Positions 1 to 64,000 of a stretch of DNA of 64,000 nucleotides are shown piece after piece; within the stretch, counting starts at the first letter, position 1; the number at the start of each line of letters is the position of its first letter. The notes under the pieces were generated by a model, which ran no database searches, was not told where the DNA came from, and saw nothing but the letters and a program-made list of their open reading frames with translations. The DNA comes from an uncultured Bacteroidales bacterium. Its GTDB lineage: Bacteria > Bacteroidota > Bacteroidia > Bacteroidales > Bacteroidaceae. The position numbers were made by a program, and so were the translations under genes. The stretch covers positions 1-64,000 of the forward strand of contig CADCIP010000009.1 of assembly GCA_902801485.1 (NCBI GenBank), in the 5' to 3' direction.

Positions 1-831
1 CTGAAAACGGACATTCAGTCGTACAACTACCGTTATATGTATTTCCCCGGTGACGGAAGACGCTTTCCCTGGATGACCTTCTACCAGAGTGAGGCAAATT
101 CCAGTAACATGGGGCCCAACTTCTTCGAGATGGACCTTAACAAGGTTGTCGGGCTTGCCTATTGGGGAACTGTCGACTATCTGGGAGAATCAACCAAGTG
201 GCCGGCCAAAGGCTGGACGCAGGGTGTCTATGACATCGCCTTACAGCCCAAGCCGAAAGCCTATCTGCTGAAGAGTCTTTTCTCTGATGAACCGACAGTA
301 CATATTGCCGTTGTCGAGAATATCAAGGACGAGAGGTGGCAGATTAGCCTGCAACAGTCCGAGAACTGGAACCGCGAGCCGGGTTCTACGGTTTCGCTCT
401 ATACCTATACCAATGCCGAAGAAGTGGAACTCCTTATCAACGGACATTCGCAGGGCAGAAAAGAAAATCCTACGGAACCTAAGCAACGGAACCGGATACT
501 ATGGGAAAAGGTTCCTTACCAGGAAGGGAAGATTGAAGCCCTCGCATACAATAACGGCAAGATAGTTGCCCGCCATCAGTTAGAGACAACCGGCGAGGCA
601 GTACGTCTGGTTGCCGAAACAGACAACAGCCATTGGAAGGCCGACGGTATGGACCTTCAGCATATCGATATTTTTGCTCTTGACAAGAAAGGACGACGCG
701 TATTGAAGGCTGACGACGAACTGAGCTTCGAGGTGGAAGGTCCGGCGCGCCTCCTCAGGATGCGGTGCACCATTTATGGAACGGACATACGATGGTCATC
801 CTCCGGGCAGGACGAGAAAAAGGAAAGGTAA
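1..831 (+). CDS. GH2 beta-galactosidase-like protein, C-terminal part (5' end outside window, 3' end frameshifted)
   Basis: The reading frame is open from the first base, so the gene begins upstream. The visible part covers the end of the GH2 TIM barrel (WGTVDYLGES, and QPKPKAYLLKS leading out of the barrel) followed by the beta-sandwich domains typical of long GH2 beta-galactosidases. The catalytic glutamates would lie upstream and cannot be checked. The expected role is removal of terminal beta-galactose from oligosaccharides in the periplasm; beside GH31, GH5 and GH3 genes this fits xyloglucan side chains. The family's final sheet (NG..MVILRAG..KGKVTL) is present but in another frame, positions 771-887, so this frame ends early in a non-homologous tail. 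Family is fairly sure from the barrel end; exact substrate is inference. Confidence 0.8.
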   Translation: MKTDIQSYNYRYMYFPGDGRRFPWMTFYQSEANSSNMGPNFFEMDLNKVVGLAYWGTVDYLGESTKWPAKGWTQGVYDIALQPKPKAYLLKSLFSDEPTVHIAVVENIKDERWQISLQQSENWNREPGSTVSLYTYTNAEEVELLINGHSQGRKENPTEPKQRNRILWEKVPYQEGKIEALAYNNGKIVARHQLETTGEAVRLVAETDNSHWKADGMDLQHIDIFALDKKGRRVLKADDELSFEVEGPARLLRMRCTIYGTDIRWSSSGQDEKKER

Positions 832-887
832 CTCTGCGCATTAAATCCAAATACAAAACCTTCACCGTCCAATGCCAATTGGAGTGA
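753..887 (+). pseudogene. Out-of-frame 3' end of the GH2 gene
   Basis: In the frame starting at 753 the translation reads LWNGHTMVILRAGREKGKV and then TLRIKSK before a TGA at 885-887. This is the usual last strand pair of GH2 beta-galactosidases, where LYNG..MVILRAG..PGKVT is typical. The upstream frame runs through FEVEGPARLL and then loses similarity. About 15 residues expected between these two blocks are also missing, so the change looks like a deletion whose length is not a multiple of three rather than a single-base slip. It could also be an assembly error. Confidence 0.6.
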
Positions 888-994
888 ACATCATGGGTCA
901 AGAGCCAAGAGGGAAGAAGGAAGAGGGAAGAACTAAGAGCCAACGGCCAATAACCAAAGTCTTAAACTCCTTGAACTCTTGAACCTTTTGAACC

Positions 995-1096
995 CTTTTA
1001 GCCAAGGGGCGAGAGCCATGGGTCGAGAGTTTCAATAACCAATAACCTATAACCAATAACCTTTAAACACTTTGGCCCTTGTCCCTTGGCTAAAAG
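995..1096. repeat. 14-bp perfect inverted repeat with T-run
   Basis: CTTTTAGCCAAGGG at 995-1008 is exactly complementary to CCCTTGGCTAAAAG at 1083-1096, and a T-run follows at 1098-1103. The 74-base spacer is too long for a classical terminator, though the T-run suggests one for the GH2 transcript. It could equally be a footprint of mobile DNA. Confidence 0.5.
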
Positions 1097-1118
1097 ATTT
1101 TTTCATCCTTGGGCTCGT

Positions 1119-1152
1119 TTTGTCAAGTTTCTTACAGATGTTATTAACTTTG
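1119..1152 (+). promoter_or_regulatory. Promoter-like sequence without a downstream gene
   Basis: TTTG at 1119-1122 and TAACTTTG at 1145-1152 fit the Bacteroidota -33 and -7 elements, with a 22-base spacer that is slightly long. No reading frame starts within 800 bases downstream; a hairpin and a T-rich stretch follow instead (1171-1222). Confidence 0.35.
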
Positions 1153-1170
1153 TGCATTAAGGGCTGATAT

Positions 1171-1222
1171 TGCTACTATTAAGGGGCGCAAAAATTTCCA
1201 TTAATAGTAGTAATTGTTTTTA
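1171..1222 (+). ncRNA. Candidate short transcript end: hairpin plus T-rich tail
   Basis: TGCTACTATTAA (1171-1182) pairs with TTAATAGTAGTA (1201-1212) at 11 of 12 positions across an 18-base loop, followed by ATTGTTTTTATT. With the promoter-like sequence just upstream, a transcript of roughly 65 nucleotides would result. The stem is AT-rich and weak, and no family is recognised. Confidence 0.2.
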
Positions 1223-1533
1223 TTAATACATGCATTTAGGGGCATTTTTGGCTTGGGCTCAAGATGTAAATATTTTTCCAATCGCCTTTTTTCTTCTCCT
1301 TTTTCTGGCCTGTTAGAAAAAACTTACTGGCTAACTAAGAAATTTTTGCCGCCACGTTAGGCAGTAAAAATTCTTATGCTAAACAACATCCTTTGATATT
1401 TTACCCGATTATCGGTTTGTCAAAGTTATTTTTTGTAAATTATAAATTCTCAGTTCAAATAATGGTTATCGTTAACGATAGCGTTATCGTTTAAAAAGGG
1501 TTATCGTTAACGTTAGCGTTTGAAAATTTATGC

Positions 1534-1764
1534 AACACCTCACCTGCTGAACGTCAAGATCCGATGGTTATCGTTTGCAATTGATGTTACCTGTTTGCTC
1601 AACAGGTAACTAACACCTCACTAACAGGTAACTCATTATAATTTCAACATCATAATTGCATGGGATTAGGTGTTGTGTTACCTGTTAGTTACCTGTTGGA
1701 CAAACAGGTAACACCGCCTAACACCGATAACCATTGCGGTTTAACGCTTGGCAGGTGAGGTGTT
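1534..1764. repeat. 230-bp nested inverted repeat
   Basis: Four pairs of arms nest symmetrically. AACACCTCACCTGC at 1534-1547 pairs with 1751-1764 (perfect). ATGGTTATCG at 1564-1573 pairs with 1725-1734 (perfect). The 26-bp arm 1585-1610 pairs with 1688-1713 at 24 of 26 positions. CTAACAGGTAAC at 1621-1632 pairs with 1677-1688 (perfect). The two 26-bp arms are themselves built from the inverted motif GTTACCTGTT / AACAGGTAAC. No coding capacity was found. Confidence 0.75.
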
Positions 1765-1829
1765 ACCTTTTTGTGTGGAATAGATTCTGATGAGCAATAA
1801 TTAAGTGGTTTAAGTTTTTTTAGACCTAT

Positions 1830-1866
1830 AGCCTGCTACATTCACAAGAAGGAGGGGTCGCAGGCT
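1830..1866 (+). other. Hairpin upstream of the toxin-antitoxin promoter
   Basis: AGCCTGC at 1830-1836 pairs with GCAGGCT at 1860-1866 across a 23-base loop containing AGGAGGGG, followed by T-rich sequence (1870-1893). It may act as a terminator insulating the promoter at 1914. Confidence 0.3.
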
Positions 1867-1913
1867 TAATCTTGTTATTTATTTTATTCTTTTGATGAAA
1901 GAACGTAAAAATG

Positions 1914-1945
1914 TTTGGTGGTATCGTTAATAGTACGTACCTTTG
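1914..1945 (+). promoter_or_regulatory. Promoter of the toxin-antitoxin/GNAT operon
   Basis: TTTG at 1914-1917, a 20-base spacer and TACCTTTG at 1938-1945 match the Bacteroidota promoter consensus. The antitoxin start at 1967 would then have a leader of about 15 bases. Confidence 0.7.
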
Positions 1946-1966
1946 TGTCAGAAACGATAAAAGAAA

Positions 1967-2221
1967 ATGAAGAGTAAAAAATACACAATAACTGAGGATG
2001 AACCATTGACTGCTGCTGAGCCTGCAGTCGCCGTTCTAAGCAGCACAAGAAGAACTGGGTGGGGTAAACAAGTGGTGAATTTGATTCAAACAGACGAGTT
2101 AGGAAGAGTTACTCTTAGTTCACAAATGAGGGAAGCTGTAGCCAAAGCTGAACGCGACTATGAACAAGGGAAGTGCCTCTCTGAAGAAGAGTTTAAACAG
2201 CGATTTGAGAAATGGCTCTAA
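1967..2221 (+). CDS. Putative antitoxin of a ParE/RelE-type module
   Basis: An 84-residue protein that begins 22 bases after a good promoter and overlaps the following toxin-like gene by 10 bases, the usual layout of type II antitoxin-toxin pairs. The charged C-terminal half (residues 55-84, rich in E, K and R) is likely helical and could wrap the toxin. No DNA-binding motif is evident in the N-terminal half (ITEDEPLTAAEP). The assignment rests mainly on position and size. Expected role: binding and neutralising the downstream protein and repressing the operon. The specific antitoxin family was not recognised. Confidence 0.6.
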   Translation: MKSKKYTITEDEPLTAAEPAVAVLSSTRRTGWGKQVVNLIQTDELGRVTLSSQMREAVAKAERDYEQGKCLSEEEFKQRFEKWL

Positions 2222-2526
2222 AAATCTCCTACTCTCCGCAATTTGCCGACAACTTGGAATCTATTCTGTCGTTCTATGATGAAAGGAACGGTAGCGACAA
2301 GTATAGCAAGAAACTTATAAAGATGATTCACCGACAAATCCGGCTTTTGACAACGATGCCGGAGATTGGTAGTTTAACTAATTTTCCTGGTATCAGGATT
2401 CTATTTGTGGATAACTTTGGCATTGAATATCAGATTAGGGATAAAGTGATTCTTGTGATAGACATTTTCTCATGTCTCACAAATCCTGATTCAAGAGCAT
2501 TTAAGAAGGATAATTATAGACTTTAG
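2212..2526 (+). CDS. ParE/RelE-superfamily toxin
   Basis: A 104-residue basic protein with the ParE/RelE pattern: an opening strand (LKISYSPQFADNLESI), two helices (YSKKLIKMIHRQIRLL), a PEIGSLTNFPGIRILFVDNF turn and strand where ParE proteins have a conserved P..G and R, then paired C-terminal strands (YQIRDKVILVIDIF). ParE homologues poison gyrase and RelE homologues cut mRNA on the ribosome; the two cannot be separated safely from this sequence. It overlaps the antitoxin by 10 bases and is followed 5 bases later by an acetyltransferase gene, so three genes are probably co-transcribed. Confidence 0.75.
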   Translation: MALKISYSPQFADNLESILSFYDERNGSDKYSKKLIKMIHRQIRLLTTMPEIGSLTNFPGIRILFVDNFGIEYQIRDKVILVIDIFSCLTNPDSRAFKKDNYRL

Positions 2527-2531
2527 GCGTT

Positions 2532-3173
2532 ATGCGAGAGATTTTGATCAGAACAACGAGAGAGGTTGAGGTGCCTGCAGAGGCTCTCCATGCTCTGCGC
2601 AAGTCTTCCTTTGAACAATGGAAAGAGGCGGGACTGACTACATCGGTGACGAATTGTCCCGTTCAGACGCTTGCACGCTATCTTGTAGGCAAGGCTGTCT
2701 TTGTGGCACACGACGCCAAGACGGGTGAGCTGCTGGCTATGCACACTTTCCGCCTGAATAAAAAGAAACATCGTGCATCAGGTGCTAACCTGGCGGTCTC
2801 TCCTGCCGCAAAGCATGAGGGGATAGGTACGCGTATGCTGGAGGCTGAGGTGGAACGGTTCCGTAAGGCGGGATACAGATTCCTTGCCGAGGCAACGGGG
2901 ATTCCTGCTGTCTGGTCGGTAAGGTGGCACCTGAAAAACGGATACTACATTACCGGATATAAGCGAAGCGAGGGTAACAACTATGCGTCTTATACGTTCC
3001 TGAAGCCTATCGCGCTGGATGTTTTGCACCATCCGACGGATATATTCTGGACGCGACCTCTTGCTCCGATTACAGCCAAACTGCATTATTTTGTGTCGTT
3101 TATCATTACTTCGCTGGTGAAAGACAGGCAGGGGAGGCTGACGTGGTTAGGGAGGAGGATAAAGAAGGGATAA
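2532..3173 (+). CDS. GNAT-family N-acetyltransferase
   Basis: A 213-residue protein whose centre carries the GNAT acetyl-CoA site: NLAVSPAAKHEGIGTRMLEA, with the R/Q-x-x-G-x-G/A-like turn at HEGIGT and the following helix. Upstream strands (AVFVAHDAKTGELLAMHTF) and downstream strands (YITGYKRSEGNNYASYTF) complete the fold. The acceptor is unknown. It starts 5 bases after the toxin-like gene, suggesting one operon. At 213 residues it is longer than the roughly 160-residue tRNA-acetylating GNAT toxins and does not directly follow an RHH antitoxin, so it is more likely an ordinary acetyltransferase carried along. The tail WLGRRIKKG is basic. Confidence 0.75.
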   Translation: MREILIRTTREVEVPAEALHALRKSSFEQWKEAGLTTSVTNCPVQTLARYLVGKAVFVAHDAKTGELLAMHTFRLNKKKHRASGANLAVSPAAKHEGIGTRMLEAEVERFRKAGYRFLAEATGIPAVWSVRWHLKNGYYITGYKRSEGNNYASYTFLKPIALDVLHHPTDIFWTRPLAPITAKLHYFVSFIITSLVKDRQGRLTWLGRRIKKG

Positions 3174-3177
3174 TAGT

Positions 3178-3295
3178 TTAGAGTTGAGAGTTTAGAGTTG
3201 AGAGGCAGTTTAAAGAGTTTAAGAAGTTTAAAGAGTTTAAGAAGTTTAAAGAGTTTAAGAAGTTTAAGAAGTTTAAAGTTTAGAGAGTTTACGGT
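3178..3295. repeat. GAGTTTAAGAAGTTTAA microsatellite
   Basis: Blocks of GAGTTGAGAGTTTAGAG are followed by several AAAGAGTTTAAGAAGTTT units. Related GAGAGTT-type blocks lie near 6960, 9220-9270, 27285-27345, 33815-33845, 38510-38620, 50403-50437, 50846-50874 and 62541. Confidence 0.8.
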
Positions 3296-3313
3296 TTACA
3301 GTTTACCGTTTAA

Positions 3314-3448
3314 TTCGTCGACCTCAATCGCGACTTGGCCAAATGAAAGCATACTTTCTTTGGCTCTCGCTGAAGGTACTCTCGTTGACTTCGTCCACCT
3401 CAATCGCGACTTGGCCAAATGAAAGCATACTTTCTTTGGCTCTCGCTG
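3314..3448. repeat. 59-bp direct repeat, two copies
   Basis: Positions 3314-3372 and 3390-3448 are identical except for one base (GTCGACC versus GTCCACC). Each holds the imperfect palindrome CCAAATGAAAGCATACTTTC-TTTGG. The stretch CTTTGGCTCTCGCTGAAGG resembles the CTTTGGCTGTCGCCGAAGG of the neighbouring promoter units, so these look like diverged members of that family. Confidence 0.8.
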
Positions 3449-3675
3449 CTCATTCGGTTCGGAAAAACTCAAATAAATTTGGTTTTTCTCTCACTTATTC
3501 GTAACTTTGGCTGTCGCCGAAGTTACTTTCGCTCGGAAATGAAAAGAAAAACAGGCTTTTCTTTTGCATTTCTCTCGCTTATTCGTACCTTTGGCTGTCG
3601 CCGAAGGTACTCTCGTTCGGGAATAAAAATAAATTTGGATTTATTTTGTATTCCGCTCACTTAATCGTACCTTTG
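3449..3675 (+). repeat. Tandem array of promoter-bearing hairpin units
   Basis: Three units of 82-84 bp end in TAACTTTG (3502-3509), TACCTTTG (3586-3593) and TACCTTTG (3668-3675). TTTG lies upstream at 3478-3481, 3563-3566 and 3645-3648, with spacers of 20, 19 and 19 bases. Each -7 box followed by another unit sits in the left arm of a hairpin (3501-3526 and 3585-3610). In the second and third units TTTG overlaps the right arm of a second hairpin (3542-3565 and 3626-3647). Related single copies lie at 25604-25673 and 42814-42910. Confidence 0.8.
3645..3675 (+). promoter_or_regulatory. Proximal promoter of the RHH antitoxin gene
   Basis: TTTG at 3645-3648, a 19-base spacer and TACCTTTG at 3668-3675 lie 25 bases before the ATG at 3701. 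It is the last of three tandem promoter units. Confidence 0.7.
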
Positions 3676-3700
3676 ACCCGAGAAATGAAATTAGGTTACA

Positions 3701-3970
3701 ATGGAAGCAAGTTTTAAACATTCTCGTACACTAGCATCTTTCCGATTTCAGCCTGCATTAATGGAGCGCTTGAAAATAGAAGCGAAACGAAATAATGTTA
3801 GCGTAAACAGCTTCGTAGAAACAATGCTGTCTGATATGCTTTACTTCACTCCAAATGAGACAACTGTAGGTGCTATGAAAGAAACCCTTTCGGGAAAATA
3901 TGCCGGTGTTATCGACATCTCGACAAAAGAATCATTCATCAGTTCTATTCTCGACGATGAAGAAGATTAG
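3701..3970 (+). CDS. Orphan ribbon-helix-helix antitoxin-like protein
   Basis: An 89-residue protein with an N-terminal ribbon-helix-helix: the strand TLASFRFQPALMERLKIEA, then the turn and helix NNVSVNSFVETMLSDML. Such Arc/MetJ-type proteins bind DNA as dimers. The acidic C-terminal part (STKESFISSILDDEED) is the kind of tail that binds a toxin. Three tandem promoters precede it. The expected toxin gene overlaps its stop codon but breaks off after 12 codons, so the antitoxin now appears to stand alone, possibly as a leftover repressor. Confidence 0.75.
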   Translation: MEASFKHSRTLASFRFQPALMERLKIEAKRNNVSVNSFVETMLSDMLYFTPNETTVGAMKETLSGKYAGVIDISTKESFISSILDDEED

Positions 3971-4065
3971 ATACAGCACCCAATTCCGAAATTAGGCTCT
4001 CATTCGGAGCTCTTCAGGAAGTAATACGCATATTTATCTACAATAATATTATAACCAAGAAATAA
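3957..4065 (+). pseudogene. Remnant of a RelE/YafQ-like toxin gene
   Basis: An ATG at 3957 overlaps the end of the antitoxin gene and reads MKKIRYSTQFRN before a TAG at 3993, the way RelE/YafQ-like toxins begin. In the next frame 3997-4065 reads LSFGALQEVIRIF-IYNNIITKK before a stop, resembling the helix and PLP-KY loop that follow later in these toxins. The intervening part is deleted and the frame is shifted. The match is by eye over short segments. Confidence 0.45.
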
Positions 4066-4084
4066 CCTGGAAATCTTACCATTT

Positions 4085-6961
4085 ATGAAGCGGATTTGTT
4101 ATTTTCTACTTGCGGGATGCCTGATGGCTTCTTGCAGTCCTTCTGCTGTTGAGCGTACACCGAAGGGTGTGATAGTGCAAATTGAGACTCAGGATCCGAC
4201 TCAGGCACGACAGGTATCACTGGAGGTGCTGGGAGAACAGCTGATTCATGTATCGGCTACTCCGGAACGTAAATTCTCGAAGAAAGAAAGCCTTGTGGTG
4301 CTGCCACAGCAGACGAAAACCGATTTTACCGTTGAGGAAAGTACGGACTCGGTATTCGTCAGGACAACAAAACTGACGGCATCCGTCAGCAGAAAGACGG
4401 GAGTGGTACACTTTGCCGATGCCAACGGCCGACTGCTGCTGGCAGAAGAGGAACAGGGACGTACGTTCCAACCTACAGAAGCAGAGGGTACACGAGGGTA
4501 TGCCGTTCAGCAGGTGTTCCGTTCCGCAGCCGACGATGAAGGACTATACGGATTGGGACAACATCAGTCCGACGAATTCAACTATAAAGGTAAGAACGAG
4601 GAACTTTTCCAATACAATACAAAGGTAAGCGTACCGTTCATCGTCTCTACCGAAGGTTACGGCGTGCTATGGGACAGCTATTCGTTCTGCCGTTTCGGTG
4701 CTCCCCTGCCCTATCTGCAGCTGGGCGATGTCTTCGGTCTGAATGACAAATCCGGCAAGGAGGGAGCCTTGACAGGTACCTATGTGCCAGTCCAGGGCGA
4801 GACGCTGGTGCGGCGTGAGGATTCGCTCTATTTTGAATGCAACGACCGTTCCGCACACCTGCAGCGTACGGTGAACCTGCCGGAGAACTTCCGTTTCGGG
4901 GGCAGCAACGTGACCTACGAAGGAGAACTGACAGCCAAGAACGACGGCCTGCATCGCTTCCTGCTCTACTACGCAGGCTATGTGAAGGTATATTTAGACA
5001 ATCAACTGGTGGTACCCGAACGGTGGCGTGCTGCCTGGAACCCCAACAGCTGGAAGTTCCAGACCCGGATGGAGGCAGGACAGAAGATGCGTCTGCGCAT
5101 CGAATGGAAGCCGGACGGAGACAAATCCTTCTTAGGCTTACGAGCCATGAATCCCGTATCGGAGGAACAGGACAGGCAGATGACGTGGTGGAGCGAGATG
5201 CAAGACCAGATGGATTACTACTTTGTGGCCGGCGAGACAATGGACGAGGTAATCAGCGGTTACCGAACCCTGACAGGCAAGGCACCCGTGATGCCCAAAT
5301 GGGCGATGGGTTTCTGGCAGAGCCGCGAGCGATACAAGACACAGGAGGAGCTGCTGAGTACCCTCGGCGAGTTCCGCAGCAGACAAATTCCCATCGACAA
5401 CATCGTGCTGGACTGGTTCTACTGGAGAGAGAACCAATGGGGCAGCCACGAGTTCGATCCCGAACGGTTCCCCGACCCCAAGACGATGGTGGATAGTATA
5501 CATGCCCTGAATGCCCATCTGATGATTTCCGTATGGCCTAAATTCTATGCCAACACCGAGCACTTCAAGGAATTCGACAAAAACGGCTGGATGTACCGTC
5601 AGGCCATCCGCGACAGCATACGAGACTGGGTAGGACCGGGCTATATCGGTTCCTTCTACGATGCCTACAGCGCAGATGCCCGCAAACTCTTCTGGAAGCA
5701 GATGTACGAACACCTGTATCCCTTGGGTATCGATGCCTGGTGGATGGATGCCAGCGAACCGAATATTGCCGACTGTACCGACTTTGAATACCGGCAGGAG
5801 CTTTGCGGCCCCACGGCACTCGGTCCGTCGAAGCAATACTTCAACACCTACGCACTCATGAATGCGAAGGCGATTTATGAAGGTCAGCGCGAGGCTGATT
5901 CTGACCGCCGTGTATTCCTGCTGACACGTTCGGGCTTTGCCGGTCTGCAACGTTACTCCACAGCCACATGGAGCGGTGACATCGGTACCCGATGGGAAGA
6001 CATGAAGGCACAGATTTCCGCCGGACTGAACTTCTCGGTCAGCGGTATCCCCTTCTGGACGATGGACATCGGCGGGTTCTCGGTAGAGGGACGCTACTAT
6101 GCGGCACAGGAAGAATTCAACCGCACAGGACACGAGAACAGCGACCTGCGCGAATGGCGCGAGCTGAACACACGCTGGTACCAGTTCGGAGCTTTCTGTC
6201 CGCTCTTCAGGGCACACGGACAATATCCCTGCCGTGAGCCGTGGAACATAGCTCCCGAAAAGCATCCTGCCTACGAATCCATTGTCTATTACCTGCGCCT
6301 TCGCTACCGTCTGATGCCTTATCTGTACTCGTTGGCAGGAATGGCGTGCCACGAGGACTACACGCTGATGCGTCCGTTGGTGATGGACTTCACCTCGGAC
6401 CGCGAGGCACGTAATATCAGCGACCAGTTCCTTCTGGGTCCGGCTCTGATGGCAGCACCCGTCTATACATACGGTGCCCGCAGCCGTAGCGTCTATCTTC
6501 CCGAAGGCTGTGGCTGGTATGATTTCTATACAGGAAGTGCAGTAGGCTGTGGCAGACAAGAAGCAGCTGCCCCATACGAGCGCATTCCGCTCTTCGTGCC
6601 TGCAGGCAGCATAATACCTGTTGGTCCTGACGTACAATATGCTGCCGAACAGCCCAACGCTCCGCTGACAATCTACGTATATACGGGAAAGGATGCCCGC
6701 TTCACGCTTTATGAGGACGACGGTACCACCTACGCCTACGAGAACGGGAAGTTCGCTACTATCCCACTCTCCTGGGACGAAGGGACAGGAACCCTGACCA
6801 TCGGGGAACGACAGGGTGAGTTCCCCGGTATGGCTGCAAAGCGTACCTTCCGGGTTGTGTTTGTAAGTCCTGACAGTCCGAAGCCCTTCGGTAGCGAGGA
6901 TGGAGCTGTTAGCGTGGAGTATGAGGGAGTTAGTTTAGAGATAATAGATAATAGTTTATAG
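4085..6961 (+). CDS. GH31 alpha-xylosidase-like lipoprotein with PA14 insert
   Basis: A 958-residue lipoprotein (signal ending LMASC, with an earlier possible LAGC). It has an N-terminal GH31 sandwich, a PA14-type domain inserted at about residues 225-357 (LHRFLLYYAGYVKVYLDNQL), the GH31 barrel from about 380, and C-terminal sheets. The expected nucleophile is D555 in AWWMDASEPN and the acid/base D632 in WSGDIGTRW. The PA14 insertion and WWMDASEP are shared with the alpha-xylosidases of Bacteroides xyloglucan loci, so release of alpha-1,6-xylose from xyloglucan oligosaccharides in the periplasm is likely; alpha-glucosidase activity is the alternative. It lies convergent to the SusC/SusD cluster and follows the decayed toxin by 19 bases. 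Confidence 0.88.
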   Translation: MKRICYFLLAGCLMASCSPSAVERTPKGVIVQIETQDPTQARQVSLEVLGEQLIHVSATPERKFSKKESLVVLPQQTKTDFTVEESTDSVFVRTTKLTASVSRKTGVVHFADANGRLLLAEEEQGRTFQPTEAEGTRGYAVQQVFRSAADDEGLYGLGQHQSDEFNYKGKNEELFQYNTKVSVPFIVSTEGYGVLWDSYSFCRFGAPLPYLQLGDVFGLNDKSGKEGALTGTYVPVQGETLVRREDSLYFECNDRSAHLQRTVNLPENFRFGGSNVTYEGELTAKNDGLHRFLLYYAGYVKVYLDNQLVVPERWRAAWNPNSWKFQTRMEAGQKMRLRIEWKPDGDKSFLGLRAMNPVSEEQDRQMTWWSEMQDQMDYYFVAGETMDEVISGYRTLTGKAPVMPKWAMGFWQSRERYKTQEELLSTLGEFRSRQIPIDNIVLDWFYWRENQWGSHEFDPERFPDPKTMVDSIHALNAHLMISVWPKFYANTEHFKEFDKNGWMYRQAIRDSIRDWVGPGYIGSFYDAYSADARKLFWKQMYEHLYPLGIDAWWMDASEPNIADCTDFEYRQELCGPTALGPSKQYFNTYALMNAKAIYEGQREADSDRRVFLLTRSGFAGLQRYSTATWSGDIGTRWEDMKAQISAGLNFSVSGIPFWTMDIGGFSVEGRYYAAQEEFNRTGHENSDLREWRELNTRWYQFGAFCPLFRAHGQYPCREPWNIAPEKHPAYESIVYYLRLRYRLMPYLYSLAGMACHEDYTLMRPLVMDFTSDREARNISDQFLLGPALMAAPVYTYGARSRSVYLPEGCGWYDFYTGSAVGCGRQEAAAPYERIPLFVPAGSIIPVGPDVQYAAEQPNAPLTIYVYTGKDARFTLYEDDGTTYAYENGKFATIPLSWDEGTGTLTIGERQGEFPGMAAKRTFRVVFVSPDSPKPFGSEDGAVSVEYEGVSLEIIDNSL

Positions 6962-7316
6962 TTGAGAGGCAGTTTGTAAAGGTTATCGGTTATTGTTATC
7001 GGTTATAGACGAAAAACGGTAAACAGTAAAGGTTCTTCTTCAATTTTGTTGATAAAAGAAAACCAGGAAAACCCTTCTGCTCAGGTTGAGACTTCGTCTT
7101 TGATGTTATGTCTGCGTCCTTTTCCTTGTGTGCAAGCACCCAGCAAAAAGCACGCAGCCACACCATCAATCTCTTTCGAGATTTCAACCCAACCAGAAGA
7201 AAAACCCCGCTATCGCTAAAAAATAAAGCCTAAAGATGTATGATGTAAGATGTATGATGTAAGAGGGAACCACATAACCGATAACCTCTCAACGGTAAAC
7301 CGTAAACTTTCAATTC
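6962..7316. other. Gene-free region between converging GH31 and GH10 genes
   Basis: It holds GGTTATCGGTTATTGTTATCGG-like short repeats, a two-fold direct repeat of AGATGTATGATGTA (about 7231-7262) and AACCGATAACC near 7275. No convincing terminator or gene was seen. Confidence 0.6.
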
Positions 7317-9167
7317 TCAATTGTAAAAGAGGGTTCCGTTTACGATGTAGAGGCCCTTCTTTAAACATCGGACATTGAGCTTTCGACCTGAAAGGTCGTA
7401 GATACCCTTTGAGACATCGGTGGTGTTTGAATCGGAAACGCCATCAATGCCCGTTTCTGTGGGCTCTTCGCCAAAAAGTCCGCGAACAAAGCCCGCATAG
7501 ACATGCTTCCGGTAGTTATTGATATCCCAGATACCGACAGGCGTGTCCGCACGCCAGCTGCTGCCCGAGGGCGAATCGTTCGTGCACCACTGGCAGATGC
7601 CCCATTGCTGGGCAGGAGGAACCAGACGGAAATACTCCTTGATGATCCACTCGTAGAAGTCGGCCATGTTCTTATGCTGCGTTTCTGTCATCTTATTTGT
7701 CGGGACAGCCTTTCCGCTGGCATCATTATAGCCCATATCCATCTCGCTTACACGTACCCATTTGCCTGTGGCAGCCATCAGTCGGAACATATTGCTGATG
7801 GCGTTTTTCTTGCTGTTCTGGGTATAGCTGTTCTCGTAATACGAGATGTGCATCTGGGTGCCGATACCGTCGATTCTCGTAACGCCGTCGGCCTCCCATT
7901 TCTTTATCCAGTTGATGAGCGACTTTAACTTCTTGTTCTGATCCCAGTCTGATTCCAGGTTATAGTCGTTGATGAAGAGTACCATGTCCTCAGGACCGTA
8001 CTTACGCGCCAGACGGCAGGCCTGTCGGACGTATTCCAGAGAACCCATGTAGTCCTGCCAGAAGAAGTTCTCGCCGCCCACATCCCATGTGGCATCGGGA
8101 TTGCCGTTCGGGTTGTACCCTTGCAGTACATAGTTGCCTGAGCCGTCATCACCACCTCCCGAGATGGCTTCGTTCACCAGGTCCCAGGCTTTTACCTTTC
8201 CGGCACATGCTTCCATCATTCCTTTTATCCACTTATCCATAGCATAGACCAGGGTGTCATGGCGTTCTTGCTGTGTCAGTGGGATGGTCTTACCCATATA
8301 GCCCTCGAACTTGATGTTCTTAATATAGATGTCGCCCACGAAGTCGCCGCACTGTAGCATGAAGAAGTTGCCCGACACTACTGCCTTATAATCTACCGTC
8401 ACCTCCTTCCATTCCGTAGTGAAGGGAATATTGGGGTAATCTCCGTTGTCCCAGTCGCCTAACTTGCTGTGTAGGGCGCCTGCCTTTGAACCGCGTACTG
8501 TCATCGTCATTTTGTAGGTCTTTCCTACCTCGGCGATAATATTCTCCATTGCCAGAAACTGCACATCCCACGAGTTCGGACATATCTTTGTCGTATGTAT
8601 GGTAAGGCCGTTTGTGGCATCGAATGACAGCGAGTATCCGAATTTCGACTCATCCGATTTCCATCCTACTTTTTTATCCGTTCTGAAGTCCTTCTGGGCA
8701 ATTACCGTCAGAGCTTCACCGCCGCCGCTAGGGTCTGGTTTGTCGGCAAGGAGTTTCAGCAGCCAGCTTTTCGGTTGTTGCGAGTGCCAGGCAAGGGTGT
8801 GCCCATATACGTTCAGTCCGGCATGGGTTGCAACCTCTACATAGTTTTTCACGGTAGTGAAGTTCATGTTGCCGTTGCCATCCACGCAGCTCCCCATCTT
8901 CATGGCATTACCGGCAACAGTTTCCGTGAAGTTCTTGTTAATCATGTTTCTGACCAACGGCTTATTCAGATAGTCACTGACCGTTGTTCCGGCACCAAGC
9001 TTAAAGTTCGGGTACTTGGAACTGTTAATATAGTCCTTGAGGGCCATATACTCGTCCAGGTACCGGTAGTCATCGTTACCGGGTTTCCCCAACTCAAACT
9101 TCTCCTGCGCCATAACAGAAGCCGCCATACAAGCTGCAAACAGCCAAATCAAAACATTTCTCAGCAT
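7317..9167 (-). CDS. GH10 endo-1,4-beta-xylanase with carbohydrate-binding insert
   Basis: A 616-residue exported protein (signal peptide to about residue 20, ...SVMAQ). GH10 sequence starts near residue 45, with the substrate-site motif YGHTLAWH at 121-128. It is interrupted at about 150-290 by a beta-sandwich resembling a CBM4/22-like module and resumes with the acid/base E333 (WDLVNEA) and the nucleophile E475 (RVSEMDM). GH10 enzymes split by a binding module between strands 3 and 4 are known from xylanolytic Prevotella and Bacteroides. The C-terminus GIYDLSGRK...LKKGLYIVNG resembles the type IX secretion-like tails common in Prevotella. It is the last gene of the SusC/SusD cluster; it probably cuts the xylan backbone at the cell surface. 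Confidence 0.92.
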   Translation of the reverse strand: MLRNVLIWLFAACMAASVMAQEKFELGKPGNDDYRYLDEYMALKDYINSSKYPNFKLGAGTTVSDYLNKPLVRNMINKNFTETVAGNAMKMGSCVDGNGNMNFTTVKNYVEVATHAGLNVYGHTLAWHSQQPKSWLLKLLADKPDPSGGGEALTVIAQKDFRTDKKVGWKSDESKFGYSLSFDATNGLTIHTTKICPNSWDVQFLAMENIIAEVGKTYKMTMTVRGSKAGALHSKLGDWDNGDYPNIPFTTEWKEVTVDYKAVVSGNFFMLQCGDFVGDIYIKNIKFEGYMGKTIPLTQQERHDTLVYAMDKWIKGMMEACAGKVKAWDLVNEAISGGGDDGSGNYVLQGYNPNGNPDATWDVGGENFFWQDYMGSLEYVRQACRLARKYGPEDMVLFINDYNLESDWDQNKKLKSLINWIKKWEADGVTRIDGIGTQMHISYYENSYTQNSKKNAISNMFRLMAATGKWVRVSEMDMGYNDASGKAVPTNKMTETQHKNMADFYEWIIKEYFRLVPPAQQWGICQWCTNDSPSGSSWRADTPVGIWDINNYRKHVYAGFVRGLFGEEPTETGIDGVSDSNTTDVSKGIYDLSGRKLNVRCLKKGLYIVNGTLFYN

Positions 9168-9275
9168 AAGCCTTATCTATTTAACCATCCCAGCCTCTCC
9201 CCTGGTCCCTCTCCGAGGAGAGTTTAGAGTTTAGAGGGGGGAAGGGGGGAGTTTAGAGTTGAGAGATTAGAGTAA

Positions 9276-9304
9276 TGTTGCGTTAGGCAGAACCTAACGC
9301 AACA
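9276..9304. repeat. GCGTTAGG hairpin, copy 1
   Basis: TGTTGCGTTAGG (9276-9287) and CCTAACGCAACA (9293-9304) are perfectly complementary across a 5-base loop. It lies 20 bases after the GH5 stop codon, so it may be a terminator or RNA processing site between GH5 and GH10. Similar hairpins occur at 13244-13264 and 25428-25448. Confidence 0.75.
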
Positions 9305-9323
9305 CTAATCTCCTGGTTGTAAG

Positions 9324-10874
9324 TTACTTTGGAGCATTATTGTAAACTGACTCGAGGGTGTAGGTGGCATCATCGCTGGTGGCAGCCTTGATCATGGTTT
9401 GAACAATAGGCTCTGAAGCATTGATGTAGGTACCGTCGGTGTGACTGAAATAGCCGTGATGCTCGTTGCCTGCCCCCTGGGAGTTGTTGTCCCAAAGAAT
9501 GACCGGCATACCATAAGTATATGCTGCACGGCATACATACTCGAGATAGTAATTGCGGAAGAAGTTAGAGCGGTTTGTCTTATGCTTCACACAACCGTAT
9601 TCACCTATATAAACAGGAATGTTATTAGAGATATATTTCTGCTGCAGTTTACGGAAAGTCTCCACCACATGTTCCTCGTTGCTGCCCGGCTGGAACTTGC
9701 CCGCAGCAGCTGTATGGCCCCATTCCGATTTACCGTCGCTATTCTCGGGTGTCAGCGTAAAAGTATTCGGGTCGTAGAAGTGCACGCTGACCATGAGTCG
9801 GTTAGCAGGATCGGTAGGCAATACGAAACTTTCCTCGACAGCAAATGCCGGATTTGAGGCATAGCACGGAATGCCAATCCAACGTGTCGCGTTGTTGCCT
9901 CCCGTAGCACGGATGGTGTTTACCACCAGCTGGTTCCACTCATTGAGTGTCCGATACTGTTTGCCCCCGTCCGTACGGTTGTCTCCCCAACCCCAGCCGC
10001 CGTCCTGGATCTCGTTGAACGACTCGAAGAAGAGGAAGCTGCCCTTGTCCTTGAAGACCTCGGCAATCTGTCTCCAGGTAGCCTCGATACGCTTCTTGAT
10101 ATTGGTATTCGTAGTCTCGTCGTTGGCTGCCCCCTTGATATCGAGCCAGTATTCATCGTGGTGCAGGTTCAGGATGACATTAAGACCGGCAGCTCCTGCC
10201 CATTCCACATTCTTTTTGACTTCAGCCATATAACTGTCGTCGATGGTCCAAGTGCCAGGTGTCTGATAGTTGCCCCAAGTGGTACAGATACGCACTGTGC
10301 TTGCTCCTGCCCTTTTCAGGTTCGTGTAGAGAGCTGTAGTAGGCGTTGCACCATCCCAATACCCCCACTGATTAGGATTATTATCCTTTCCCGAGCTGGT
10401 ATCGAAATGGTTGCCGAGGTTCCACCCCCACCCCAGTTTCCTGGTTATGTAGGCAGCTTCCTGGCCGCTATCGGGCTTATCGGGTGCCTTCGTAGTGAAA
10501 TGCAGCGTAAATTCGGGAGCCGAAGCGTTTGCATCCTTTGTAGAGACAACAGCACCCTTTTCGACACGCAAGGTATATCTTGTCCCCTCTGCCAAGGCAA
10601 GGGGGATATCGACAGAAACCGACGATGAGGTATTCGTCTTGGCAGTTACTGCCGTTCCGTTAAGCGTGACGCCAGTGCCTGTAACCCTGACGGGTGTGTT
10701 GTAACTCAGCGTGAGTACCGTTGTTGTGTTGGCATCTACCTCAGCTCCCTCTGTTATGGACTGTGAACGCAGCTGAACCGAAACAGAGGGCTCATCGGCC
10801 TTGTTCTCGTTATTACAACTGAAGGCAAACGATACCAAAACGAAAAATAATATCCGATTAAAATATGATTTCAT
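9324..10874 (-). CDS. GH5 endoglucanase/xyloglucanase-like lipoprotein
   Basis: A 516-residue lipoprotein (lipobox ...SFAFSC20). Residues 30-130 form a Big_5/Ig-like domain (TLSYNTPVRVTGTGVTLNG). The GH5 barrel begins near 140 with GWGWNLGNHFD, characteristic of subfamily 4. The acid/base is E288 (FESFNEIQ) and the nucleophile E425 (YIGEYGC). GH5_4 enzymes cut beta-1,4-glucan backbones including xyloglucan, mixed-linkage glucan and sometimes xylan. With the linked GH31, GH3 and GH2 genes, xyloglucan is plausible, but the GH10 neighbour leaves xylan or mixed use open. The lipid anchor and N-terminal spacer suggest display on the cell surface. It is co-directional with GH3 upstream, with a 28-base gap. 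Confidence 0.88.
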   Translation of the reverse strand: MKSYFNRILFFVLVSFAFSCNNENKADEPSVSVQLRSQSITEGAEVDANTTTVLTLSYNTPVRVTGTGVTLNGTAVTAKTNTSSSVSVDIPLALAEGTRYTLRVEKGAVVSTKDANASAPEFTLHFTTKAPDKPDSGQEAAYITRKLGWGWNLGNHFDTSSGKDNNPNQWGYWDGATPTTALYTNLKRAGASTVRICTTWGNYQTPGTWTIDDSYMAEVKKNVEWAGAAGLNVILNLHHDEYWLDIKGAANDETTNTNIKKRIEATWRQIAEVFKDKGSFLFFESFNEIQDGGWGWGDNRTDGGKQYRTLNEWNQLVVNTIRATGGNNATRWIGIPCYASNPAFAVEESFVLPTDPANRLMVSVHFYDPNTFTLTPENSDGKSEWGHTAAAGKFQPGSNEEHVVETFRKLQQKYISNNIPVYIGEYGCVKHKTNRSNFFRNYYLEYVCRAAYTYGMPVILWDNNSQGAGNEHHGYFSHTDGTYINASEPIVQTMIKAATSDDATYTLESVYNNAPK

Positions 10875-10902
10875 GATGTTTTTATTGTTTACCGTTTACG
10901 GG

Positions 10903-13218
10903 TTACTCGCATTTTACTACAACCTGCTGGTCGGCTATGAAGAGGCGGAATTCGCCTGGCTCCAGTACCCACTGGCCGTCAAGATTGACGAAGGACAGGT
11001 CTTTGGCCGGAAGTTGCAGGGTTACGGTAGTTGTCTGACCGGGCTGCAGGTCCACCTTTTCGAAAGCACGCAGCCGTCGGTTGTCGGGAGTAAGAGAAGC
11101 GACAAGGTCGGTACTGTAGAGCAGAACACTCTCCTTGGTGGGCCGCTGACCGGAATTCGTTACATTGATGCTGACCGTAAGAACATCGCCTTCGCTGAAG
11201 GTTTCCTTATCGACCTTCATATTACTATAGGTAACGGTGGTGTAGTGTAACCCGAATCCGAAGGGCCACTGAACGTCCATTACAGCATCGTAGTTGTAGT
11301 TGCCCTCCATCTGTCCCATGTTCTCGCAAGGCTTGTAGTCGTAGGTAACAAGAGATCCTGTATATTTAGGATAGGTATAAGGCATACGGCCAGTGAAGTC
11401 GGCATCGCCAGCCAAGAGACGTGCCAAGGCAATTCCACCATAGTTACTGGGCAAGAAGGTATGTACGACAGCCTGGCAAAGCGGCTCGATGTCGCGGATG
11501 ATACGCGGACGGCCCTCAGTCAAAACGAGTACGACGGGTTTACCAGTCTGTGCCAGTATGCGAACCATCTCCTTCTGGTTATCGCTCAGGTTCAGGTCGT
11601 TTATATTACCCGGTGTCTCGCAGTAGCTGTTTTCGCCCAGACAAGCAATGACAACATCAGCCCGCCGTGCAGCAGCAGTCAGCTGGTTCCAGTCGTCAGT
11701 CTGACGGTCGAGGTTAAAGTCATGGGCATCCCACTGAACGCCCTGCAGATACTGCACGTTCGCTTCGCCGAAGCGAGTCTTCAGTGCCTGCTGGAAAGTA
11801 GGATACTCTCCCATCTGCGGAGCCAACTCGTTGGTACGGTCGCCCTGCCATGTATAGCTCCAACCTCCGTTCATGCCTCGCAAGTTATCGGCGTTAGGAC
11901 CGCAGACAAGGATATGCGAACCCTCGTTCAGCGGCAGAACTGACTGCTCGTTCTTCAGCAGCACCATACACTCTTCAGCTATCTGCTCAGCCTCCTGTGC
12001 AAAGCCATCGCCAGCGAAGTCGGGGAATTCCTTTGCCAATTCCTGAACATCTTTATCCCAGGTTTCCTTATCCAGGAGTCCCAGACGGATTTTCAGGCGG
12101 AGGATGCGACGGACAGCATCGTCGATGCGGGCCTTAGATACACGGCCTTCATCAACCAGCTCACGCAACAAGTCGCAGAACTCCACCTCGTAGGGTACCA
12201 TAGACATATCGATACCTGCATTGATAGCCATGCAGATGGCATCCTTCTTTGTAGCAGCCACATGGTCGCGGAGACATATATTATTAATGTCCGCCCAGTC
12301 CGTAACAATCATACCGTCCCATTGCAGTTCCTCCTTCAGCCATGTATTCAGATACTTGGCATTGGCATGGAAGGGTACGCCATTGTTAACGCCCGAATTG
12401 ACCATCAGCGACAAGGCACCTGCCTGGATAGCAGCGCGGAAGGGCTGGAAGAACTTCTCGCGCATCTCGCGGTCGGTAATGCTGCTGGGTGTGCGGTCCT
12501 TTCCGCTGACAGGAACGCCATAGGCCATATAGTGTTTGAGACAGGCAGCCACACGGTTGGCAGGAATGTGGTTAGGGTCGTCGCCCTGATAACCCAACAC
12601 AGCCTGGCGAGCCATCTCGCAGTTCAGATATACATCCTCGCCATAGCTTTCCCACATACGGCTCCAGAGGGGCTGTCGTCCCAGGTCCATCACAGGTGAA
12701 TAAACCCAGGGAATGAGGCAGGCGCGACTCTCGTAGGCAGCTATCTCGCTGACGCGGCGCGGAATATTACGGTTGAAGGAAGCAGCCTGTCCCACCTCCT
12801 GCGGGAACAGCGTAGCTCCCCAAGTATAGGAAGCGCCGTGAATCTGATCGACACCATAGATTTGCGGTACGCCGGCACAAGTTTCCATGGAGAGTTGATT
12901 GAGGCGGCGAATAAGAGCACTCCACACCTCCGGTTTCTGTGCAACCCCCTTGGGGACATTCAGGATGCTACCTACATGGTATTTCTCAAATACATTCTTC
13001 AAAGCCTCTTCGTTGAGGCGGAAGTCTTGACTTTGCATGTCGGTAATGACATCGATGGTCAGTTCGCACATCTGTCCTATCTTCTCGTCCAGCGAGAGGT
13101 TCGAGAGGGTCTGCTCAACCTGTTTTTCCACCTCTGCGTTTTGGGGTATAGCGGGTTGACGAACTTGGCTGGTGGTACATGCAGTAGCCAGTAGAGACAT
13201 GATAATAATTTTTTTCAT
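10903..13218 (-). CDS. GH3 beta-glucosidase-like lipoprotein
   Basis: The start at 13218 (MKKIIIMSLLATAC) is preferred over an in-frame ATG 36 bases upstream because it gives a proper lipoprotein signal with Cys near residue 14. The 771-residue product has the GH3 N-terminal barrel (YGVDQIHGASYTWGATLFPQ), the nucleophile aspartate in GMIVTDWADI, the GH3 C-terminal domain and a final fibronectin III-like domain (VTNSGQRPTKESVLLY). It probably removes beta-glucose from the ends of oligosaccharides in the periplasm, completing the work of GH5 and GH31. It follows the binding-protein gene after a hairpin terminator, so enzyme genes may be expressed at a lower level than the import genes. Confidence 0.9.
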   Translation of the reverse strand: MKKIIIMSLLATACTTSQVRQPAIPQNAEVEKQVEQTLSNLSLDEKIGQMCELTIDVITDMQSQDFRLNEEALKNVFEKYHVGSILNVPKGVAQKPEVWSALIRRLNQLSMETCAGVPQIYGVDQIHGASYTWGATLFPQEVGQAASFNRNIPRRVSEIAAYESRACLIPWVYSPVMDLGRQPLWSRMWESYGEDVYLNCEMARQAVLGYQGDDPNHIPANRVAACLKHYMAYGVPVSGKDRTPSSITDREMREKFFQPFRAAIQAGALSLMVNSGVNNGVPFHANAKYLNTWLKEELQWDGMIVTDWADINNICLRDHVAATKKDAICMAINAGIDMSMVPYEVEFCDLLRELVDEGRVSKARIDDAVRRILRLKIRLGLLDKETWDKDVQELAKEFPDFAGDGFAQEAEQIAEECMVLLKNEQSVLPLNEGSHILVCGPNADNLRGMNGGWSYTWQGDRTNELAPQMGEYPTFQQALKTRFGEANVQYLQGVQWDAHDFNLDRQTDDWNQLTAAARRADVVIACLGENSYCETPGNINDLNLSDNQKEMVRILAQTGKPVVLVLTEGRPRIIRDIEPLCQAVVHTFLPSNYGGIALARLLAGDADFTGRMPYTYPKYTGSLVTYDYKPCENMGQMEGNYNYDAVMDVQWPFGFGLHYTTVTYSNMKVDKETFSEGDVLTVSINVTNSGQRPTKESVLLYSTDLVASLTPDNRRLRAFEKVDLQPGQTTTVTLQLPAKDLSFVNLDGQWVLEPGEFRLFIADQQVVVKCE

Positions 13219-13243
13219 TGTTTGTTTTATTTTTAGTTTAGGG

Positions 13244-13264
13244 GCGTTAGGCAAAACCTAACGC
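13244..13264. repeat. GCGTTAGG hairpin, copy 2
   Basis: GCGTTAGG (13244-13251) and CCTAACGC (13257-13264) flank the loop CAAAA. It lies 25 bases upstream of the GH3 start. The flanks GGG...AACATTGACAAGG match those of copy 3 at 25425-25460. Confidence 0.75.
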
Positions 13265-13283
13265 AACATTGACAAGGAAAAGA

Positions 13284-13305
13284 GCCTCACCCTGTGGGGT
13301 GAGGC
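13284..13305. terminator. Bidirectional hairpin terminator after the glycan-binding gene
   Basis: GCCTCACCC (13284-13292) pairs with GGGTGAGGC (13297-13305) across 4 bases. CTTTTC follows on the plus strand and TCTTTTCC on the minus strand. It begins 14 bases after the stop of the binding-protein gene on the minus strand, so it could end or attenuate transcription before GH3. Confidence 0.75.
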
Positions 13306-13318
13306 CTTTTCTATTCTT

Positions 13319-15235
13319 CTATTTAAAATAGAGTTTTAGAGGGGTATAACCACCACCGGTAAAGAGCAGATGCTGCTCGTCGAGCAAGGCAATAAGATCG
13401 GGGTTGGTGGTCAGATCGACGGTGAGGGTCCACGTACCATCTCCGTTATCCGTCAGGAGTTCATTTCCAGGCTGGATATCACCAGTGGTCAGGTTGACAC
13501 TCCACCATCCGGTAGTTACACGGATCTGTGGATTCTCGCCCTCGAGGAGGACATAGAACTTCGTTGACTTCAGCTTATCCCAAACATCCTGCGGGAAGGT
13601 AGCATCGCACTCGTTGTTGCCATCGTGACCGTCGAGACCGAAGCGGTAATTCTCGTTGCCCCAGTCAACAACACCACCCGAGCCGTCGTATTGCCAGAAG
13701 GTGACTTCTTTTTCCTCGTTTTTATCTTCTACCCAAACCTCTTCTTCGGTGTAGATTTCAAGCGGAGTATAGCCGCCTCCGGTAAAGAGCAGATGCTGCT
13801 CGTCGAGTAATGCAACAAGATCGGGGTTCGTGGTCAGATCAACGGAAAGAATCCACTTACCGTTTCCGTTATCCGTCAGGAGTTCATTTCCAGGCTGGAT
13901 ATCATCAGTGGTCAGGTTGACACTCCACCATCCGGTAGTTACGCGGATCTGAGGATTCTCGCCCTCGAGGAGCACTTTGAACTTAGCAGTCTTCAGTTTA
14001 TCCCAAACATCCTGCGGGAAGGTTGCATCACACTCGTTGTTGCCATCGTGACCGTCGAGACCGAAGCGGTAATTCTCGTTGCCCCAGTCAACAACACCAC
14101 CTATGCCGTCGTGCTTCCAGAAAGAAGTCTTGACGGTTTCCCAGTGTCCGCCGCCAACCCAGACATCCTCTTCGAAGTAAATCTCCTGTAGTGTGTAGCC
14201 GGCACCGGTAAAGAGCAGATGCTGTTCGTCGAGAGAAGCAACTATCGGATCGTCTCCGAAGTTAATCTCGATGTAGTACGTACCGTCGCCATTGTCGATA
14301 ATCCTCTCGGCCATATTCCAGGGAGCAATATCGTTGTCGGCACCCAGCCACTGAACGCTCCACCAACCGGTAGTTACACGAATCTGATATGAGTCGGACT
14401 CAGGTTTGAACTGCATATAGAAGGTACCAGTCTTCATCTTCTCCCATACATCAGCCGGGAAGGTAGCAACACATTCGTTGTTGCCATCGTGACCCTCGAG
14501 ACCGAAGCGGCAGTTGACATCACCCCAGTTGATAACGCCCCTTTCGCCGTTGTTCTTCCAGATAGTAGTCCTTTGTTTCTCCCAATGCCCACCGTTGGAT
14601 GACGGTTCGTAATACAATTCAGGCATTTCGATTTCCTGCCCGTCGTAGGTATGAAGGAGACCCACGAAAGTACCTTTGAAGATATTCTTCGCAGGAACAC
14701 GGAAAACGAGTTTGTTTGTTCCCTTGCGATAGAAATCATTCTGGTCGATCTTCTGTGGAACGCCATCTGCATCAAGCAGTTCGACAGCATTGATAAACTC
14801 GAGATCCTTACCATATACTTCGATCAGTTCTCCGCCTGTAACACTATCGTTAGGTTGCTTAGAGAAACCCGACACTTCGGTATATCCAAGCGTTAATGAA
14901 GCAGACGACTCGGCTTTATCATTAGATGAACGTACGATAATCTTACCACCCTCCCCGGGAATGCCTGCCGGTGTATTGACGCGAATCATGTCTTTGCTGA
15001 CAATCTCGAAATCAGTCACCTTGACGCCACCGGGAAACTCTATCTCCTGAACTCCACCAAGACCTGTACCGTTAATGGTTATCGGCTGGTTGGTGACCAC
15101 CTTCGTAGGGAAGAACGTCTTGATGCCCAACTTAAAACTATCCGGGCCAAGCTGGTCATCAGAACAAGCTGTGAAGGTGATAGCTATAAAGACAACAGCA
15201 AGCAACGCGCTGAAATAACAGAATATTTTCTTCAT
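13319..15235 (-). CDS. Surface glycan-binding lipoprotein with IPT/TIG domains and three repeat modules
   Basis: A 638-residue lipoprotein (ITFTAC24). Residues about 38-208 form two IPT/TIG-like sandwiches. Three homologous modules follow at about 217-356, 364-500 and 507-638. Each carries FGL-GHDGNNEC, TTGWWSV, NGDG and LDEQHLLFTG-GYT. Modules 2 and 3 are almost identical, so the last duplication is recent. The paired tryptophans in TTGWWSV are good candidates for sugar stacking. Its place after two SusC/SusD pairs is that of the xus-type binding protein (XusE in P. bryantii) or of SGBP-B proteins. It would hold polysaccharide at the cell surface for the GH5, GH10 and SusCD machinery. Binding specificity is unknown. 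Confidence 0.85.
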   Translation of the reverse strand: MKKIFCYFSALLAVVFIAITFTACSDDQLGPDSFKLGIKTFFPTKVVTNQPITINGTGLGGVQEIEFPGGVKVTDFEIVSKDMIRVNTPAGIPGEGGKIIVRSSNDKAESSASLTLGYTEVSGFSKQPNDSVTGGELIEVYGKDLEFINAVELLDADGVPQKIDQNDFYRKGTNKLVFRVPAKNIFKGTFVGLLHTYDGQEIEMPELYYEPSSNGGHWEKQRTTIWKNNGERGVINWGDVNCRFGLEGHDGNNECVATFPADVWEKMKTGTFYMQFKPESDSYQIRVTTGWWSVQWLGADNDIAPWNMAERIIDNGDGTYYIEINFGDDPIVASLDEQHLLFTGAGYTLQEIYFEEDVWVGGGHWETVKTSFWKHDGIGGVVDWGNENYRFGLDGHDGNNECDATFPQDVWDKLKTAKFKVLLEGENPQIRVTTGWWSVNLTTDDIQPGNELLTDNGNGKWILSVDLTTNPDLVALLDEQHLLFTGGGYTPLEIYTEEEVWVEDKNEEKEVTFWQYDGSGGVVDWGNENYRFGLDGHDGNNECDATFPQDVWDKLKSTKFYVLLEGENPQIRVTTGWWSVNLTTGDIQPGNELLTDNGDGTWTLTVDLTTNPDLIALLDEQHLLFTGGGYTPLKLYFK

Positions 15236-15248
15236 AACACTTCAAATT

Positions 15249-16991
15249 TTACTGGTTACTGTTTTCCCATCCCTTGTTTTGTGTAAGATTGGGATTCTTT
15301 CTTTGTTCTGACTGCGGAATGGGGAAGAGATAATACTTATCATCCCACTCGCGTGTTACTGTAGAACGGGTAAGCTTCAGATTGCTGTCGATGGATGCCA
15401 CTTGTATCGTCTTGAAGTACTGTGGTCCCTTCTTCCAGCGACGTACATCCCAGAAGCGGTGGTTCTCGAAAGCCAATTCGACAAGACGCTCACGTTCGTA
15501 GCGTGCAACCCATGCATCGCCCTCTTCGGTGAACTTAGGCATCTGGATATCTGCTCGGTTACGCAAGACATTAACCGCCTCGTTGGCAGTCATACCATAG
15601 GTGGCATCGTTAGCACTACCGGTAGCATTAAAGACAGCCTCGGCATAGTCGAGATAAAACTCTCCCAGGCGGAAGATTATCCAAGTATGACGACGGCGTG
15701 TCTGGTTATCCGTTGTAGTAACACATGAGCCATCGACGTACTTCCTGAGGTAGTAGCTTGTGGGTGTAGCCCCATACTTAGGAGCGGCATTGAATCCACC
15801 GAAGAAAGTCTCTATAACCTTCTTCTGGGCACCGTTTGTAGGCCATTCGTCGCCGTTCTTCACCACCGTGAGTGCAAAGCGCGGGTCAAGACCCTCGTAG
15901 GGGTCAACAGAATTAAGGTCGATACTGTTAGGATAGCGTTGTCCGAAGGTCTCGCCATTATCCTGATACTCGTACTGGTCAACGAGGCTTTGGGTAGGAC
16001 AATTACCCGAAGATCCGTTCTCGACGCCAATAGGATAGTTAGCCTTCTCGAATACGTTACCGTTATTATCGTCGTCGCCACGTCCGATACCGAAGATCAG
16101 TTCAGGATTGAAGAAAGCATCGTTTCCCCACAATGCACCGTAAGAACTGAGTTTCAGATCCCATGTGGAAGCATTGTCGAGAATATACTTACAAGCCTCG
16201 GCAGCCTTGGCCCACTTAGCCTTATCGTTGGAAGGATTGTGAAGCGGTGATGCAGCATAGAGCAGTGTGCGAGCCTTGAGCGCAAAAGCGGCAAGACGGG
16301 TGGCACGACCTATTTCGGCACCTACCTCGGTAATGTAAGTAACAGGCAGATAAGGTGCAACGGCATCGCATTCGTCAACGATAAACTTCACGATAGAATC
16401 TGCCTGGGTACGGTGAATGCTATTAGCCTGCGCATTGGTAAGTGTAGTCGTTACCAGAGGAACATCACCATAGGCCTTAAACAATTCGAAGTAGAAGTAG
16501 GCGCGGAGGAATCGCAACTCGTAGGGGAACAATTCCATCTGGGCCATCCAGTTTTCGTATTGGCCGTTATACTTCCACTCGGAGAGGTCGGTCTGATCTA
16601 TTTTCTCGAGATACATATTGACATCGGCAATGGCAGTATAGGACTTCGTCCAGATATTAGAATAAGGGTTAGCGGGGCTCCAGCCACCATTAACAAATCC
16701 GTTGACATCACCCGTTTCGAGTGCATACTGAGCTTCGTCGGTAGCTCCGGCAAAGAAGTAAGGACTGTTGGCCGCAAACTCGTTATTATACACTTGCGCA
16801 TAAACATCGAACACAAGGTTCTTTATTCCGTTCTCGAAATATTCATATGTCCACTCCTCATCGCGGGCAGACTCCTCTGTGTACTCGAGATCGGCACATG
16901 AAGACAGGAGCCCACACAGGGAAGTGCTAAACAAGAAGCATGAAGCAAGGAGCAAGAGAGTGGACCTGCTGTATTTCTGATTGATATTCAT
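15249..16991 (-). CDS. SusD-like outer-membrane glycan-binding lipoprotein (second pair)
   Basis: The start at 16991 (MNINQKYSRS) is chosen; a further in-frame ATG lies 33 bases upstream. The 580-residue product has a lipobox (GLLSSC), the helical TPR-like scaffold of SusD with W/Y-rich segments (WSPANPYSNIWTKSYTAIAD), and the conserved SusD C-terminal region (IIFRLGEFYLDYAEAVF, RNRADI, RYERERLVELAFENHRFWD). SusD proteins close as lids over their SusC partner, here the gene just upstream, and capture oligosaccharides for import. It lies between SusC 2 and the surface glycan-binding gene with small gaps, so the genes are almost certainly one transcript. Confidence 0.93.
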   Translation of the reverse strand: MNINQKYSRSTLLLLASCFLFSTSLCGLLSSCADLEYTEESARDEEWTYEYFENGIKNLVFDVYAQVYNNEFAANSPYFFAGATDEAQYALETGDVNGFVNGGWSPANPYSNIWTKSYTAIADVNMYLEKIDQTDLSEWKYNGQYENWMAQMELFPYELRFLRAYFYFELFKAYGDVPLVTTTLTNAQANSIHRTQADSIVKFIVDECDAVAPYLPVTYITEVGAEIGRATRLAAFALKARTLLYAASPLHNPSNDKAKWAKAAEACKYILDNASTWDLKLSSYGALWGNDAFFNPELIFGIGRGDDDNNGNVFEKANYPIGVENGSSGNCPTQSLVDQYEYQDNGETFGQRYPNSIDLNSVDPYEGLDPRFALTVVKNGDEWPTNGAQKKVIETFFGGFNAAPKYGATPTSYYLRKYVDGSCVTTTDNQTRRRHTWIIFRLGEFYLDYAEAVFNATGSANDATYGMTANEAVNVLRNRADIQMPKFTEEGDAWVARYERERLVELAFENHRFWDVRRWKKGPQYFKTIQVASIDSNLKLTRSTVTREWDDKYYLFPIPQSEQRKNPNLTQNKGWENSNQ

Positions 16992-17034
16992 AACTTTTCT
17001 TTTTTCCAGATTAATACTTATCATTTATCACTTC

Positions 17035-19878
17035 TTAAAACTGTACAGAAAGACCGATATTCACACCCTTCATCACAGGATAACCAGTGTTAAGATTCTC
17101 GCCATCCATCGCGCTGATATTGTCGAAGGAAAGAAGGTTCTGACCCTGTACAAATACCCTGGCAGCTGACATCCTCATAGGCTTAATGACCTTTTCCGGC
17201 AATTTATAGTATAGCTCGATGTCGCGCATCTTCAACCAGTTGACATTGCGGTACCATATCGTAGAGTTCTGGGCGTTGTTAGCCACATTCTCTGTGGAGA
17301 GGCGTGGATAAAGAGCAGCGGCTCCTGCCATGTCGAAGCAATTGTTATAGTATTCCTGAGAGAGGTTACGGTTGTCGGAGAGTGCTCCCCAGACACCGTC
17401 AACATAGCGCAGGTTCTTTACCTGATGACCGGCCCCCTGGAAGGTGGCGTTAAAGCCGAAGCCCTTATACTCCAGTCCAATATTGAAAGCATAGTTCAGT
17501 GAAGGGAAGCTGGTGCCATAATCCTGCGCAACATAGTCGTTCTCGTTGATGACATTATCGCCATTTACATCTTTATATTTGATATCACCAACCTTCACCT
17601 GACCGAACTGCTGGAGAGGGCTGTTATTGATCTCGTCCTGACTCTGGAAGAAGCCCAGGGCAATGAGACCCCGTTCGGAATCGGCAGGACCGCCTACAAC
17701 AGAGAGGTTAGGATAAGCAGGTGTCTCGATCCATTCGAGGATCTTGCTCTTCACGGTTGAGAATGTGGCACCGGCGTTTACGTTAAGACCGTTACTGAAC
17801 GTCTTAGCATAACGTAGTCCCAATTCCAAGCCCATGCTTTCCACACGGCCCTTGTCGTCATAGGATGACTGGATACCAACCACGTCGGAGTTCAGTTGGG
17901 CAGCACTAACCAAGATGTTACGACGCTGCTGATAGAAGAGGTCGAACGTTACGTCGAGCGACTTGAACAGTCTTACGTCAGTTCCGAGGTTAACCTTATA
18001 AGCCTTCTCCTGTGCGAAATCGGTGGTAGGGAACTGAGTCAGGAAGGCACCCCAAGAGTTCTGGAAGTTGTTGCCATACCAGAACTGGCCGTGGCTATTG
18101 TTCCATCGGGCCAACCAGAGACCGGCAGCAGGAACATAGTCTGAATGCTGGATACCACCAGAGAGACGAACCTTACCATAGTTAAGAATATCGTTCTCGG
18201 GCTTGTTAGCATAGATATAGCCCAGACCTATTGTGGGCGAGAAAGCCCATTTAGCAGGATAGCAACGATTTGATCCGTTAGCCGCCAGCACCACATCGGT
18301 CATGAAACGGTTGGCATGGTCGTAGTGCATAGCCAGTTGCCAGTTTGCACTATAGAATGTATTGTTCTGACCGTCGCGCACCTCTTTCTTCATGTTGTAG
18401 TTAGCATTGGCAGAGAGGTTGTCGCCGTTCCTAAACTGAATACCATATTTGAAACCAGCATTGAAAGTAGCAATACGCCATTGTGACTCAACAGCATTGT
18501 TAAATCTCAGTTTATCCTCGACCGTACCCATGTATACTACATCATAATGATTATCATAGAGATTACTGTAATCATAGTAGTTCCAACCATACTGATATCC
18601 TTTTACACGGTTTTCTACGGTATTGGAGCAATTGTCGTATGAAGCTCCGATGTAGAATTTCAACCCTTTGGTAATGATGTCAAGGTCTTGCTCCAATGTT
18701 ATGTTAGCCCAAATCTGACGCTGGTGGGTCTTCATAAAGCCCGTACCTTGAGACTTAGCCAGAAGGTTGAAGTCGCCATAGGTCTGACTACCGCCCCATG
18801 TACTAGGTTTGATTAATACCGCCCCATCGTTCTGCGTGATAGGAGCTGTCCAAATAGGGAATGCCAGAGCAGGCACCTTATACAGATGCCACCAGGCATC
18901 GTTCGAGTTCACGTTGGGCACACCGTTTGTTTCCATCAGGATACCCAGGATGTTCGTGCTTATCCTCGTGGTCTTGCTTACCTCGAAATCGATATTAGCG
19001 CGGATATTAGCCTTAGAGTATTTAAGCTGGGAGTTCCATTCTTTCTGCTTAGGATTTGCATACAGTCCGCGAGCATCGGTATAATCGATATTCGTATAAT
19101 ACTGGAGCTTGTCTGTTCCACCGAAGAATGAAAGAAAGGCATTTGTCTCGTGTGCCGTGTTCTTGAACACTTCCTTCTTCCAATCCACGTTAGGATAAAC
19201 GAAGGGATCGCTTCCGTCCAGGAACTTCTGCAATTCGGCATTGGAGTACGCGGGAGAGCCACCGTCGTTCAGTCGAGCCTGATTCAGCGCATTGGCATAG
19301 TCGTAGGCACTTACCATGTCGGCTGTTTTCGGGTCGAACTGGAACTTGTGTGAAACACCAGCCTTGAAATTGAATTTCGAGTCTTTATTGCCACGTTTGG
19401 TTTTCACCAACAGCACACCATTGACACCCTCGTGTCCATAGAGTGCTACGGCAGCGGCATCCTTCAACACGGTGACACTCTCGACCTCCTCGACAGTAAG
19501 ACGGTCGATAGGTCTTTCCAAGCCATCGACGAGAATCAGGATATCTGTATCGCCGGTAGTCTGGATTCCACGGATGTTAAATGATGCGCCACGTCCTTCC
19601 TCGCCCTTAAAACCGGTGTTCTGGATGGCAGTAAGACCAAGAAGCTTGCCATAAAGGGCATCTGCCAGACTAATGGCCGATGTGCGGCGAAGCTCTTCAG
19701 CTGTAATAGTTGTTGCAGCCGCTGTAGTGAGGAATTCTGACTGCTCAACGCCATAGCCTAAATCTACCTTCTGCGACTCTTTGTCGCTCAAAGTCACCTG
19801 AGCATTAACCGCTGTGGGAATAGCGCAGAGGACCGCGAAGGTATATATAAATCTGTTTTTTAGTTTCATAATCTTCAT
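17035..19878 (-). CDS. SusC-like TonB-dependent transporter lacking the N-terminal regulatory domain (second pair)
   Basis: A 947-residue outer-membrane receptor with a signal peptide (...TAVNAQ). The plug domain (NIRGIQTTGDTDILILVDGL, SVTVLKDAAAVALYG) is followed by a 22-strand barrel ending in GVNIGLSVQF. Unlike the first SusC of this cluster it lacks the carboxypeptidase-regulatory-like domain: about 15 residues after the signal it goes directly to a degenerate VDLGYG segment, where the TonB-box-like VVVIAYG normally sits. It should import oligosaccharides with the SusD encoded next. Start could instead be the ATG 9 bases downstream (MKLKNRF). Confidence 0.92.
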   Translation of the reverse strand: MKIMKLKNRFIYTFAVLCAIPTAVNAQVTLSDKESQKVDLGYGVEQSEFLTTAAATTITAEELRRTSAISLADALYGKLLGLTAIQNTGFKGEEGRGASFNIRGIQTTGDTDILILVDGLERPIDRLTVEEVESVTVLKDAAAVALYGHEGVNGVLLVKTKRGNKDSKFNFKAGVSHKFQFDPKTADMVSAYDYANALNQARLNDGGSPAYSNAELQKFLDGSDPFVYPNVDWKKEVFKNTAHETNAFLSFFGGTDKLQYYTNIDYTDARGLYANPKQKEWNSQLKYSKANIRANIDFEVSKTTRISTNILGILMETNGVPNVNSNDAWWHLYKVPALAFPIWTAPITQNDGAVLIKPSTWGGSQTYGDFNLLAKSQGTGFMKTHQRQIWANITLEQDLDIITKGLKFYIGASYDNCSNTVENRVKGYQYGWNYYDYSNLYDNHYDVVYMGTVEDKLRFNNAVESQWRIATFNAGFKYGIQFRNGDNLSANANYNMKKEVRDGQNNTFYSANWQLAMHYDHANRFMTDVVLAANGSNRCYPAKWAFSPTIGLGYIYANKPENDILNYGKVRLSGGIQHSDYVPAAGLWLARWNNSHGQFWYGNNFQNSWGAFLTQFPTTDFAQEKAYKVNLGTDVRLFKSLDVTFDLFYQQRRNILVSAAQLNSDVVGIQSSYDDKGRVESMGLELGLRYAKTFSNGLNVNAGATFSTVKSKILEWIETPAYPNLSVVGGPADSERGLIALGFFQSQDEINNSPLQQFGQVKVGDIKYKDVNGDNVINENDYVAQDYGTSFPSLNYAFNIGLEYKGFGFNATFQGAGHQVKNLRYVDGVWGALSDNRNLSQEYYNNCFDMAGAAALYPRLSTENVANNAQNSTIWYRNVNWLKMRDIELYYKLPEKVIKPMRMSAARVFVQGQNLLSFDNISAMDGENLNTGYPVMKGVNIGLSVQF

Positions 19879-19913
19879 TTTTTCAATTCTTCAATATTTC
19901 TATTTTAAAAGAA

Positions 19914-21941
19914 TTACCATCCAGGGTTCTGTGTTAGTCCGTATCCCTTCTGAATCTCGATACGGGAAACAGGGTCGAGATACCACTTGTTTGTCCAGTA
20001 ACCGGGATCCCACCAACGGCGGGCACCGTTTACAATCTGAGGTTTCTCGTACTCGAACTTAGGCCATGGTGTACCGGCCACCCAGGATTGATCACCTTCT
20101 GTCAGGCGATTGCCGTTAGCATCCAGACGATAAACGCGGATCTCATGAAGAGGTTTGGTGAAGAGATCCTGACGCTTGCGACGTACCATATCGTACAGAC
20201 GGTCGCCACACTCGGCTCCAATCTCACAGTTACGTTCGCGGAGAATCTCATCAATCAGGTTGTCCTTATTGGTGGTCAGGTTCAGCTGCGGGTTCATGGC
20301 TTCAATGCGACCCAGTCCTACGCGACTGCGAACCGTAGCCAGGTCGTTCAGTGCACCGGTGAAGTCGCCAGTTTCTGCCCTGGCTTCGGCACGTATGAGA
20401 TACATTTCTGCCAGACGGATGTAGGATACACCGATATACTCATCATTCATTCTGTTATCCTGGTAGTCTAACATCCATTTGAACTTCCTATAATGAGAGG
20501 CACAATCATCCGATCCGGCATCTCCGTATGTATCCTTGTTATAGAACATACCTCCCTGTTCCCAAGTATCGGCATAGTTCCTGCCATTATAGTCGAAACC
20601 GGCGGGCAATGACTGTCTGGGTACCAGAATTGTCTCATAAAGACGGGGGTCGCGATTGGCAAAGATATCTATGCCTGTAGGATTCTTACCCGGACCATAA
20701 ATGTCCATGTACGGGAAATTACGACCATCCTGCATGCCGAAGCATTCCATCAACTCGTTTGTGGGAACGGCACCACCTTGACGGTAGCAGTCCAGAGCGA
20801 AACCAGCCCATCCCCAACCCCAAGAGTTCTGACGCTGGCCATTTACCACTGCGTCACTCAGGTACTGTGTAGGATGCACGTCGAAAATTTTCTCGTGATA
20901 ATTCTCGTTGTTACGATAGCGGTAGGCACGACGGAAAGCTGTACGATAACCAGCCTCGTCCTGAGTAACAGGCTGTACCAATTGGTAGTAATTGCCATTG
21001 GCTTCGTTCTCTGTAAAGAAATCATTGCAATATTGCAAGCAGCGATTCCAAAGAGTGGGATCCTCCTTGCCGAACCAAACGTGTTCTTCGGTCTCCAGTC
21101 CGGTCGGAGTCTTAGAGTACTTTAAATAAGGTTCTTTATTATTGAACAGCGGTGAAGCGGCAAACATCCAGACCTTAGCACGTAAGGCACGAGCAGAAGC
21201 CTTGGTAAGACGACCCGACCATTGGCCTATATCGGCATCGGGAATGTTCCAGATGTATCCAGGTTCGTCGATAGCGCACTGGATTAGCGAGTCGATGAAC
21301 TGTACGGTCTCCCAAGCAGTGGAACGACCTCCTGTGAAGTTCTCGCCTACGCCGTATGCTTTCTTTACAAGGCACAGACCGCCGAAATTACGGAACGCAT
21401 CGTAGTAACGGCTAGCCATAATCGTATAAGCCTCGCCACGCAAACGACTCTTCTCGTTTTCGCTCATGTCCGGCACACGTTTAATATTCTCGATAATCTG
21501 CCAGCACTTGCGCACCGTCTCATAGATAGAGACACGACCGTCGGCATCATAACTCGGAGACTTCGTAGAATAAGAGAATTTACCAACATAATTACCGTTG
21601 TCCGTATCCTGGGCATCCTCGGTCAGACCGCCGGGATAATAGCTCTGTTTAGGGCCACCCCAACTTACATAACAATGGTAGGAGTCGGAAAGGACATCGA
21701 TAGGTGCTCCGTTCATCATGTTTCCGGAGGTATAGGTACAATAGAGCTGCCCATAGGCACTCCAAAGGAAATTGCGGGTGTATTCGGCCTTAGAGAACAC
21801 CGTGTCGATATTTATGTCAACACCAGGGGCTTTCTCCAAGAAGGCATTACCAATGTTGACCTCGTCAACGCATGATGTGAAAATGCCGGTCGTCAACCCT
21901 ATAGCCAGTATATAAATAAGTAACTTTTTCATATTCTTCAT
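19914..21941 (-). CDS. SusD-like outer-membrane glycan-binding lipoprotein (first pair)
   Basis: The start at 21941 (MKNMKKLLIYIL) is chosen because the upstream in-frame ATG at 21974 adds a polar stretch before the signal; 21932 is a further option. Lipobox IFTSC. The 675-residue protein has the SusD fold: an N-terminal segment (FLWSAYGQLYCTYTSGN), the helix pairs GEAYTIMASRYYDAFRNFGG and SARALRAKVWMFAASPLF, and the C-terminal SYIRLAEMYLIRAEARAETG. It is the lid partner of the SusC encoded 41 bases upstream. The C-terminus ends KGYGLTQNPGW, close to the NPNLTQNKGW of the second SusD, consistent with an old tandem duplication of the pair. Confidence 0.93.
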   Translation of the reverse strand: MKNMKKLLIYILAIGLTTGIFTSCVDEVNIGNAFLEKAPGVDINIDTVFSKAEYTRNFLWSAYGQLYCTYTSGNMMNGAPIDVLSDSYHCYVSWGGPKQSYYPGGLTEDAQDTDNGNYVGKFSYSTKSPSYDADGRVSIYETVRKCWQIIENIKRVPDMSENEKSRLRGEAYTIMASRYYDAFRNFGGLCLVKKAYGVGENFTGGRSTAWETVQFIDSLIQCAIDEPGYIWNIPDADIGQWSGRLTKASARALRAKVWMFAASPLFNNKEPYLKYSKTPTGLETEEHVWFGKEDPTLWNRCLQYCNDFFTENEANGNYYQLVQPVTQDEAGYRTAFRRAYRYRNNENYHEKIFDVHPTQYLSDAVVNGQRQNSWGWGWAGFALDCYRQGGAVPTNELMECFGMQDGRNFPYMDIYGPGKNPTGIDIFANRDPRLYETILVPRQSLPAGFDYNGRNYADTWEQGGMFYNKDTYGDAGSDDCASHYRKFKWMLDYQDNRMNDEYIGVSYIRLAEMYLIRAEARAETGDFTGALNDLATVRSRVGLGRIEAMNPQLNLTTNKDNLIDEILRERNCEIGAECGDRLYDMVRRKRQDLFTKPLHEIRVYRLDANGNRLTEGDQSWVAGTPWPKFEYEKPQIVNGARRWWDPGYWTNKWYLDPVSRIEIQKGYGLTQNPGW

Positions 21942-21982
21942 TTTTATAGCGGTAGCAAATCTTTCACTATTCACTTTAAACT

Positions 21983-24900
21983 TTAGAAATTGACTTGTAC
22001 ACCAAAGTTAAACACACGTGTCATAGGATAACGCATTCCGAAGTCGAGTCCTGATCCGGGAGCTTCGGGGTCATTACCTTTGAAGTTCGCAAACGTCAGC
22101 AGATTCTGACCAGAAACATAGAACCTCACGTAATTGAACAATGGTACCCACTTGGGATTGTTGAAGGTATAGCCAATCTCGACATTCTTCAAACGGGCGT
22201 ACTTAGAATCGATAATCCATGCCCGTGAATCACGATTGTTATGAACGCGATTTTCGAACGAGATACGCGGCAAAATAGCCCCGGGATTATCCTCTGTCCA
22301 TGAATTGTCGGCTACCCACTGTGCCAGTGCAGAAGTATTTGTAGATCCGAACTGGTCGCGGAAGTATCCGTTCAGCACGCGGCTTGTATTTGTAGCACCT
22401 ACCCAAAGCATTGAGAAATCGAGTCCCTTCCAGTTCAGGCTGGCATTGACAGACCAGGTAAACTCGGGATTTTCGGTATAGCCAAGGGGTTTCTGGTCGT
22501 TCTGATCGATTAAACCGTCGCCATTCAAGTCAACATAAACAGCATCACCATATTTTAATGCTATATTCTGGTCAGGCATATTCACGCCATATTTCTGCAG
22601 GTAGCGGTCTTCTGTACCTTCCTGATAGAATTCAAAGAGGTCGTAGCCAAAACGCTGTCCTACAGGAAGCCCTGTACGGCTCAGATAATCATACATGGGT
22701 GGCACCTCGAGCATATCGATCACCTTGTTTCTGGCAAAGGCAATGCTTGGACTGATGTTATATCGGAAGTCACCTACTTTATCGGCCCACTTGAGGGTCA
22801 GTTCGAAACCATGATTCTTAACACGGCCCTCGTTGACAACACCTGCGGGAAGGCTGGTTACTGCAGGCAAAAGAGCTGCATTCGACACCAGAATATCCTT
22901 GCGATCCTCCCAGAAGAAGTCGAGGTTCATGCCCAATCTGTCGTTAAAGAAATAAGCATCCAGACCAATATTGAACTTAGAAGCGGTCTCCCATGTAACG
23001 TTCGGGTTACCGGTTGTCATCTCCTTCACGGCCTGCAGCCAGTTGCCACTTGTACCGAAATTAGCGCCTCTTTCCTGCGGGTTAACAGTCATCGAGCCCT
23101 GGTAGAACTGCCACATACCTGGCAGATAGAGGAAACGGGCACTATTGGTATTGTCGTTACCGACCTTACCCCATGAACCACGAATTTTCAGGTAGCTGAT
23201 AACGTCCTTCACGGGCTCCCAGAACTTTTCGCTGGATGGAATCCAACCGACAGAGAAAGACGGGAATGTACCATAGCGCTTACCCTCGGCAAAATTCTCG
23301 GAACCATTATAACCGATGTTGAAATCGATCATGTAGCGTGAGAGATAGTCGTAGGTAACACGGCCCACGAGTCCGACATAACCAGAGGGAATATCGGTAT
23401 AGCTAGTGGGATAATACCTCTTAGACTGGTTGTAAAGGAACAATGCGCCCACATTGTGATTGCCGAACTTACGAGCATAGTTAAAGCTTGCCTCGGCATA
23501 CCAGTTACGTCCTCCCCACCGGCTCTCAGAGTAAGGCAAAGGCCAAGTAATATTCTCCTTGCGGAGCACTTGCTGTCCATCCACGATTGTTGCCACGTAT
23601 GTGACGCCAGTACCAAATCCGTTCTGACGGTTTTTCTGGGCCGAATATTCAGAATTATAAGAACCCTTTATCCTGAAATCCAGACCCGGTGTAAGGAAAC
23701 TCATATCGAGTTTGTACTGAAGGTCGAGGTTCAATACGTTGGTGCTTGTTTTCGTATAGCCTAAGTCATAAAAGTTAGAAAGCGCGTCGCGGTCGTAAGG
23801 ACCAACGATGTTGGCATCCGCAACGACATGACGGCCTTGTTCGTCGATTCCGATACCGGCATACGGGGTAGCTCCCTGCAGATAGCGGAATAAGAAACCT
23901 TCGCCGCTACCCATTTCCGTACGGTTCTGGACACGGCCTCCCAAGGTGAGCGCCAATTGGCTATACTTGGAGATGTCGATATCCAAGTTGGCACGATAGT
24001 TGAACCTGTTATAATGGAAGGTCTCGTCATTATTAGCAGAAAAAGTCTTAATAAGTGAGCTCTGGTTCATAAACCCGGCAGAGATGAAATACCTCACCCT
24101 CTCGGAGCCACCTTTAACATTCACGTTTACCTGTTCCTGCCATGCAGCATTCTTCATCAGATAGTCAATCCAATTGGTATTGGGGAATGTAACAGGCATG
24201 TCACCCTTGCGGAAATGTTCCATTACATCCTGGTTGAATCGAATGCCGGTGTTTGCATAGGGCGTATAATCGGGAATATTGGTGGTACCGGGCCATTGGG
24301 TCATTGGTAAAGCATCTGTGATAGCTGCATAGTTCCACATCTTTCCGTATGTATGAGAATCAGCGAAGTCAACGAATTTAGAAACCTGCTGTACGGCAGC
24401 ACTTGCAGAAACAGAAACAGAGGCTTTTCCTACCTCTCCACGTTTCGTGGTAACCAGGATTACGCCGTTAGCACCCCGTACACCGAATACAGCAGTTGCC
24501 GAAGCATCCTTAAGGACAGAAATTTCCTGAATTTCGTTGGGGTCGATTTGCGAGAAGGGACGTTCAACACCATCGACGAGTACCAACGGTTCGGCACTAT
24601 TAAGCGTACCAATACCACGAACTCGGATAGTTGGTTCGTCGGCACCAGGCATACCAGAGGGCTGTACCACCGAGATACCCGGCAGTCTTCCCTGCAAGGC
24701 ATTGGCAACATTTGCCACAGGCGCCTTTAACAGTTCCTCACCACCCACAGCAGAAACAGCACCGGTAAGGGTCAGCTTCTTCTGCTGTCCATAAGCGATT
24801 ACCACCACCTCGTCCAGAACTTTCTGATCAGGTAGCAAACTAATGATTAATGGTTTCCCATCAACCTTACGTGTCTGCGTCTGGTAACCCATGTAGGAGA

Positions 24901-25129
24901 TTTCCAGAGTTGCGCCACGTTCTACCGATGGAAGGACAAAGTGTCCGTCAAGATCCGTGAGGGCACCTACGCTGCTTGAGCGAACCTTGACAGTCGCTCC
25001 GATGAGAGGTTCCCCAGTCTCGTCTTTTACAGTTCCTTCCACTGTTAAACTCTGGGCAAACACGACATTAGGTAGCAGGAATAAGATAACCAGCATACCT
25101 AGCAAATAACTTTTCGTTGTCTTCTTCAT
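21983..25129 (-). CDS. SusC-like TonB-dependent oligosaccharide transporter (first pair)
   Basis: A 1048-residue protein with a signal peptide (...PNVVFAQ), a carboxypeptidase-regulatory-like domain at about residues 29-100 (VEGTVKDETGEPLIGATVKV), the TonB-box-like VVVIAYG, a plug (IRVRGIGTLNSAEPLVLVDG, ISVLKDASATAVFG) and a 22-strand barrel ending MTRVFNFGVQVNF. This is the complete SusC layout. As the first gene of the minus-strand cluster it has its own promoter and leads SusD, a second SusC/SusD pair, the binding protein, GH3, GH5 and GH10. It imports plant-wall oligosaccharides; the doubled SusCD order matches xus-type xylan clusters. Confidence 0.95.
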   Translation of the reverse strand: MKKTTKSYLLGMLVILFLLPNVVFAQSLTVEGTVKDETGEPLIGATVKVRSSSVGALTDLDGHFVLPSVERGATLEISYMGYQTQTRKVDGKPLIISLLPDQKVLDEVVVIAYGQQKKLTLTGAVSAVGGEELLKAPVANVANALQGRLPGISVVQPSGMPGADEPTIRVRGIGTLNSAEPLVLVDGVERPFSQIDPNEIQEISVLKDASATAVFGVRGANGVILVTTKRGEVGKASVSVSASAAVQQVSKFVDFADSHTYGKMWNYAAITDALPMTQWPGTTNIPDYTPYANTGIRFNQDVMEHFRKGDMPVTFPNTNWIDYLMKNAAWQEQVNVNVKGGSERVRYFISAGFMNQSSLIKTFSANNDETFHYNRFNYRANLDIDISKYSQLALTLGGRVQNRTEMGSGEGFLFRYLQGATPYAGIGIDEQGRHVVADANIVGPYDRDALSNFYDLGYTKTSTNVLNLDLQYKLDMSFLTPGLDFRIKGSYNSEYSAQKNRQNGFGTGVTYVATIVDGQQVLRKENITWPLPYSESRWGGRNWYAEASFNYARKFGNHNVGALFLYNQSKRYYPTSYTDIPSGYVGLVGRVTYDYLSRYMIDFNIGYNGSENFAEGKRYGTFPSFSVGWIPSSEKFWEPVKDVISYLKIRGSWGKVGNDNTNSARFLYLPGMWQFYQGSMTVNPQERGANFGTSGNWLQAVKEMTTGNPNVTWETASKFNIGLDAYFFNDRLGMNLDFFWEDRKDILVSNAALLPAVTSLPAGVVNEGRVKNHGFELTLKWADKVGDFRYNISPSIAFARNKVIDMLEVPPMYDYLSRTGLPVGQRFGYDLFEFYQEGTEDRYLQKYGVNMPDQNIALKYGDAVYVDLNGDGLIDQNDQKPLGYTENPEFTWSVNASLNWKGLDFSMLWVGATNTSRVLNGYFRDQFGSTNTSALAQWVADNSWTEDNPGAILPRISFENRVHNNRDSRAWIIDSKYARLKNVEIGYTFNNPKWVPLFNYVRFYVSGQNLLTFANFKGNDPEAPGSGLDFGMRYPMTRVFNFGVQVNF

Positions 25130-25272
25130 CTGATCATGTTTTAATTTAAGTATAGTTAAACAATGGGTTAATTAGTTCTGTTGAAAATCAAAAATTGTTT
25201 AATTATGCGTATTTTAGCTCTCAAATAATATTTTTTTTAAAGTTTTTGAACAGTTCTTAGGTATTTGATATG

Positions 25273-25302
25273 CAAAGTTAAGTTTTTTTTTAAAACAACA
25301 AA
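25273..25302 (-). promoter_or_regulatory. Promoter of the SusC/SusD-GH cluster
   Basis: Read on the minus strand, TTTG (25299-25302) and TAACTTTG (25273-25280) are 18 bases apart within A/T-rich sequence. The leader to the SusC start would be about 135 bases, long enough for post-transcriptional control. No operator half-sites were identified. Confidence 0.55.
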
Positions 25303-25427
25303 CTTTTTTTGCACTTTTTTTTCATTATAAGCATTTTATATGATACTATTATGTTCTTTGATGGGAAAAACGACTTAAGTTAAGAAAACGTTAACTTGTC
25401 AACTTATACTTTTTGCCGTTCAGAGGG

Positions 25428-25448
25428 GCGTTAGGCAAAACCTAACGC
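25428..25448. repeat. GCGTTAGG hairpin, copy 3
   Basis: GCGTTAGG (25428-25435), loop CAAAA, CCTAACGC (25441-25448). GGG before it and GACACTGACAGGG after it parallel the flanks of copy 2, so the repeated unit is about 38 bases. Confidence 0.75.
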
Positions 25449-25603
25449 GACACTGACAGGGGGACGGGAAGCCACCCATCCCCTTGTCCTACCCCATTTC
25501 GCTCGGTTTAGATAAATTTCTCACACTCAAATATACAAATTCATTTGCATATTCTTCGCTTAATCGAAATTTTGCACTATCTTTGAGATTGGCATTTCTA
25601 AGC

Positions 25604-25673
25604 TACTTCCGTTCGGAAAAGAAAAGAAAAATATACTTTTCTTTTGCTTTTCTCTCACTTATTCGTAACTTTG
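25604..25673 (+). repeat. Promoter-bearing hairpin repeat upstream of glyS
   Basis: A single copy of the unit arrayed at 3449-3675: CTACTTCCGTTCGG, then the inverted pair AAAAGAAAA (25622-25630) and TTTTCTTTT (25637-25645), then CTCTCACTTATTCG and TAACTTTG. Confidence 0.8.
25643..25673 (+). promoter_or_regulatory. glyS promoter inside the repeat
   Basis: TTTG (25643-25646), a 19-base spacer and TAACTTTG (25666-25673) lie 38 bases before the glyS ATG. The TTTG overlaps the right arm of the hairpin. Confidence 0.75.
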
Positions 25674-25711
25674 CAGCAAAATTAACTATATATAAATAAA
25701 TAAGGTATATT

Positions 25712-27265
25712 ATGGCACAGCAAGAAGATGTTTTCAAAAAGATAGTTTCACACTGTAAGGAGTATGGTTTTGTTTTCCCCAGCAGCGACATTTATGACGG
25801 ACTGGGTGCTGTATATGATTACGGTCAGAACGGTGTGGAGCTGAAGAACAATATTAAGCAATACTGGTGGCAGAGCATGGTGCTGCTACACGAGAATATC
25901 GTGGGTATAGATGCCGCTATCTTTATGCATCCCACCACATGGAAGGCTTCGGGTCACGTTGACGCCTTCAATGACCCCCTCATTGATAACCGCGACTCCA
26001 AAAAGCGCTATCGTGCAGATGTCCTCATCGAGGATCAGCTGGCAAAGTATGAGGATAAAATCCAAAAAGAAATCGAGAAGGCCCAGAAGCGCTTCGGTGA
26101 TGCCTTTGACGAGGCCCAGTTCCGTGCTACCAATGCACGTGTTTTGGAAAACCAGGAGAAATTCGATGCGTTGCACAAGCGCTACCAAGAGGTGATGAAC
26201 GCTGAGGGTGGCATTGATCTGGAGGGCATGAAGCAGATTATCCTGGACGAGGGAATCGTCTGTCCCATCAGCGGGACACGCAACTGGACCGATGTACGTC
26301 AGTTCAACCTGATGTTCAAGACCGAAATGGGTAGCACAGCCGATGGTGCCAGCACCATCTACCTGCGTCCCGAGACAGCTCAGGGTATCTTTGTGAACTA
26401 CCTGAATGTACAGAAAACCGGTCGTATGAAGCTGCCCTTCGGTATTGCCCAGATAGGTAAGGCTTTCCGCAACGAGATTGTTGCCCGACAGTTTATCTTC
26501 CGTATGCGCGAATTCGAACAGATGGAGATGCAGTTCTTTATTAAGCCCGGTACTGAGCTGGACTGGTTTGCCAAATGGAAGGAGACACGTATGAAGTGGC
26601 ATCAGAATCTGGGTTTCGGTGCTGAGAACTATCGTTTTCACGACCACGACAAACTGGCTCATTACGCCAATGCCGCAACAGATATCGAATTCCACATGCC
26701 TTTCGGCTTCAAGGAGGTAGAGGGTATCCATTCGCGTACCAACTTCGACCTGAGTCAGCATGCTAAGTACAGCGGCAAGAAGATTGAATACTTCGACCCC
26801 GAGACCAACGAGAGCTACACCCCATACGTAATAGAAACATCTATCGGTGTGGACCGCATGTTCCTGTCTATTATGTGCCACAGCTATGAGGAGCAGCAGT
26901 TGCCCGACGGTCAGACACGTACTGTACTGCACCTGCCCGCTGCCCTGGCTCCCGTGAAGCTGGCTGTATTCCCTCTGACCAAGAAGGACGGCATGCCTGA
27001 GAAGGCTCAGGAGATTATCAACGACCTGCGTTTCCACTTTAACTGCAAATACGAGGAGAAAGACCAGATAGGCAAGCGCTACCGCCGTATGGATGCCATC
27101 GGCTGCCCCTACTGTGTGACTGTTGACCAACAGACACTTGAGGACAATACCGTAACACTGCGTGACCGCGATACGATGGAACAGCGTCGTGTTGCCATCA
27201 GCGAACTTCGTGGCATTATAGAAGACAAAGTGAACATCACCAGTCTGTTGAAGAAACTGCTTTAA
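25712..27265 (+). CDS. glyS: Glycyl-tRNA synthetase (alpha2, eukaryote-like class II type)
   Basis: A 517-residue cytosolic enzyme that charges tRNA-Gly. The opening VFKKIVSHCKEYGFVFPSSD is that of single-chain GlyRS. Class II motif 2 is seen in AFRNEIVARQFIFRMREFEQ (FRNE..pR.g type) and motif 3 in YVIETSIGVDRMFLSIM. The C-terminal anticodon-binding domain runs from about PAALAPVKLAVFPLTKK to the end. Length is usual for Bacteroidota GlyRS. It is transcribed from a promoter carried on a dispersed repeat and is probably followed in the same transcript by the FKBP lipoprotein and GH43 genes, although 119 bases of microsatellite separate it from the former. Confidence 0.96.
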   Translation: MAQQEDVFKKIVSHCKEYGFVFPSSDIYDGLGAVYDYGQNGVELKNNIKQYWWQSMVLLHENIVGIDAAIFMHPTTWKASGHVDAFNDPLIDNRDSKKRYRADVLIEDQLAKYEDKIQKEIEKAQKRFGDAFDEAQFRATNARVLENQEKFDALHKRYQEVMNAEGGIDLEGMKQIILDEGIVCPISGTRNWTDVRQFNLMFKTEMGSTADGASTIYLRPETAQGIFVNYLNVQKTGRMKLPFGIAQIGKAFRNEIVARQFIFRMREFEQMEMQFFIKPGTELDWFAKWKETRMKWHQNLGFGAENYRFHDHDKLAHYANAATDIEFHMPFGFKEVEGIHSRTNFDLSQHAKYSGKKIEYFDPETNESYTPYVIETSIGVDRMFLSIMCHSYEEQQLPDGQTRTVLHLPAALAPVKLAVFPLTKKDGMPEKAQEIINDLRFHFNCKYEEKDQIGKRYRRMDAIGCPYCVTVDQQTLEDNTVTLRDRDTMEQRRVAISELRGIIEDKVNITSLLKKLL

Positions 27266-27309
27266 GTTGGGTTAGAGGTTAGAGGTTTAGGTGAGAGTTT
27301 AATAGTTGA

Positions 27310-27340
27310 GAGTCTGGAGTCAAGAGTCTGGAGTCAAGAG
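27310..27340. repeat. GAGTCTGGAGTCAA direct repeat
   Basis: Two units of GAGTCTGGAGTCAA plus GAG. The reverse complement occurs at about 38512-38542 after the nagZ-like gene. It belongs to the GAGAGT-type microsatellite family and lies between glyS and the FKBP gene. Confidence 0.75.
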
Positions 27341-27384
27341 GGGGGGGATGTGAAGATGAAAAGTGAAGAGAAAAAAAGTGAAGA

Positions 27385-28065
27385 GTGAAGAGTAAAAAGT
27401 TATTTCCAGTTAATCTGGCCGTGCTAGTAGGACTGGTAGGATTTATTTTTGTTTCCTGCTCGGAGAAGAGCAACGAGTGGGATCCCTATTACAGTTGGCA
27501 AAGCAGAAACGCCCTGTGGTTTGAGCAGGCGGCAGACTCTGCCCGTACCGCTATTGCTGCGGCTAAAGCCCAATACGGCAATGATTGGGAGGTACACTGC
27601 CAGTGGCGAATGTTTAAAAGCCTGCAACGCAGCACAGACTATCCGGGCAAGCTGACAGACAGTATCGTCTGTAAGATAGTAAGGAAGGGACAAGGGACAA
27701 AGGAGATAGATTTTACCAGTCAAGTGCTCCTTCATTACCGAGGCTGGCTGATGCCCTCTGAATACATTTCAGAGAATAACAGCGATAAAGAAACCAAGAT
27801 GGTAGTTTTCAGCCAATCCTATTACGGTGAATTCGACCCTACAACGGCAACACCGATGCAAATGTATGCAGGAGGAGGCATAGAAGGCTTCCAGACAGCG
27901 CTACAGTATATGGTGGAAGGCGACAAGTGGTATGTGTATATTCCGCAGCAGCTGGCATACAAGGCTGAAATACACGATGTTATCCCTGCCTACAGTACCC
28001 TGCTATTCCTTTTAGAAGTTGTAGGCGTATATGATAAATCAAGTGATGTTCCCGATCAGAAATAA
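27385..28065 (+). CDS. FKBP-type peptidyl-prolyl isomerase lipoprotein
   Basis: A 226-residue lipoprotein (FIFVSC) starting at GTG within a GAAGAGTGAAGAGTAAAAAG repeat; no ATG gives the signal peptide. Residues about 85-215 show FKBP elements: VKIVRKGQGTKEID-like opening strand, VLLHYRGWLMPSE, FSQSYYGEF, GGIEGFQTALQYMVEGDKWY with the G.I.G...AL..M..G pattern, the IPQQLAYK strand, IPAYSTLLFLLEVV. It would assist folding at proline bonds on the periplasmic face of a membrane. A gene of this type commonly follows glyS in Bacteroidota. The GH43 gene starts 15 bases later. Confidence 0.85.
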   Translation: MKSKKLFPVNLAVLVGLVGFIFVSCSEKSNEWDPYYSWQSRNALWFEQAADSARTAIAAAKAQYGNDWEVHCQWRMFKSLQRSTDYPGKLTDSIVCKIVRKGQGTKEIDFTSQVLLHYRGWLMPSEYISENNSDKETKMVVFSQSYYGEFDPTTATPMQMYAGGGIEGFQTALQYMVEGDKWYVYIPQQLAYKAEIHDVIPAYSTLLFLLEVVGVYDKSSDVPDQK

Positions 28066-28080
28066 AGAATACCATAATAC

Positions 28081-29613
28081 ATGAAAACAATTATCAGGAG
28101 TTTGACTCTTATTGCATTGTTCATCTTTGCAACAACAATGAAGGGACAGGAAACCTTCACGAACCCAGTTATATGGTCTGATGTACCCGACATGGATGCC
28201 GTTCGCGTAGGTAATGATTATTGGATGGTTTCGACCACCATGCATTTCTCGCCCGGAGCACCCATTATGCACTCTAAGGACCTTGTACACTGGGAAACAG
28301 TGAACTACATCTTCGATACGCTGAACGACAGCCCGAAGAACAACCTGGAAGGCGGTAATGTGTATGGTCGTGGCCAATGGGCTGCCTCGCTGAAATATCA
28401 CAAGGGTAAGTTCTACTGTTTCTTTGGCACAGGTAGCAGGTCGTTCCTCTACAGCACGGCAGACCCACGCAAGAAGTGGGAGATTATCTGGCAAAGCGAC
28501 ACATACTATCACGATGCAGCCTTCTTCATTGACGATGACGACAGGCCCTTTCTCTTTTTTAACGCATCACACATTCAACTGCGCGAATTCTATCCAGACT
28601 TCCGTCCCGGATTCAAGGAAGACGGCGTTAGCTGCGAGGTGGTACATGGGGAACCCAAGGGACTGCTGGAAGGATCGCACGTCTATAAGCATGACGGCAA
28701 ATATTACCTGACCTGCATCTGGTGGCCACGTGGCGGCATCCGCACTCAAGTATGCTTCCGTGCCGACAAGATTGACGGTGACTATGCCAATAACATGAAA
28801 GTTATCCTTTCTGACGATGCAGGGATACGCGGTCGCGGTGTTGCCCAAGGATACTTTATTGACACACCCAATGGTGAATGGTGGAGCATGATGTTCCAGG
28901 ACCACGATGCTGTGGGTCGCATTCCCTACCTGATGCCTTTGCAGTGGAAAGACGGTTGGCCCATGTTGGGCGATGAGAACGGAAAGATTGCCAAGGTACA
29001 GCGCATTCCAGGTGGCGGCAAAAAATGCAAGGAACGTATTTCGGCAAGTGATGAATTCAAAAAAGCAAAGCTTGACATCGTATGGGAATGGAATCACAAT
29101 CCCGATAACAGCCTGTGGTCACTCACAGAACGCAAGGGATTCCTCCGCCTGAAGACCGGTAAGGTTGTGAACAACATCTTTGAAGCACGTAACACACTTA
29201 CCCAAAGAACCTACGGTCCAAAATCGGAAGCCAGCATACGTATCGACATCAGCCAAATGAAGGAAGGCGATCACGCAGGTCTCTCGACCTACTGCTCACA
29301 ACCCGGAACCATAGAGGTTGTAGTGGAGAACGGTGAGCGCTATCTGTTGATGACCGACCGTACAGAAGAAAAAGCCCGCATTGCCATCAATGCAGACGTT
29401 GTTTATCTGCGTGCCAATGCAGATTTTACAACTGATGATGCTATCTTCCTCTTTTCACAGGATGGAAAAGAGTGGAAGCAGTTAGGTAACAGCTTCCACA
29501 TGGTCTTCAACCTGGAACATTTCGTAGGCAATCGCTTTGCTATCTTCAACTATGCTACCAAGCAGAGCGGAGGATGGGTGGATGTAGATTGGTTCCACTT
29601 CTTTAAACGCTAA
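28081..29613 (+). CDS. GH43 beta-xylosidase/alpha-L-arabinofuranosidase
   Basis: A 510-residue exported protein (signal ...TTMKGQ). The five-blade GH43 domain covers about residues 25-320, with the general base D37 (DVPDMDAVRVGNDYWM), the pKa modulator D145 (YYHDAAFF) and the acid E197 (GLLEGSHVY). A beta-sandwich of about 190 residues follows, as in the two-domain GH43 beta-xylosidases. It would act on xylo- or arabinoxylo-oligosaccharides in the periplasm, complementing GH10. It is physically outside the SusC cluster, following the FKBP gene by 15 bases; whether they are co-regulated cannot be told. Sequence after the stop (29614-29718) is a TTAACG-type simple repeat. Confidence 0.9.
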   Translation: MKTIIRSLTLIALFIFATTMKGQETFTNPVIWSDVPDMDAVRVGNDYWMVSTTMHFSPGAPIMHSKDLVHWETVNYIFDTLNDSPKNNLEGGNVYGRGQWAASLKYHKGKFYCFFGTGSRSFLYSTADPRKKWEIIWQSDTYYHDAAFFIDDDDRPFLFFNASHIQLREFYPDFRPGFKEDGVSCEVVHGEPKGLLEGSHVYKHDGKYYLTCIWWPRGGIRTQVCFRADKIDGDYANNMKVILSDDAGIRGRGVAQGYFIDTPNGEWWSMMFQDHDAVGRIPYLMPLQWKDGWPMLGDENGKIAKVQRIPGGGKKCKERISASDEFKKAKLDIVWEWNHNPDNSLWSLTERKGFLRLKTGKVVNNIFEARNTLTQRTYGPKSEASIRIDISQMKEGDHAGLSTYCSQPGTIEVVVENGERYLLMTDRTEEKARIAINADVVYLRANADFTTDDAIFLFSQDGKEWKQLGNSFHMVFNLEHFVGNRFAIFNYATKQSGGWVDVDWFHFFKR

Positions 29614-29616
29614 CGT

Positions 29617-29730
29617 TACGTTAACGAAAACTTTTAGGGTTAAGGTTAGGGTTAACGTTAACGTTTAAAGAGCCAATAGCCAATAGCCTAAGTTCTTCGG
29701 TTATCGTTGACGTTAACGTTATCGTTTAAT
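29617..29730. repeat. TTAACG/TTAGGG-type simple repeats
   Basis: GTTACGTTAACG, then TTAGGGTTAAGGTTAGGG and GTTAACGTTAACGTTT, and GTTGACGTTAACGTTATCG. Similar TTATCGTTAACG blocks lie at about 1461-1521. It fills the gap between the GH43 and kinase genes. Confidence 0.7.
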
Positions 29731-30804
29731 AAAGGCGTTCATTTCCTCCTCATGCGCCTCTATGCTAAGCAGGAGGTGAAGTTGGTTGTTGGCGCGGACA
29801 AAATTGTGTTCCGGATACTGGCATTTCCAATACTTATCGCCACTCAGGTAATCCCACAGGAACCGAACACACTGCATATAGGGGAAGAGCTTCACGGCAT
29901 AGGGCAGGTTGTCTATCTCCACACGAGTCAGGAAACTTGAGGCACTGCTCAGGTAACCTTCTGTAAAAGCCTTGAAGATCTCTATATTGAACTGCACCTT
30001 ATCCATATCAGGACAGTCCTCAGCCACCACATTGGCACCAGTACGCAGAAAATCGCCATAATCGGAGAAGATAAAGTTGGGCATCACCGTATCCAGGTCG
30101 ATAACACAAAGCACATTATCGTCCTTGTCGAACATCATATTGTTGACCTTGGTATCGCAGTGGCACACTCGCTTGGGCAGGATGCCTTCACGTCCCATGC
30201 GCTCAGCCTTGCACATTTCCTCGGCGCGGACTTTTATCTGCCGCAGCATTACCTGCACTTGCGGTTCGCTGACACGTCCTACAGGATCGGCAGCTACCAC
30301 CTCGCGTAACTGCTGCAGACGGAACTCCATGTTGTGAAAATCCTTAATGGTCTCGCCCAACTGAACGGGAATGTCTGCCAACATAGCCTGGAAGTTACCG
30401 AAGGCTTTTCCGGCAGCCCGACTGCTTTCGGGATTCACGGCTTGCTTGGTAATGGCATCAGGAATGAAAATCATGATACGCCAGAATTTTCCATCAACCT
30501 GGGCGTACAACTTCTTGCTGTCGTCCTTTAAGGGAATGAAGGTCAGCACCTTTCGGTCTATATCGTCCTCACCTTTTTCTTCCAGTTTTTTACGGATATG
30601 ACTGGTTACGGCAGCAATATTACGCATAACCATATCCACATCAGGGAAAACAGCATCGTTTACCCGTTGGAGTACATAGTCGGGCTGGTCAGCCTCTGCT
30701 GTCTTTACCTTATAGGTATCATTAATCAGGCCTTCGCCCAAAGGCTTTATCTCACTCACGGTGCCACGAATGGCAAATTTTGCAACAATGTCTTTTAAAT
30801 CCAT
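29719..30804 (-). CDS. NahK-like sugar 1-kinase (aminoglycoside phosphotransferase fold)
   Basis: A 361-residue cytosolic protein of the APH/choline-kinase fold. LGEGLINDTYKV is the nucleotide-binding opening, VCHCDTKVNNMMFD is the Brenner motif (H.D....N) with the catalytic aspartate, and VIDLDTVMP carries the metal-binding D.D. The HCDTKVNN plus IDLDTVM pair is typical of N-acetylhexosamine 1-kinases such as NahK, so anomeric phosphorylation of HexNAc or a related sugar is the best guess; other sugar kinases of this fold are possible. It ends within the TTAACG repeat region and has a CCCGCCG hairpin upstream (30851-30871). Confidence 0.75.
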   Translation of the reverse strand: MDLKDIVAKFAIRGTVSEIKPLGEGLINDTYKVKTAEADQPDYVLQRVNDAVFPDVDMVMRNIAAVTSHIRKKLEEKGEDDIDRKVLTFIPLKDDSKKLYAQVDGKFWRIMIFIPDAITKQAVNPESSRAAGKAFGNFQAMLADIPVQLGETIKDFHNMEFRLQQLREVVAADPVGRVSEPQVQVMLRQIKVRAEEMCKAERMGREGILPKRVCHCDTKVNNMMFDKDDNVLCVIDLDTVMPNFIFSDYGDFLRTGANVVAEDCPDMDKVQFNIEIFKAFTEGYLSSASSFLTRVEIDNLPYAVKLFPYMQCVRFLWDYLSGDKYWKCQYPEHNFVRANNQLHLLLSIEAHEEEMNAFIKR

Positions 30805-30850
30805 GTTTTTTATGTTTTTTAAGTTAATCAGTTTAGTATTTTAAGAGTTT

Positions 30851-30871
30851 CCCGCCGATAAAATCGACGGG
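30851..30871. terminator. CCCGCCG hairpin, copy 1
   Basis: CCCGCCGAT (30851-30859) and ATCGACGGG (30863-30871) pair with one mismatch. It lies just after the stop of the large minus-strand protein and upstream of the kinase. The same element, TTCCCGCCGA-AAAA-CG-CGGGC, occurs at 39700-39720. No T-run follows, so termination is uncertain. Confidence 0.5.
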
Positions 30872-30879
30872 CACTGCAG

Positions 30880-33705
30880 CTATCTGTCTTCCGGCATGCT
30901 TTTACCCGTCAGAAGTGAACCGTCGGAAGCCATTCCCTCCGCACTGATGGCAATCTGAGTAGGTTTACAGTTATTGTAGAACTGTATCTTTGCTGAGCCT
31001 GAGGCATCAAGTTGCAGATTGGGATTCCAATAAAGTGTGCGGCGGTAGTCCTTTGTTTCAGGCAACGGTTTTCTGCTATAGTTAGGCTGATAGAAATCAT
31101 CGGGTGTAGAGAAACCTGGCAGAATATAATAGCGGTCGCGTCTGACGAGACGCTTGCTTTCATCCGTATAAGTACGCAAATCGATGGACACCTCAGGCTG
31201 GTTGCTACCTTCGAAATGTACATCACCCTCTCTACGTGGGCTGTAATCGGTATAGATATATACCTTATCTATATTAGTAAATTTGTTAAACGAATCCTGA
31301 GTCCGGGTAGAGATATTCGAAGTCCATTCAGGCACTGCCCCACCTTCCACATTTGTTTTCTCCTTTGCTTGTTGGAATGTTGATTTTTCAGTTAATCGGT
31401 TCGTATTCAAAAGGATAATCACATCGTACGGGCGGTTCATATTCATATCGCCTATATAGGTACGGGAAACATCGGCTACGAAACGCTGTTGTCCGATGTA
31501 GTAACCCGTACAAAGTCCGGCATCCGATGCCTCATTGAGTGCCGTATAGGCATCAATGACAAAAGCAGGCTTACTGGCATCAAACTTACGCAGCATATTA
31601 TGCTTGGCACCTATGGTAACCTCCTGAAGGGTACGCGACCCATCGTTCAGCCAGTCATCTGCCAAAACACTTCCTTTAGGAGCCTGCGCCAGATGTTCCT
31701 GATACCAGTCGTATGGTTTTACGAATCGCGGGTAAATGGGACATACGCGAACATAAAACTCAGGATAGTTTATATCACCATGTTTAGTCGTCCCCGGCTC
31801 GAACCATGTATGTTTATTATCTTTCCACTTCGTTGTATCAGAAGCAGCCAATTCCATAATACACCCATCAAAGAAGCGTGGACTCTGAATGCTGAACTGT
31901 CCCTTTTTTGTTACCACCTCACCCACTACTCCGTCGGAACCTTCCTCTGTGGGTTTAACAAATTTAGCATGTACCAGCACCTCGTTCTTCAGCGGTCCCT
32001 CGTTCTTGTTGAATCGACCGAAGCCACCATGTAATGTCTCTTTCTCGTTTTTGTCATCAGGTGCAGTGATGTCTGTTTCCTTGTAAAAACGCTCATTTTC
32101 ATCCGATTTCTCCTCAACATCAGGGAGATCAGCATTAGCAGACTTTTCGGCTCCCTCGGCAAATAAGTCCTCGACGTGTTCCGAATGATACTTGTTCACT
32201 TCACCCGTCATCAGCGGTGTCATCTCCGGCATGTGGTTCAGCACAAAAGCACCAGGAGTAGCCATTGTATGCCAGTCATACCTGCGCCAGCCCTGAATCA
32301 TCAGCAAGAGGTCGAGGGCACGCCGGTGCTCGGCATCATCCTTTTCGAAGTAGTATTCAGGCTGTTCCACAAAACCACGAATCTGGCTGCACAGCAGCAT
32401 TTCGGTAAGGATATTACCAGAGTCATAAATATATTCGGTATGAGCAGCATCCCTGATAGCAATACTGATATGTCCGTTGGGATTGTTGGCTTTCACCTGC
32501 AGGCTGACAGGGTCGAAAGGTTGTGTGGGTGCATCATTGAACTCGCTAAAAGTGATGTTTTGGGGTTGTATGTCGTCCTTACGTACAAAGAAAAGACGGT
32601 CGGCATAGATACGTCCCTCTGCATTGAACACTGTAACCTGGCACACACCCGTCTGGAGTTTGTCGGCTGTAAGGGTAACAGAGAGTTGACTGCCTTTCTC
32701 CAGTTCCTGAAAGTCGAGCACCTGGCCTTGGTTCATAATCGTCATGCCCAAAGGTTCGCCGGCCGCAGTTCCAACCAGAGAAAGGTCAACCTTTACCTCC
32801 CTGTTTTCCTGTGTCACCATAATGGCACATCCATCGGTCTCCACCTTTGGCAGATCCTGTTTACCCTGTGTGAACTTCCATGAAAACTGAGCCGTATATT
32901 TTGTTCCGGCAACAGGTATCAACTCCACACTACCACGACCTCGCTGTTCTGTTTTTGCCTCTGCCACCTTATTGCCCGAAGCGTCCACAACAGTCAGCGT
33001 GCCCTCGATGTGCATCCCTTCGTCATCGTTCGCCTCGAATGCTACGCGATTCTTTACACCAGCCACAAGATGTCCTCCTTCAGGATAAAGTCGGACAACA
33101 GCTTTGGGCATCTCTTTATCGGCTTTAAACTGACGGCGCAAGGGACGAAGGGTCATGAAATGATCGAAAGCGCCCGGTTCCCTGGGCTTGTCGAAAACAG
33201 GGAATACCTTACTATAGAGCTTCTCGTAATCCCGGTAATAATCCTTAGCCATCTTTTTGTTGTAAAACCACTTCTCGGCAAAGTCTGTATGCGGATGCTC
33301 AAACTCACCCCAGTTCAACTGCCATCGTGTGTAGGCTCTCAACTCGTAATAACCACCATAAAGCGTGTCGTTCAACACAAAATCGCCATGTGCCTCACCT
33401 CTTTCCAGTTCCAACAGCTGTCGTTGAACCAGATAGCCATCCTGATTGAGCAACTCTACATACAGCACCTTGCTTACCCGGCTGGGAATCCCGTCGCTTC
33501 TTCGCACATAAGCCTTATAAAACAAAGTATCACCCAAGAAGTAACACGTATTGTCGGTATGGATGAAAATCTGTTCCTGTGGGATACTCTTGCCAAACTT
33601 CTGTAAACGGTCGGCCCAACCGTCTAAAGTCGTCGGCATATTAGCCTGAGCCGTCAGGTTCAAGCAAACTAAGTAGCAAATGATAAACGAAAAAATCTTG
33701 TTCAT
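30880..33705 (-). CDS. Large exported protein with MG2-like domain, function unknown
   Basis: The start at 33705 (MNKIFSFIICYL) is chosen; an ATG 30 bases upstream overlaps the -7 box and should not be in the message. The 941-residue product has a signal peptide (...LNLTAQA). Residues about 45-130 resemble an alpha-2-macroglobulin MG2 domain (EQIFIHTDNTCYFLGDTLFYKAYV). Several predicted beta-sandwich segments follow, then a charged stretch near residues 535-575 (SANADLPDVEEKSDENE), and a C-terminal domain (LYWNPNLQLDASGSAKIQFYNNC). Such proteins are widespread in Bacteroidota without known function. The segment LQEVTIGA to DVIILLN weakly recalls a TonB-receptor plug. Periplasmic or outer-membrane location is inferred. 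Confidence 0.7.
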   Translation of the reverse strand: MNKIFSFIICYLVCLNLTAQANMPTTLDGWADRLQKFGKSIPQEQIFIHTDNTCYFLGDTLFYKAYVRRSDGIPSRVSKVLYVELLNQDGYLVQRQLLELERGEAHGDFVLNDTLYGGYYELRAYTRWQLNWGEFEHPHTDFAEKWFYNKKMAKDYYRDYEKLYSKVFPVFDKPREPGAFDHFMTLRPLRRQFKADKEMPKAVVRLYPEGGHLVAGVKNRVAFEANDDEGMHIEGTLTVVDASGNKVAEAKTEQRGRGSVELIPVAGTKYTAQFSWKFTQGKQDLPKVETDGCAIMVTQENREVKVDLSLVGTAAGEPLGMTIMNQGQVLDFQELEKGSQLSVTLTADKLQTGVCQVTVFNAEGRIYADRLFFVRKDDIQPQNITFSEFNDAPTQPFDPVSLQVKANNPNGHISIAIRDAAHTEYIYDSGNILTEMLLCSQIRGFVEQPEYYFEKDDAEHRRALDLLLMIQGWRRYDWHTMATPGAFVLNHMPEMTPLMTGEVNKYHSEHVEDLFAEGAEKSANADLPDVEEKSDENERFYKETDITAPDDKNEKETLHGGFGRFNKNEGPLKNEVLVHAKFVKPTEEGSDGVVGEVVTKKGQFSIQSPRFFDGCIMELAASDTTKWKDNKHTWFEPGTTKHGDINYPEFYVRVCPIYPRFVKPYDWYQEHLAQAPKGSVLADDWLNDGSRTLQEVTIGAKHNMLRKFDASKPAFVIDAYTALNEASDAGLCTGYYIGQQRFVADVSRTYIGDMNMNRPYDVIILLNTNRLTEKSTFQQAKEKTNVEGGAVPEWTSNISTRTQDSFNKFTNIDKVYIYTDYSPRREGDVHFEGSNQPEVSIDLRTYTDESKRLVRRDRYYILPGFSTPDDFYQPNYSRKPLPETKDYRRTLYWNPNLQLDASGSAKIQFYNNCKPTQIAISAEGMASDGSLLTGKSMPEDR

Positions 33706-33732
33706 AATAGGCACATAGTTGTTTAACTCACG

Positions 33733-33740
33733 CAAAGATA
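33733..33740 (-). promoter_or_regulatory. -7 box of the large exported protein gene
   Basis: TATCTTTG on the minus strand. A matching TTTG at the right distance is not seen. A transcript starting about 7 bases downstream would exclude the ATG at 33735 and support the start at 33705. Confidence 0.5.
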
Positions 33741-33832
33741 AGACTTTTTCCTCACATACCCTTGTATAAGCCAGTTTTTTCAGCTATTTTTGCAAAATGG
33801 TTATAGGTTAGAGGTTAAAGACAGTTTGAAAG

Positions 33833-36800
33833 TTGATAGTTTATAGTAAGACATTTGCAGCAGAGTTTTATACCGATATCCGCACTATTCTATCTGAACG
33901 GATGGCGGTTAGCGAAGCATACGTGCGTTTAAACCGTGTGTTCCTGCATCTGTTGGACGAGCATACGGCACAACTGCCTATTCATCTGGTGGGACCGTTT
34001 GCCAAGACCGATTACCTGCTGAAGAAGTACAAAGTCCCCAAGCGAATCTGGCGTATGGTCAATGACCTGCGTGTTCGTCTGAACCGCTTCAAGAACAGGG
34101 AACTCCCTGCAGAAGAACAGAACCGGATGCTCGCCGATGATACACAGGCCCTTAGTCTTTTTGTACAGCATCTGTATGGAATTCCCATTCCCGAGGGACT
34201 CGTTGCCCTCTTTCCAGCTAAAAGGCAACGACAGTCCAGACAAATCCTCCTGGCAGAATGTGTACGCATGATTGTGGACAAATGGGACGCGGATTTTATC
34301 TGGGGACGGTTAGAAAGCGACGGCGTGGAAGAAGCATGTGTATGCTACAGCCAGGGAAATGAGAACTACCCCTTCGACTGGTCGTACCTGACTCCACTTT
34401 TGAAGCCCGGCATGCAGTTGCATCTTATTCGGCCACAAATCAATAAGGAAGGTACGCTCTACCCCGAGCTAATCATTTTGGAACCCGATTATCTGGTAGA
34501 TATATCCCAGATAGCCAAGTGTATGGACAGCTATTCAGACTCGCCCCTTGTCTATCTGCTGCACATGATAGAACCGGTTGCAGAATCGGAGGCCATCATG
34601 TTAGGAAATCTGGCAGGACAACTCCTCGATGAAACCCTTCACACAGAGAACGGAGAGCGCTCCTATGCAACCTCTGCCAGGCAATTTTTTGAGCAGAATG
34701 CCATGAGTCTCCTCTCCACCCCACCCACAGCCCAATTCCATGTTAATGCACAGAATCAACTGCAGAATATCCGAAAAGCCATCAAACAAGACCTCCCCAC
34801 ACAGATAGGGAGTTTCGATGCCACAAAGGTGATGGTAGAACCTTCCTTCTTCTCCCCCATGTTGGGCTTGCAGGGACGTATGGACATGTTGCAACTCGAC
34901 CTCCGTGTTTTGGTGGAACAGAAATCGGGCAGCGGAGCCTTTGTGCCAGGAGATTCCGATCCCTCGACACCCAAACCGCAACGGACACATTACGTACAGC
35001 TACTATTGTATATGGCTTTGCTGCGTTATAACTACCGCCAGCAATATGAGCAGAATGACAGGGAACTGCATGCCTTCCTGCTCTACTCGAAATACCCGCA
35101 GTCGCTCTTGGGACTGGGCTTTGCACCCGAGCTACTCTTCCATGCCCTTCGCCTGCGCAATCAGCTGGTATGGCATCAGTTCCATCTGGCAGAAGGCGGC
35201 TTCAGCGTATTGGGAAGCCTGACACCCGAACAGTTGAACCGCAACGGAATACAAAACCGACTATGGGAAGCGTACCAACGACCCAAGATAGAAGAACTGC
35301 TGGCACCCATTTATCAGGCTAACTCCACAGAAAAGGCCTATTACTACCGTATGCTCACCTTCATAGCCAAGGAGCATCAACTCAGTAAATTAGGCAACCA
35401 GCAGAAAGAGAATTCCGGTTTTTCCAGCATCTGGACAGACAGTCTGGAGGAAAAACTCTCTGCCGGCAATATCTACAACCAACTACAATTAGAAAGTCCT
35501 TCAGAAAATGATGAAGGACAAGTCAGTCAGGTTGTTCTGCGTTTCCATGACAAGATAACCAACGACATAAGTAATTTCCGCCCTGGCGACATCGTCATTC
35601 TGTATTCCTACGAGCCCGATAGTATTCCAGATGCCTGCAATACCATGGTGTTCCGCTGCAGCATTGCTGGAATTACACCAGAGAGGATAACATTGAACCT
35701 GCGTAAAACACAGGTGGACACCTTCGTCTTTCTACGACATAAAGACAATTACTGGGCCATAGAGCACGACTTCTTTGAATCCTCCTTCACATCACTTTAC
35801 AGAGGTATTCATGCCTTCCTTTCTGCACCCGTCGAACGACGTGACCTGCTGATGGCAGCCCGTCATCCGAAGGTTGATGAAACGCTTTCCATAAAAGGCA
35901 AGTATGGACAGTTTGACGAGCTCTCGCTACGCGTCAGACAAGCCCGTGAGCTGTTCCTGATTATCGGGCCTCCAGGTAGTGGAAAGACCTCCTTCGGAAT
36001 GCTCAATACCCTTCAGGAAGAATTGCGGCATCCCGATACCGATGTACTGATCCTTTCCTATACCAACAGAGCTGTCGATGAGATTTGCAGCAAGCTGGTC
36101 GATGCACAGACTCCTTTCCTGCGTATAGGCAACACATTGGCCTGCCAAGCGAAGTACCAGCCTTATCTTTTTGACAATCAGGTAAAGGCATGTAGCGATT
36201 TGTCACAGTTGCAGGAACTGATTGTTCAGACACACGTAATAGTAGGCACTGTAACGTCTATGAGCAGTGCACAGGCCATCTTCAAATACAAACAGTTCTC
36301 GTTGGCCATTATAGACGAGGCATCCCAAATTCTGGAACCACATATCATCGGTTTACTCAGTGCCAAGCATAAATCGGAACCAGCCATCAAGAGATTTGTG
36401 ATGATAGGTGACCACAAACAGCTTCCTGCTGTTGTGCAGCAGACCGAACAAGAGTCGGCCGTTCATGATCCCCTGCTCCATCAGATTGGACTGAACAACT
36501 GCAGGTTCTCGCTTTTTGAACGTCTCCTCAGTCTCTATGGCGATGACCCCTCCGTTACCTATATGCTTACCTGTCAGGGACGTATGCACCAAGATATTAT
36601 GGCCCTGCCTAACCGACTCTTCTATAACGGAAAGTTAGAGATAGTTCCTCTACCCCACCAGACAGCGCAACTGCCCTATGAGGGCAGCACAGATGACGAG
36701 CTAACAAACTTGCTCCTTACCCGCAGAGTCATGTTCCTGCCCAGCAAGACGCCCAAGCAGTCACCCTCAGACAAAGTGAATCAACCCGAAGCCGATATCA

Positions 36801-37216
36801 TCGCCTCGCTGGTAGAGCGTATCTACAACTTAGAGAAAGACCGTTTCTGCGCCCAAGATACCATAGGGATTATTGTTCCCTACCGCAACCAGATAGCCAC
36901 TGTTCGGAATACCATTGCCCGATTGGGCATCCCAGAAGTGATGGACATCACCATCGATACTGTAGAACGCTATCAGGGCAGTCAGCGTCGTTATATCATC
37001 TATGGATTTACCATTCAGAAACATTACCAGCTGCGGTTCCTTACCAACAACACGTTCGTGGAGGACGGAAAACTGATAGACCGCAAATTGAACGTAGCCA
37101 TGACAAGAGCCCAGGAACATCTTATTTTAATAGGTAATCCCGCCCTTTTAGAAAGTAATCCGTTGTTCGGAGAAGTGATAAAATCCCTCTCCTCGCATAA
37201 TAATAGGATACCCTAA
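33833..37216 (+). CDS. Dna2-like nuclease-helicase (PD-(D/E)XK plus SF1 helicase)
   Basis: A 1127-residue protein with an N-terminal region of unknown fold, a Cas4/RecB-like nuclease core near residues 340-400 (GRMDMLQLDL, VEQKSG, HYVQLLLYM) and a UPF1/Dna2-type SF1 helicase from about 700: Walker A GPPGSGKTS, motif II IIDEAS, motif III GDHKQLP, motif V DTVERYQGSQ and motif VI NVAMTRAQEHL. It probably processes DNA ends or flaps. The frame opens at 33830, so the start is TTG at 33833 (inside a GTTGATAGT microsatellite) or the first ATG at 33902. FAAEFYTDIRTILSER before that ATG looks like real protein, favouring TTG. No CRISPR or restriction genes flank it. Confidence 0.85.
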   Translation: MIVYSKTFAAEFYTDIRTILSERMAVSEAYVRLNRVFLHLLDEHTAQLPIHLVGPFAKTDYLLKKYKVPKRIWRMVNDLRVRLNRFKNRELPAEEQNRMLADDTQALSLFVQHLYGIPIPEGLVALFPAKRQRQSRQILLAECVRMIVDKWDADFIWGRLESDGVEEACVCYSQGNENYPFDWSYLTPLLKPGMQLHLIRPQINKEGTLYPELIILEPDYLVDISQIAKCMDSYSDSPLVYLLHMIEPVAESEAIMLGNLAGQLLDETLHTENGERSYATSARQFFEQNAMSLLSTPPTAQFHVNAQNQLQNIRKAIKQDLPTQIGSFDATKVMVEPSFFSPMLGLQGRMDMLQLDLRVLVEQKSGSGAFVPGDSDPSTPKPQRTHYVQLLLYMALLRYNYRQQYEQNDRELHAFLLYSKYPQSLLGLGFAPELLFHALRLRNQLVWHQFHLAEGGFSVLGSLTPEQLNRNGIQNRLWEAYQRPKIEELLAPIYQANSTEKAYYYRMLTFIAKEHQLSKLGNQQKENSGFSSIWTDSLEEKLSAGNIYNQLQLESPSENDEGQVSQVVLRFHDKITNDISNFRPGDIVILYSYEPDSIPDACNTMVFRCSIAGITPERITLNLRKTQVDTFVFLRHKDNYWAIEHDFFESSFTSLYRGIHAFLSAPVERRDLLMAARHPKVDETLSIKGKYGQFDELSLRVRQARELFLIIGPPGSGKTSFGMLNTLQEELRHPDTDVLILSYTNRAVDEICSKLVDAQTPFLRIGNTLACQAKYQPYLFDNQVKACSDLSQLQELIVQTHVIVGTVTSMSSAQAIFKYKQFSLAIIDEASQILEPHIIGLLSAKHKSEPAIKRFVMIGDHKQLPAVVQQTEQESAVHDPLLHQIGLNNCRFSLFERLLSLYGDDPSVTYMLTCQGRMHQDIMALPNRLFYNGKLEIVPLPHQTAQLPYEGSTDDELTNLLLTRRVMFLPSKTPKQSPSDKVNQPEADIIASLVERIYNLEKDRFCAQDTIGIIVPYRNQIATVRNTIARLGIPEVMDITIDTVERYQGSQRRYIIYGFTIQKHYQLRFLTNNTFVEDGKLIDRKLNVAMTRAQEHLILIGNPALLESNPLFGEVIKSLSSHNNRIP

Positions 37217-37238
37217 CATTAAACATTCAACTATAATC

Positions 37239-37269
37239 TTTATACTTTCATTTATTATTTGTACCTTTG
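37239..37269 (+). promoter_or_regulatory. Promoter of the NagZ-like gene
   Basis: TACCTTTG at 37262-37269 is a perfect -7 box, with a weaker TTTA at 37239-37242 at a 19-base spacing. The ATG is 30 bases downstream. Confidence 0.55.
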
Positions 37270-37299
37270 CACTATGATTTTTACAAAAACTAATAAACG

Positions 37300-38466
37300 A
37301 TGAAACGAAACACTTTATGGATGCTGGCCGTCATCCTTTTTACCGGCTTTGTGATGACTTCCTGTTCGAACAACGACGACCCTGTCGTTCCGACAGACGA
37401 TGTAGAGGAACAACTGAAGAAGATGACCCTCCGTGAAAAAGTGGGGCAACTGTTTTATGTACGATTAGAGTCACTCGACCCCTCTATTGAATGGACTACC
37501 TACGATGATCTAGCACAATTGAAGATATTGGAGGTGACCGAGAATATGAAAAAGATAAACAAACAATACCCCGTTGGTGGTATTATTCTATATGCATGGA
37601 ACATCCAGGACGAAACACAACTGGCCCAAATTATTTCCCAAGTTCGGGCACTGAACGGAAATCCCCTGCTCTGTATTGACGAGGAAGGAGGTCGTGTATC
37701 ACGTATTGCCAATAATCCGAATTTCAACGTAAAGAAATACGAGTCAATGGAGTCCATCGGCAATACGGGTGACCCACAGAACGCCTACGAGTGCGGTAAC
37801 ACTATCGGCACCTATCTGAAACGCTACGGTTTCGATATTGACTTTGCGCCAGTGGCTGATGTAAACACCAACCCCGAAAACGTGATTATCGGACCACGTG
37901 CTTTCAGCAGTGACCCAGCCGTGGCTGCTCCTATGGTTACAAGCTATCTGCAAGGTCTGAAGGATGCAGGCATAACAGGTTGTATCAAGCACTTTCCCGG
38001 TCATGGTGACACAAAGGCAGATACACATTTCGGTTACGCACAGACATTGAAAACATGGGATGAGATGGAAAAATGTGAAATGGTAACATTCAAGGCAGGC
38101 ATCGAATGGGGTTGCCAACTCATTATGACTGCACATATCGGTGCGCCAAAGGTTACAGGATCTGATATCCCAAGTACCATGTCGCCCATCATCTTACAAG
38201 ACAAGCTACGCGGAGAACTGGGTTACCAAAACATCATCATCACAGACGGTATGGAAATGGGAGCCATTACCCAGCAATACACAAGTGCCGAAGCAGCCGT
38301 AGGTAGCATACAGGCTGGCGTAGATATCGTACTTGGCCCCCGTTACTTTACTGAAGCTTTCGATGCCGTCATGGCAGCTGTAAAGAACGGAACCATCAGC
38401 GAGGACCGCATCAATCAGAGCGTCCGCCGCATTCTGAAACTGAAGAAGAAGGGGGGAAGTTTATAG
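37300..38466 (+). CDS. NagZ-like GH3 beta-N-acetylhexosaminidase lipoprotein
   Basis: A 388-residue one-domain GH3 enzyme with a lipobox (FVMTSC) and the NagZ signature KHFPGHGDTKADTHFG, in which D and H form the acid/base dyad of NagZ-type enzymes. The nucleophile is the aspartate in IITDGMEMGAI. LCIDEEGGRVSRI is also typical. Family members release terminal beta-GlcNAc, classically from muropeptides during cell-wall recycling. The lipid anchor puts this copy in the periplasm, so chitin- or glycan-derived substrates are also possible. It is followed by a microsatellite-filled gap and a converging gene. Confidence 0.88.
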   Translation: MKRNTLWMLAVILFTGFVMTSCSNNDDPVVPTDDVEEQLKKMTLREKVGQLFYVRLESLDPSIEWTTYDDLAQLKILEVTENMKKINKQYPVGGIILYAWNIQDETQLAQIISQVRALNGNPLLCIDEEGGRVSRIANNPNFNVKKYESMESIGNTGDPQNAYECGNTIGTYLKRYGFDIDFAPVADVNTNPENVIIGPRAFSSDPAVAAPMVTSYLQGLKDAGITGCIKHFPGHGDTKADTHFGYAQTLKTWDEMEKCEMVTFKAGIEWGCQLIMTAHIGAPKVTGSDIPSTMSPIILQDKLRGELGYQNIIITDGMEMGAITQQYTSAEAAVGSIQAGVDIVLGPRYFTEAFDAVMAAVKNGTISEDRINQSVRRILKLKKKGGSL

Positions 38467-38511
38467 TTGTGAGGTTTGGGTTTACAGTTTACCGTTTACA
38501 ATGACCTGCGT

Positions 38512-38640
38512 TTGACTCCAGACTCTTGACTCCAGACTCTTGACAATTAAACTGACTCTCAACTATAAACTCCCCCTCTTGACTCTCGACCCTTGACTCT
38601 CGACCCTTGACTCTTGACCCTTGACAATAAATGGTAAATG
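38512..38640. repeat. TTGACTCCAGACTC / TTGACTCTCGACC microsatellite
   Basis: Two units of TTGACTCCAGACTC, then ACTCTCAACTATAAACTCC, then several CTTGACTCTCGACC units, then a doubled AATGGTAAATGAGT. The first block is the reverse complement of 27310-27340. It occupies the gap between two convergent genes. Confidence 0.8.
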
Positions 38641-38664
38641 AGTAAATGGTAAATGAGAGACCGT

Positions 38665-39624
38665 TTAAGAAACCACATTCTGTGGAGTCCCATTTAGAAA
38701 CGCTTTCACATTGGCTACGGCAATGTTCATAAGACGTTCCCTGGCTGCTTTGGTTGCCCATGCAATATGGGGGGTGATGAAGCAGTTTTGTGCTCCGATG
38801 AGGGGACTGCCCTTGCGTGGCGGTTCCTCCTCCAGCACATCAACGCCTGCAGCCATGATACGTCCTTCATTTAAAGCTTGAGCCAAAGCGGTCTCGTCAA
38901 CCAAGGGACCACGGCCTGTATTAATCAGAATAGCTGTTGGTTTCATCAGGCTCAGACGTTCGGCATTCACAAGGTAGTGGGTTTCGCCGGTCAATGGACA
39001 GTGCAGGCTTAGCACATCTGCCTGGCGGAACAACTGCTCGTAACTCTCAGCTTTTTCTATCCCCATCTCTTTTAATACTTCAGGGCTCTTACTGCTATAG
39101 GCCAGCACATGCATACCGAAACTCTGTGCAATGCGTGCAGTAGCCGAACCCGTATTTCCCAGGCCGACAATGCCAAAGGTTTTGCCATCCAACTCTATCT
39201 GTGGTGTGAGTGAGAAAGTGAAGTCTTTACATGTCTGCCACTCCCCTGTCTTAACGGCATCACTGTGCAGGGCCACACGATTGGTGATGTTCAGCAAATG
39301 AGCCATCACCATCTGAGCAACTGACATGGTACTGTAGGCAGGAATATTCGTTACCACAATGCCATGCCTTCTGGCTGCAGGGATATCAACTACGTTATAG
39401 CCCGTTGCCAGAACGCCAATATAACGGAGCTCGGGCATCTGGTCCATCAACTCTCCGGTGATAAGCACCTTGTTGGTCAGTATAACCTGAGCTCCCCGGG
39501 CTCGTTCCAATACATCCTGTGGAGCAGTGCGGTCATAAACTGTCAGTTCGCCCAACTGCTTCAGGCCGTCCCATGACAAATCGCCCGGGTTGGCTGCATA
39601 CCCGTCTAATTCTACTATTTTCAT
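38665..39624 (-). CDS. D-2-hydroxyacid dehydrogenase (glycerate dehydrogenase/hydroxypyruvate reductase type)
   Basis: A 319-residue cytosolic NAD(P)-dependent enzyme with the expected two Rossmann-like domains. The dinucleotide loop is GIVGLGNTGSA, the catalytic arginine lies in NTGRGPLVDE, the glutamate in VDVLEEEPP and the histidine in FITPHIAWAT. It interconverts a 2-keto acid and the D-2-hydroxy acid. The N-terminus (MKIVELDGYAANPGDLSW) is common to enzymes annotated as glycerate dehydrogenase; phosphoglycerate or lactate are less likely substrates. A CCCGCCG hairpin lies 76 bases upstream, between it and the methyltransferase. Confidence 0.9.
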   Translation of the reverse strand: MKIVELDGYAANPGDLSWDGLKQLGELTVYDRTAPQDVLERARGAQVILTNKVLITGELMDQMPELRYIGVLATGYNVVDIPAARRHGIVVTNIPAYSTMSVAQMVMAHLLNITNRVALHSDAVKTGEWQTCKDFTFSLTPQIELDGKTFGIVGLGNTGSATARIAQSFGMHVLAYSSKSPEVLKEMGIEKAESYEQLFRQADVLSLHCPLTGETHYLVNAERLSLMKPTAILINTGRGPLVDETALAQALNEGRIMAAGVDVLEEEPPRKGSPLIGAQNCFITPHIAWATKAARERLMNIAVANVKAFLNGTPQNVVS

Positions 39625-39699
39625 TATATACGTTTATGAGTTGTTTAGGTTTGCAGGTTAATGGCTTATGGGCTTAGTAGGTTAAGAGGTTAAGAGATT

Positions 39700-39720
39700 C
39701 CCGCCGACAAAAACGGCGGG
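39700..39720. terminator. CCCGCCG hairpin, copy 2
   Basis: CCCGCCG (39700-39706) and CGGCGGG (39714-39720) form a perfect 7-bp stem around ACAAAAA. It lies 12 bases after the stop of the methyltransferase gene on the minus strand. It resembles the hairpin at 30851-30871. Confidence 0.6.
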
Positions 39721-39731
39721 CTCTGTTATTA

Positions 39732-40553
39732 TTATTCACTTCCCACTTTTTTCAGCTCCCAGAACGCGATGCTCGCTGCTGCTGCCACATTCAGCGAGTC
39801 AACATTGTTAAACATGGGGATGCGAACCACATAGTCAGCGGCATCAATGGTGGCTTGCGGCAAGCCCTCGCCCTCTGTTCCCATGATGATGGCCAAGCGG
39901 TCCGTTGACTTCAACTTAGGATCATCGATATCTATATTGTCGTCCCTAAGTGCCATCGCCGCTGTCTTGAAACCCAAGTCATTCAATTGCTGCAAGCCTT
40001 CTACTCCTGTTGGGATCCACGTCCAGGGAACCAAGAAGACGCTTCCCATGGAAACCCTGACAGAACGACGGTTCAATGGGTCGCAGGCATCTTCGGTCAT
40101 TAGCACAGCATCCATGCCCAGCGCAGCCGCTGCACGGAAAATCGCTCCTATGTTGGTTGTATCACACACACTATGCACCACCACAACCCTACGGGCATCC
40201 TTCAGGACTTCTGCAAGCGAACGTGGAGCCGGCCGGTGCATGGCACAGAGCACACCACGCGTCAGCGTGTAGCCAGTCAGGCTGGCGAGCAGATCGCGCG
40301 ATCCGGTATAAACAGGAGTATCCTCAGAAACGGTTCCCAGAATCTCCTTGGCATCGCCCTCGATATGTTTCTCTTCGCACAAAAACGACTGCGGCACATA
40401 TCCCGCCTCCAGCGCCACCTTTATCACCTTTGGACTTTCGGCGATGAATATACCCTTTTCCGGCTCCAGTCTGTTACGCAACTGTGCCTCTGTCAGCGTA
40501 GCGTATGGCGCCAGCTCAGGTGCAGTTATGTCAGTTACATTTATTCTGTTCAA
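39732..40553 (-). CDS. SpoU/TrmH-family RNA 2'-O-methyltransferase
   Basis: A 273-residue SPOUT enzyme with the three SpoU motifs: NIGAIFRAAAALG, IMGTEGEGLP and IPMFNNVDSLNVAAAASI, which build the knotted SAM site. It methylates a ribose in rRNA or tRNA; the target base cannot be assigned. The N-terminal substrate-binding part (EKGIFIAESPKVIKVALEAG) is present. The start is TTG at 40553, whose TTGA overlaps the stop of the upstream GH3 gene, implying translational coupling. No ATG lies near the conserved start. Confidence 0.9.
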   Translation of the reverse strand: MNRINVTDITAPELAPYATLTEAQLRNRLEPEKGIFIAESPKVIKVALEAGYVPQSFLCEEKHIEGDAKEILGTVSEDTPVYTGSRDLLASLTGYTLTRGVLCAMHRPAPRSLAEVLKDARRVVVVHSVCDTTNIGAIFRAAAALGMDAVLMTEDACDPLNRRSVRVSMGSVFLVPWTWIPTGVEGLQQLNDLGFKTAAMALRDDNIDIDDPKLKSTDRLAIIMGTEGEGLPQATIDAADYVVRIPMFNNVDSLNVAAAASIAFWELKKVGSE

Positions 40554-42790
40554 TTCTCAACTAAGGTGAATTTCAGCTTACAGGTCAGATTATCCGAGGC
40601 ATCACCAGCCTGAGCGATAAACTCGCCCGGCTCTGCCTTCCAGTCGTTGGTCTCTTCATCCCAGAACGAAAGGGCACGCTTGTCGGTCTTCAGGGTTATG
40701 GTTCTCGTTTCACCGGGCTTCAGGGAAACCTTTTGGAATGCTTTCAGTTCCTTCACAGGACGATCCACACTGCATTTTACATCGCTGATGTAAAGCTGTA
40801 CCACATCAGTTCCCGCTCTGTTTCCCGTATTGGTAACATCTACCATGAAAGTCATAATACCGGCAGCAGTAAACGTATTTGCTGCTCTGAGGTTGCTCAC
40901 CTTGAAGGTGGTATAGCTCAAGCCATGACCAAATGCAAAAGCAGGTTTCAACTTCTGCTTGTCAGTCCAACGGTATCCTACATATATGCCTTCCTTGTAC
41001 TCCTCGTCGATAATCTTTTTCTCACCGTTACGCCATACGCCTGGGAACGCCTCCTCACCAAAAGAGTGGGCTCCCACCTGTTTGAGGCTCTCGTACCATG
41101 TAAATGGTAATTTACCGCCAGGATTCGTATCGCCCACCAACACGGCAGCCAATGCCTTACCTGCTTCGCTACCTAAGAACCATCCCTGCACAATAGCAGG
41201 CACCTGTTTCTTCCAAGGCATGCTGACGGCATTACCACTGATGTTTACATAAACGGTATTTTTGTTGGCAGCTGCCAGAGCTGTAATCAGATTGTCCTGT
41301 CCGTATGGCAAATCCATGGTCTTACGGTCGTGACCCTCGCAATCCTGATAGTCGCTCTTATTCAGACCACCGAATATAATCACGTAATCGGCCTTCTTTG
41401 CCTTCTCCACTGCCTCAGCGATAAGCAACTCGGGTGAACGGTCGTCCTTCAGGTTCTGACCTGTTGTCACACCATTGTAGTTGCCGGTTACATCACCCAC
41501 ATAGCCACGTGCAAATTCAATCTGGCAGTTGCTACCCTTCAGACGTTCCTGCAAGCCCTGTAAGGGACTGATCTCGTGCTGTACTTTTAACGAGCTGGAA
41601 CCGCCGCCTACGGTCATCATCTTGATGGCATTCTCTCCCACTACCAGAATCTTCTTGCCGACCGGGTCAATGGGTAGCACATTTCCTTCATTCTGCAGGA
41701 GTACGATGCCATCGGTAGCCACTAAACGAGCTGTAACATAATGTTCTTCATTACAGAGGAAACCATAAGGTTTCTGACGGTTCATCGTCGTACGGAAGAA
41801 CGTACGGAGTACACGGCGAACCTTCTCGTCCAGTTCCTTCTCGGTATATTTACCTTCCAGAATAGCCTTCTGGTAAGGCTTAGAGAGGTAATACATATCA
41901 TAAGCATTCGTGGCACCCATGGTCAAGCCGTCCGTCCAGGTACCAAACTCCATGTCCAACCCGTTCCTGACAGCCTGGTCCAAGTCGTGCGCACCGCCCC
42001 AGTCACTCACTACGACACCGTCGAAACCCCATTCCTGTTTCAGAATCATGTTCAGCGTGATGCTGTTATGGCAGTTATGCTCATCCTTATACAGATTATA
42101 TGCTCCCATGATACCCCAGGCCTTTCCTTCCTTGATAGCCGCCTCGAAGCCAGGCAGGTAAATCTCACGCAGGGCACGGTCGGAAATCTTCACATTCACC
42201 TGATGACGGTATTCTTCATCATTGTTCAGGCAGTAGTGCTTTACACAACTGGCTACACCCACACTCTGCAAACCCTGAACATAAGGTACTACCATCTGTG
42301 AGGTAAGATAAGGATCCTCGCCCATATACTCAAAGTTACGTCCGCCTAATGGCGTACGGTATATATTGATGCCGGGTCCCAGAATCATGCTCTTGCCGCG
42401 ATAGAGTGCCTCCTCGCCCAAAGCATGACCGTACATATAAGAGAAAGTAGGATGCCAGGTAGCTGCCAGACAGGTCAGCGCCGGGAAAGCCACGCAGGAG
42501 TCGTTCGTCTGACCGGCCTGTTCCCACTCGTCCCACAGCACATCCGGACGTACGCCATGAGGACCGTCGTCCGTCCAGAAATCGGGAAATCCCAAGCGTT
42601 TTACACCAGCGCTGGAGAATTTGCTCTGCGCATGAATCACACCGATCTTCTCGGCCAATGTCATGCGTTTCAGCGCATCTTCTACGCGTTCCTCAATGTC
42701 TTTACTCTCGTCTAAATAGATAGGTTTTGAAACTTGCGCATAGGATGTTGCACCTATGACCATTAGGCATAAAAAAAGAATTTTTTTCAT
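40550..42790 (-). CDS. GH3 beta-glucosidase/beta-xylosidase
   Basis: The start at 42790 (MKKILFLCLMVIGATSYAQ) is chosen: the promoter -7 box at 42814-42821 leaves a leader of about 17 bases, and longer in-frame extensions translate the promoter repeat. The 746-residue exported protein has the GH3 barrel (YMGEDPYLTSQMVVPYVQGL, KHYCLNNDEEYRHQVNV), the nucleophile aspartate in GVVVSDWGGAHD, the C-terminal GH3 domain and a fibronectin III-like end (VTNTGNRAGTDVVQLYI). It removes terminal beta-linked glucose or xylose in the periplasm. It is not part of the SusC cluster and is coupled to an RNA methyltransferase gene, an odd operon. Confidence 0.9.
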   Translation of the reverse strand: MKKILFLCLMVIGATSYAQVSKPIYLDESKDIEERVEDALKRMTLAEKIGVIHAQSKFSSAGVKRLGFPDFWTDDGPHGVRPDVLWDEWEQAGQTNDSCVAFPALTCLAATWHPTFSYMYGHALGEEALYRGKSMILGPGINIYRTPLGGRNFEYMGEDPYLTSQMVVPYVQGLQSVGVASCVKHYCLNNDEEYRHQVNVKISDRALREIYLPGFEAAIKEGKAWGIMGAYNLYKDEHNCHNSITLNMILKQEWGFDGVVVSDWGGAHDLDQAVRNGLDMEFGTWTDGLTMGATNAYDMYYLSKPYQKAILEGKYTEKELDEKVRRVLRTFFRTTMNRQKPYGFLCNEEHYVTARLVATDGIVLLQNEGNVLPIDPVGKKILVVGENAIKMMTVGGGSSSLKVQHEISPLQGLQERLKGSNCQIEFARGYVGDVTGNYNGVTTGQNLKDDRSPELLIAEAVEKAKKADYVIIFGGLNKSDYQDCEGHDRKTMDLPYGQDNLITALAAANKNTVYVNISGNAVSMPWKKQVPAIVQGWFLGSEAGKALAAVLVGDTNPGGKLPFTWYESLKQVGAHSFGEEAFPGVWRNGEKKIIDEEYKEGIYVGYRWTDKQKLKPAFAFGHGLSYTTFKVSNLRAANTFTAAGIMTFMVDVTNTGNRAGTDVVQLYISDVKCSVDRPVKELKAFQKVSLKPGETRTITLKTDKRALSFWDEETNDWKAEPGEFIAQAGDASDNLTCKLKFTLVEN

Positions 42791-42813
42791 TTGGTTATAC
42801 ATATTTTTGAGTG

Positions 42814-42844
42814 CAAAGTTACGATTAAGTGAGTGAAAAGCAAA
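42814..42844 (-). promoter_or_regulatory. Promoter of the second GH3 gene, inside a repeat
   Basis: On the minus strand TTTG (42841-42844), a 19-base spacer and TAACTTTG (42814-42821). The spacer CTTTTCACTCACTTAATCG is nearly that of the glyS promoter. Confidence 0.75.
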
Positions 42845-42910
42845 AGGAAAACGAATTTTTCTTATCTTTTCCGAACGGAAGTGATTTTGGCCCCAGCCAA
42901 AATTACGATT
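42814..42910 (-). repeat. Promoter-bearing hairpin repeat upstream of the second GH3
   Basis: Reading the minus strand: TTAATCGTAATTTTGG, loop CTGGGG, CCAAAATCAC, then TTCCGTTCGGAAAAG, an imperfect A-rich/T-rich hairpin, and the promoter. It is the same unit as at 3449-3675 and 25604-25673. Confidence 0.75.
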
Positions 42911-42914
42911 AAAT

Positions 42915-42972
42915 GCCTCCGATGTTCCTCCCATGTTTCTCCGATGCTCCTCCCATGCTCCTCCCATGTACC
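42915..42972. repeat. CTCCCATGCTCC short tandem repeat
   Basis: About five imperfect 11-12 base units (CTCCGATGTTC, CTCCCATGTTT, CTCCGATGCTC, CTCCCATGCTC, CTCCCATGTAC) between the promoter repeat and parC. Confidence 0.7.
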
Positions 42973-43022
42973 TTCCGGTTATAAACATGACCTAAGCCTG
43001 AGCTACTTTTTTCCCTTCCCGA

Positions 43023-43054
43023 TTTGGCAGTATCAAGATTTTTTACTACATTTG
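43023..43054 (+). promoter_or_regulatory. Promoter of the parC gene cluster
   Basis: TTTG (43023-43026), a 20-base spacer and TACATTTG (43047-43054), 23 bases before the parC ATG. Confidence 0.65.
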
Positions 43055-43076
43055 TCGGCAAAATAAAAATTTTCTG

Positions 43077-45773
43077 ATGATAGAGAACGAAAATATGATG
43101 GATGGGATTACCCATCACCTTAACAAGATGTACCAAAGCTGGTTCCTGGATTACGCCTCGTATGTAATTCTGGAACGAGCCGTTCCCCATATCGGTGACG
43201 GTTTTAAACCCGTACAGCGACGCATCATGCACTCCATGAAGCGCATGGATGACGGTCGTTACAACAAGGTGGCCAATATTGTTGGTCACACGATGCAGTT
43301 TCACCCACACGGCGATGCCAGCATCAAGGATGCGTTGGTGCAGTTGGGCCAGAAAGACCTGCTGATTGACTGTCAGGGAAACTGGGGTAACATCATCACA
43401 GGCGATGATGCTGCAGCAGGCCGTTATATCGAGGCACGTCTGAGTAAGTTTGCCTTGGATGTGGTATTCAATCCCAAGACTACCGAGTGGAAACTCTCTT
43501 ACGACGGGCGCAACAAGGAGCCTATAGCCCTGCCCGTTAAATTTCCTTTGCTGTTGGCACAGGGAGCCGAGGGTATTGCCGTAGGCCTGAACTGTAAGAT
43601 TCTGCCTCATAACCTGAACGAGATATGCGATGCAGCCATCCAGTATCTGCATGGCGAGGAGTTTCATCTCTACCCCGACTTCCCCACAGGCGGCAGTATA
43701 GATGTCTCGCGTTACAACGACGGACAGCGAGGCGGCGTTGTACGTGTCCGTGCCAAGATCGAGAAGCGCGACAACAAGACGCTGGCCATCACAGAGATTC
43801 CTTACGGCAAGACCACAGGAACGGCCAGTAAGCCCAGTACCTTTATAGAGAGCATTCTGAAGGCCAATGAGAAGGGCAAGATTAAGATAAGAAATGTAGA
43901 AGACCTGACAGCCGACAAGGCAGAAATCCTTATCCATCTGACTCCCGGAGCCAGCAGCGACAAGACCATAGATGCCCTGTATGCCTGTACCGACTGTGAG
44001 ATCAGCATCTCGCCCAACTGCTGTGTCATCGACGAGAAGAAGCCTTGTTTCCTTTCTGTCAGCGATGTGCTGTGCAGGAACGTAGATACTACACTGAATC
44101 TGCTGAAGCAGGAACGCCTGATCCGCAGGGGCGAACTGATGGAGGCCCTTCATTTTGCCACTTTGGAACAGATCTTTATTGAAGAGCGCATCTATAAAGA
44201 CAAGCAATTTGAGAATGCCAAGACGATGGATGCTGCTTGCGAATGGATTGACGAGCGTCTGACTCCCTGGTACCCCAAGATGGTGCGCGAGGTGACAAAG
44301 GACGATATCCTGCGTCTGATGGACATCAAGATGGCCCGCATCCTGAAGTTCAACAAGGATAAGGCCGAGGAGAACATCGCCCGCATCAAGGACGAGGTGA
44401 AGCAGATAGACAAGGAACTGGCCAATATGGTAGAGGTAACCTGCGACTGGTTCCGATTCATACAAGAGAAATACGGCAAGGACCATCCGCGTCTGACGGA
44501 GATCCGCAACTTCGACAATATCAGTGCTGCCAAGGTGGTAGAGGCCAACGAGAAGCTGTACATCAACCGCGAGGAAGGCTTCATAGGAACATCACTCAAA
44601 AAAGACGAGTTCGTATGCAACTGCTCGGACATTGACGATGTGATTGTCTTCTACAAAGACGGAACATACAAGGTGGTACGTATTGCGGAGAAACTCTTTG
44701 TGGGCGAAACAGAACGCAGCAAGGCCGAGAAGAAGAAGGCAGAGGTTATACATCTGGCCATCTTCCGTAAGAGCGACTCCCGAACTATCTATAATGTAGT
44801 ATATCGTGATGGCAAGAACGGCATCTGCTACATCAAGCGCTTTAATGTGACCAGCGTGACACGTGACCGCGAGTACGACCTGACACAAGGCAAGCCAGGC
44901 AGCAAGGTTCTGTACTTCACAGCCAACCCGAACGGCGAGGCCGAGGTAATAAAGGTCATCCTGAAACCCAACCCCAAACTGAAGCGCGTATTCTTTGACA
45001 AGGACTTCTCGGAACTGGCCATTAAGGGTCGGCAGAGTATGGGTAACATGCTGACTAAACTGGATGTGGCTCGCATTACACTGAAGAGTCACGGCATGAG
45101 TACACTGGGAGGACGCAAGGTGTGGTACGACCCGGATGTGAAACGCCTGAATTACGACGAGCAGGGTGATTACTTAGGCGAGTTCAACAGCGGAGACCAG
45201 ATTCTGGTAATACTGAAGAACGGTGATTTCTACCTGACGAACTTCGATCTGAACAACCACTTCGAGGATAACCTTCTGCGTATCGAGAAGTACAATGCCG
45301 ACAAGATCTGGACAGTTGCCCTCTTTGATAAGGACCAGAGCGGTTTCCTCTATGTAAAGCGTTTCGGTATGGAGGCTACAACACGTCATCAGAACTTCCT
45401 GGGCGAAAATCCAGACAATCAGATGCTCATCCTTACAGACGTCGCCTTCCCTCGTCTGCTGGTCACAATGGGCGGCAACGACAGTTTCCGCGAGCCCATC
45501 GAGGTGGATGCCGAAGAGTTTATTTCTGTCAAGAGCTTCAAGGCACGCGGTAAACGTGTGACAACCAATAATGTGGCCAAGGTGGAGGAACTGGAGCCTA
45601 CAAGGACCCCCTCCTCAACCCTCCCCCATGAAGGGGAGGGAGAGCCCGAGGAGAATGAATCTGAAGACCCGCAGCTTCCTGAAGAGCAGGATTCTGAGGA
45701 TATCTTCGAGGGTAAGAGTCAGCAGGATGTGGCAGACGAGATGAACGGGCAATTACATTTATTTGATGATTAA
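43077..45773 (+). CDS. parC: DNA topoisomerase IV subunit A
   Basis: An 898-residue type IIA topoisomerase subunit. The DNA-gate domain has VQRRIMHSM, HPHGDASIKDALVQL and the active-site tyrosine Y117 in DDAAAGRYIEARL. A coiled segment (KDEVKQIDKELANM) and a beta-propeller-like C-terminal domain follow. The absence of the QRRGGKG gyrase box and the Bacteroidota-type sequence favour ParC over GyrA. It decatenates chromosomes with ParE, which is not in this window. The last 50 residues are acidic and low in complexity. Within them, TPSSTLPHEGEGE at about 45603-45645 is encoded by a CCCTCC.../GGGGAGGG palindromic repeat of intergenic type. The stop overlaps the next start by 8 bases. Confidence 0.9.
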   Translation: MIENENMMDGITHHLNKMYQSWFLDYASYVILERAVPHIGDGFKPVQRRIMHSMKRMDDGRYNKVANIVGHTMQFHPHGDASIKDALVQLGQKDLLIDCQGNWGNIITGDDAAAGRYIEARLSKFALDVVFNPKTTEWKLSYDGRNKEPIALPVKFPLLLAQGAEGIAVGLNCKILPHNLNEICDAAIQYLHGEEFHLYPDFPTGGSIDVSRYNDGQRGGVVRVRAKIEKRDNKTLAITEIPYGKTTGTASKPSTFIESILKANEKGKIKIRNVEDLTADKAEILIHLTPGASSDKTIDALYACTDCEISISPNCCVIDEKKPCFLSVSDVLCRNVDTTLNLLKQERLIRRGELMEALHFATLEQIFIEERIYKDKQFENAKTMDAACEWIDERLTPWYPKMVREVTKDDILRLMDIKMARILKFNKDKAEENIARIKDEVKQIDKELANMVEVTCDWFRFIQEKYGKDHPRLTEIRNFDNISAAKVVEANEKLYINREEGFIGTSLKKDEFVCNCSDIDDVIVFYKDGTYKVVRIAEKLFVGETERSKAEKKKAEVIHLAIFRKSDSRTIYNVVYRDGKNGICYIKRFNVTSVTRDREYDLTQGKPGSKVLYFTANPNGEAEVIKVILKPNPKLKRVFFDKDFSELAIKGRQSMGNMLTKLDVARITLKSHGMSTLGGRKVWYDPDVKRLNYDEQGDYLGEFNSGDQILVILKNGDFYLTNFDLNNHFEDNLLRIEKYNADKIWTVALFDKDQSGFLYVKRFGMEATTRHQNFLGENPDNQMLILTDVAFPRLLVTMGGNDSFREPIEVDAEEFISVKSFKARGKRVTTNNVAKVEELEPTRTPSSTLPHEGEGEPEENESEDPQLPEEQDSEDIFEGKSQQDVADEMNGQLHLFDD

Positions 45774-46617
45774 AAGGATTATTCTTCTCTCTAACCTGTG
45801 TCTCTTTGCTTTGATGGCTGTGGCCCAGGACTATTCCACTCTGATAAACGGGAAGGAAAAGAAGAGTGAAACCATCTCTGTGCTCAGGCCTCTGCAAGTT
45901 TCAACGCTTTTCGGTGTCGGATTCAGTAATCAGCTGGATACCTATCTCTCGCCAATGGAGTATTCGGGTTTCCAACTCAGTTTCCTTGCATCGAGGGAGC
46001 GTATGACACGTTGGGCAGACGGCAACATCTCTTTCCAGAGTCTGCTGCAAGGTGTCTTTTCTCATACAAAGAATCCAGCCCATACAGCAACGGCATGGGG
46101 TGGAAGGCTGGCTTACGATGCCGGTTGGCATTATCATTGGCAATTGTCCGACAGACTTTCTTTGAAGGCTGGAGGCTTGGTGGGTGCCGATTTAGGCTTC
46201 CTCTATATTGCCCGCAACTCCAACAACCCCGCTCAGGGACGATTCGGAGTGGATATATCAGCATCAGCAGGCGGCAAATACAGGTTCAAGATTAAGAAGT
46301 TGCCCGTACAAATAAACTATCAGGCCGATCTGCCGGTTATAGGTTGTATGTTCAGCCCTCAGTTCGGGCAAAGCTATTACGACATTTCACAAGGGAGCCG
46401 CGACCATAACGTCTGTTTCTCCCATCCGGGCAATGCGCTTTGTTTCAGGCAATTGCTGACTTTTGACCTGGAGTTCAAGCGAGCATCCCTTCGATTCGGC
46501 TACATGGGAGATATACGCCAGAGTCATGTCAACAGCATCCGTATGCACGATATCAACCATTCTTTTATGATTGGTTACGTAAGGTACTTAAAGGTTTTAA
46601 AGCGTAATGAAAGATAA
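45766..46617 (+). CDS. DUF3316 family exported protein
   Basis: A 283-residue protein with a signal peptide (...LFALMAVAQ). The start is ATG 45766, overlapping the parC stop by 8 bases. The body alternates short strands with aromatic ends (GGRLAYDAGWHYHWQLSDRL, VGADLGFLYIARN, RFGVDISASAGGKYRF), compatible with an outer-membrane beta-barrel of about a dozen strands. DUF3316 genes are found after parC in Bacteroidota; function is unknown. The final HSFMIGYVRYLKV lacks the classic terminal phenylalanine. It overlaps the S41 peptidase gene by 11 bases. Confidence 0.75.
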   Translation: MIKRIILLSNLCLFALMAVAQDYSTLINGKEKKSETISVLRPLQVSTLFGVGFSNQLDTYLSPMEYSGFQLSFLASRERMTRWADGNISFQSLLQGVFSHTKNPAHTATAWGGRLAYDAGWHYHWQLSDRLSLKAGGLVGADLGFLYIARNSNNPAQGRFGVDISASAGGKYRFKIKKLPVQINYQADLPVIGCMFSPQFGQSYYDISQGSRDHNVCFSHPGNALCFRQLLTFDLEFKRASLRFGYMGDIRQSHVNSIRMHDINHSFMIGYVRYLKVLKRNER

Positions 46618-47620
46618 ACTGATACTGCTTCTTGTCCTTGTGCTGGGTTTATGCTCCTGTCAGAAAGGAGAGACGGAATATGATGATTCGCCTCAGGCTA
46701 ATCTGAATGCCCTGTGGACTATCATAGACCAACAGTACTGCTTTCTGGATTATAAAGAGAAGGAGTTGGGCATCTCCTGGGCAGACATTTATATCAAATA
46801 CAGCGCCCGCCTGAATCCCAAGATGTCGCGCACACAGCTCTTCGAGGTGCTGTGCCAGATGTTGGGCGAACTGAAGGACGGGCATGTGAACATTTCCACC
46901 AGTTTGGATTTGGGAAGAAACTGGTCTTGGAAGGATGACTATCCGCAGAATCTGGACGAATGCCTTCGCAATGAGTATCTGCAGACCGATTACAACTTAG
47001 CCTCTGGCCTGAAGTACCGTATTCTGCCCGACAATATAGCCTACGTAGTATATGAGAGTTTCCAGGATGCCATAGGCGAAGGCAATCTGGATGACATGTT
47101 CCTTTCCTTGCGGATGTGCAACGGAATGATTCTGGATATCAGAAACAACGGCGGAGGAAACCTGGATAATGTAGAAAAGTTGGCCAGTCATTTTACCAAC
47201 GAAAAGGTGCTGGTAGGCTATCGCTCACACAAGACCGGAACGGGGCATAATGATTTCTCGCCCCTGGAGGCCGAATATATCTCGCCCAGTAAAGGAGTAC
47301 GCTGGCAGAAACCCTGCATAGTCCTGACAAACCGATCGTGCTATAGTGCAACCAATACTTTTGTACGAGACATGAAGGAAATGCCCCAAGTTATCATTAT
47401 GGGCGACTATACAGGCGGCGGATCGGGACTCCCATTTAGCAGCGAACTGCCCATTGGGTGGAGCGTCCGTTTCAGCGCCAGTCCAAGCTTTGATGCCCAA
47501 AAGCAGCAGATAGAGTTCGGCATAGCTCCGGACATACCCTGCTCGTTAGATACAGAGAAAGCAAAACAAGGAATTGACTCCATGATTGAGGAGGCGAGGA
47601 AAAAAATTAACCATATATGA
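46607..47620 (+). CDS. S41-family peptidase lipoprotein
   Basis: A 337-residue lipoprotein (LGLCSC). The S41 (tail-specific/tricorn-like) core is seen in MILDIRNNGGGNLDNVEKLA and in the nucleophile region VLTNRSCYSATNTFVRDM, with the serine in CYSA. The N-terminal helical part (NALWTIIDQQYCFLDYKE) and DGHVN match tricorn-core-like proteins of Bacteroidota. No PDZ domain is evident. It likely cleaves peptides or proteins in the periplasm; no substrate is known. It overlaps its neighbours by 11 and 4 bases (ATGA), so translation is coupled. Confidence 0.88.
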   Translation: MKDKLILLLVLVLGLCSCQKGETEYDDSPQANLNALWTIIDQQYCFLDYKEKELGISWADIYIKYSARLNPKMSRTQLFEVLCQMLGELKDGHVNISTSLDLGRNWSWKDDYPQNLDECLRNEYLQTDYNLASGLKYRILPDNIAYVVYESFQDAIGEGNLDDMFLSLRMCNGMILDIRNNGGGNLDNVEKLASHFTNEKVLVGYRSHKTGTGHNDFSPLEAEYISPSKGVRWQKPCIVLTNRSCYSATNTFVRDMKEMPQVIIMGDYTGGGSGLPFSSELPIGWSVRFSASPSFDAQKQQIEFGIAPDIPCSLDTEKAKQGIDSMIEEARKKINHI

Positions 47621-49413
47621 GAAGTTTAAGAAAAGAAGAGATTGTAACCCTTACCAATCAGGGTTGTACGGCTGAAGATTGGTCGAATATACAAGTAGCT
47701 GACCTATTCAGTCCCCAGTATATAAATAATGTTGAGTTTTACGGCAACGTAACCCTAGGTTACTTTCAGAAAGATGTAGAGGTAGCTCCCGGATTCACCA
47801 AGCATTCGGGTATCCGTTATGCCACATTGCGTAATGTAGTCATCGGTAACGATTGCCTTATAGAGCATGTGGGAATCATCAACACTACAACAGATGCCAC
47901 ATTTGGTCAAGGACAGGTCATAGCTGTGCTGAATGAAGTAGGCGATGGCAATGTGATGATTTTCGATGGCCTAAACGCACAACTGGCCAGCCTGATGGTA
48001 AAATATGAGCAGGACAAAGAGTTTACACAAGTCATTCGCTCCATCATACAAAAAAGGATAGATCTTTCCACTCAACCTATTACCATCATAGGAAACGATG
48101 TACGCATCACACATACCACAGCTATCGTAAACTGTCATATCAGTGACGGCTGTCAAATAGACGGAGCCCTAAGACTTCAGGACTGCACCCTCAAGAGTAT
48201 GCCTGATGCAGTAGTCAAGATAGGTGTTGGCGTTATCTGCGAACATTCTGTAATCTATAACGGGTCATCTGTGCAGAACAATGCAAAGTTAGAAAACTGC
48301 TTTGTTGGCGAAGCCTGTACTATTACTGACGGATTCACGGCTGAAAGCAGTCTGTTCTTTGCCAATTGCTACATGAGTAACGGAGAAGCTTGTGCAGCCT
48401 TCTGCGGTCCCTTCTCTGCCAGCCACCACAAGAGTTCATTGCTTATCGGCGGAATGTTCAGTTTCTATAATGCAGGATCAGCCACCAACTTTTCTAATCA
48501 TGCCTACAAGATGGGGCCCATGCACTGGGGCATTTTAGACCGTGGAACCAAGACGGCAAGCGGCAGTTATATCCTAATGCCAGCTCATATAGGCACCTTT
48601 AGTGTCTGCTTCGGTAAGCTGATGCATCACCCTGATACCACTAAGCTCCCTTTCTCGTACCTGATAGCATACGGAGACGAGATGTACCTGGTTCCCGGGC
48701 GTAATCTGACGACGGTAGGATTATACAGAGATATCCGCAAGTGGCCAAAGCGCGACAAACGTCCTGACGAAGCACGTAATTCTATTGTCAACTTTGACTG
48801 GCTCTCACCCTTCTCAGTAGGCGGGATTATGGTGGCTAAGCGGACACTGGAGGGATTGCGCGAGATTTCAGGCGATGTAGCCACATATAACTTCCATGAT
48901 TACGTTATCAAGAACTCTTCCTTGAAGAAAGGAATCAAGTACTACGACATCGCCCTACGCATCTACATGGGTGCCGTTATGAAACGTCATATTCTGGAAG
49001 TGCCCCGTTCCAGTGTAGGAACCGGGAAATGGAGCGACCTGAGTGGTTTGCTGATTCCTGTCAGCGAAGAGCAGCGCATCAAAGAGGCTATAAAAAACGG
49101 TGAGTTGGATACCATAGATGACATCCGAAATGAATTTGTAAAGGCCAACAAAAACTACTCCGAATACCGTTGGGCCTGGAGTTACCGCCTTATTCGTGAA
49201 TACTACGGCATAGAAGGTGAGATAACGTCCGAGATAGCAGAACGTGTGATGGAAGACTATATCACCGCACGTCGTGCCTGGATTGCCGAGATACGCAAAG
49301 ATGCCGTCAAGGAATTCGAACTGGGCGACATAGATGAGAGCGTCCTGAACGAATTCCTTGAGATATTAGACAAAGAGGTGGAGTACGAGCGTCTTATGAA
49401 GTACGAGATGTAG
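47617..49413 (+). CDS. DUF4954 family protein with left-handed beta-helix
   Basis: A 598-residue protein without a signal peptide. Residues about 40-330 hold hexapeptide-like repeats (NVVIGNDCLIEHVGII, VKIGVGVICEHSVIYNGSSV, AKLENCFVGEACTITDGF) expected to form a left-handed beta-helix like sugar-nucleotide acyl- and nucleotidyltransferases. The C-terminal half is mostly helical (MEDYITARRAWIAEIRKDAV). DUF4954 is common in Bacteroidota; the reaction is unknown, although transferase activity on a sugar or nucleotide is an obvious hypothesis. It is the last of four overlapping genes beginning with parC. Confidence 0.82.
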   Translation: MRSLRKEEIVTLTNQGCTAEDWSNIQVADLFSPQYINNVEFYGNVTLGYFQKDVEVAPGFTKHSGIRYATLRNVVIGNDCLIEHVGIINTTTDATFGQGQVIAVLNEVGDGNVMIFDGLNAQLASLMVKYEQDKEFTQVIRSIIQKRIDLSTQPITIIGNDVRITHTTAIVNCHISDGCQIDGALRLQDCTLKSMPDAVVKIGVGVICEHSVIYNGSSVQNNAKLENCFVGEACTITDGFTAESSLFFANCYMSNGEACAAFCGPFSASHHKSSLLIGGMFSFYNAGSATNFSNHAYKMGPMHWGILDRGTKTASGSYILMPAHIGTFSVCFGKLMHHPDTTKLPFSYLIAYGDEMYLVPGRNLTTVGLYRDIRKWPKRDKRPDEARNSIVNFDWLSPFSVGGIMVAKRTLEGLREISGDVATYNFHDYVIKNSSLKKGIKYYDIALRIYMGAVMKRHILEVPRSSVGTGKWSDLSGLLIPVSEEQRIKEAIKNGELDTIDDIRNEFVKANKNYSEYRWAWSYRLIREYYGIEGEITSEIAERVMEDYITARRAWIAEIRKDAVKEFELGDIDESVLNEFLEILDKEVEYERLMKYEM

Positions 49414-49421
49414 GGTTAGCC

Positions 49422-50138
49422 TTAATGTTTACTGAGACTGTTGCCGCTGTTGCCATCGTAGTTGGGCACCTCGTATTTTCCGTTGGTATGGAGTGTCGCG
49501 ATATACTTGTTCAGCAACGGCATCAGTTCAGACTCTGTTACATTGCCGGTGATGACGAATGTAAAGTCACCCACATTACTGAAGCGCTGTGCAACCAGCT
49601 GCATTACCAAATCGTAGTTGACAGCATACAAGTCTTCAGGACTCAAACCATGAGAGACATTCTTATCCTTCTTGTCGATTGCGGCACACATACTGTCGCG
49701 CCATGTATTAAAAGCATTTAAGTCGCTACGTAATGAGGAAAAATATAGGTTGTTCATCCTGAACATAGTCTCCAAACCATTTGCAGAGGAATGAGAGGTA
49801 ATATATTCTTCGTAACGTCCTACATGTGGTATAACGCTGACTCCATTTTCTTTCATAGCCTTCTGCAACTCCTGTTGGTTATACCCAGCCACTCCACTTA
49901 AAGCCAGACATTCGTTAACGACTTTCAGGTTGACAGGCGTAACATCTGGATATAGAGATGTACCACCATTACTGAGGGCATACATAGTAACACTGTCGGT
50001 ACAGTTATTTGTTTGGTTGAAAAGAACGTTAACACCATTTGAAAGGGTGTAGTGCTTAACGTTATTCTCATTCACGGCGGCCATTGTGGTTAAAACTGAG
50101 GTTAACATCACTGCCAAGCAAATCATAATCTTTTTCAT
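49422..50138 (-). CDS. Single-domain M16 peptidase-like exported protein without zinc motif
   Basis: A 238-residue protein with its own signal peptide (...VLTTMAAV). The rest aligns by eye with the third-domain region of full-length M16 (PqqL-like) proteins: HYTLSNGVNVLFNQT, LSNGGTSLY, then LSPEDLYAVNYDLVMQL-QRFSNVGDFTFVITGNV. Full proteins are about 900 residues and carry HxxEH in the first domain, which is absent here. The segment between the AAIDKKDK helix and LSPEDL also looks shortened. It ends abruptly (NSGNSLSKH). It is therefore probably inactive as a protease: either a relic with an intact start or a partner subunit. Confidence 0.65.
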   Translation of the reverse strand: MKKIMICLAVMLTSVLTTMAAVNENNVKHYTLSNGVNVLFNQTNNCTDSVTMYALSNGGTSLYPDVTPVNLKVVNECLALSGVAGYNQQELQKAMKENGVSVIPHVGRYEEYITSHSSANGLETMFRMNNLYFSSLRSDLNAFNTWRDSMCAAIDKKDKNVSHGLSPEDLYAVNYDLVMQLVAQRFSNVGDFTFVITGNVTESELMPLLNKYIATLHTNGKYEVPNYDGNSGNSLSKH

Positions 50139-50227
50139 TGTGTAAAATGTTTAATTGTTTAACTTCTTTCTACACGTATGTCGCAAGAAGCTACAAAAAA
50201 CTACACAATTTCTGAATTTTTTTTTGC

Positions 50228-52963
<2,736 letters not shown>

Positions 52964-53000
52964 GATGTTTTTTCGGTGTATCAAAAGCGGCACGGTAATT

Positions 53001-53681
53001 CTATCTTACCGTAGCAGTGACATAGCTTTTACCAGCCGAGAATTTCTGATCCTTGTCGTAATGAGGTCCATATTTTCCTTCCGGCATATCACTGAGGACA
53101 AACACGGTACATTTCCTACCGGCAACAACCTTATCAGTTGCTGCCGTATTGATAGCTGAAGCAGCGAGGTCAGCCAAAGCACCTATCCATCCTCCACCAC
53201 CTGTATTGATGCTGGTATCAACAGTAATCAAGCCTTCGCGATGATAGAGGGTCTGCCCGGTTTTTGTAGAACGCAGGATATACTCGACACCAGCTTTCAA
53301 CGAGCTGCCTATCTGACTTCTCTGCCATGACTTAATGATTGTAAACATAGCTGCATCGGCACCCAGTACATTACGGAACTGCGAGAGGTCTGCCTCTAAG
53401 AAACGTTCTGCATCATAAGCGCTTTCTGTCTGGAACATTTCCATTGTCATCATAGGAGAATAAACATAATAGCCTTTTTCGCAAAGAGGAGCATATAATG
53501 TAGTATAAAAAAAGTCTTTTGCCTCCACATGATTGGTTTGGTTAATGGGCGGCATGATGGCAATGGCAAGCGGCCTTTCTTGATACATAAGCGGATACTG
53601 AGATTCACGTGTAACAAGAGTTTGCTGGGCACACGATGACATCAGCAGTGCTACGAGGCCAAGGATAATATACTTCTTCAT
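53001..53681 (-). CDS. GNA1162/DUF799-family lipoprotein
   Basis: A 226-residue lipoprotein (LLMSSC). The sequence LAIAIMPPINQTNHVEAKDF followed by YTTLYAPLCEKGYYVYSP matches the DUF799 (Neisseria GNA1162-like) fold, and VLGADAAMFTIIKSW is its conserved centre. A glycine-rich stretch (NTGGGGWIGALADLAASAI) may touch a membrane. In several phyla this family is encoded with DUF4810 and CsgG-like genes, exactly as here; a joint role in an outer-membrane export or surface-organelle assembly complex has been suggested by this conservation but not shown. The start overlaps the DUF4810 stop by 4 bases. Confidence 0.85.
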   Translation of the reverse strand: MKKYIILGLVALLMSSCAQQTLVTRESQYPLMYQERPLAIAIMPPINQTNHVEAKDFFYTTLYAPLCEKGYYVYSPMMTMEMFQTESAYDAERFLEADLSQFRNVLGADAAMFTIIKSWQRSQIGSSLKAGVEYILRSTKTGQTLYHREGLITVDTSINTGGGGWIGALADLAASAINTAATDKVVAGRKCTVFVLSDMPEGKYGPHYDKDQKFSAGKSYVTATVR

Positions 53682-54022
53682 TTTTCCAACTGATTAATGA
53701 TTCGTGAAATGAATTTCTCAGACTCGGGATAAGCTTGAATCTCAGCTCGCAACAAGGTAAGTCCTTCTTGCTTACGGCCTGCCTTGCAAAGCAGATAACC
53801 GTATTCGGCATTAACTCCAGGGGGAACCGTTTTGCGTAAACCATTCTGCTTGGCAATAACCTTCTGGTACTGTACCATAGCCTTCTCGAGGGTCTCATCG
53901 GTAGCACGTTTCGTATGGACATAAGTAGCGTTTTCCGAATCGTACCAACTGTACAGAGATTGCTGTGTCTGACATGAGACAAGAGCAATTACGCCAAAGA
54001 CAGCAAAGATAATCTTTTTCAT
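53678..54022 (-). CDS. DUF4810 family lipoprotein
   Basis: A 114-residue lipoprotein (IALVSC). The opening QSLYSWYDSENATYVHTKRA is the hallmark of DUF4810, which is followed by a helical, TPR-like pair (EKAMVQYQKVIAKQ, GYLLCKAGRKQEGLTLLRAE). TPR-like helices suggest that it bridges proteins at the periplasmic face of the outer membrane. It overlaps both neighbours by 4 bases, so it is translated together with the GNA1162-like and upstream lipoprotein genes. Confidence 0.85.
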   Translation of the reverse strand: MKKIIFAVFGVIALVSCQTQQSLYSWYDSENATYVHTKRATDETLEKAMVQYQKVIAKQNGLRKTVPPGVNAEYGYLLCKAGRKQEGLTLLRAEIQAYPESEKFISRIINQLEK

Positions 54023-54366
54023 GGCAAATTAATGATTTTTGTTTCCTGACTTGACAGAAAGAGTTGTTTCTGATAAATTGTTTTCCCTTCAAAGGTTACT
54101 GTGATATTTCTGCGACCCGTGGCTACTCCATACTGTGTGCCTTTACGGTTGGCAGTCTTGGGTTTGACAACTTTGGCATCAAACCGAGTGCCGTCTATAT
54201 CCACGTGAACGGGATATTTACCATTTCCGTATGTATCTTTGGGACCTACAAATACCAGGTATGCCATATCTTCTTTCCCGCTCTGCTGGGCAACAGGATA
54301 GTTAGCCTTACAAGCTGTCAGAAGGCCGGCAAGTACAATAAACAGATAAAAGATTCTTGTTTTCAT
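54019..54366 (-). CDS. Small lipoprotein of the CsgG operon, function unknown
   Basis: A 115-residue lipoprotein (GLLTAC) with a beta-rich body (YPVHVDIDGTRFDAKVV, NITVTFEGKTIYQKQLFLSS) that could form a small Ig-like sandwich similar to PEGA-type domains, which present a structural amino-acid or glycan-like surface. No family was recognised with certainty. It lies between CsgG (12-base gap) and DUF4810 (4-base overlap), so it is presumably part of the same complex. Confidence 0.75.
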   Translation of the reverse strand: MKTRIFYLFIVLAGLLTACKANYPVAQQSGKEDMAYLVFVGPKDTYGNGKYPVHVDIDGTRFDAKVVKPKTANRKGTQYGVATGRRNITVTFEGKTIYQKQLFLSSQETKIINLP

Positions 54367-54378
54367 GATATATAGTAT

Positions 54379-55314
54379 TTATTTGATTTCTTCAATGTAA
54401 TAGTCTGTCAGGTGGTTGGCATCCACATTGCCTCCTGTTGATGTAAAGGTAACAAAAGAGTATTCCGTCTCGGGCGTATCTCCCCCTGTTGCCGATACGG
54501 TAACAGAACCTATCTGTTTGCCAGGCAGCTCTATCATAACGCCTGTCTGCGGATTCTTAACCTTCTTTCCCTTTGTCTTAACAGCAAAAGTATCTCCTAC
54601 CTTGATGCCCTGGCTTGCCCCACCTGCTACGAGTTGCGCATCGTTGTCGTAAGAAAGGAAATAGGTCCGCCAAGGCTTGTCGGTACACTTGTTGATGATG
54701 TTTTCGACAAGTTGTCCTATAGCCTCCGAGATTGCCTTGTCGCTGAGCGTAGCATCGTAATCTGCTCTACCACCTACACCCATCGTTGTCTTTGTAGTAA
54801 GTTCAGCCATACCTTTCCCCTCATCGGAATAGATGATGAGTCCAGTGGCAACTTCAACAAGGCGAACGGAAACAGCAGCTTCCACCACTTGCGACTTGGT
54901 ACTTGTGAAAGCCCCCGACTTACCAACATTCTTTCGGCCAAACTCCGTGATGGAGCCGATAATCATGTAATCAGCACCGATGGTTGAGAGGCCATTCTCG
55001 CTCTTCTTGGCCTCCTCGAGGAGTGCTGCAAGGTCACTACGCTCCAAAAGTAAGAATTTGCCTGAAGCAGCAAGTTTGGCAGAAAGGATGTCAAGAGCTT
55101 GCTTTCCCATAGGATCGTTCTCCTTGTCGTAGAAGATACCTTTGGCATATTGGGTTTCGTTACTAAAGCGTCCAATGGCCACTTTACGTTTAATAACTCG
55201 CGCATTTGGGTCAGCAAGGTTCTGCTGAACGGGTTCTGCTATTTCCACTTTTCGCTGAGCCTGTGAATAGGCGGCAAGCATGAAAAGCGACATAAAGAAA
55301 AGAATTTTTTTCAT
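54379..55314 (-). CDS. CsgG-family outer-membrane protein
   Basis: The start at 55314 (MKKILFFMSLFML) is preferred to a TTG 15 bases upstream. The 311-residue protein has a signal peptide ending near YSQAQ. The CsgG domain is seen in KVAIGRFSNETQ, LDILSAKLAASGKFLLLERS and IGADYMIIGSITEFGRK, with VRLVEVATGLIIYSDEGKG; these are the core of the nine-fold pore-forming family. E. coli CsgG is a lipoprotein, but here no cysteine follows the signal, so membrane attachment would differ. About 90 extra C-terminal residues (GIKVGDTFAVKTKGKKVKN) resemble the FlgT-like C-terminal module of other CsgG relatives. No curlin (CsgA/B) genes are present nearby. Confidence 0.85.
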   Translation of the reverse strand: MKKILFFMSLFMLAAYSQAQRKVEIAEPVQQNLADPNARVIKRKVAIGRFSNETQYAKGIFYDKENDPMGKQALDILSAKLAASGKFLLLERSDLAALLEEAKKSENGLSTIGADYMIIGSITEFGRKNVGKSGAFTSTKSQVVEAAVSVRLVEVATGLIIYSDEGKGMAELTTKTTMGVGGRADYDATLSDKAISEAIGQLVENIINKCTDKPWRTYFLSYDNDAQLVAGGASQGIKVGDTFAVKTKGKKVKNPQTGVMIELPGKQIGSVTVSATGGDTPETEYSFVTFTSTGGNVDANHLTDYYIEEIK

Positions 55315-55382
55315 ATCTGTTTTATTCAATTATATTTTTTCTATTTCCATGGCAAAAGACATAATACTATATATGTACGCCA

Positions 55383-55417
55383 CAAAAATAGAAAAAATTT
55401 ATTTCCCCACCATCAAA
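55383..55417 (-). promoter_or_regulatory. Possible promoter of the CsgG operon
   Basis: On the minus strand TATTTTTG (55383-55390) and TTTG (55414-55417), with a 23-base spacer longer than ideal. The leader would be about 65 bases. Confidence 0.35.
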
Positions 55418-55459
55418 TTGGGATAAAAAAACAGAAATAATGCTACTTTATAGCGAAAA

Positions 55460-55864
55460 TCAGGTCATGTTGGTCCGCATCCTTAGGATGTCCAGTACAT
55501 TATCGTAGATACTGATAACTCCAAGCGTTACGAACAAGGACATGGCAGTGGTAACAATGATGCGTGAGTTCTCGGCGAACCAGAGTAAGAAGCTGGTCTG
55601 AACTTTGAAGGTGAAAAGGGGAACATCGGCCGGCGTAGTGAGTAGGAAGCCTATGGCAGTTGCTCCACTGATGACACCTACCACAAAAGTTACGGCAATA
55701 GCCATCTTATAACGGCGGAGCGTTACCTCCTGATACTGCTTTATGTACTCTACAGCATCCAGACGCTTGGTAAGGCGTTCCATGAATTGAGCCTTATCAT
55801 CAAATTTAGGTTTTTGTGCGAGGAATAATTCCTCAAGTTCTTTATCCTTTTCCATCATACTCAT
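55460..55864 (-). CDS. Two-helix membrane protein of the ECF sigma module
   Basis: A 134-residue protein with a charged N-terminal half (MEKDKELEELFLAQKPKFDD...QFMERLTKRLDAVEYIKQY) and two transmembrane segments (about MAIAVTFVVGVISGATAIGF and IIVTTAMSLFVTLGVISIY). It follows the ECF sigma gene by 28 bases. A cytosolic, amphipathic N-terminus ahead of membrane helices is what an anti-sigma factor would show, but it has no recognisable zinc or ASD motif, so this role is only inferred from position. Confidence 0.65.
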   Translation of the reverse strand: MSMMEKDKELEELFLAQKPKFDDKAQFMERLTKRLDAVEYIKQYQEVTLRRYKMAIAVTFVVGVISGATAIGFLLTTPADVPLFTFKVQTSFLLWFAENSRIIVTTAMSLFVTLGVISIYDNVLDILRMRTNMT

Positions 55865-55892
55865 TATAGAGTTTAAAGCCAGTTTATTGCCC

Positions 55893-56369
55893 TTATCTTG
55901 TCAATTTCTCTTTAAGTTTGTCTCTTCCACGCGAGAGTTGCTTCTTAACGGCATCTTCCGAGGTTTCCGTTATCTGAGCTATCTCCTTGATGTTATAGCC
56001 AGTCAGGTAAAACAATGTAATGGCCGAGCGTTCTTTTGGGGGCAGGGTGCCAAGGGCCAGGTAAAGGTCCTCGTAAGTCTCCTCTCTGTCCCCCCCCTGT
56101 GGGAGTATTTTAATGCTCTCGTCATCAATACTTTCTGTACAATGCAGGCAGGCACGGTGATTCAGAAAGGTGTTGTGGGCAATCTTGAAGAGCCAAGAGC
56201 GGAACTTACCCTTGTCCTGATAGCCGTCCGTGGAGAGATAGGCCTTGACCAAAGTGTCCTGCGCCAGGTCGTCTGCTTCATCCTTGTTCCCGCAGCAGAG
56301 GGCGAACAGGAAACTTCTCAGTGCCTCTTGCTCGCGCTCTACGTAGGTTATGAATACTTCGCGTGTCAC
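55893..56369 (-). CDS. ECF-type RNA polymerase sigma factor
   Basis: A 158-residue sigma-70 family protein of minimal ECF layout. Region 2 is at about residues 15-70 (NKDEADDLAQDTLVKAYLS, FRSWLFKIAHNTFLNHR) and region 4 at about 107-155 (LGTLPPKERSAITLFYLTGY, IKEIAQITETSEDAVKKQLS). It would direct transcription of a stress or envelope regulon. Genes for two small membrane proteins flank it: DUF6249-like upstream (25-base gap) and a two-helix protein downstream. No promoter of the standard -7 type was found ahead of the operon, which would be compatible with autoregulation. Confidence 0.93.
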   Translation of the reverse strand: MTREVFITYVEREQEALRSFLFALCCGNKDEADDLAQDTLVKAYLSTDGYQDKGKFRSWLFKIAHNTFLNHRACLHCTESIDDESIKILPQGGDREETYEDLYLALGTLPPKERSAITLFYLTGYNIKEIAQITETSEDAVKKQLSRGRDKLKEKLTR

Positions 56370-56394
56370 TTCTCTAGACTTTAGACCCTAGGCC

Positions 56395-56838
56395 TTAGTT
56401 CTTCAACTGCAATTCTTCGGCTTCCATCTCCTTGACCAGCATCTTTTTGCCTACATTATAGTTAATCAGGAAAGCAATGCCGACAGCAAGAAGAACGAAG
56501 CCTCCTATATATAGTAGATGAAGGTTATCTACCTCCATTCCTCCCATAAAATCCACCCAGATAGCTGCAGCTAAAAGAGCTACGCCCAGGAATGTGGTGA
56601 TACATGCACCTAAAAGCTTTTCGAGCAGTTTCTCCTTCAACAGCTTTTTCTTGGGAGAGATTTTCTTGATCAGTTCCTCAATGTCCATTTCGGGGTTCTT
56701 TTCGATAGCAGCCAATACAATTTCCGTCTGTTTGTTGGTCTCGTTCATTTTCTGACGAACACCCATTAAAATTCCTACGATGGGAAGAATACATCCACAT
56801 GCTACGGGAACGATGATTTGAACTAAATTATGATCCAT
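56395..56838 (-). CDS. DUF6249-like membrane protein
   Basis: A 147-residue protein with three hydrophobic helices: near the N-terminus (VQIIVPVACGCILPIVGILM), in the middle (ACITTFLGVALLAAAIWV) and near the end (LLYIGGFVLLAVGIAFLINY). A charged cytosolic loop (PEMDIEELIKKISPKKKLLK) lies between the first two. This layout is typical of the DUF6249 proteins that accompany ECF sigma factors in Bacteroidota. It is the first gene of the operon; it may sense or transmit an envelope signal, but no function is established. Confidence 0.75.
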   Translation of the reverse strand: MDHNLVQIIVPVACGCILPIVGILMGVRQKMNETNKQTEIVLAAIEKNPEMDIEELIKKISPKKKLLKEKLLEKLLGACITTFLGVALLAAAIWVDFMGGMEVDNLHLLYIGGFVLLAVGIAFLINYNVGKKMLVKEMEAEELQLKN

Positions 56839-56941
56839 CTTCTTTTATCTTTATGAGTTAAACATTTTGTAATTTCCGAACCGGTTTCTACACATATAAC
56901 AAGTCGGAAAGACAAAAGGTGACGTCGGGAATAAAAAAATC

Positions 56942-58231
56942 TCAATATTTCTCTATGAAATCTGTCACCAAACGGAAAACTGGTTCGTAGCTGTCGAACT
57001 TTACGGTCTTGTAAGTGTCAAAGATGGTGTGATAGTATTGAAAAGCATCGCCTTTCTCGTTCTCCAGGAATATACAAGGTACGTGACGGAAAGCGAATGG
57101 GTAATGGTCGCTATTGGCGGCCAAATCGCCACGATGGAGAGAGGTGAAGTGCTTCTTTTCGGTGTTTATCTGATTAAACAGCTGATAGCCACGCATACCT
57201 TCGTCGCTTACCTCGCAATACTGTACAGGATTGTTGTCGCCAATCATATCTATATTAAATAAGTACTTTATTTGCGTAAGAGGTACTATGGGGTTGTTGG
57301 CGAAAAACTCCGAACCGCGCAGGTTGGCATCCTCGCCCGAGAAGGAAAGGAAATACATATCATACTGAGGTTTATGTTTGGCGTAGTAGGCTGCCAGAGT
57401 AACGATGCAGGCGGTACCCGAAGCGTTATCGTTGGCACCGGCATAAAAGACTTTCTTGCCTAAGTTCCCCAGATGATCGTAGTGTGCAGTAAAGACATAG
57501 CAGCTATCGTGTCGTTGTCCCTCAACTTTGGCAATGACATTGAAGCACTCGTAATCCTTCAGGAACTTACTGTCGACATCCAGTTTTACACGCTGAACAT
57601 CCTTGACAGCCTCGGGTGTCACCCAGATGATGGGCTTGTCAACTACGCGATGACCATAAGCCTTAAAGAACTTAATGGGTGCGGGCCATGTGTAGATGAG
57701 TCCGGCATTGTTGCACTCGCCTGCTTTTTGAAGCCGCTGGAAATCCTTGCTGTGACGATAGGTGAACCAGAACTCACAAGCCACCAGGCAGTTGGCATAC
57801 TCAGGTTTGGCAAGGTCGGCAAACATACGGTCGGCATCGTAGTTGAGCGTATCTACGTGGTAAACGGGAAACTCACCATGTACACCGGGAGAATACTCTC
57901 GCATGGAAAAATCCACTCCGGGAGTGAGTGTTTTCCAAGTTGTTCCCTCTTTCCCGGGAGAGGGATTGCGGGTGAGGCCTTCCATCTCCATTTTTCCGCT
58001 GAACGTGTTGATGTCCAAGTTAAAAGGTTGTAATATGACTTCATCTACTCCTGCTTTTTGGTATTCTTTTTGCAAGAATTTGCCTGCCTTGTTGGCACCA
58101 CCCTTGGCATAGCCTCGTCCCTGATACCTCGTGCTACTCAATTCCTTAATTACTCTCTTGTAATGCGCCAAATCCTGTGCGCTCACCGGCATGAATCCCA
58201 AAGCCAGCAAAAAAATCAGTATTTTTTTCAT
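56942..58231 (-). CDS. M28-family zinc aminopeptidase-like protein
   Basis: A 429-residue exported protein (signal ...FMPVSAQ). The M28 dizinc site is complete: H in FTAHYDHLG, bridging D in AGANDNASGTA, catalytic and metal E in SFSGEDANLRGSE, D in NIDMIGDNN and H in YYHTIFDT. A protease-associated-like insert occupies about residues 100-235. It would trim peptides in the periplasm or outside. At about residue 85 the peptide GLTRNPSPGKEGTT is encoded by a CCCTCT...GGGAGAGGG palindrome (57935-57985) of the type usually found between genes, apparently inserted in frame in a loop far from the active site. Confidence 0.9.
   Translation of the reverse strand: MKKILIFLLALGFMPVSAQDLAHYKRVIKELSSTRYQGRGYAKGGANKAGKFLQKEYQKAGVDEVILQPFNLDINTFSGKMEMEGLTRNPSPGKEGTTWKTLTPGVDFSMREYSPGVHGEFPVYHVDTLNYDADRMFADLAKPEYANCLVACEFWFTYRHSKDFQRLQKAGECNNAGLIYTWPAPIKFFKAYGHRVVDKPIIWVTPEAVKDVQRVKLDVDSKFLKDYECFNVIAKVEGQRHDSCYVFTAHYDHLGNLGKKVFYAGANDNASGTACIVTLAAYYAKHKPQYDMYFLSFSGEDANLRGSEFFANNPIVPLTQIKYLFNIDMIGDNNPVQYCEVSDEGMRGYQLFNQINTEKKHFTSLHRGDLAANSDHYPFAFRHVPCIFLENEKGDAFQYYHTIFDTYKTVKFDSYEPVFRLVTDFIEKY
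57935..57985. repeat. In-frame GC-rich palindromic repeat within the M28 peptidase gene
   Basis: CCCTCTTTCCCGGGAGAGGG followed by ATTGCGGGTGAGGCC. On the gene strand it reads LTRNPSPGKEG, a peptide pattern known from many bacteria as the translation of a dispersed repeat rather than a domain. Confidence 0.65.
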
Positions 58232-58296
58232 AAATCTTCTCTAAAACCCACCACTAAAAGGGAGGCTAATATTTAAGGTTATACAAATAATTTTTT

Positions 58297-59196
58297 TTAT
58301 TTTTCACTATTCACTTCCTTTGGTTCCACATGCACAGCAATGTGTGTGTCCTCGCCATAATGGCTGCGTAGCAAGTCCTCCACCTCTGAAGCTTTATCAT
58401 GCGCCTCACGAAGCGGCATATTGCCATCCATAAGGATGTGCAACTCGATGGCATAGTGGTTGCCTATCCTGCGTGTACGCAGGTCGTGCGGCTCAGCCAC
58501 ACCCTGGACAGAAGCCGTCAACTGAAGAATCTCGTTCTCCACTTCATCGGGCAGGGAGTGTTCCATCAAATCGCCAATGCCGTCGCGTAACAAAAAAACG
58601 GCAACCTTTATGATAAACAGACCCACTATGACGGATGCTATAGGGTCGAGCACCGTCCACTTTTGTCCCAAGAATATGGCGCCGCCAATACCAATGGCCG
58701 TACCGACGGATGAAAGAGCATCGCTCCTGTGATGCCATGCATTGGCTTCTATCGCCTGCGAGTGAAGCTTTCGGGCCTCGACCATAGAATAACGGAACGT
58801 GCTCTCTTTGAGGACAATTGACAACACTGCCGCCCACAAAGCTAACAATCCGGGGGCCTGCAACTGCGCCCCTCCGACCCAAGCAACAACCTTTGTGGCA
58901 CCTCCATAAACAATGCCAATGGCCACCAACAACAAGGCAATGCCAATGATAGTCATGGCCAGCGTCTCGTATTTGCCATGGCCGTAATCGTGCGACTTAT
59001 CCTGAGGCTTTCCACTGATATGAACAAAGAAAATGACAATGACGTCCGTCACAAAATCGCTGAGCGAATGGATGGCATCAGCCACCATTGCAGCACTGTG
59101 GCCCATGATTCCGGCAACAAACTTGGAAACCAGCAGAACCACGTTTACTACGCCTCCAACCAGCGTAACTTTGTATATTTGACGGCTCCTTTCCAT
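58297..59196 (-). CDS. Cation diffusion facilitator transporter
   Basis: A 299-residue inner-membrane transporter. The start at 59196 (MERSRQIYKVTL) is chosen since the -7 box at 59218-59225 would put the longer in-frame start at 59250 upstream of the transcript. CDF features: AAMVADAIHSLSDFVTDV with the first metal-site aspartates, SHDYGHGKYETLA between helices 2 and 3, then ANAWHHRSDALSSVGTAIG with the H..D site, and a C-terminal cytosolic domain (LRTRRIGNHYAIELHILMDG). It exports Zn2+, Mn2+ or another divalent ion by proton exchange; the HxxxD pattern favours zinc without proving it. Confidence 0.92.
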   Translation of the reverse strand: MERSRQIYKVTLVGGVVNVVLLVSKFVAGIMGHSAAMVADAIHSLSDFVTDVIVIFFVHISGKPQDKSHDYGHGKYETLAMTIIGIALLLVAIGIVYGGATKVVAWVGGAQLQAPGLLALWAAVLSIVLKESTFRYSMVEARKLHSQAIEANAWHHRSDALSSVGTAIGIGGAIFLGQKWTVLDPIASVIVGLFIIKVAVFLLRDGIGDLMEHSLPDEVENEILQLTASVQGVAEPHDLRTRRIGNHYAIELHILMDGNMPLREAHDKASEVEDLLRSHYGEDTHIAVHVEPKEVNSEK

Positions 59197-59217
59197 AGGA
59201 AAATGCGATTTTGCCAA

Positions 59218-59251
59218 CAAAATTACCACTTTATTCTCAGAATCGGCCAAA
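59218..59251 (-). promoter_or_regulatory. Promoter of the CDF gene
   Basis: On the minus strand TTTG (59248-59251), a 22-base spacer and TAATTTTG (59218-59225). It faces the phoA-like gene's -7 box at 59269, so the two promoters lie back to back. Confidence 0.45.
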
Positions 59252-59268
59252 AAATGCAGAAAAAGTGC

Positions 59269-59276
59269 TAAATTTG
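59269..59276 (+). promoter_or_regulatory. -7 box of the alkaline phosphatase gene
   Basis: TAAATTTG, 49 bases before the ATG. No TTTG is found at the proper upstream distance. Confidence 0.4.
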
Positions 59277-59325
59277 TGCCGCAAATAGAATTTTTATCAA
59301 AAATAAAATAAAAAACGATACTATT

Positions 59326-60735
59326 ATGAAACAGCGAATCCTCGGCTGCCTGTTGGCAGTTCTTATGAGTCTTAGCGCTATGGCAGAAGTGAAGTACGTA
59401 TTCTACTTCATTGGCGATGGCATGGGTGTGAACCAGATTAACGTTACAGAAACCTATCAGGCTGCCTTGAAGGGCAAGATAGGTTTTGAACCCCTCTTGA
59501 TGTCGAGTCTCCCCGTTGTGGGTATGGTGAATACCTATTCTGCAACGAATGGTGTCACCGACTCAGCTGCCGGTGGCACAGCCTTAGCTACCGGAAAGAA
59601 GACCAAGAACGGCGCCATTGGCGTATTGAAGGATTTGCAGACTCCCTGCTATAGCATTGCTCAGTGGGCTAAGAACTCTGGCAAGGCCGTAGGTGTGGCT
59701 ACCTCGGTAGCTGTTACCCATGCAACCCCCGCCTCCTTCTTTGGTCATCAGCCCGACCGTAACATGTACTATGAATTGGGTAAAGACTTGTGCAAGAGCG
59801 GATTCGACTTCTTTGGTGGTTCCGATTTCCATCGCCCCTATACCAAGGAGGGTGAGCCCTCGCTGCACGAGCAGGCTAAGGCTGCCGGCTACACCATTGT
59901 TAAGGGTTATAAGGAGTATATGAAGAAGGGTCGTCAGGCAGAGAAACTCTGTCTCTTTCAGAGCGATAAGGCAAACGAGAAGCTGGCCAGCGACCAGATT
60001 CCTTATGCACTGGACCGGACAAAGGATGACCTGACACTAGAGGAGATTGTACGCGCCGGTATCAACTTCCTGAGCTCAAAGAACACCGACGGTTTCTTCT
60101 TCGAAGTAGAAGGCGGTATGATTGACTGGGCTTGCCACAGCAACGATATCGGTAACTGTATCAATGAGGTTATTGACTTTGATAAGGCCATTAAGGTGGC
60201 TTATGAGTTCTATGAGCAGCACCCCGATGAGACTATCATCGTAATCAGTGCCGACCACGAGACTGGCGGTCTGGTAATGGGTGTTGGACCTTATGAGATT
60301 CATACCGACCTATTGAAGTACCAGCGTAAGAGCATCAATGAGTTGAAGTGGATGCTGAGAGAGCAGTACAAGAAGGCTCCCAAGAAGTTTACATGGGAAG
60401 CAGTAGATAAGGTGCTGAAGGAAGAGATGGGCTTTGGCGCAGGTATCGACCTGAACGACAAGCAGAAAGAACGTATTCAGAACCGTTGGAAGGAAATAGA
60501 GAAAGCTATAAAGGAAGATAAGAAAGTGAACGACCGCATTGGTGACCTGTGCGAAACTACTAAGCACATCCTAAGCGAGGTGGCTATGATCAGTTGGGCC
60601 AGCGGCGGACATTCAAACGGCTATGTACCCATCTATGCTATCGGTCCTGGCACAGAGATTTTCCAGGGACGTATCGATAACATAGAGATCGCTCCGGGTA
60701 TGGCCAAAATTGCCGGCTATAAGGTAGAACAATAA
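59326..60735 (+). CDS. phoA: Alkaline phosphatase
   Basis: A 469-residue periplasmic phosphomonoesterase (signal ...LSLSAMA). Active-site serine lies in GVTDSAAGGTALATGKKT, matching the DSA.. nucleophile of alkaline phosphatases. Metal ligands are visible in FIGDGMG (D), FFEVEGGMIDWACH (E..D..H) and ISADHETGG (D, H), with a final histidine in ASGGHSNGYVP. It releases phosphate from exported esters. It is read in the same direction as typA, 6 bases apart, so the two share a transcript even though their functions are unrelated. Confidence 0.93.
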   Translation: MKQRILGCLLAVLMSLSAMAEVKYVFYFIGDGMGVNQINVTETYQAALKGKIGFEPLLMSSLPVVGMVNTYSATNGVTDSAAGGTALATGKKTKNGAIGVLKDLQTPCYSIAQWAKNSGKAVGVATSVAVTHATPASFFGHQPDRNMYYELGKDLCKSGFDFFGGSDFHRPYTKEGEPSLHEQAKAAGYTIVKGYKEYMKKGRQAEKLCLFQSDKANEKLASDQIPYALDRTKDDLTLEEIVRAGINFLSSKNTDGFFFEVEGGMIDWACHSNDIGNCINEVIDFDKAIKVAYEFYEQHPDETIIVISADHETGGLVMGVGPYEIHTDLLKYQRKSINELKWMLREQYKKAPKKFTWEAVDKVLKEEMGFGAGIDLNDKQKERIQNRWKEIEKAIKEDKKVNDRIGDLCETTKHILSEVAMISWASGGHSNGYVPIYAIGPGTEIFQGRIDNIEIAPGMAKIAGYKVEQ

Positions 60736-60741
60736 ACATAT

Positions 60742-62541
60742 ATGCAGAGTATTAGAAACATAGCAATCATTGCCCACGTAGATCACGGAAAGACTACGTT
60801 GGTAGATAAGATGTTGCTGGCCGGTAACCTTTTCCGCGAGAACCAGCAGACAGGTGAATTGATGTTGGATAACAACGAGTTGGAGCGTGAGCGCGGAATC
60901 ACCATCCTCTCTAAGAACGTTAGTATTAATTACAAGAACACCAAGATAAACATCATTGACACTCCGGGCCATAGCGATTTTGGCGGTGAAGTAGAGCGTG
61001 TACTGAATATGGCCGACGGATGCCTCTTGTTGGTAGATGCCTTTGAGGGTCCTATGCCTCAGACGCGTTTCGTGCTGCAGAAGGCATTGCAGATCGGTCT
61101 AAAGCCCGTTGTGGTCATCAACAAGGTGGACAAACCCAATTGCCGGCCCGAAGAGGTTTACGAGATGGTATTCGACCTGATGTGTGACTTGGATGCAACG
61201 GAAGACCAGTTAGACTTCCCTGTTATCTACGGTTCAGCCAAGAACGGATGGATGAGTGAAGACTGGAACAAGCCGACAGATAACATTACCTATCTGCTGG
61301 ACAGTATACTGGAATTCATCCCTGCACCCGAAGTGCTGGAGGGTACGCCCCAAATGCTCATCACCAGTCTGGATTACAGCAATTACACAGGTCGTATTGC
61401 TGTAGGACGAGTACACCGTGGCACTTTGAAGGAGGGAATGAATATTACCATTGTTCATCGCGACGGCAGTAAAGAAAAGACAAAAATCAAGGAACTGCAT
61501 ACTTTCACGGGTATGGGTCGCCAGAAAATCGCAGAAGTATCAAGTGGCGATATCTGTGCCATTGTCGGCTTGGAGAATTTTGAAATTGGAGATACCATCT
61601 GCGATTTCGAAAACCCAGAACCGCTGCCACCCATCAGCATTGATGAGCCCACCATGAGTATGCTCTTTACCATTAACGACTCTCCGTTCTTTGGCAAAGA
61701 AGGTAAATATTGCACCAGCCGTCATATCGGCGAGCGTCTGGCCAAAGAGCTGGAGAAGAACCTGGCACTCCGGGTGGAAACGCCAGAGGGATATACCGAC
61801 CGTTGGATAGTTTCGGGCCGTGGTGTGCTGCACCTGAGTGTATTGATTGAAACCATGCGTCGCGAAGGCTATGAACTGCAAGTAGGGCAGCCTCAGGTAA
61901 TTTATAAGGAGATTGAAGGCATAAAGTGCGAACCCATAGAGGAGATGACCATCAATGTACCTGAGGAATTTGCCAGCAAGATGATAGATATGGTTACCCG
62001 CCGTAAGGGTGAGATGACCAGTATGGAGAGTCAGGGTGAACGTGTGAACATTGAGTTTAATATTCCCAGCCGTGGCATCATCGGTCTGCGTACCAATATG
62101 CTGACAGCCAGTCAGGGCGAAGCTATTATTGCACACCGCTTCAAGGAGTATCAGCCATATAAAGGCGAAATAACCCGACGTGTGAACGGATCACTTATTG
62201 CCTTGGAGAGTGGAAACGCATATGCATACGCTATAGACCATCTTCAGGACAGAGGGCGCTTCTTTATTGAGCCTCAAGATCAAGTATATGCTGGCCAGGT
62301 GGTTGGAGAGCATGTTCACGACAACGATATTGTGATAAACGTATGCAAAGCTAAGCAACTGACCAATGTACGAGCCAGTGGAACGGATGAGAAAGCACAT
62401 ATTATACCTGCCACCATCTTTTCATTGGAAGAGGCACTGGAATACATCAAGGAAGATGAGTATGTAGAGGTAACCCCCAAGAGCATGCGTATGCGCAAGG
62501 TGATTCTGGATCATCTGGAGAGGAAAAGAGCGAATAAATAG
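60742..62541 (+). CDS. typA: Ribosome-associated GTPase TypA/BipA
   Basis: A 599-residue translational GTPase of standard length. G1 [10 protein letters not shown]2 RERGITI, G3 [12 protein letters not shown]4 NKVDK, then EF-G-like domains II, III and V ([20 protein letters not shown] is diagnostic of TypA) and the BipA-specific C-terminal domain ([13 protein letters not shown]). It binds the ribosome and assists assembly and growth under stress. It follows the alkaline phosphatase gene by 6 bases. Confidence 0.97.
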
Positions 62542-62556
62542 TTGAGAGTTTAGAGT

Positions 62557-63855
62557 ATGGAGCATATTATACCAACATGGTTGCTGATACCTTTTGTCTG
62601 TCAGCTTCTTTGTATTGCAGTCTTCCCACTTACCAAGTTTGAACATTGGTGGGAAAATAATACGCATAAACTGTCTGTTTCCTTTTTACTTGGGCTACCA
62701 GTTGCATATTGGCTATGTACACATGGTATGACACATGAGTTGGAGCATCAGATGGTGTATGACTACGTGCCCTTTATCCTGCTGCTAATGGCATTGTTCG
62801 TGACCACAGGCGGCATCTGCATCAAGGGCGACCTCAGGGCTACCCCGCTGATGAACTGCGCCATCCTGAGCACAGGTTTCCTGCTGGCTTCCTTTATGGG
62901 AACAACAGGTGCAGCTATGCTGCTTATCCGCTTACTGCTACAGACAAACAGTCAGCGCAAGTACACCACTCATACGGTACTGTTCTTCATAGCTATGGTG
63001 GCTAACTGCGGAGGTATCCTTACCCCGTTAGGCGACCCCCCATTGTTCCTGCTCTTCCAAAAGGGCACACCCTTTGACTGGTTCCTGGGCTTAGCTCCCG
63101 AATGGCTGACGACAGGACTCTTGATGCTGCTGGTTTACTTTGTGATGGACAGTATCTTCTACAAGCGAGAGGCTCACGAGAGACTGAAAGCCGACGAGGC
63201 AGAACAGGAGGAAATTACCGTTACCGGACTTATCAATCTGATATGGCTGGCAGGTGTGATACTAAGCACCATGTTCATCAACAGTACCTACATCCCCGCT
63301 ATGGGTGAGCCTGATGCACCCTTCTATCTGAAGCTACTCAGGGAATGGGCTTTCATACTGATTATCATTCTATCAGTTCTTACGACAAAGAAGGAAGTAC
63401 GTACCGACAATAACTTTGCCTGGGCACCCATCCTGGAGGTAGCTTGTGTATTCTGTGGCATTTTTGCGACCATGATTCCGGCATTGATGTACCTTCGGCA
63501 ACATCCGTTGCCCATTACAGAACCCTGGCAGTTTGTTTATTGCACAGGAGCACTGTCGGCTTTCCTGGATAATGCACCCACCGCAATGGTGTTCCACGCT
63601 ACCGCCACAACGCTGTCTGATCCCACAGCAACCAATCTGGTGGCAGGTGTGTCAGAGCCCTTGCTACGTGCCATATCCATGGGCGCTGTATTCTTCGGTT
63701 CTATGACATACATAGGCAACGGCCCTAACTTCATGGTGAAGAGCATTGCAGAGCAGAACGGATTCCGTATGCCTAGCTTCTTTGTCTATATGCTGAAGTT
63801 CTCGCTCATCATCTGCCTGCCCATCTTCATCATTGTTCAACTGTTATTCCTGTAA
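62557..63855 (+). CDS. NhaD-like sodium:proton antiporter
   Basis: A 432-residue inner-membrane protein with roughly 11 hydrophobic segments. GGILTPLGDPPLFLLF and the later FLDNAPTAMVFH are the two pseudo-symmetric re-entrant motifs of the NhaD/ArsB ion-transporter superfamily, as is FGSMTYIGNGPNFMVKS near the end. It probably exchanges Na+ for protons. The gap to typA (15 bases) contains a GTTGAGAGTTTAGAG microsatellite unit that abuts the start codon. The metF gene follows 7 bases later. Confidence 0.88.
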   Translation: MEHIIPTWLLIPFVCQLLCIAVFPLTKFEHWWENNTHKLSVSFLLGLPVAYWLCTHGMTHELEHQMVYDYVPFILLLMALFVTTGGICIKGDLRATPLMNCAILSTGFLLASFMGTTGAAMLLIRLLLQTNSQRKYTTHTVLFFIAMVANCGGILTPLGDPPLFLLFQKGTPFDWFLGLAPEWLTTGLLMLLVYFVMDSIFYKREAHERLKADEAEQEEITVTGLINLIWLAGVILSTMFINSTYIPAMGEPDAPFYLKLLREWAFILIIILSVLTTKKEVRTDNNFAWAPILEVACVFCGIFATMIPALMYLRQHPLPITEPWQFVYCTGALSAFLDNAPTAMVFHATATTLSDPTATNLVAGVSEPLLRAISMGAVFFGSMTYIGNGPNFMVKSIAEQNGFRMPSFFVYMLKFSLIICLPIFIIVQLLFL

Positions 63856-63862
63856 TCATTAC

Positions 63863-64000
63863 ATGAACGTAATAGACATTATCAATAAAAAGCAGGGAAC
63901 AGCCTTTTCTTTCGAGGTGCTTCCGCCACTGAAGGGAACAGGGACACAGAATCTTTTCAGGACGATAGAGCAACTGCTGGAGTTTGACCCACGGTATGTG
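63863..64000 (+). CDS. metF: 5,10-Methylenetetrahydrofolate reductase, N-terminal fragment
   Basis: The first 46 codons of a gene cut by the window end. The opening VIDIINKKQGTAFSFEVLPP is the first strand of the MetF TIM barrel, with the conserved FSFE (glutamate that takes part in catalysis and FAD binding), followed by TIEQLLEFDPRYV. MetF reduces methylene-THF to methyl-THF for methionine synthesis. It starts 7 bases after the antiporter gene. Confidence 0.85.
   Translation, partial: MNVIDIINKKQGTAFSFEVLPPLKGTGTQNLFRTIEQLLEFDPRYV

What the first reader, a model, noticed from the sequence alone, without database searches (positions are those of the whole stretch)
3449..3675. Tandem promoter units in which promoter elements sit in covarying hairpins
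Three units of 82-84 bp each carry a near-ideal Bacteroidota promoter (TTTG, 19-20 bases, TAnnTTTG). The -7 box lies in the left arm of a hairpin: GTAACTTTGG-CTGTCG-CCGAAGTTAC at 3501-3526 and GTACCTTTGG-CTGTCG-CCGAAGGTAC at 3585-3610, where an A:T pair changes to C:G on both arms. TTTG overlaps the right arm of a second hairpin: AAAAGAAAA/TTTTCTTTT in one unit and AAAATAAA/TTTATTTT in the next, again a compensated change. Paired changes suggest selection on a DNA cruciform or RNA hairpin. Three promoters in series could set expression by copy number.
Basis: partly seen in the sequence, partly recalled or inferred. Interest (0 to 1): 0.75.

Follow-up and report, generated by a model that had tools for sequence, protein, structure and literature searches.

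The report
Mobile promoters that insert into promoters
In this Prevotella-like bacterium, dozens of genes have in front of them copies of one small hairpin-shaped DNA element that appears to slip in right behind the gene's old promoter box and bring a complete new promoter, sometimes several times over, which would show how bacteria can rewire core genes without touching them.

Summary
The three units are copies of a dispersed ~84-88 bp element: a short palindromic linker plus a 76-bp near-palindrome ending in TTTG-N19/20-TAnnTTTG. The window's draft genome holds 105 model matches in 77 arrays, 55 of them single units. Stem B covaries strongly without G-U excess, so the palindrome is kept as DNA, not RNA. 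Terminal -7 boxes are intact in 137 of 140 cases, internal ones in 43 of 75, so internal copies are mostly relaxed. Relatives show near-exact empty sites: the element lies directly 3' of a TAnnTTTG and the gene's leader is unchanged (efp, leuA). Copy number differs between close relatives (nqrA 4/1/0). Best reading: a non-autonomous, promoter-bearing, REPIN/IS200-like mobile element that inserts behind the housekeeping -7 box; repeated insertion behind its own -7 box builds the arrays. Not shown: mobilising enzyme (RAYT-like HUH proteins are only a lead), transcription starts, expression effect. Many loci have diverged too far to test. New variant of a known kind.

The parts
3307..3448 (+). 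Two copies (76-bp spacing, 95% identical) of a second palindromic module (GGCCAAATGAAAG..CTTTCTTTGGC) joined to unit-like starts (GAAGGTACTCTCGTT); perhaps another element nested in older, broken units
   Evidence: a relative of the module lies inside a unit at L009
3454..3509 (+). Unit 1, 5' arm missing or altered; CAAATAAATTTG type of hairpin B; -33 TTTG 3478-3481, -7 TAACTTTG 3502-3509
3510..3517 (+). Linker 1 GCTGTCGC, self-complementary tip between TTTG and CGAA
3518..3593 (+). Unit 2, complete 76-bp near-palindrome; -33 TTTG 3563-3566, -7 TACCTTTG 3586-3593; 96% identical to a unit on contig C64
3594..3601 (+). Linker 2 GCTGTCGC
3602..3675 (+). Unit 3 (terminal); -33 TTTG 3645-3648, -7 TACCTTTG 3668-3675: the inferred working promoter of the gene at 3701
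3701..3970 (+). Gene downstream of the array: 89-aa protein (Pfam HicB, 24.7 bits, cut-off 21); start codon 25 bases after the terminal -7 box
25578..25585 (+). TATCTTTG directly 5' of the linker of the glycyl-tRNA synthetase unit: the gene's old -7 box (relatives have TATCTTTG before the CAGCC.. leader), or the end of an older, degenerate unit-like stretch that precedes it
25600..25673 (+). Single clear unit in front of the glycyl-tRNA synthetase gene (start codon near 25712); -7 box TAACTTTG followed by CAGC..
42814..42887 (-). Further unit in the window, minus strand, ends TAACTTTG; with its 5' box and linker the model match is 42814-42908

Best explanation
The units are copies of a non-autonomous mobile element (linker plus 76-bp near-palindrome, about 84-88 bp in all) whose 3' end is a complete sigma-ABfr promoter (TTTG-N19/20-TAnnTTTG). 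It inserts directly 3' of the -7 box TAnnTTTG of a resident promoter, between the box and the transcribed leader. The new -7 box at the element's 3' end takes over, at the old distance from the start codon. A further insertion behind the element's own -7 box makes a tandem array; boxes that become internal then decay. The palindrome is kept at the DNA level, most simply because a single-stranded hairpin form is what a mobilising enzyme recognises. Shown by sequence comparison: dispersed family, orientation towards genes, insertion point at several loci, presence or absence between relatives, DNA-level covariation. Supported at one locus and by box contexts only: that the upstream box is the old one. 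Inferred: that the terminal promoter is used, that the changes are gains, and that an enzyme acting on hairpins moves the element.
For: Dispersed family: 105 matches at about E<0.001 in 77 arrays. Position: 56 of 64 terminal units have an ORF of 100 aa or more starting within 250 bases downstream (median 32) against 15 of 60 reading away upstream; two tRNA genes also follow arrays. Empty sites: efp, full units in 1 of 30 orthologues read (the window's genome; 30 of 55 genomes with a match were given loci), leader 93% identical and equally long (42/42) in G180 and G182; leuA, 0 units in G180 and G182, leader 40/40 bases, 90% and 88% identical (different-locus control mean 44%, maximum 69%); C12:94382, 0 units in G180, leader 16/16, 88%; der, linker plus unit in G162 and none in G005 between ..CGTACCTTTG and TCGCGCAAAATAT... 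Old box upstream: at sdh the conserved ..GGACTTTTTTT is followed by TATGTTTG in the window's genome, as in G189 and G100 (TAAGTTTG in G182, G187, G171, G170, G013, G168), while the new terminal box is TAAATTTG. A box with at least 5 of 6 fixed letters precedes 28 of 39 first-in-array units (20 perfect) against 3-10 of 39-40 (0-1 perfect) at eight shifted positions; other genomes 26 of 34 (12 perfect) against 1-10 of 34-35 (0-1 perfect). These edge boxes have varied context (TCG before TA in 10 of 28) unlike boxes after a unit (29 of 30). Terminal boxes intact, internal decayed. Recent copying: a 76/76 identical pair in opposite orientation on contig C57, and 28 pairs at different places at 90% or more among 70 units. 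DNA-level covariation.
Against: Only 10 of 39 leader comparisons reach 85% identity, and 5 of these concern relatives without a unit at a correctly placed box; sdh leaders (42-53%) are at control level and glyS leaders (67-70%) at its edge, so there the case rests on the upstream flank or on the box alone. At glyS the upstream TATCTTTG follows a degenerate unit-like stretch (E 0.0018), so polarity there is ambiguous. 11 of 39 first-in-array units have no recognisable box. No autonomous copy was found: the 37 left-end and 67 right-end pattern matches show no end pair enclosing a gene (judged from the place lists). Y1-transposase matches are absent at E<=0.001 from unit-rich G100, G118 and G115, though that profile is weak for the divergent ~400-aa proteins. 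At least four of the 77 arrays look like a different repeat. Relatives are other species, so some differences could be losses. Recombination or template-switch copying would give the same products.
Confidence: 0.78

Rival explanations
1. Not a transposing element: units spread by replication template switching or short-homology gene conversion between promoters that share TTCGTAnnTTTG. Slippage between boxes makes the tandem arrays and quasi-palindrome correction during replication keeps the arms complementary.
For: Most units are flanked by near-direct repeats of the -7 box; tandem copies within an array can be identical; no end pair enclosing a transposase gene was seen; Y1 transposase not found in some unit-rich genomes. 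Quasi-palindrome correction would explain covariation without G-U intermediates.
Against: At sdh the homology shared at the insertion point is little more than TTTG, and edge boxes mostly lack the element's TCG context, short for recombination. Copy number ranges from 1 to at least 35 among genomes of the same genus that are over 90% complete, which suits an enzyme-driven burst.
Confidence: 0.3
2. Cis-regulatory cruciform or palindrome: the hairpins are kept because DNA extrusion or a dimeric protein tunes the promoter, and tandem promoters add up.
For: -33 and -7 both lie in the 3' arm; stems covary at DNA level; single-strand DNA fold z = -4.33; in the window both internal boxes are intact.
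Against: Orthologues of the same genes have no full unit (29 of 30 at efp, 26 of 29 readable at glyS). Stem sequences differ so much that one sequence-specific protein is unlikely. Internal boxes decay. Unit number in front of one gene varies 4/1/0 between near relatives.
Confidence: 0.15
3. RNA-level element: leader hairpins or terminators acting in transcripts that start upstream.
For: RNA from the first promoter would fold (z = -3.93).
Against: No G-U excess in stem B (29 of 162 non-Watson-Crick cells, 17.9% against 19.1% shuffled, on an alignment fitted to the model); 55 of 77 arrays hold a single unit, upstream of its own predicted start.
Confidence: 0.05

Closest known systems
BrickBuilt MITE of Porphyromonas gingivalis (Klein et al. 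2015, PMC4596501; abstract, found passages and section 9 read)
   Same: Bacteroidota; intergenic, repeated, predicted stem-loops; tandem repeats inside; filled and empty sites; promoter activity; proposed to act as or like a putative mobile promoter
   Different: BrickBuilt carries 23-nt repeats between leader and tail, has TIRs with tetranucleotide target duplications (GAAA, AAAA) and bidirectional promoters measured in E. coli; here a 76-bp palindrome is itself the unit, the promoter reads one way, and insertion lies 3' of a -7 box
REPINs with RAYT transposases (PMC8049555, found passages read)
   Same: [quoted passage not shown] REPINs are also present in genomes that lack the transposase
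   Different: Most copies here end in a near-ideal promoter pointing at a gene; the fixed neighbour is TTTG; no RAYT link shown
IS200/IS605 (Y1/HUH) elements and their miniature derivatives (recalled)
   Same: Insertion directly 3' of a fixed tetramer, hairpins near both ends
   Different: No transposase shown to act on it; the target is a promoter box
Correia elements of Neisseria (seen only as described in passages of the review PMC10969869)
   Same: Small repeats upstream of genes that can supply promoters
   Different: Different ends and target, and no serial arrays at a promoter's own box (recalled, not checked)
Bacteroidota sigma-ABfr promoter TTTG / TAnnTTTG (PMC7366714, found passages read)
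   Same: The element's 3' end fits it
   Different: The palindrome and the CTCRCTTAHTCG spacer are features of this element (pattern 67 matches in the own genome, reversed control 0)

Membership tests
MITE | Short, dispersed, no coding capacity | tested here: met
   About 84-88 bp, 105 matches in 77 arrays
MITE | Terminal inverted repeats | tested here: met
   CGAAnnTAC pairs with own GTAnnTTTG, 89.5% of cells
MITE | Target-site duplication | tested here: inconclusive
   TTTG lies on both sides, but the element's own end is also TTTG; a duplication of the whole box is unlikely at sdh, where the two boxes differ
MITE | Ends shared with an autonomous transposon | tested here: inconclusive
   No end pair around a gene seen in an 85% complete draft
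REPIN/RAYT | Palindromic doublet with diverse middle, kept at DNA level | tested here: met
REPIN/RAYT | RAYT gene associated with the repeats | tested here: inconclusive
   RAYT-like Y1 proteins below the NCBIfam cut-off in G000 and G050; fragments near units at C45 and in G005; no Y1 match at E<=0.001 in G100, G118, G115
REPIN/RAYT | Conserved GTAG-type tetranucleotide at the hairpin base (recalled) | tested here: not met
   Unit borders are CGAA and TTTG
IS200/IS605-type element | Insertion directly 3' of a fixed short target | tested here: met
   efp, leuA, sdh and der junctions, edge boxes against shifted control
IS200/IS605-type element | Mobilised by a Y1 transposase | not testable with these tools
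   Needs biochemistry; survey inconclusive
Bacteroidota sigma-ABfr promoter | TTTG, 18-21 bases, TAnnTTTG in terminal units | tested here: met
   -7: 63 of 65 and 74 of 75; -33: 59 of 65 and 72 of 75
Bacteroidota sigma-ABfr promoter | Transcription start a few bases 3' of the -7 box | not testable with these tools
   No RNA data available

The most novel reading that the evidence does not exclude
A promoter-hijacking mobile element whose target is the housekeeping -7 box itself: a RAYT-like HUH enzyme recognises the hairpins on single-stranded DNA, TTTG serves as target and right-end site (perhaps read by pairing with the element's CGAA), each insertion replaces the host promoter at unchanged distance, and self-targeting builds arrays. 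It has rewired promoters of core genes (efp, leuA, glyS, nqrA, tRNA genes) independently in many Prevotella-type species, with bursts of copy number.
Probability: 0.3. Interest if true: 0.9.

Novelty: new variant of a known kind. Interest (0 to 1): 0.77.

Why it matters
Mobile promoters have been proposed from repeats, but here the insertion point can be read off near-exact empty sites in front of core genes, and the target is the sigma factor's own -7 box. That would give a natural experiment in promoter rewiring: orthologous genes with old promoter, one unit or several units in sister species. It also makes it testable whether a hairpin-recognising enzyme uses TTTG as its site, and it warns annotators that tandem promoters of this type may largely be insertion scars.

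Tried and rejected
RNA hairpin or terminator: rejected on lack of G-U excess and on position. Hairpin A as the primary covarying structure: weakened, the arm follows the unit's own -7 box, though at the second n both pairings are poor (24 and 27 of 52 unpaired). Rfam: no match in the window at gathering threshold. Plasmids and phages: no blastn match to 3449-3690 in either collection; the right-end pattern occurs in 17 stretches of viral contigs, not read further. Y1 transposase as common mobiliser: inconclusive. Autonomous copy: none seen. glyS as proof that the old box stays upstream: withdrawn on re-reading, and confidence lowered from 0.80 to 0.78. Literature: none of the titles and abstract starts listed in nine searches describes this repeat; the library holds open-licence papers only.

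Rows dropped before counts: one search used 105 of the 132 matches (about E<0.001). At least four of the 77 arrays (C7:34072, C12:119197, C57:19749, C62:2500, ending TCGCAGCCTTC or TTGCAGCCTTC) look like a different repeat but stay in that count. One search kept matches that reach the last model position: 99 of 110 (own genome) and 122 of 140 (others), 96 and 119 after removal of duplicates. One search aligned 52 rows: 50 of the 53, nine with corrected starts, plus two taken back from its 12 dropped rows. One search compared pairs after a similarity and length prefilter. Orthologue loci were limited to 30 per gene: efp 30 of 55 matching genomes, glyS 30 of 56 (29 readable), sdh 30 of 53 (24 readable), der 30 of 61 (17 readable, 6 with a unit or part of one). 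The panel used 15 of the 44 gene starts printed, out of 52 candidates. In one search the script took TAGATTTG inside the leader as the box at metK, so that locus is not used as a junction.

Full report
What is there. The finding's letters and coordinates are correct. Three units lie at 3454-3509 (5' arm altered), 3518-3593 and 3602-3675, joined by two identical linkers GCTGTCGC. Each ends with TTTG-N19/20-TAnnTTTG, the Bacteroidota consensus (PMC7366714, passages read). Chance is excluded by pattern counts and fold z-scores.

It is a dispersed family. BLAST with 3449-3690 gives 47 places in the window's own genome (40 of 103 candidates scored) and a match in 20 of 41 genomes of a relatives sample, the own genome among them. 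I extracted units with an iterated profile, aligned 52 and built a covariance model with both hairpins. In the own genome the model finds 132 matches at E<=1 (150 of 2589 candidates scored); the 105 at about E<0.001 fall into 77 arrays: 55 of one unit, 17 of two, 4 of three, 1 of four.

Structure. Stem B covaries strongly: in the two-hairpin structure 165 cells change on both sides against 57.0 in shuffles, and slid controls give 5 to 32. RNAalifold alone, without a given structure, predicts nine pairs of stem B, each with at least one compensated row, including an outer pair C:G 33, T:A 16 that ties the spacer to the 5' side. On 103 distinct copies, aligned to the model, G-U is 17.9% of non-Watson-Crick cells against 19.1% in shuffles, so there is no RNA-type tolerance. 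G050 shows longer stems of many different sequences. Where the two boxes differ it follows its own box in 12 of 15 and 7 of 11 cases against 3 and 2. Pair counts on all 52 rows agree at the first n (9 unpaired with own, 18 with preceding) and barely differ at the second (24 and 27). The palindrome is broken where it would create a reverse -7 box: the arm has CGAA, not CAAA, in at least 46 of 52 rows. That this prevents a divergent promoter is my inference.

Position. 56 of 64 terminal units have an ORF of 100 aa or more starting within 250 bases downstream on the same strand, median 32, against 15 of 60 reading away upstream. The window's own target is shorter (89 aa) and is among the eight misses. 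tRNA-Pro and tRNA-Leu genes follow two arrays (seven loci scanned; positions compared). A simpler neighbour call gave 56 same-strand, 14 opposite and 7 none of 77.

Which copy works. Terminal -7 boxes keep TAnnTTTG in 63 of 65 (own genome) and 74 of 75 (other genomes); internal ones in 18 of 31 and 25 of 44, with TAACATTG, TAACTCTG and TACCTCTG common (pooled Fisher p = 3e-14). The -33 TTTG hardly differs (59 of 65 and 72 of 75 terminal, 27 of 31 and 40 of 44 internal). Selection thus sees the last -7 box; internal ones are mostly relaxed.

Empty sites. At efp, 1 of 30 orthologues read (the window's genome) carries full units; G180 and G182 have ..TTTTTTTCGTACTTTTG followed by a leader 93% identical and equally long (42/42) to the one that follows the last unit in the window's genome. 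A weak hit in G004 (E 0.008) covers only the last 44 model positions. At leuA, G180 and G182 have no unit and the leader is 40/40 bases, 90% and 88% identical. At C12:94382, G180 has no unit and the leader is 16/16, 88%. Leaders of different loci give mean 44%, maximum 69%, n = 381. At der, G005 reads TTTTTTTCGTACCTTTG-TCGCGCAAAATATATAG; G162 has linker plus unit between ..CGTACCTTTG and TCGCGCAAAATATACAG; 6 of 17 readable orthologues there carry a unit or part of one. At sdh, 1 of 24 readable; the conserved ..GGACTTTTTTT is followed by TAAGTTTG-CA in most alignable relatives, by TATGTTTG in G189 and G100, and in the window's genome by TATGTTTG-linker-unit-TAAATTTG-CA, so there the upstream box is the old one. 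At glyS, 3 of 29 readable orthologues carry units; relatives often read TATCTTTG-CAGCC, the window's genome TATCTTTG-linker-unit-TAACTTTG-CAGC. But a degenerate unit-like stretch lies just before that TATCTTTG, so it may be an older unit's end and I do not count it for polarity. In the 15-gene panel, units occur at 6 of 14 loci found in G180 and 3 of 12 in G182; nqrA has 4, 1 and 0 units in the three genomes, while gyrB keeps nearly the same stem in all three and looks vertically inherited. At der, G180 and G182 carry different units, so content turns over.

Limits of the empty-site test. Of 39 leader comparisons only 10 reach 85%; five of those are empty relatives at a correctly placed box (efp twice, leuA twice, C12:94382 once). 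The others include relatives that carry units themselves (gyrB, nqrA, C11:46608), the misplaced metK box, and many loci at or little above control level, sdh (42-53%) and C7:21181 (41-45%) among them.

Consequences. A box with at least 5 of 6 fixed letters precedes 28 of 39 first-in-array units in the own genome and 26 of 34 elsewhere (20 and 12 perfect); at eight shifted positions the counts are 3-10 and 1-10 (0-1 perfect). Edge boxes have varied contexts (TCG before TA in 10 of 28 and 8 of 26), unlike boxes that follow a unit (29 of 30 and 37 of 44), as expected if edge boxes are host boxes. Copies can be recent: two units on contig C57 are identical over 76 bases in opposite orientation, and 28 pairs at different places reach 90%. 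Most linkers are self-complementary and they are diverse. I have no explanation for that beyond a role as a small hairpin in the mobile form.

Mobiliser. Unknown. Y1_Tnp matches occur in 12 of 24 genomes and not in unit-rich G100, G118 and G115. The window's genome and G050 hold ~400-aa proteins with a REP-transposase-like domain below the NCBIfam cut-off, 30% identical to each other. Among the loci I had fetched, relatives appear as a partial copy in G135 and as fragments near units at C45 and in G005. All four genomes are unit-rich, but this is what I happened to hold, and I could not search further. No end pair enclosing a gene was seen.

Known kinds. It works like a mobile promoter (proposed for BrickBuilt, PMC4596501, section 9 read) and is built like a REPIN (PMC8049555, passages). 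It inserts like an IS200/IS605-type element (recalled). It fails the recalled REP tetranucleotide test, and membership in any transposase family is untested, so I file it as a new variant. None of the titles and abstract starts listed in my nine paper searches describes it.

Noticed in passing
window 3307-3448; L009 (C16) near 1312-1530: A second palindromic module (GACCTCAATCGCGACTTGGCCAAATGAAAG..CTTTCTTTGGCTCTCGCTG) sits inside or beside broken units; it seems to be a separate repeat nested in the 5' arm.
   Followed up: partly
L197, L198, L201 (G050): About 40 bp of another palindromic sequence (GCACTAAAAGCGAAGCGGCAGAGCCGAGCG and variants) is inserted between the spacer CTTATTC and the box GTACCTCTG of upstream units.
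   Followed up: no
G000 contigs C7:34072, C12:119197, C57:19749, C62:2500: Weak model matches ending TCGCAGCCTTC or TTGCAGCCTTC (G+C about 0.5) lie between genes and look like a different repeat.
   Followed up: no
G000:C3:54650 (L343), G050:C15:36741 (L337), G135:C36 (L348): A divergent ~400-aa Y1/HUH protein family with a MPDHIH/MPDHLH motif; fragments lie near units at C45 and in G005.
   Followed up: partly
window 1967-2526: Overlapping pair: 84-aa protein without Pfam match followed by a ParE-type protein (Pfam 34 bits), probably a toxin-antitoxin pair.
   Followed up: partly
window 3171-3312: A run of short AGTTTAAAGAGTTTAAGA repeats directly upstream of the array; other short tandem repeats of 7-15 bases occur elsewhere in the window.
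   Followed up: no
L005, L007, L029, L032, L035: Terminal -7 box only 3-5 bases before the likely start codon, so these genes would have leaderless or near-leaderless messages.
   Followed up: no
window 25480-25577; also G180 and G182 at the C11:46608 gene, L017: CACTATCTTTG recurs at the ends of degenerate unit-like stretches, perhaps a unit subtype with a different 3' end.
   Followed up: partly
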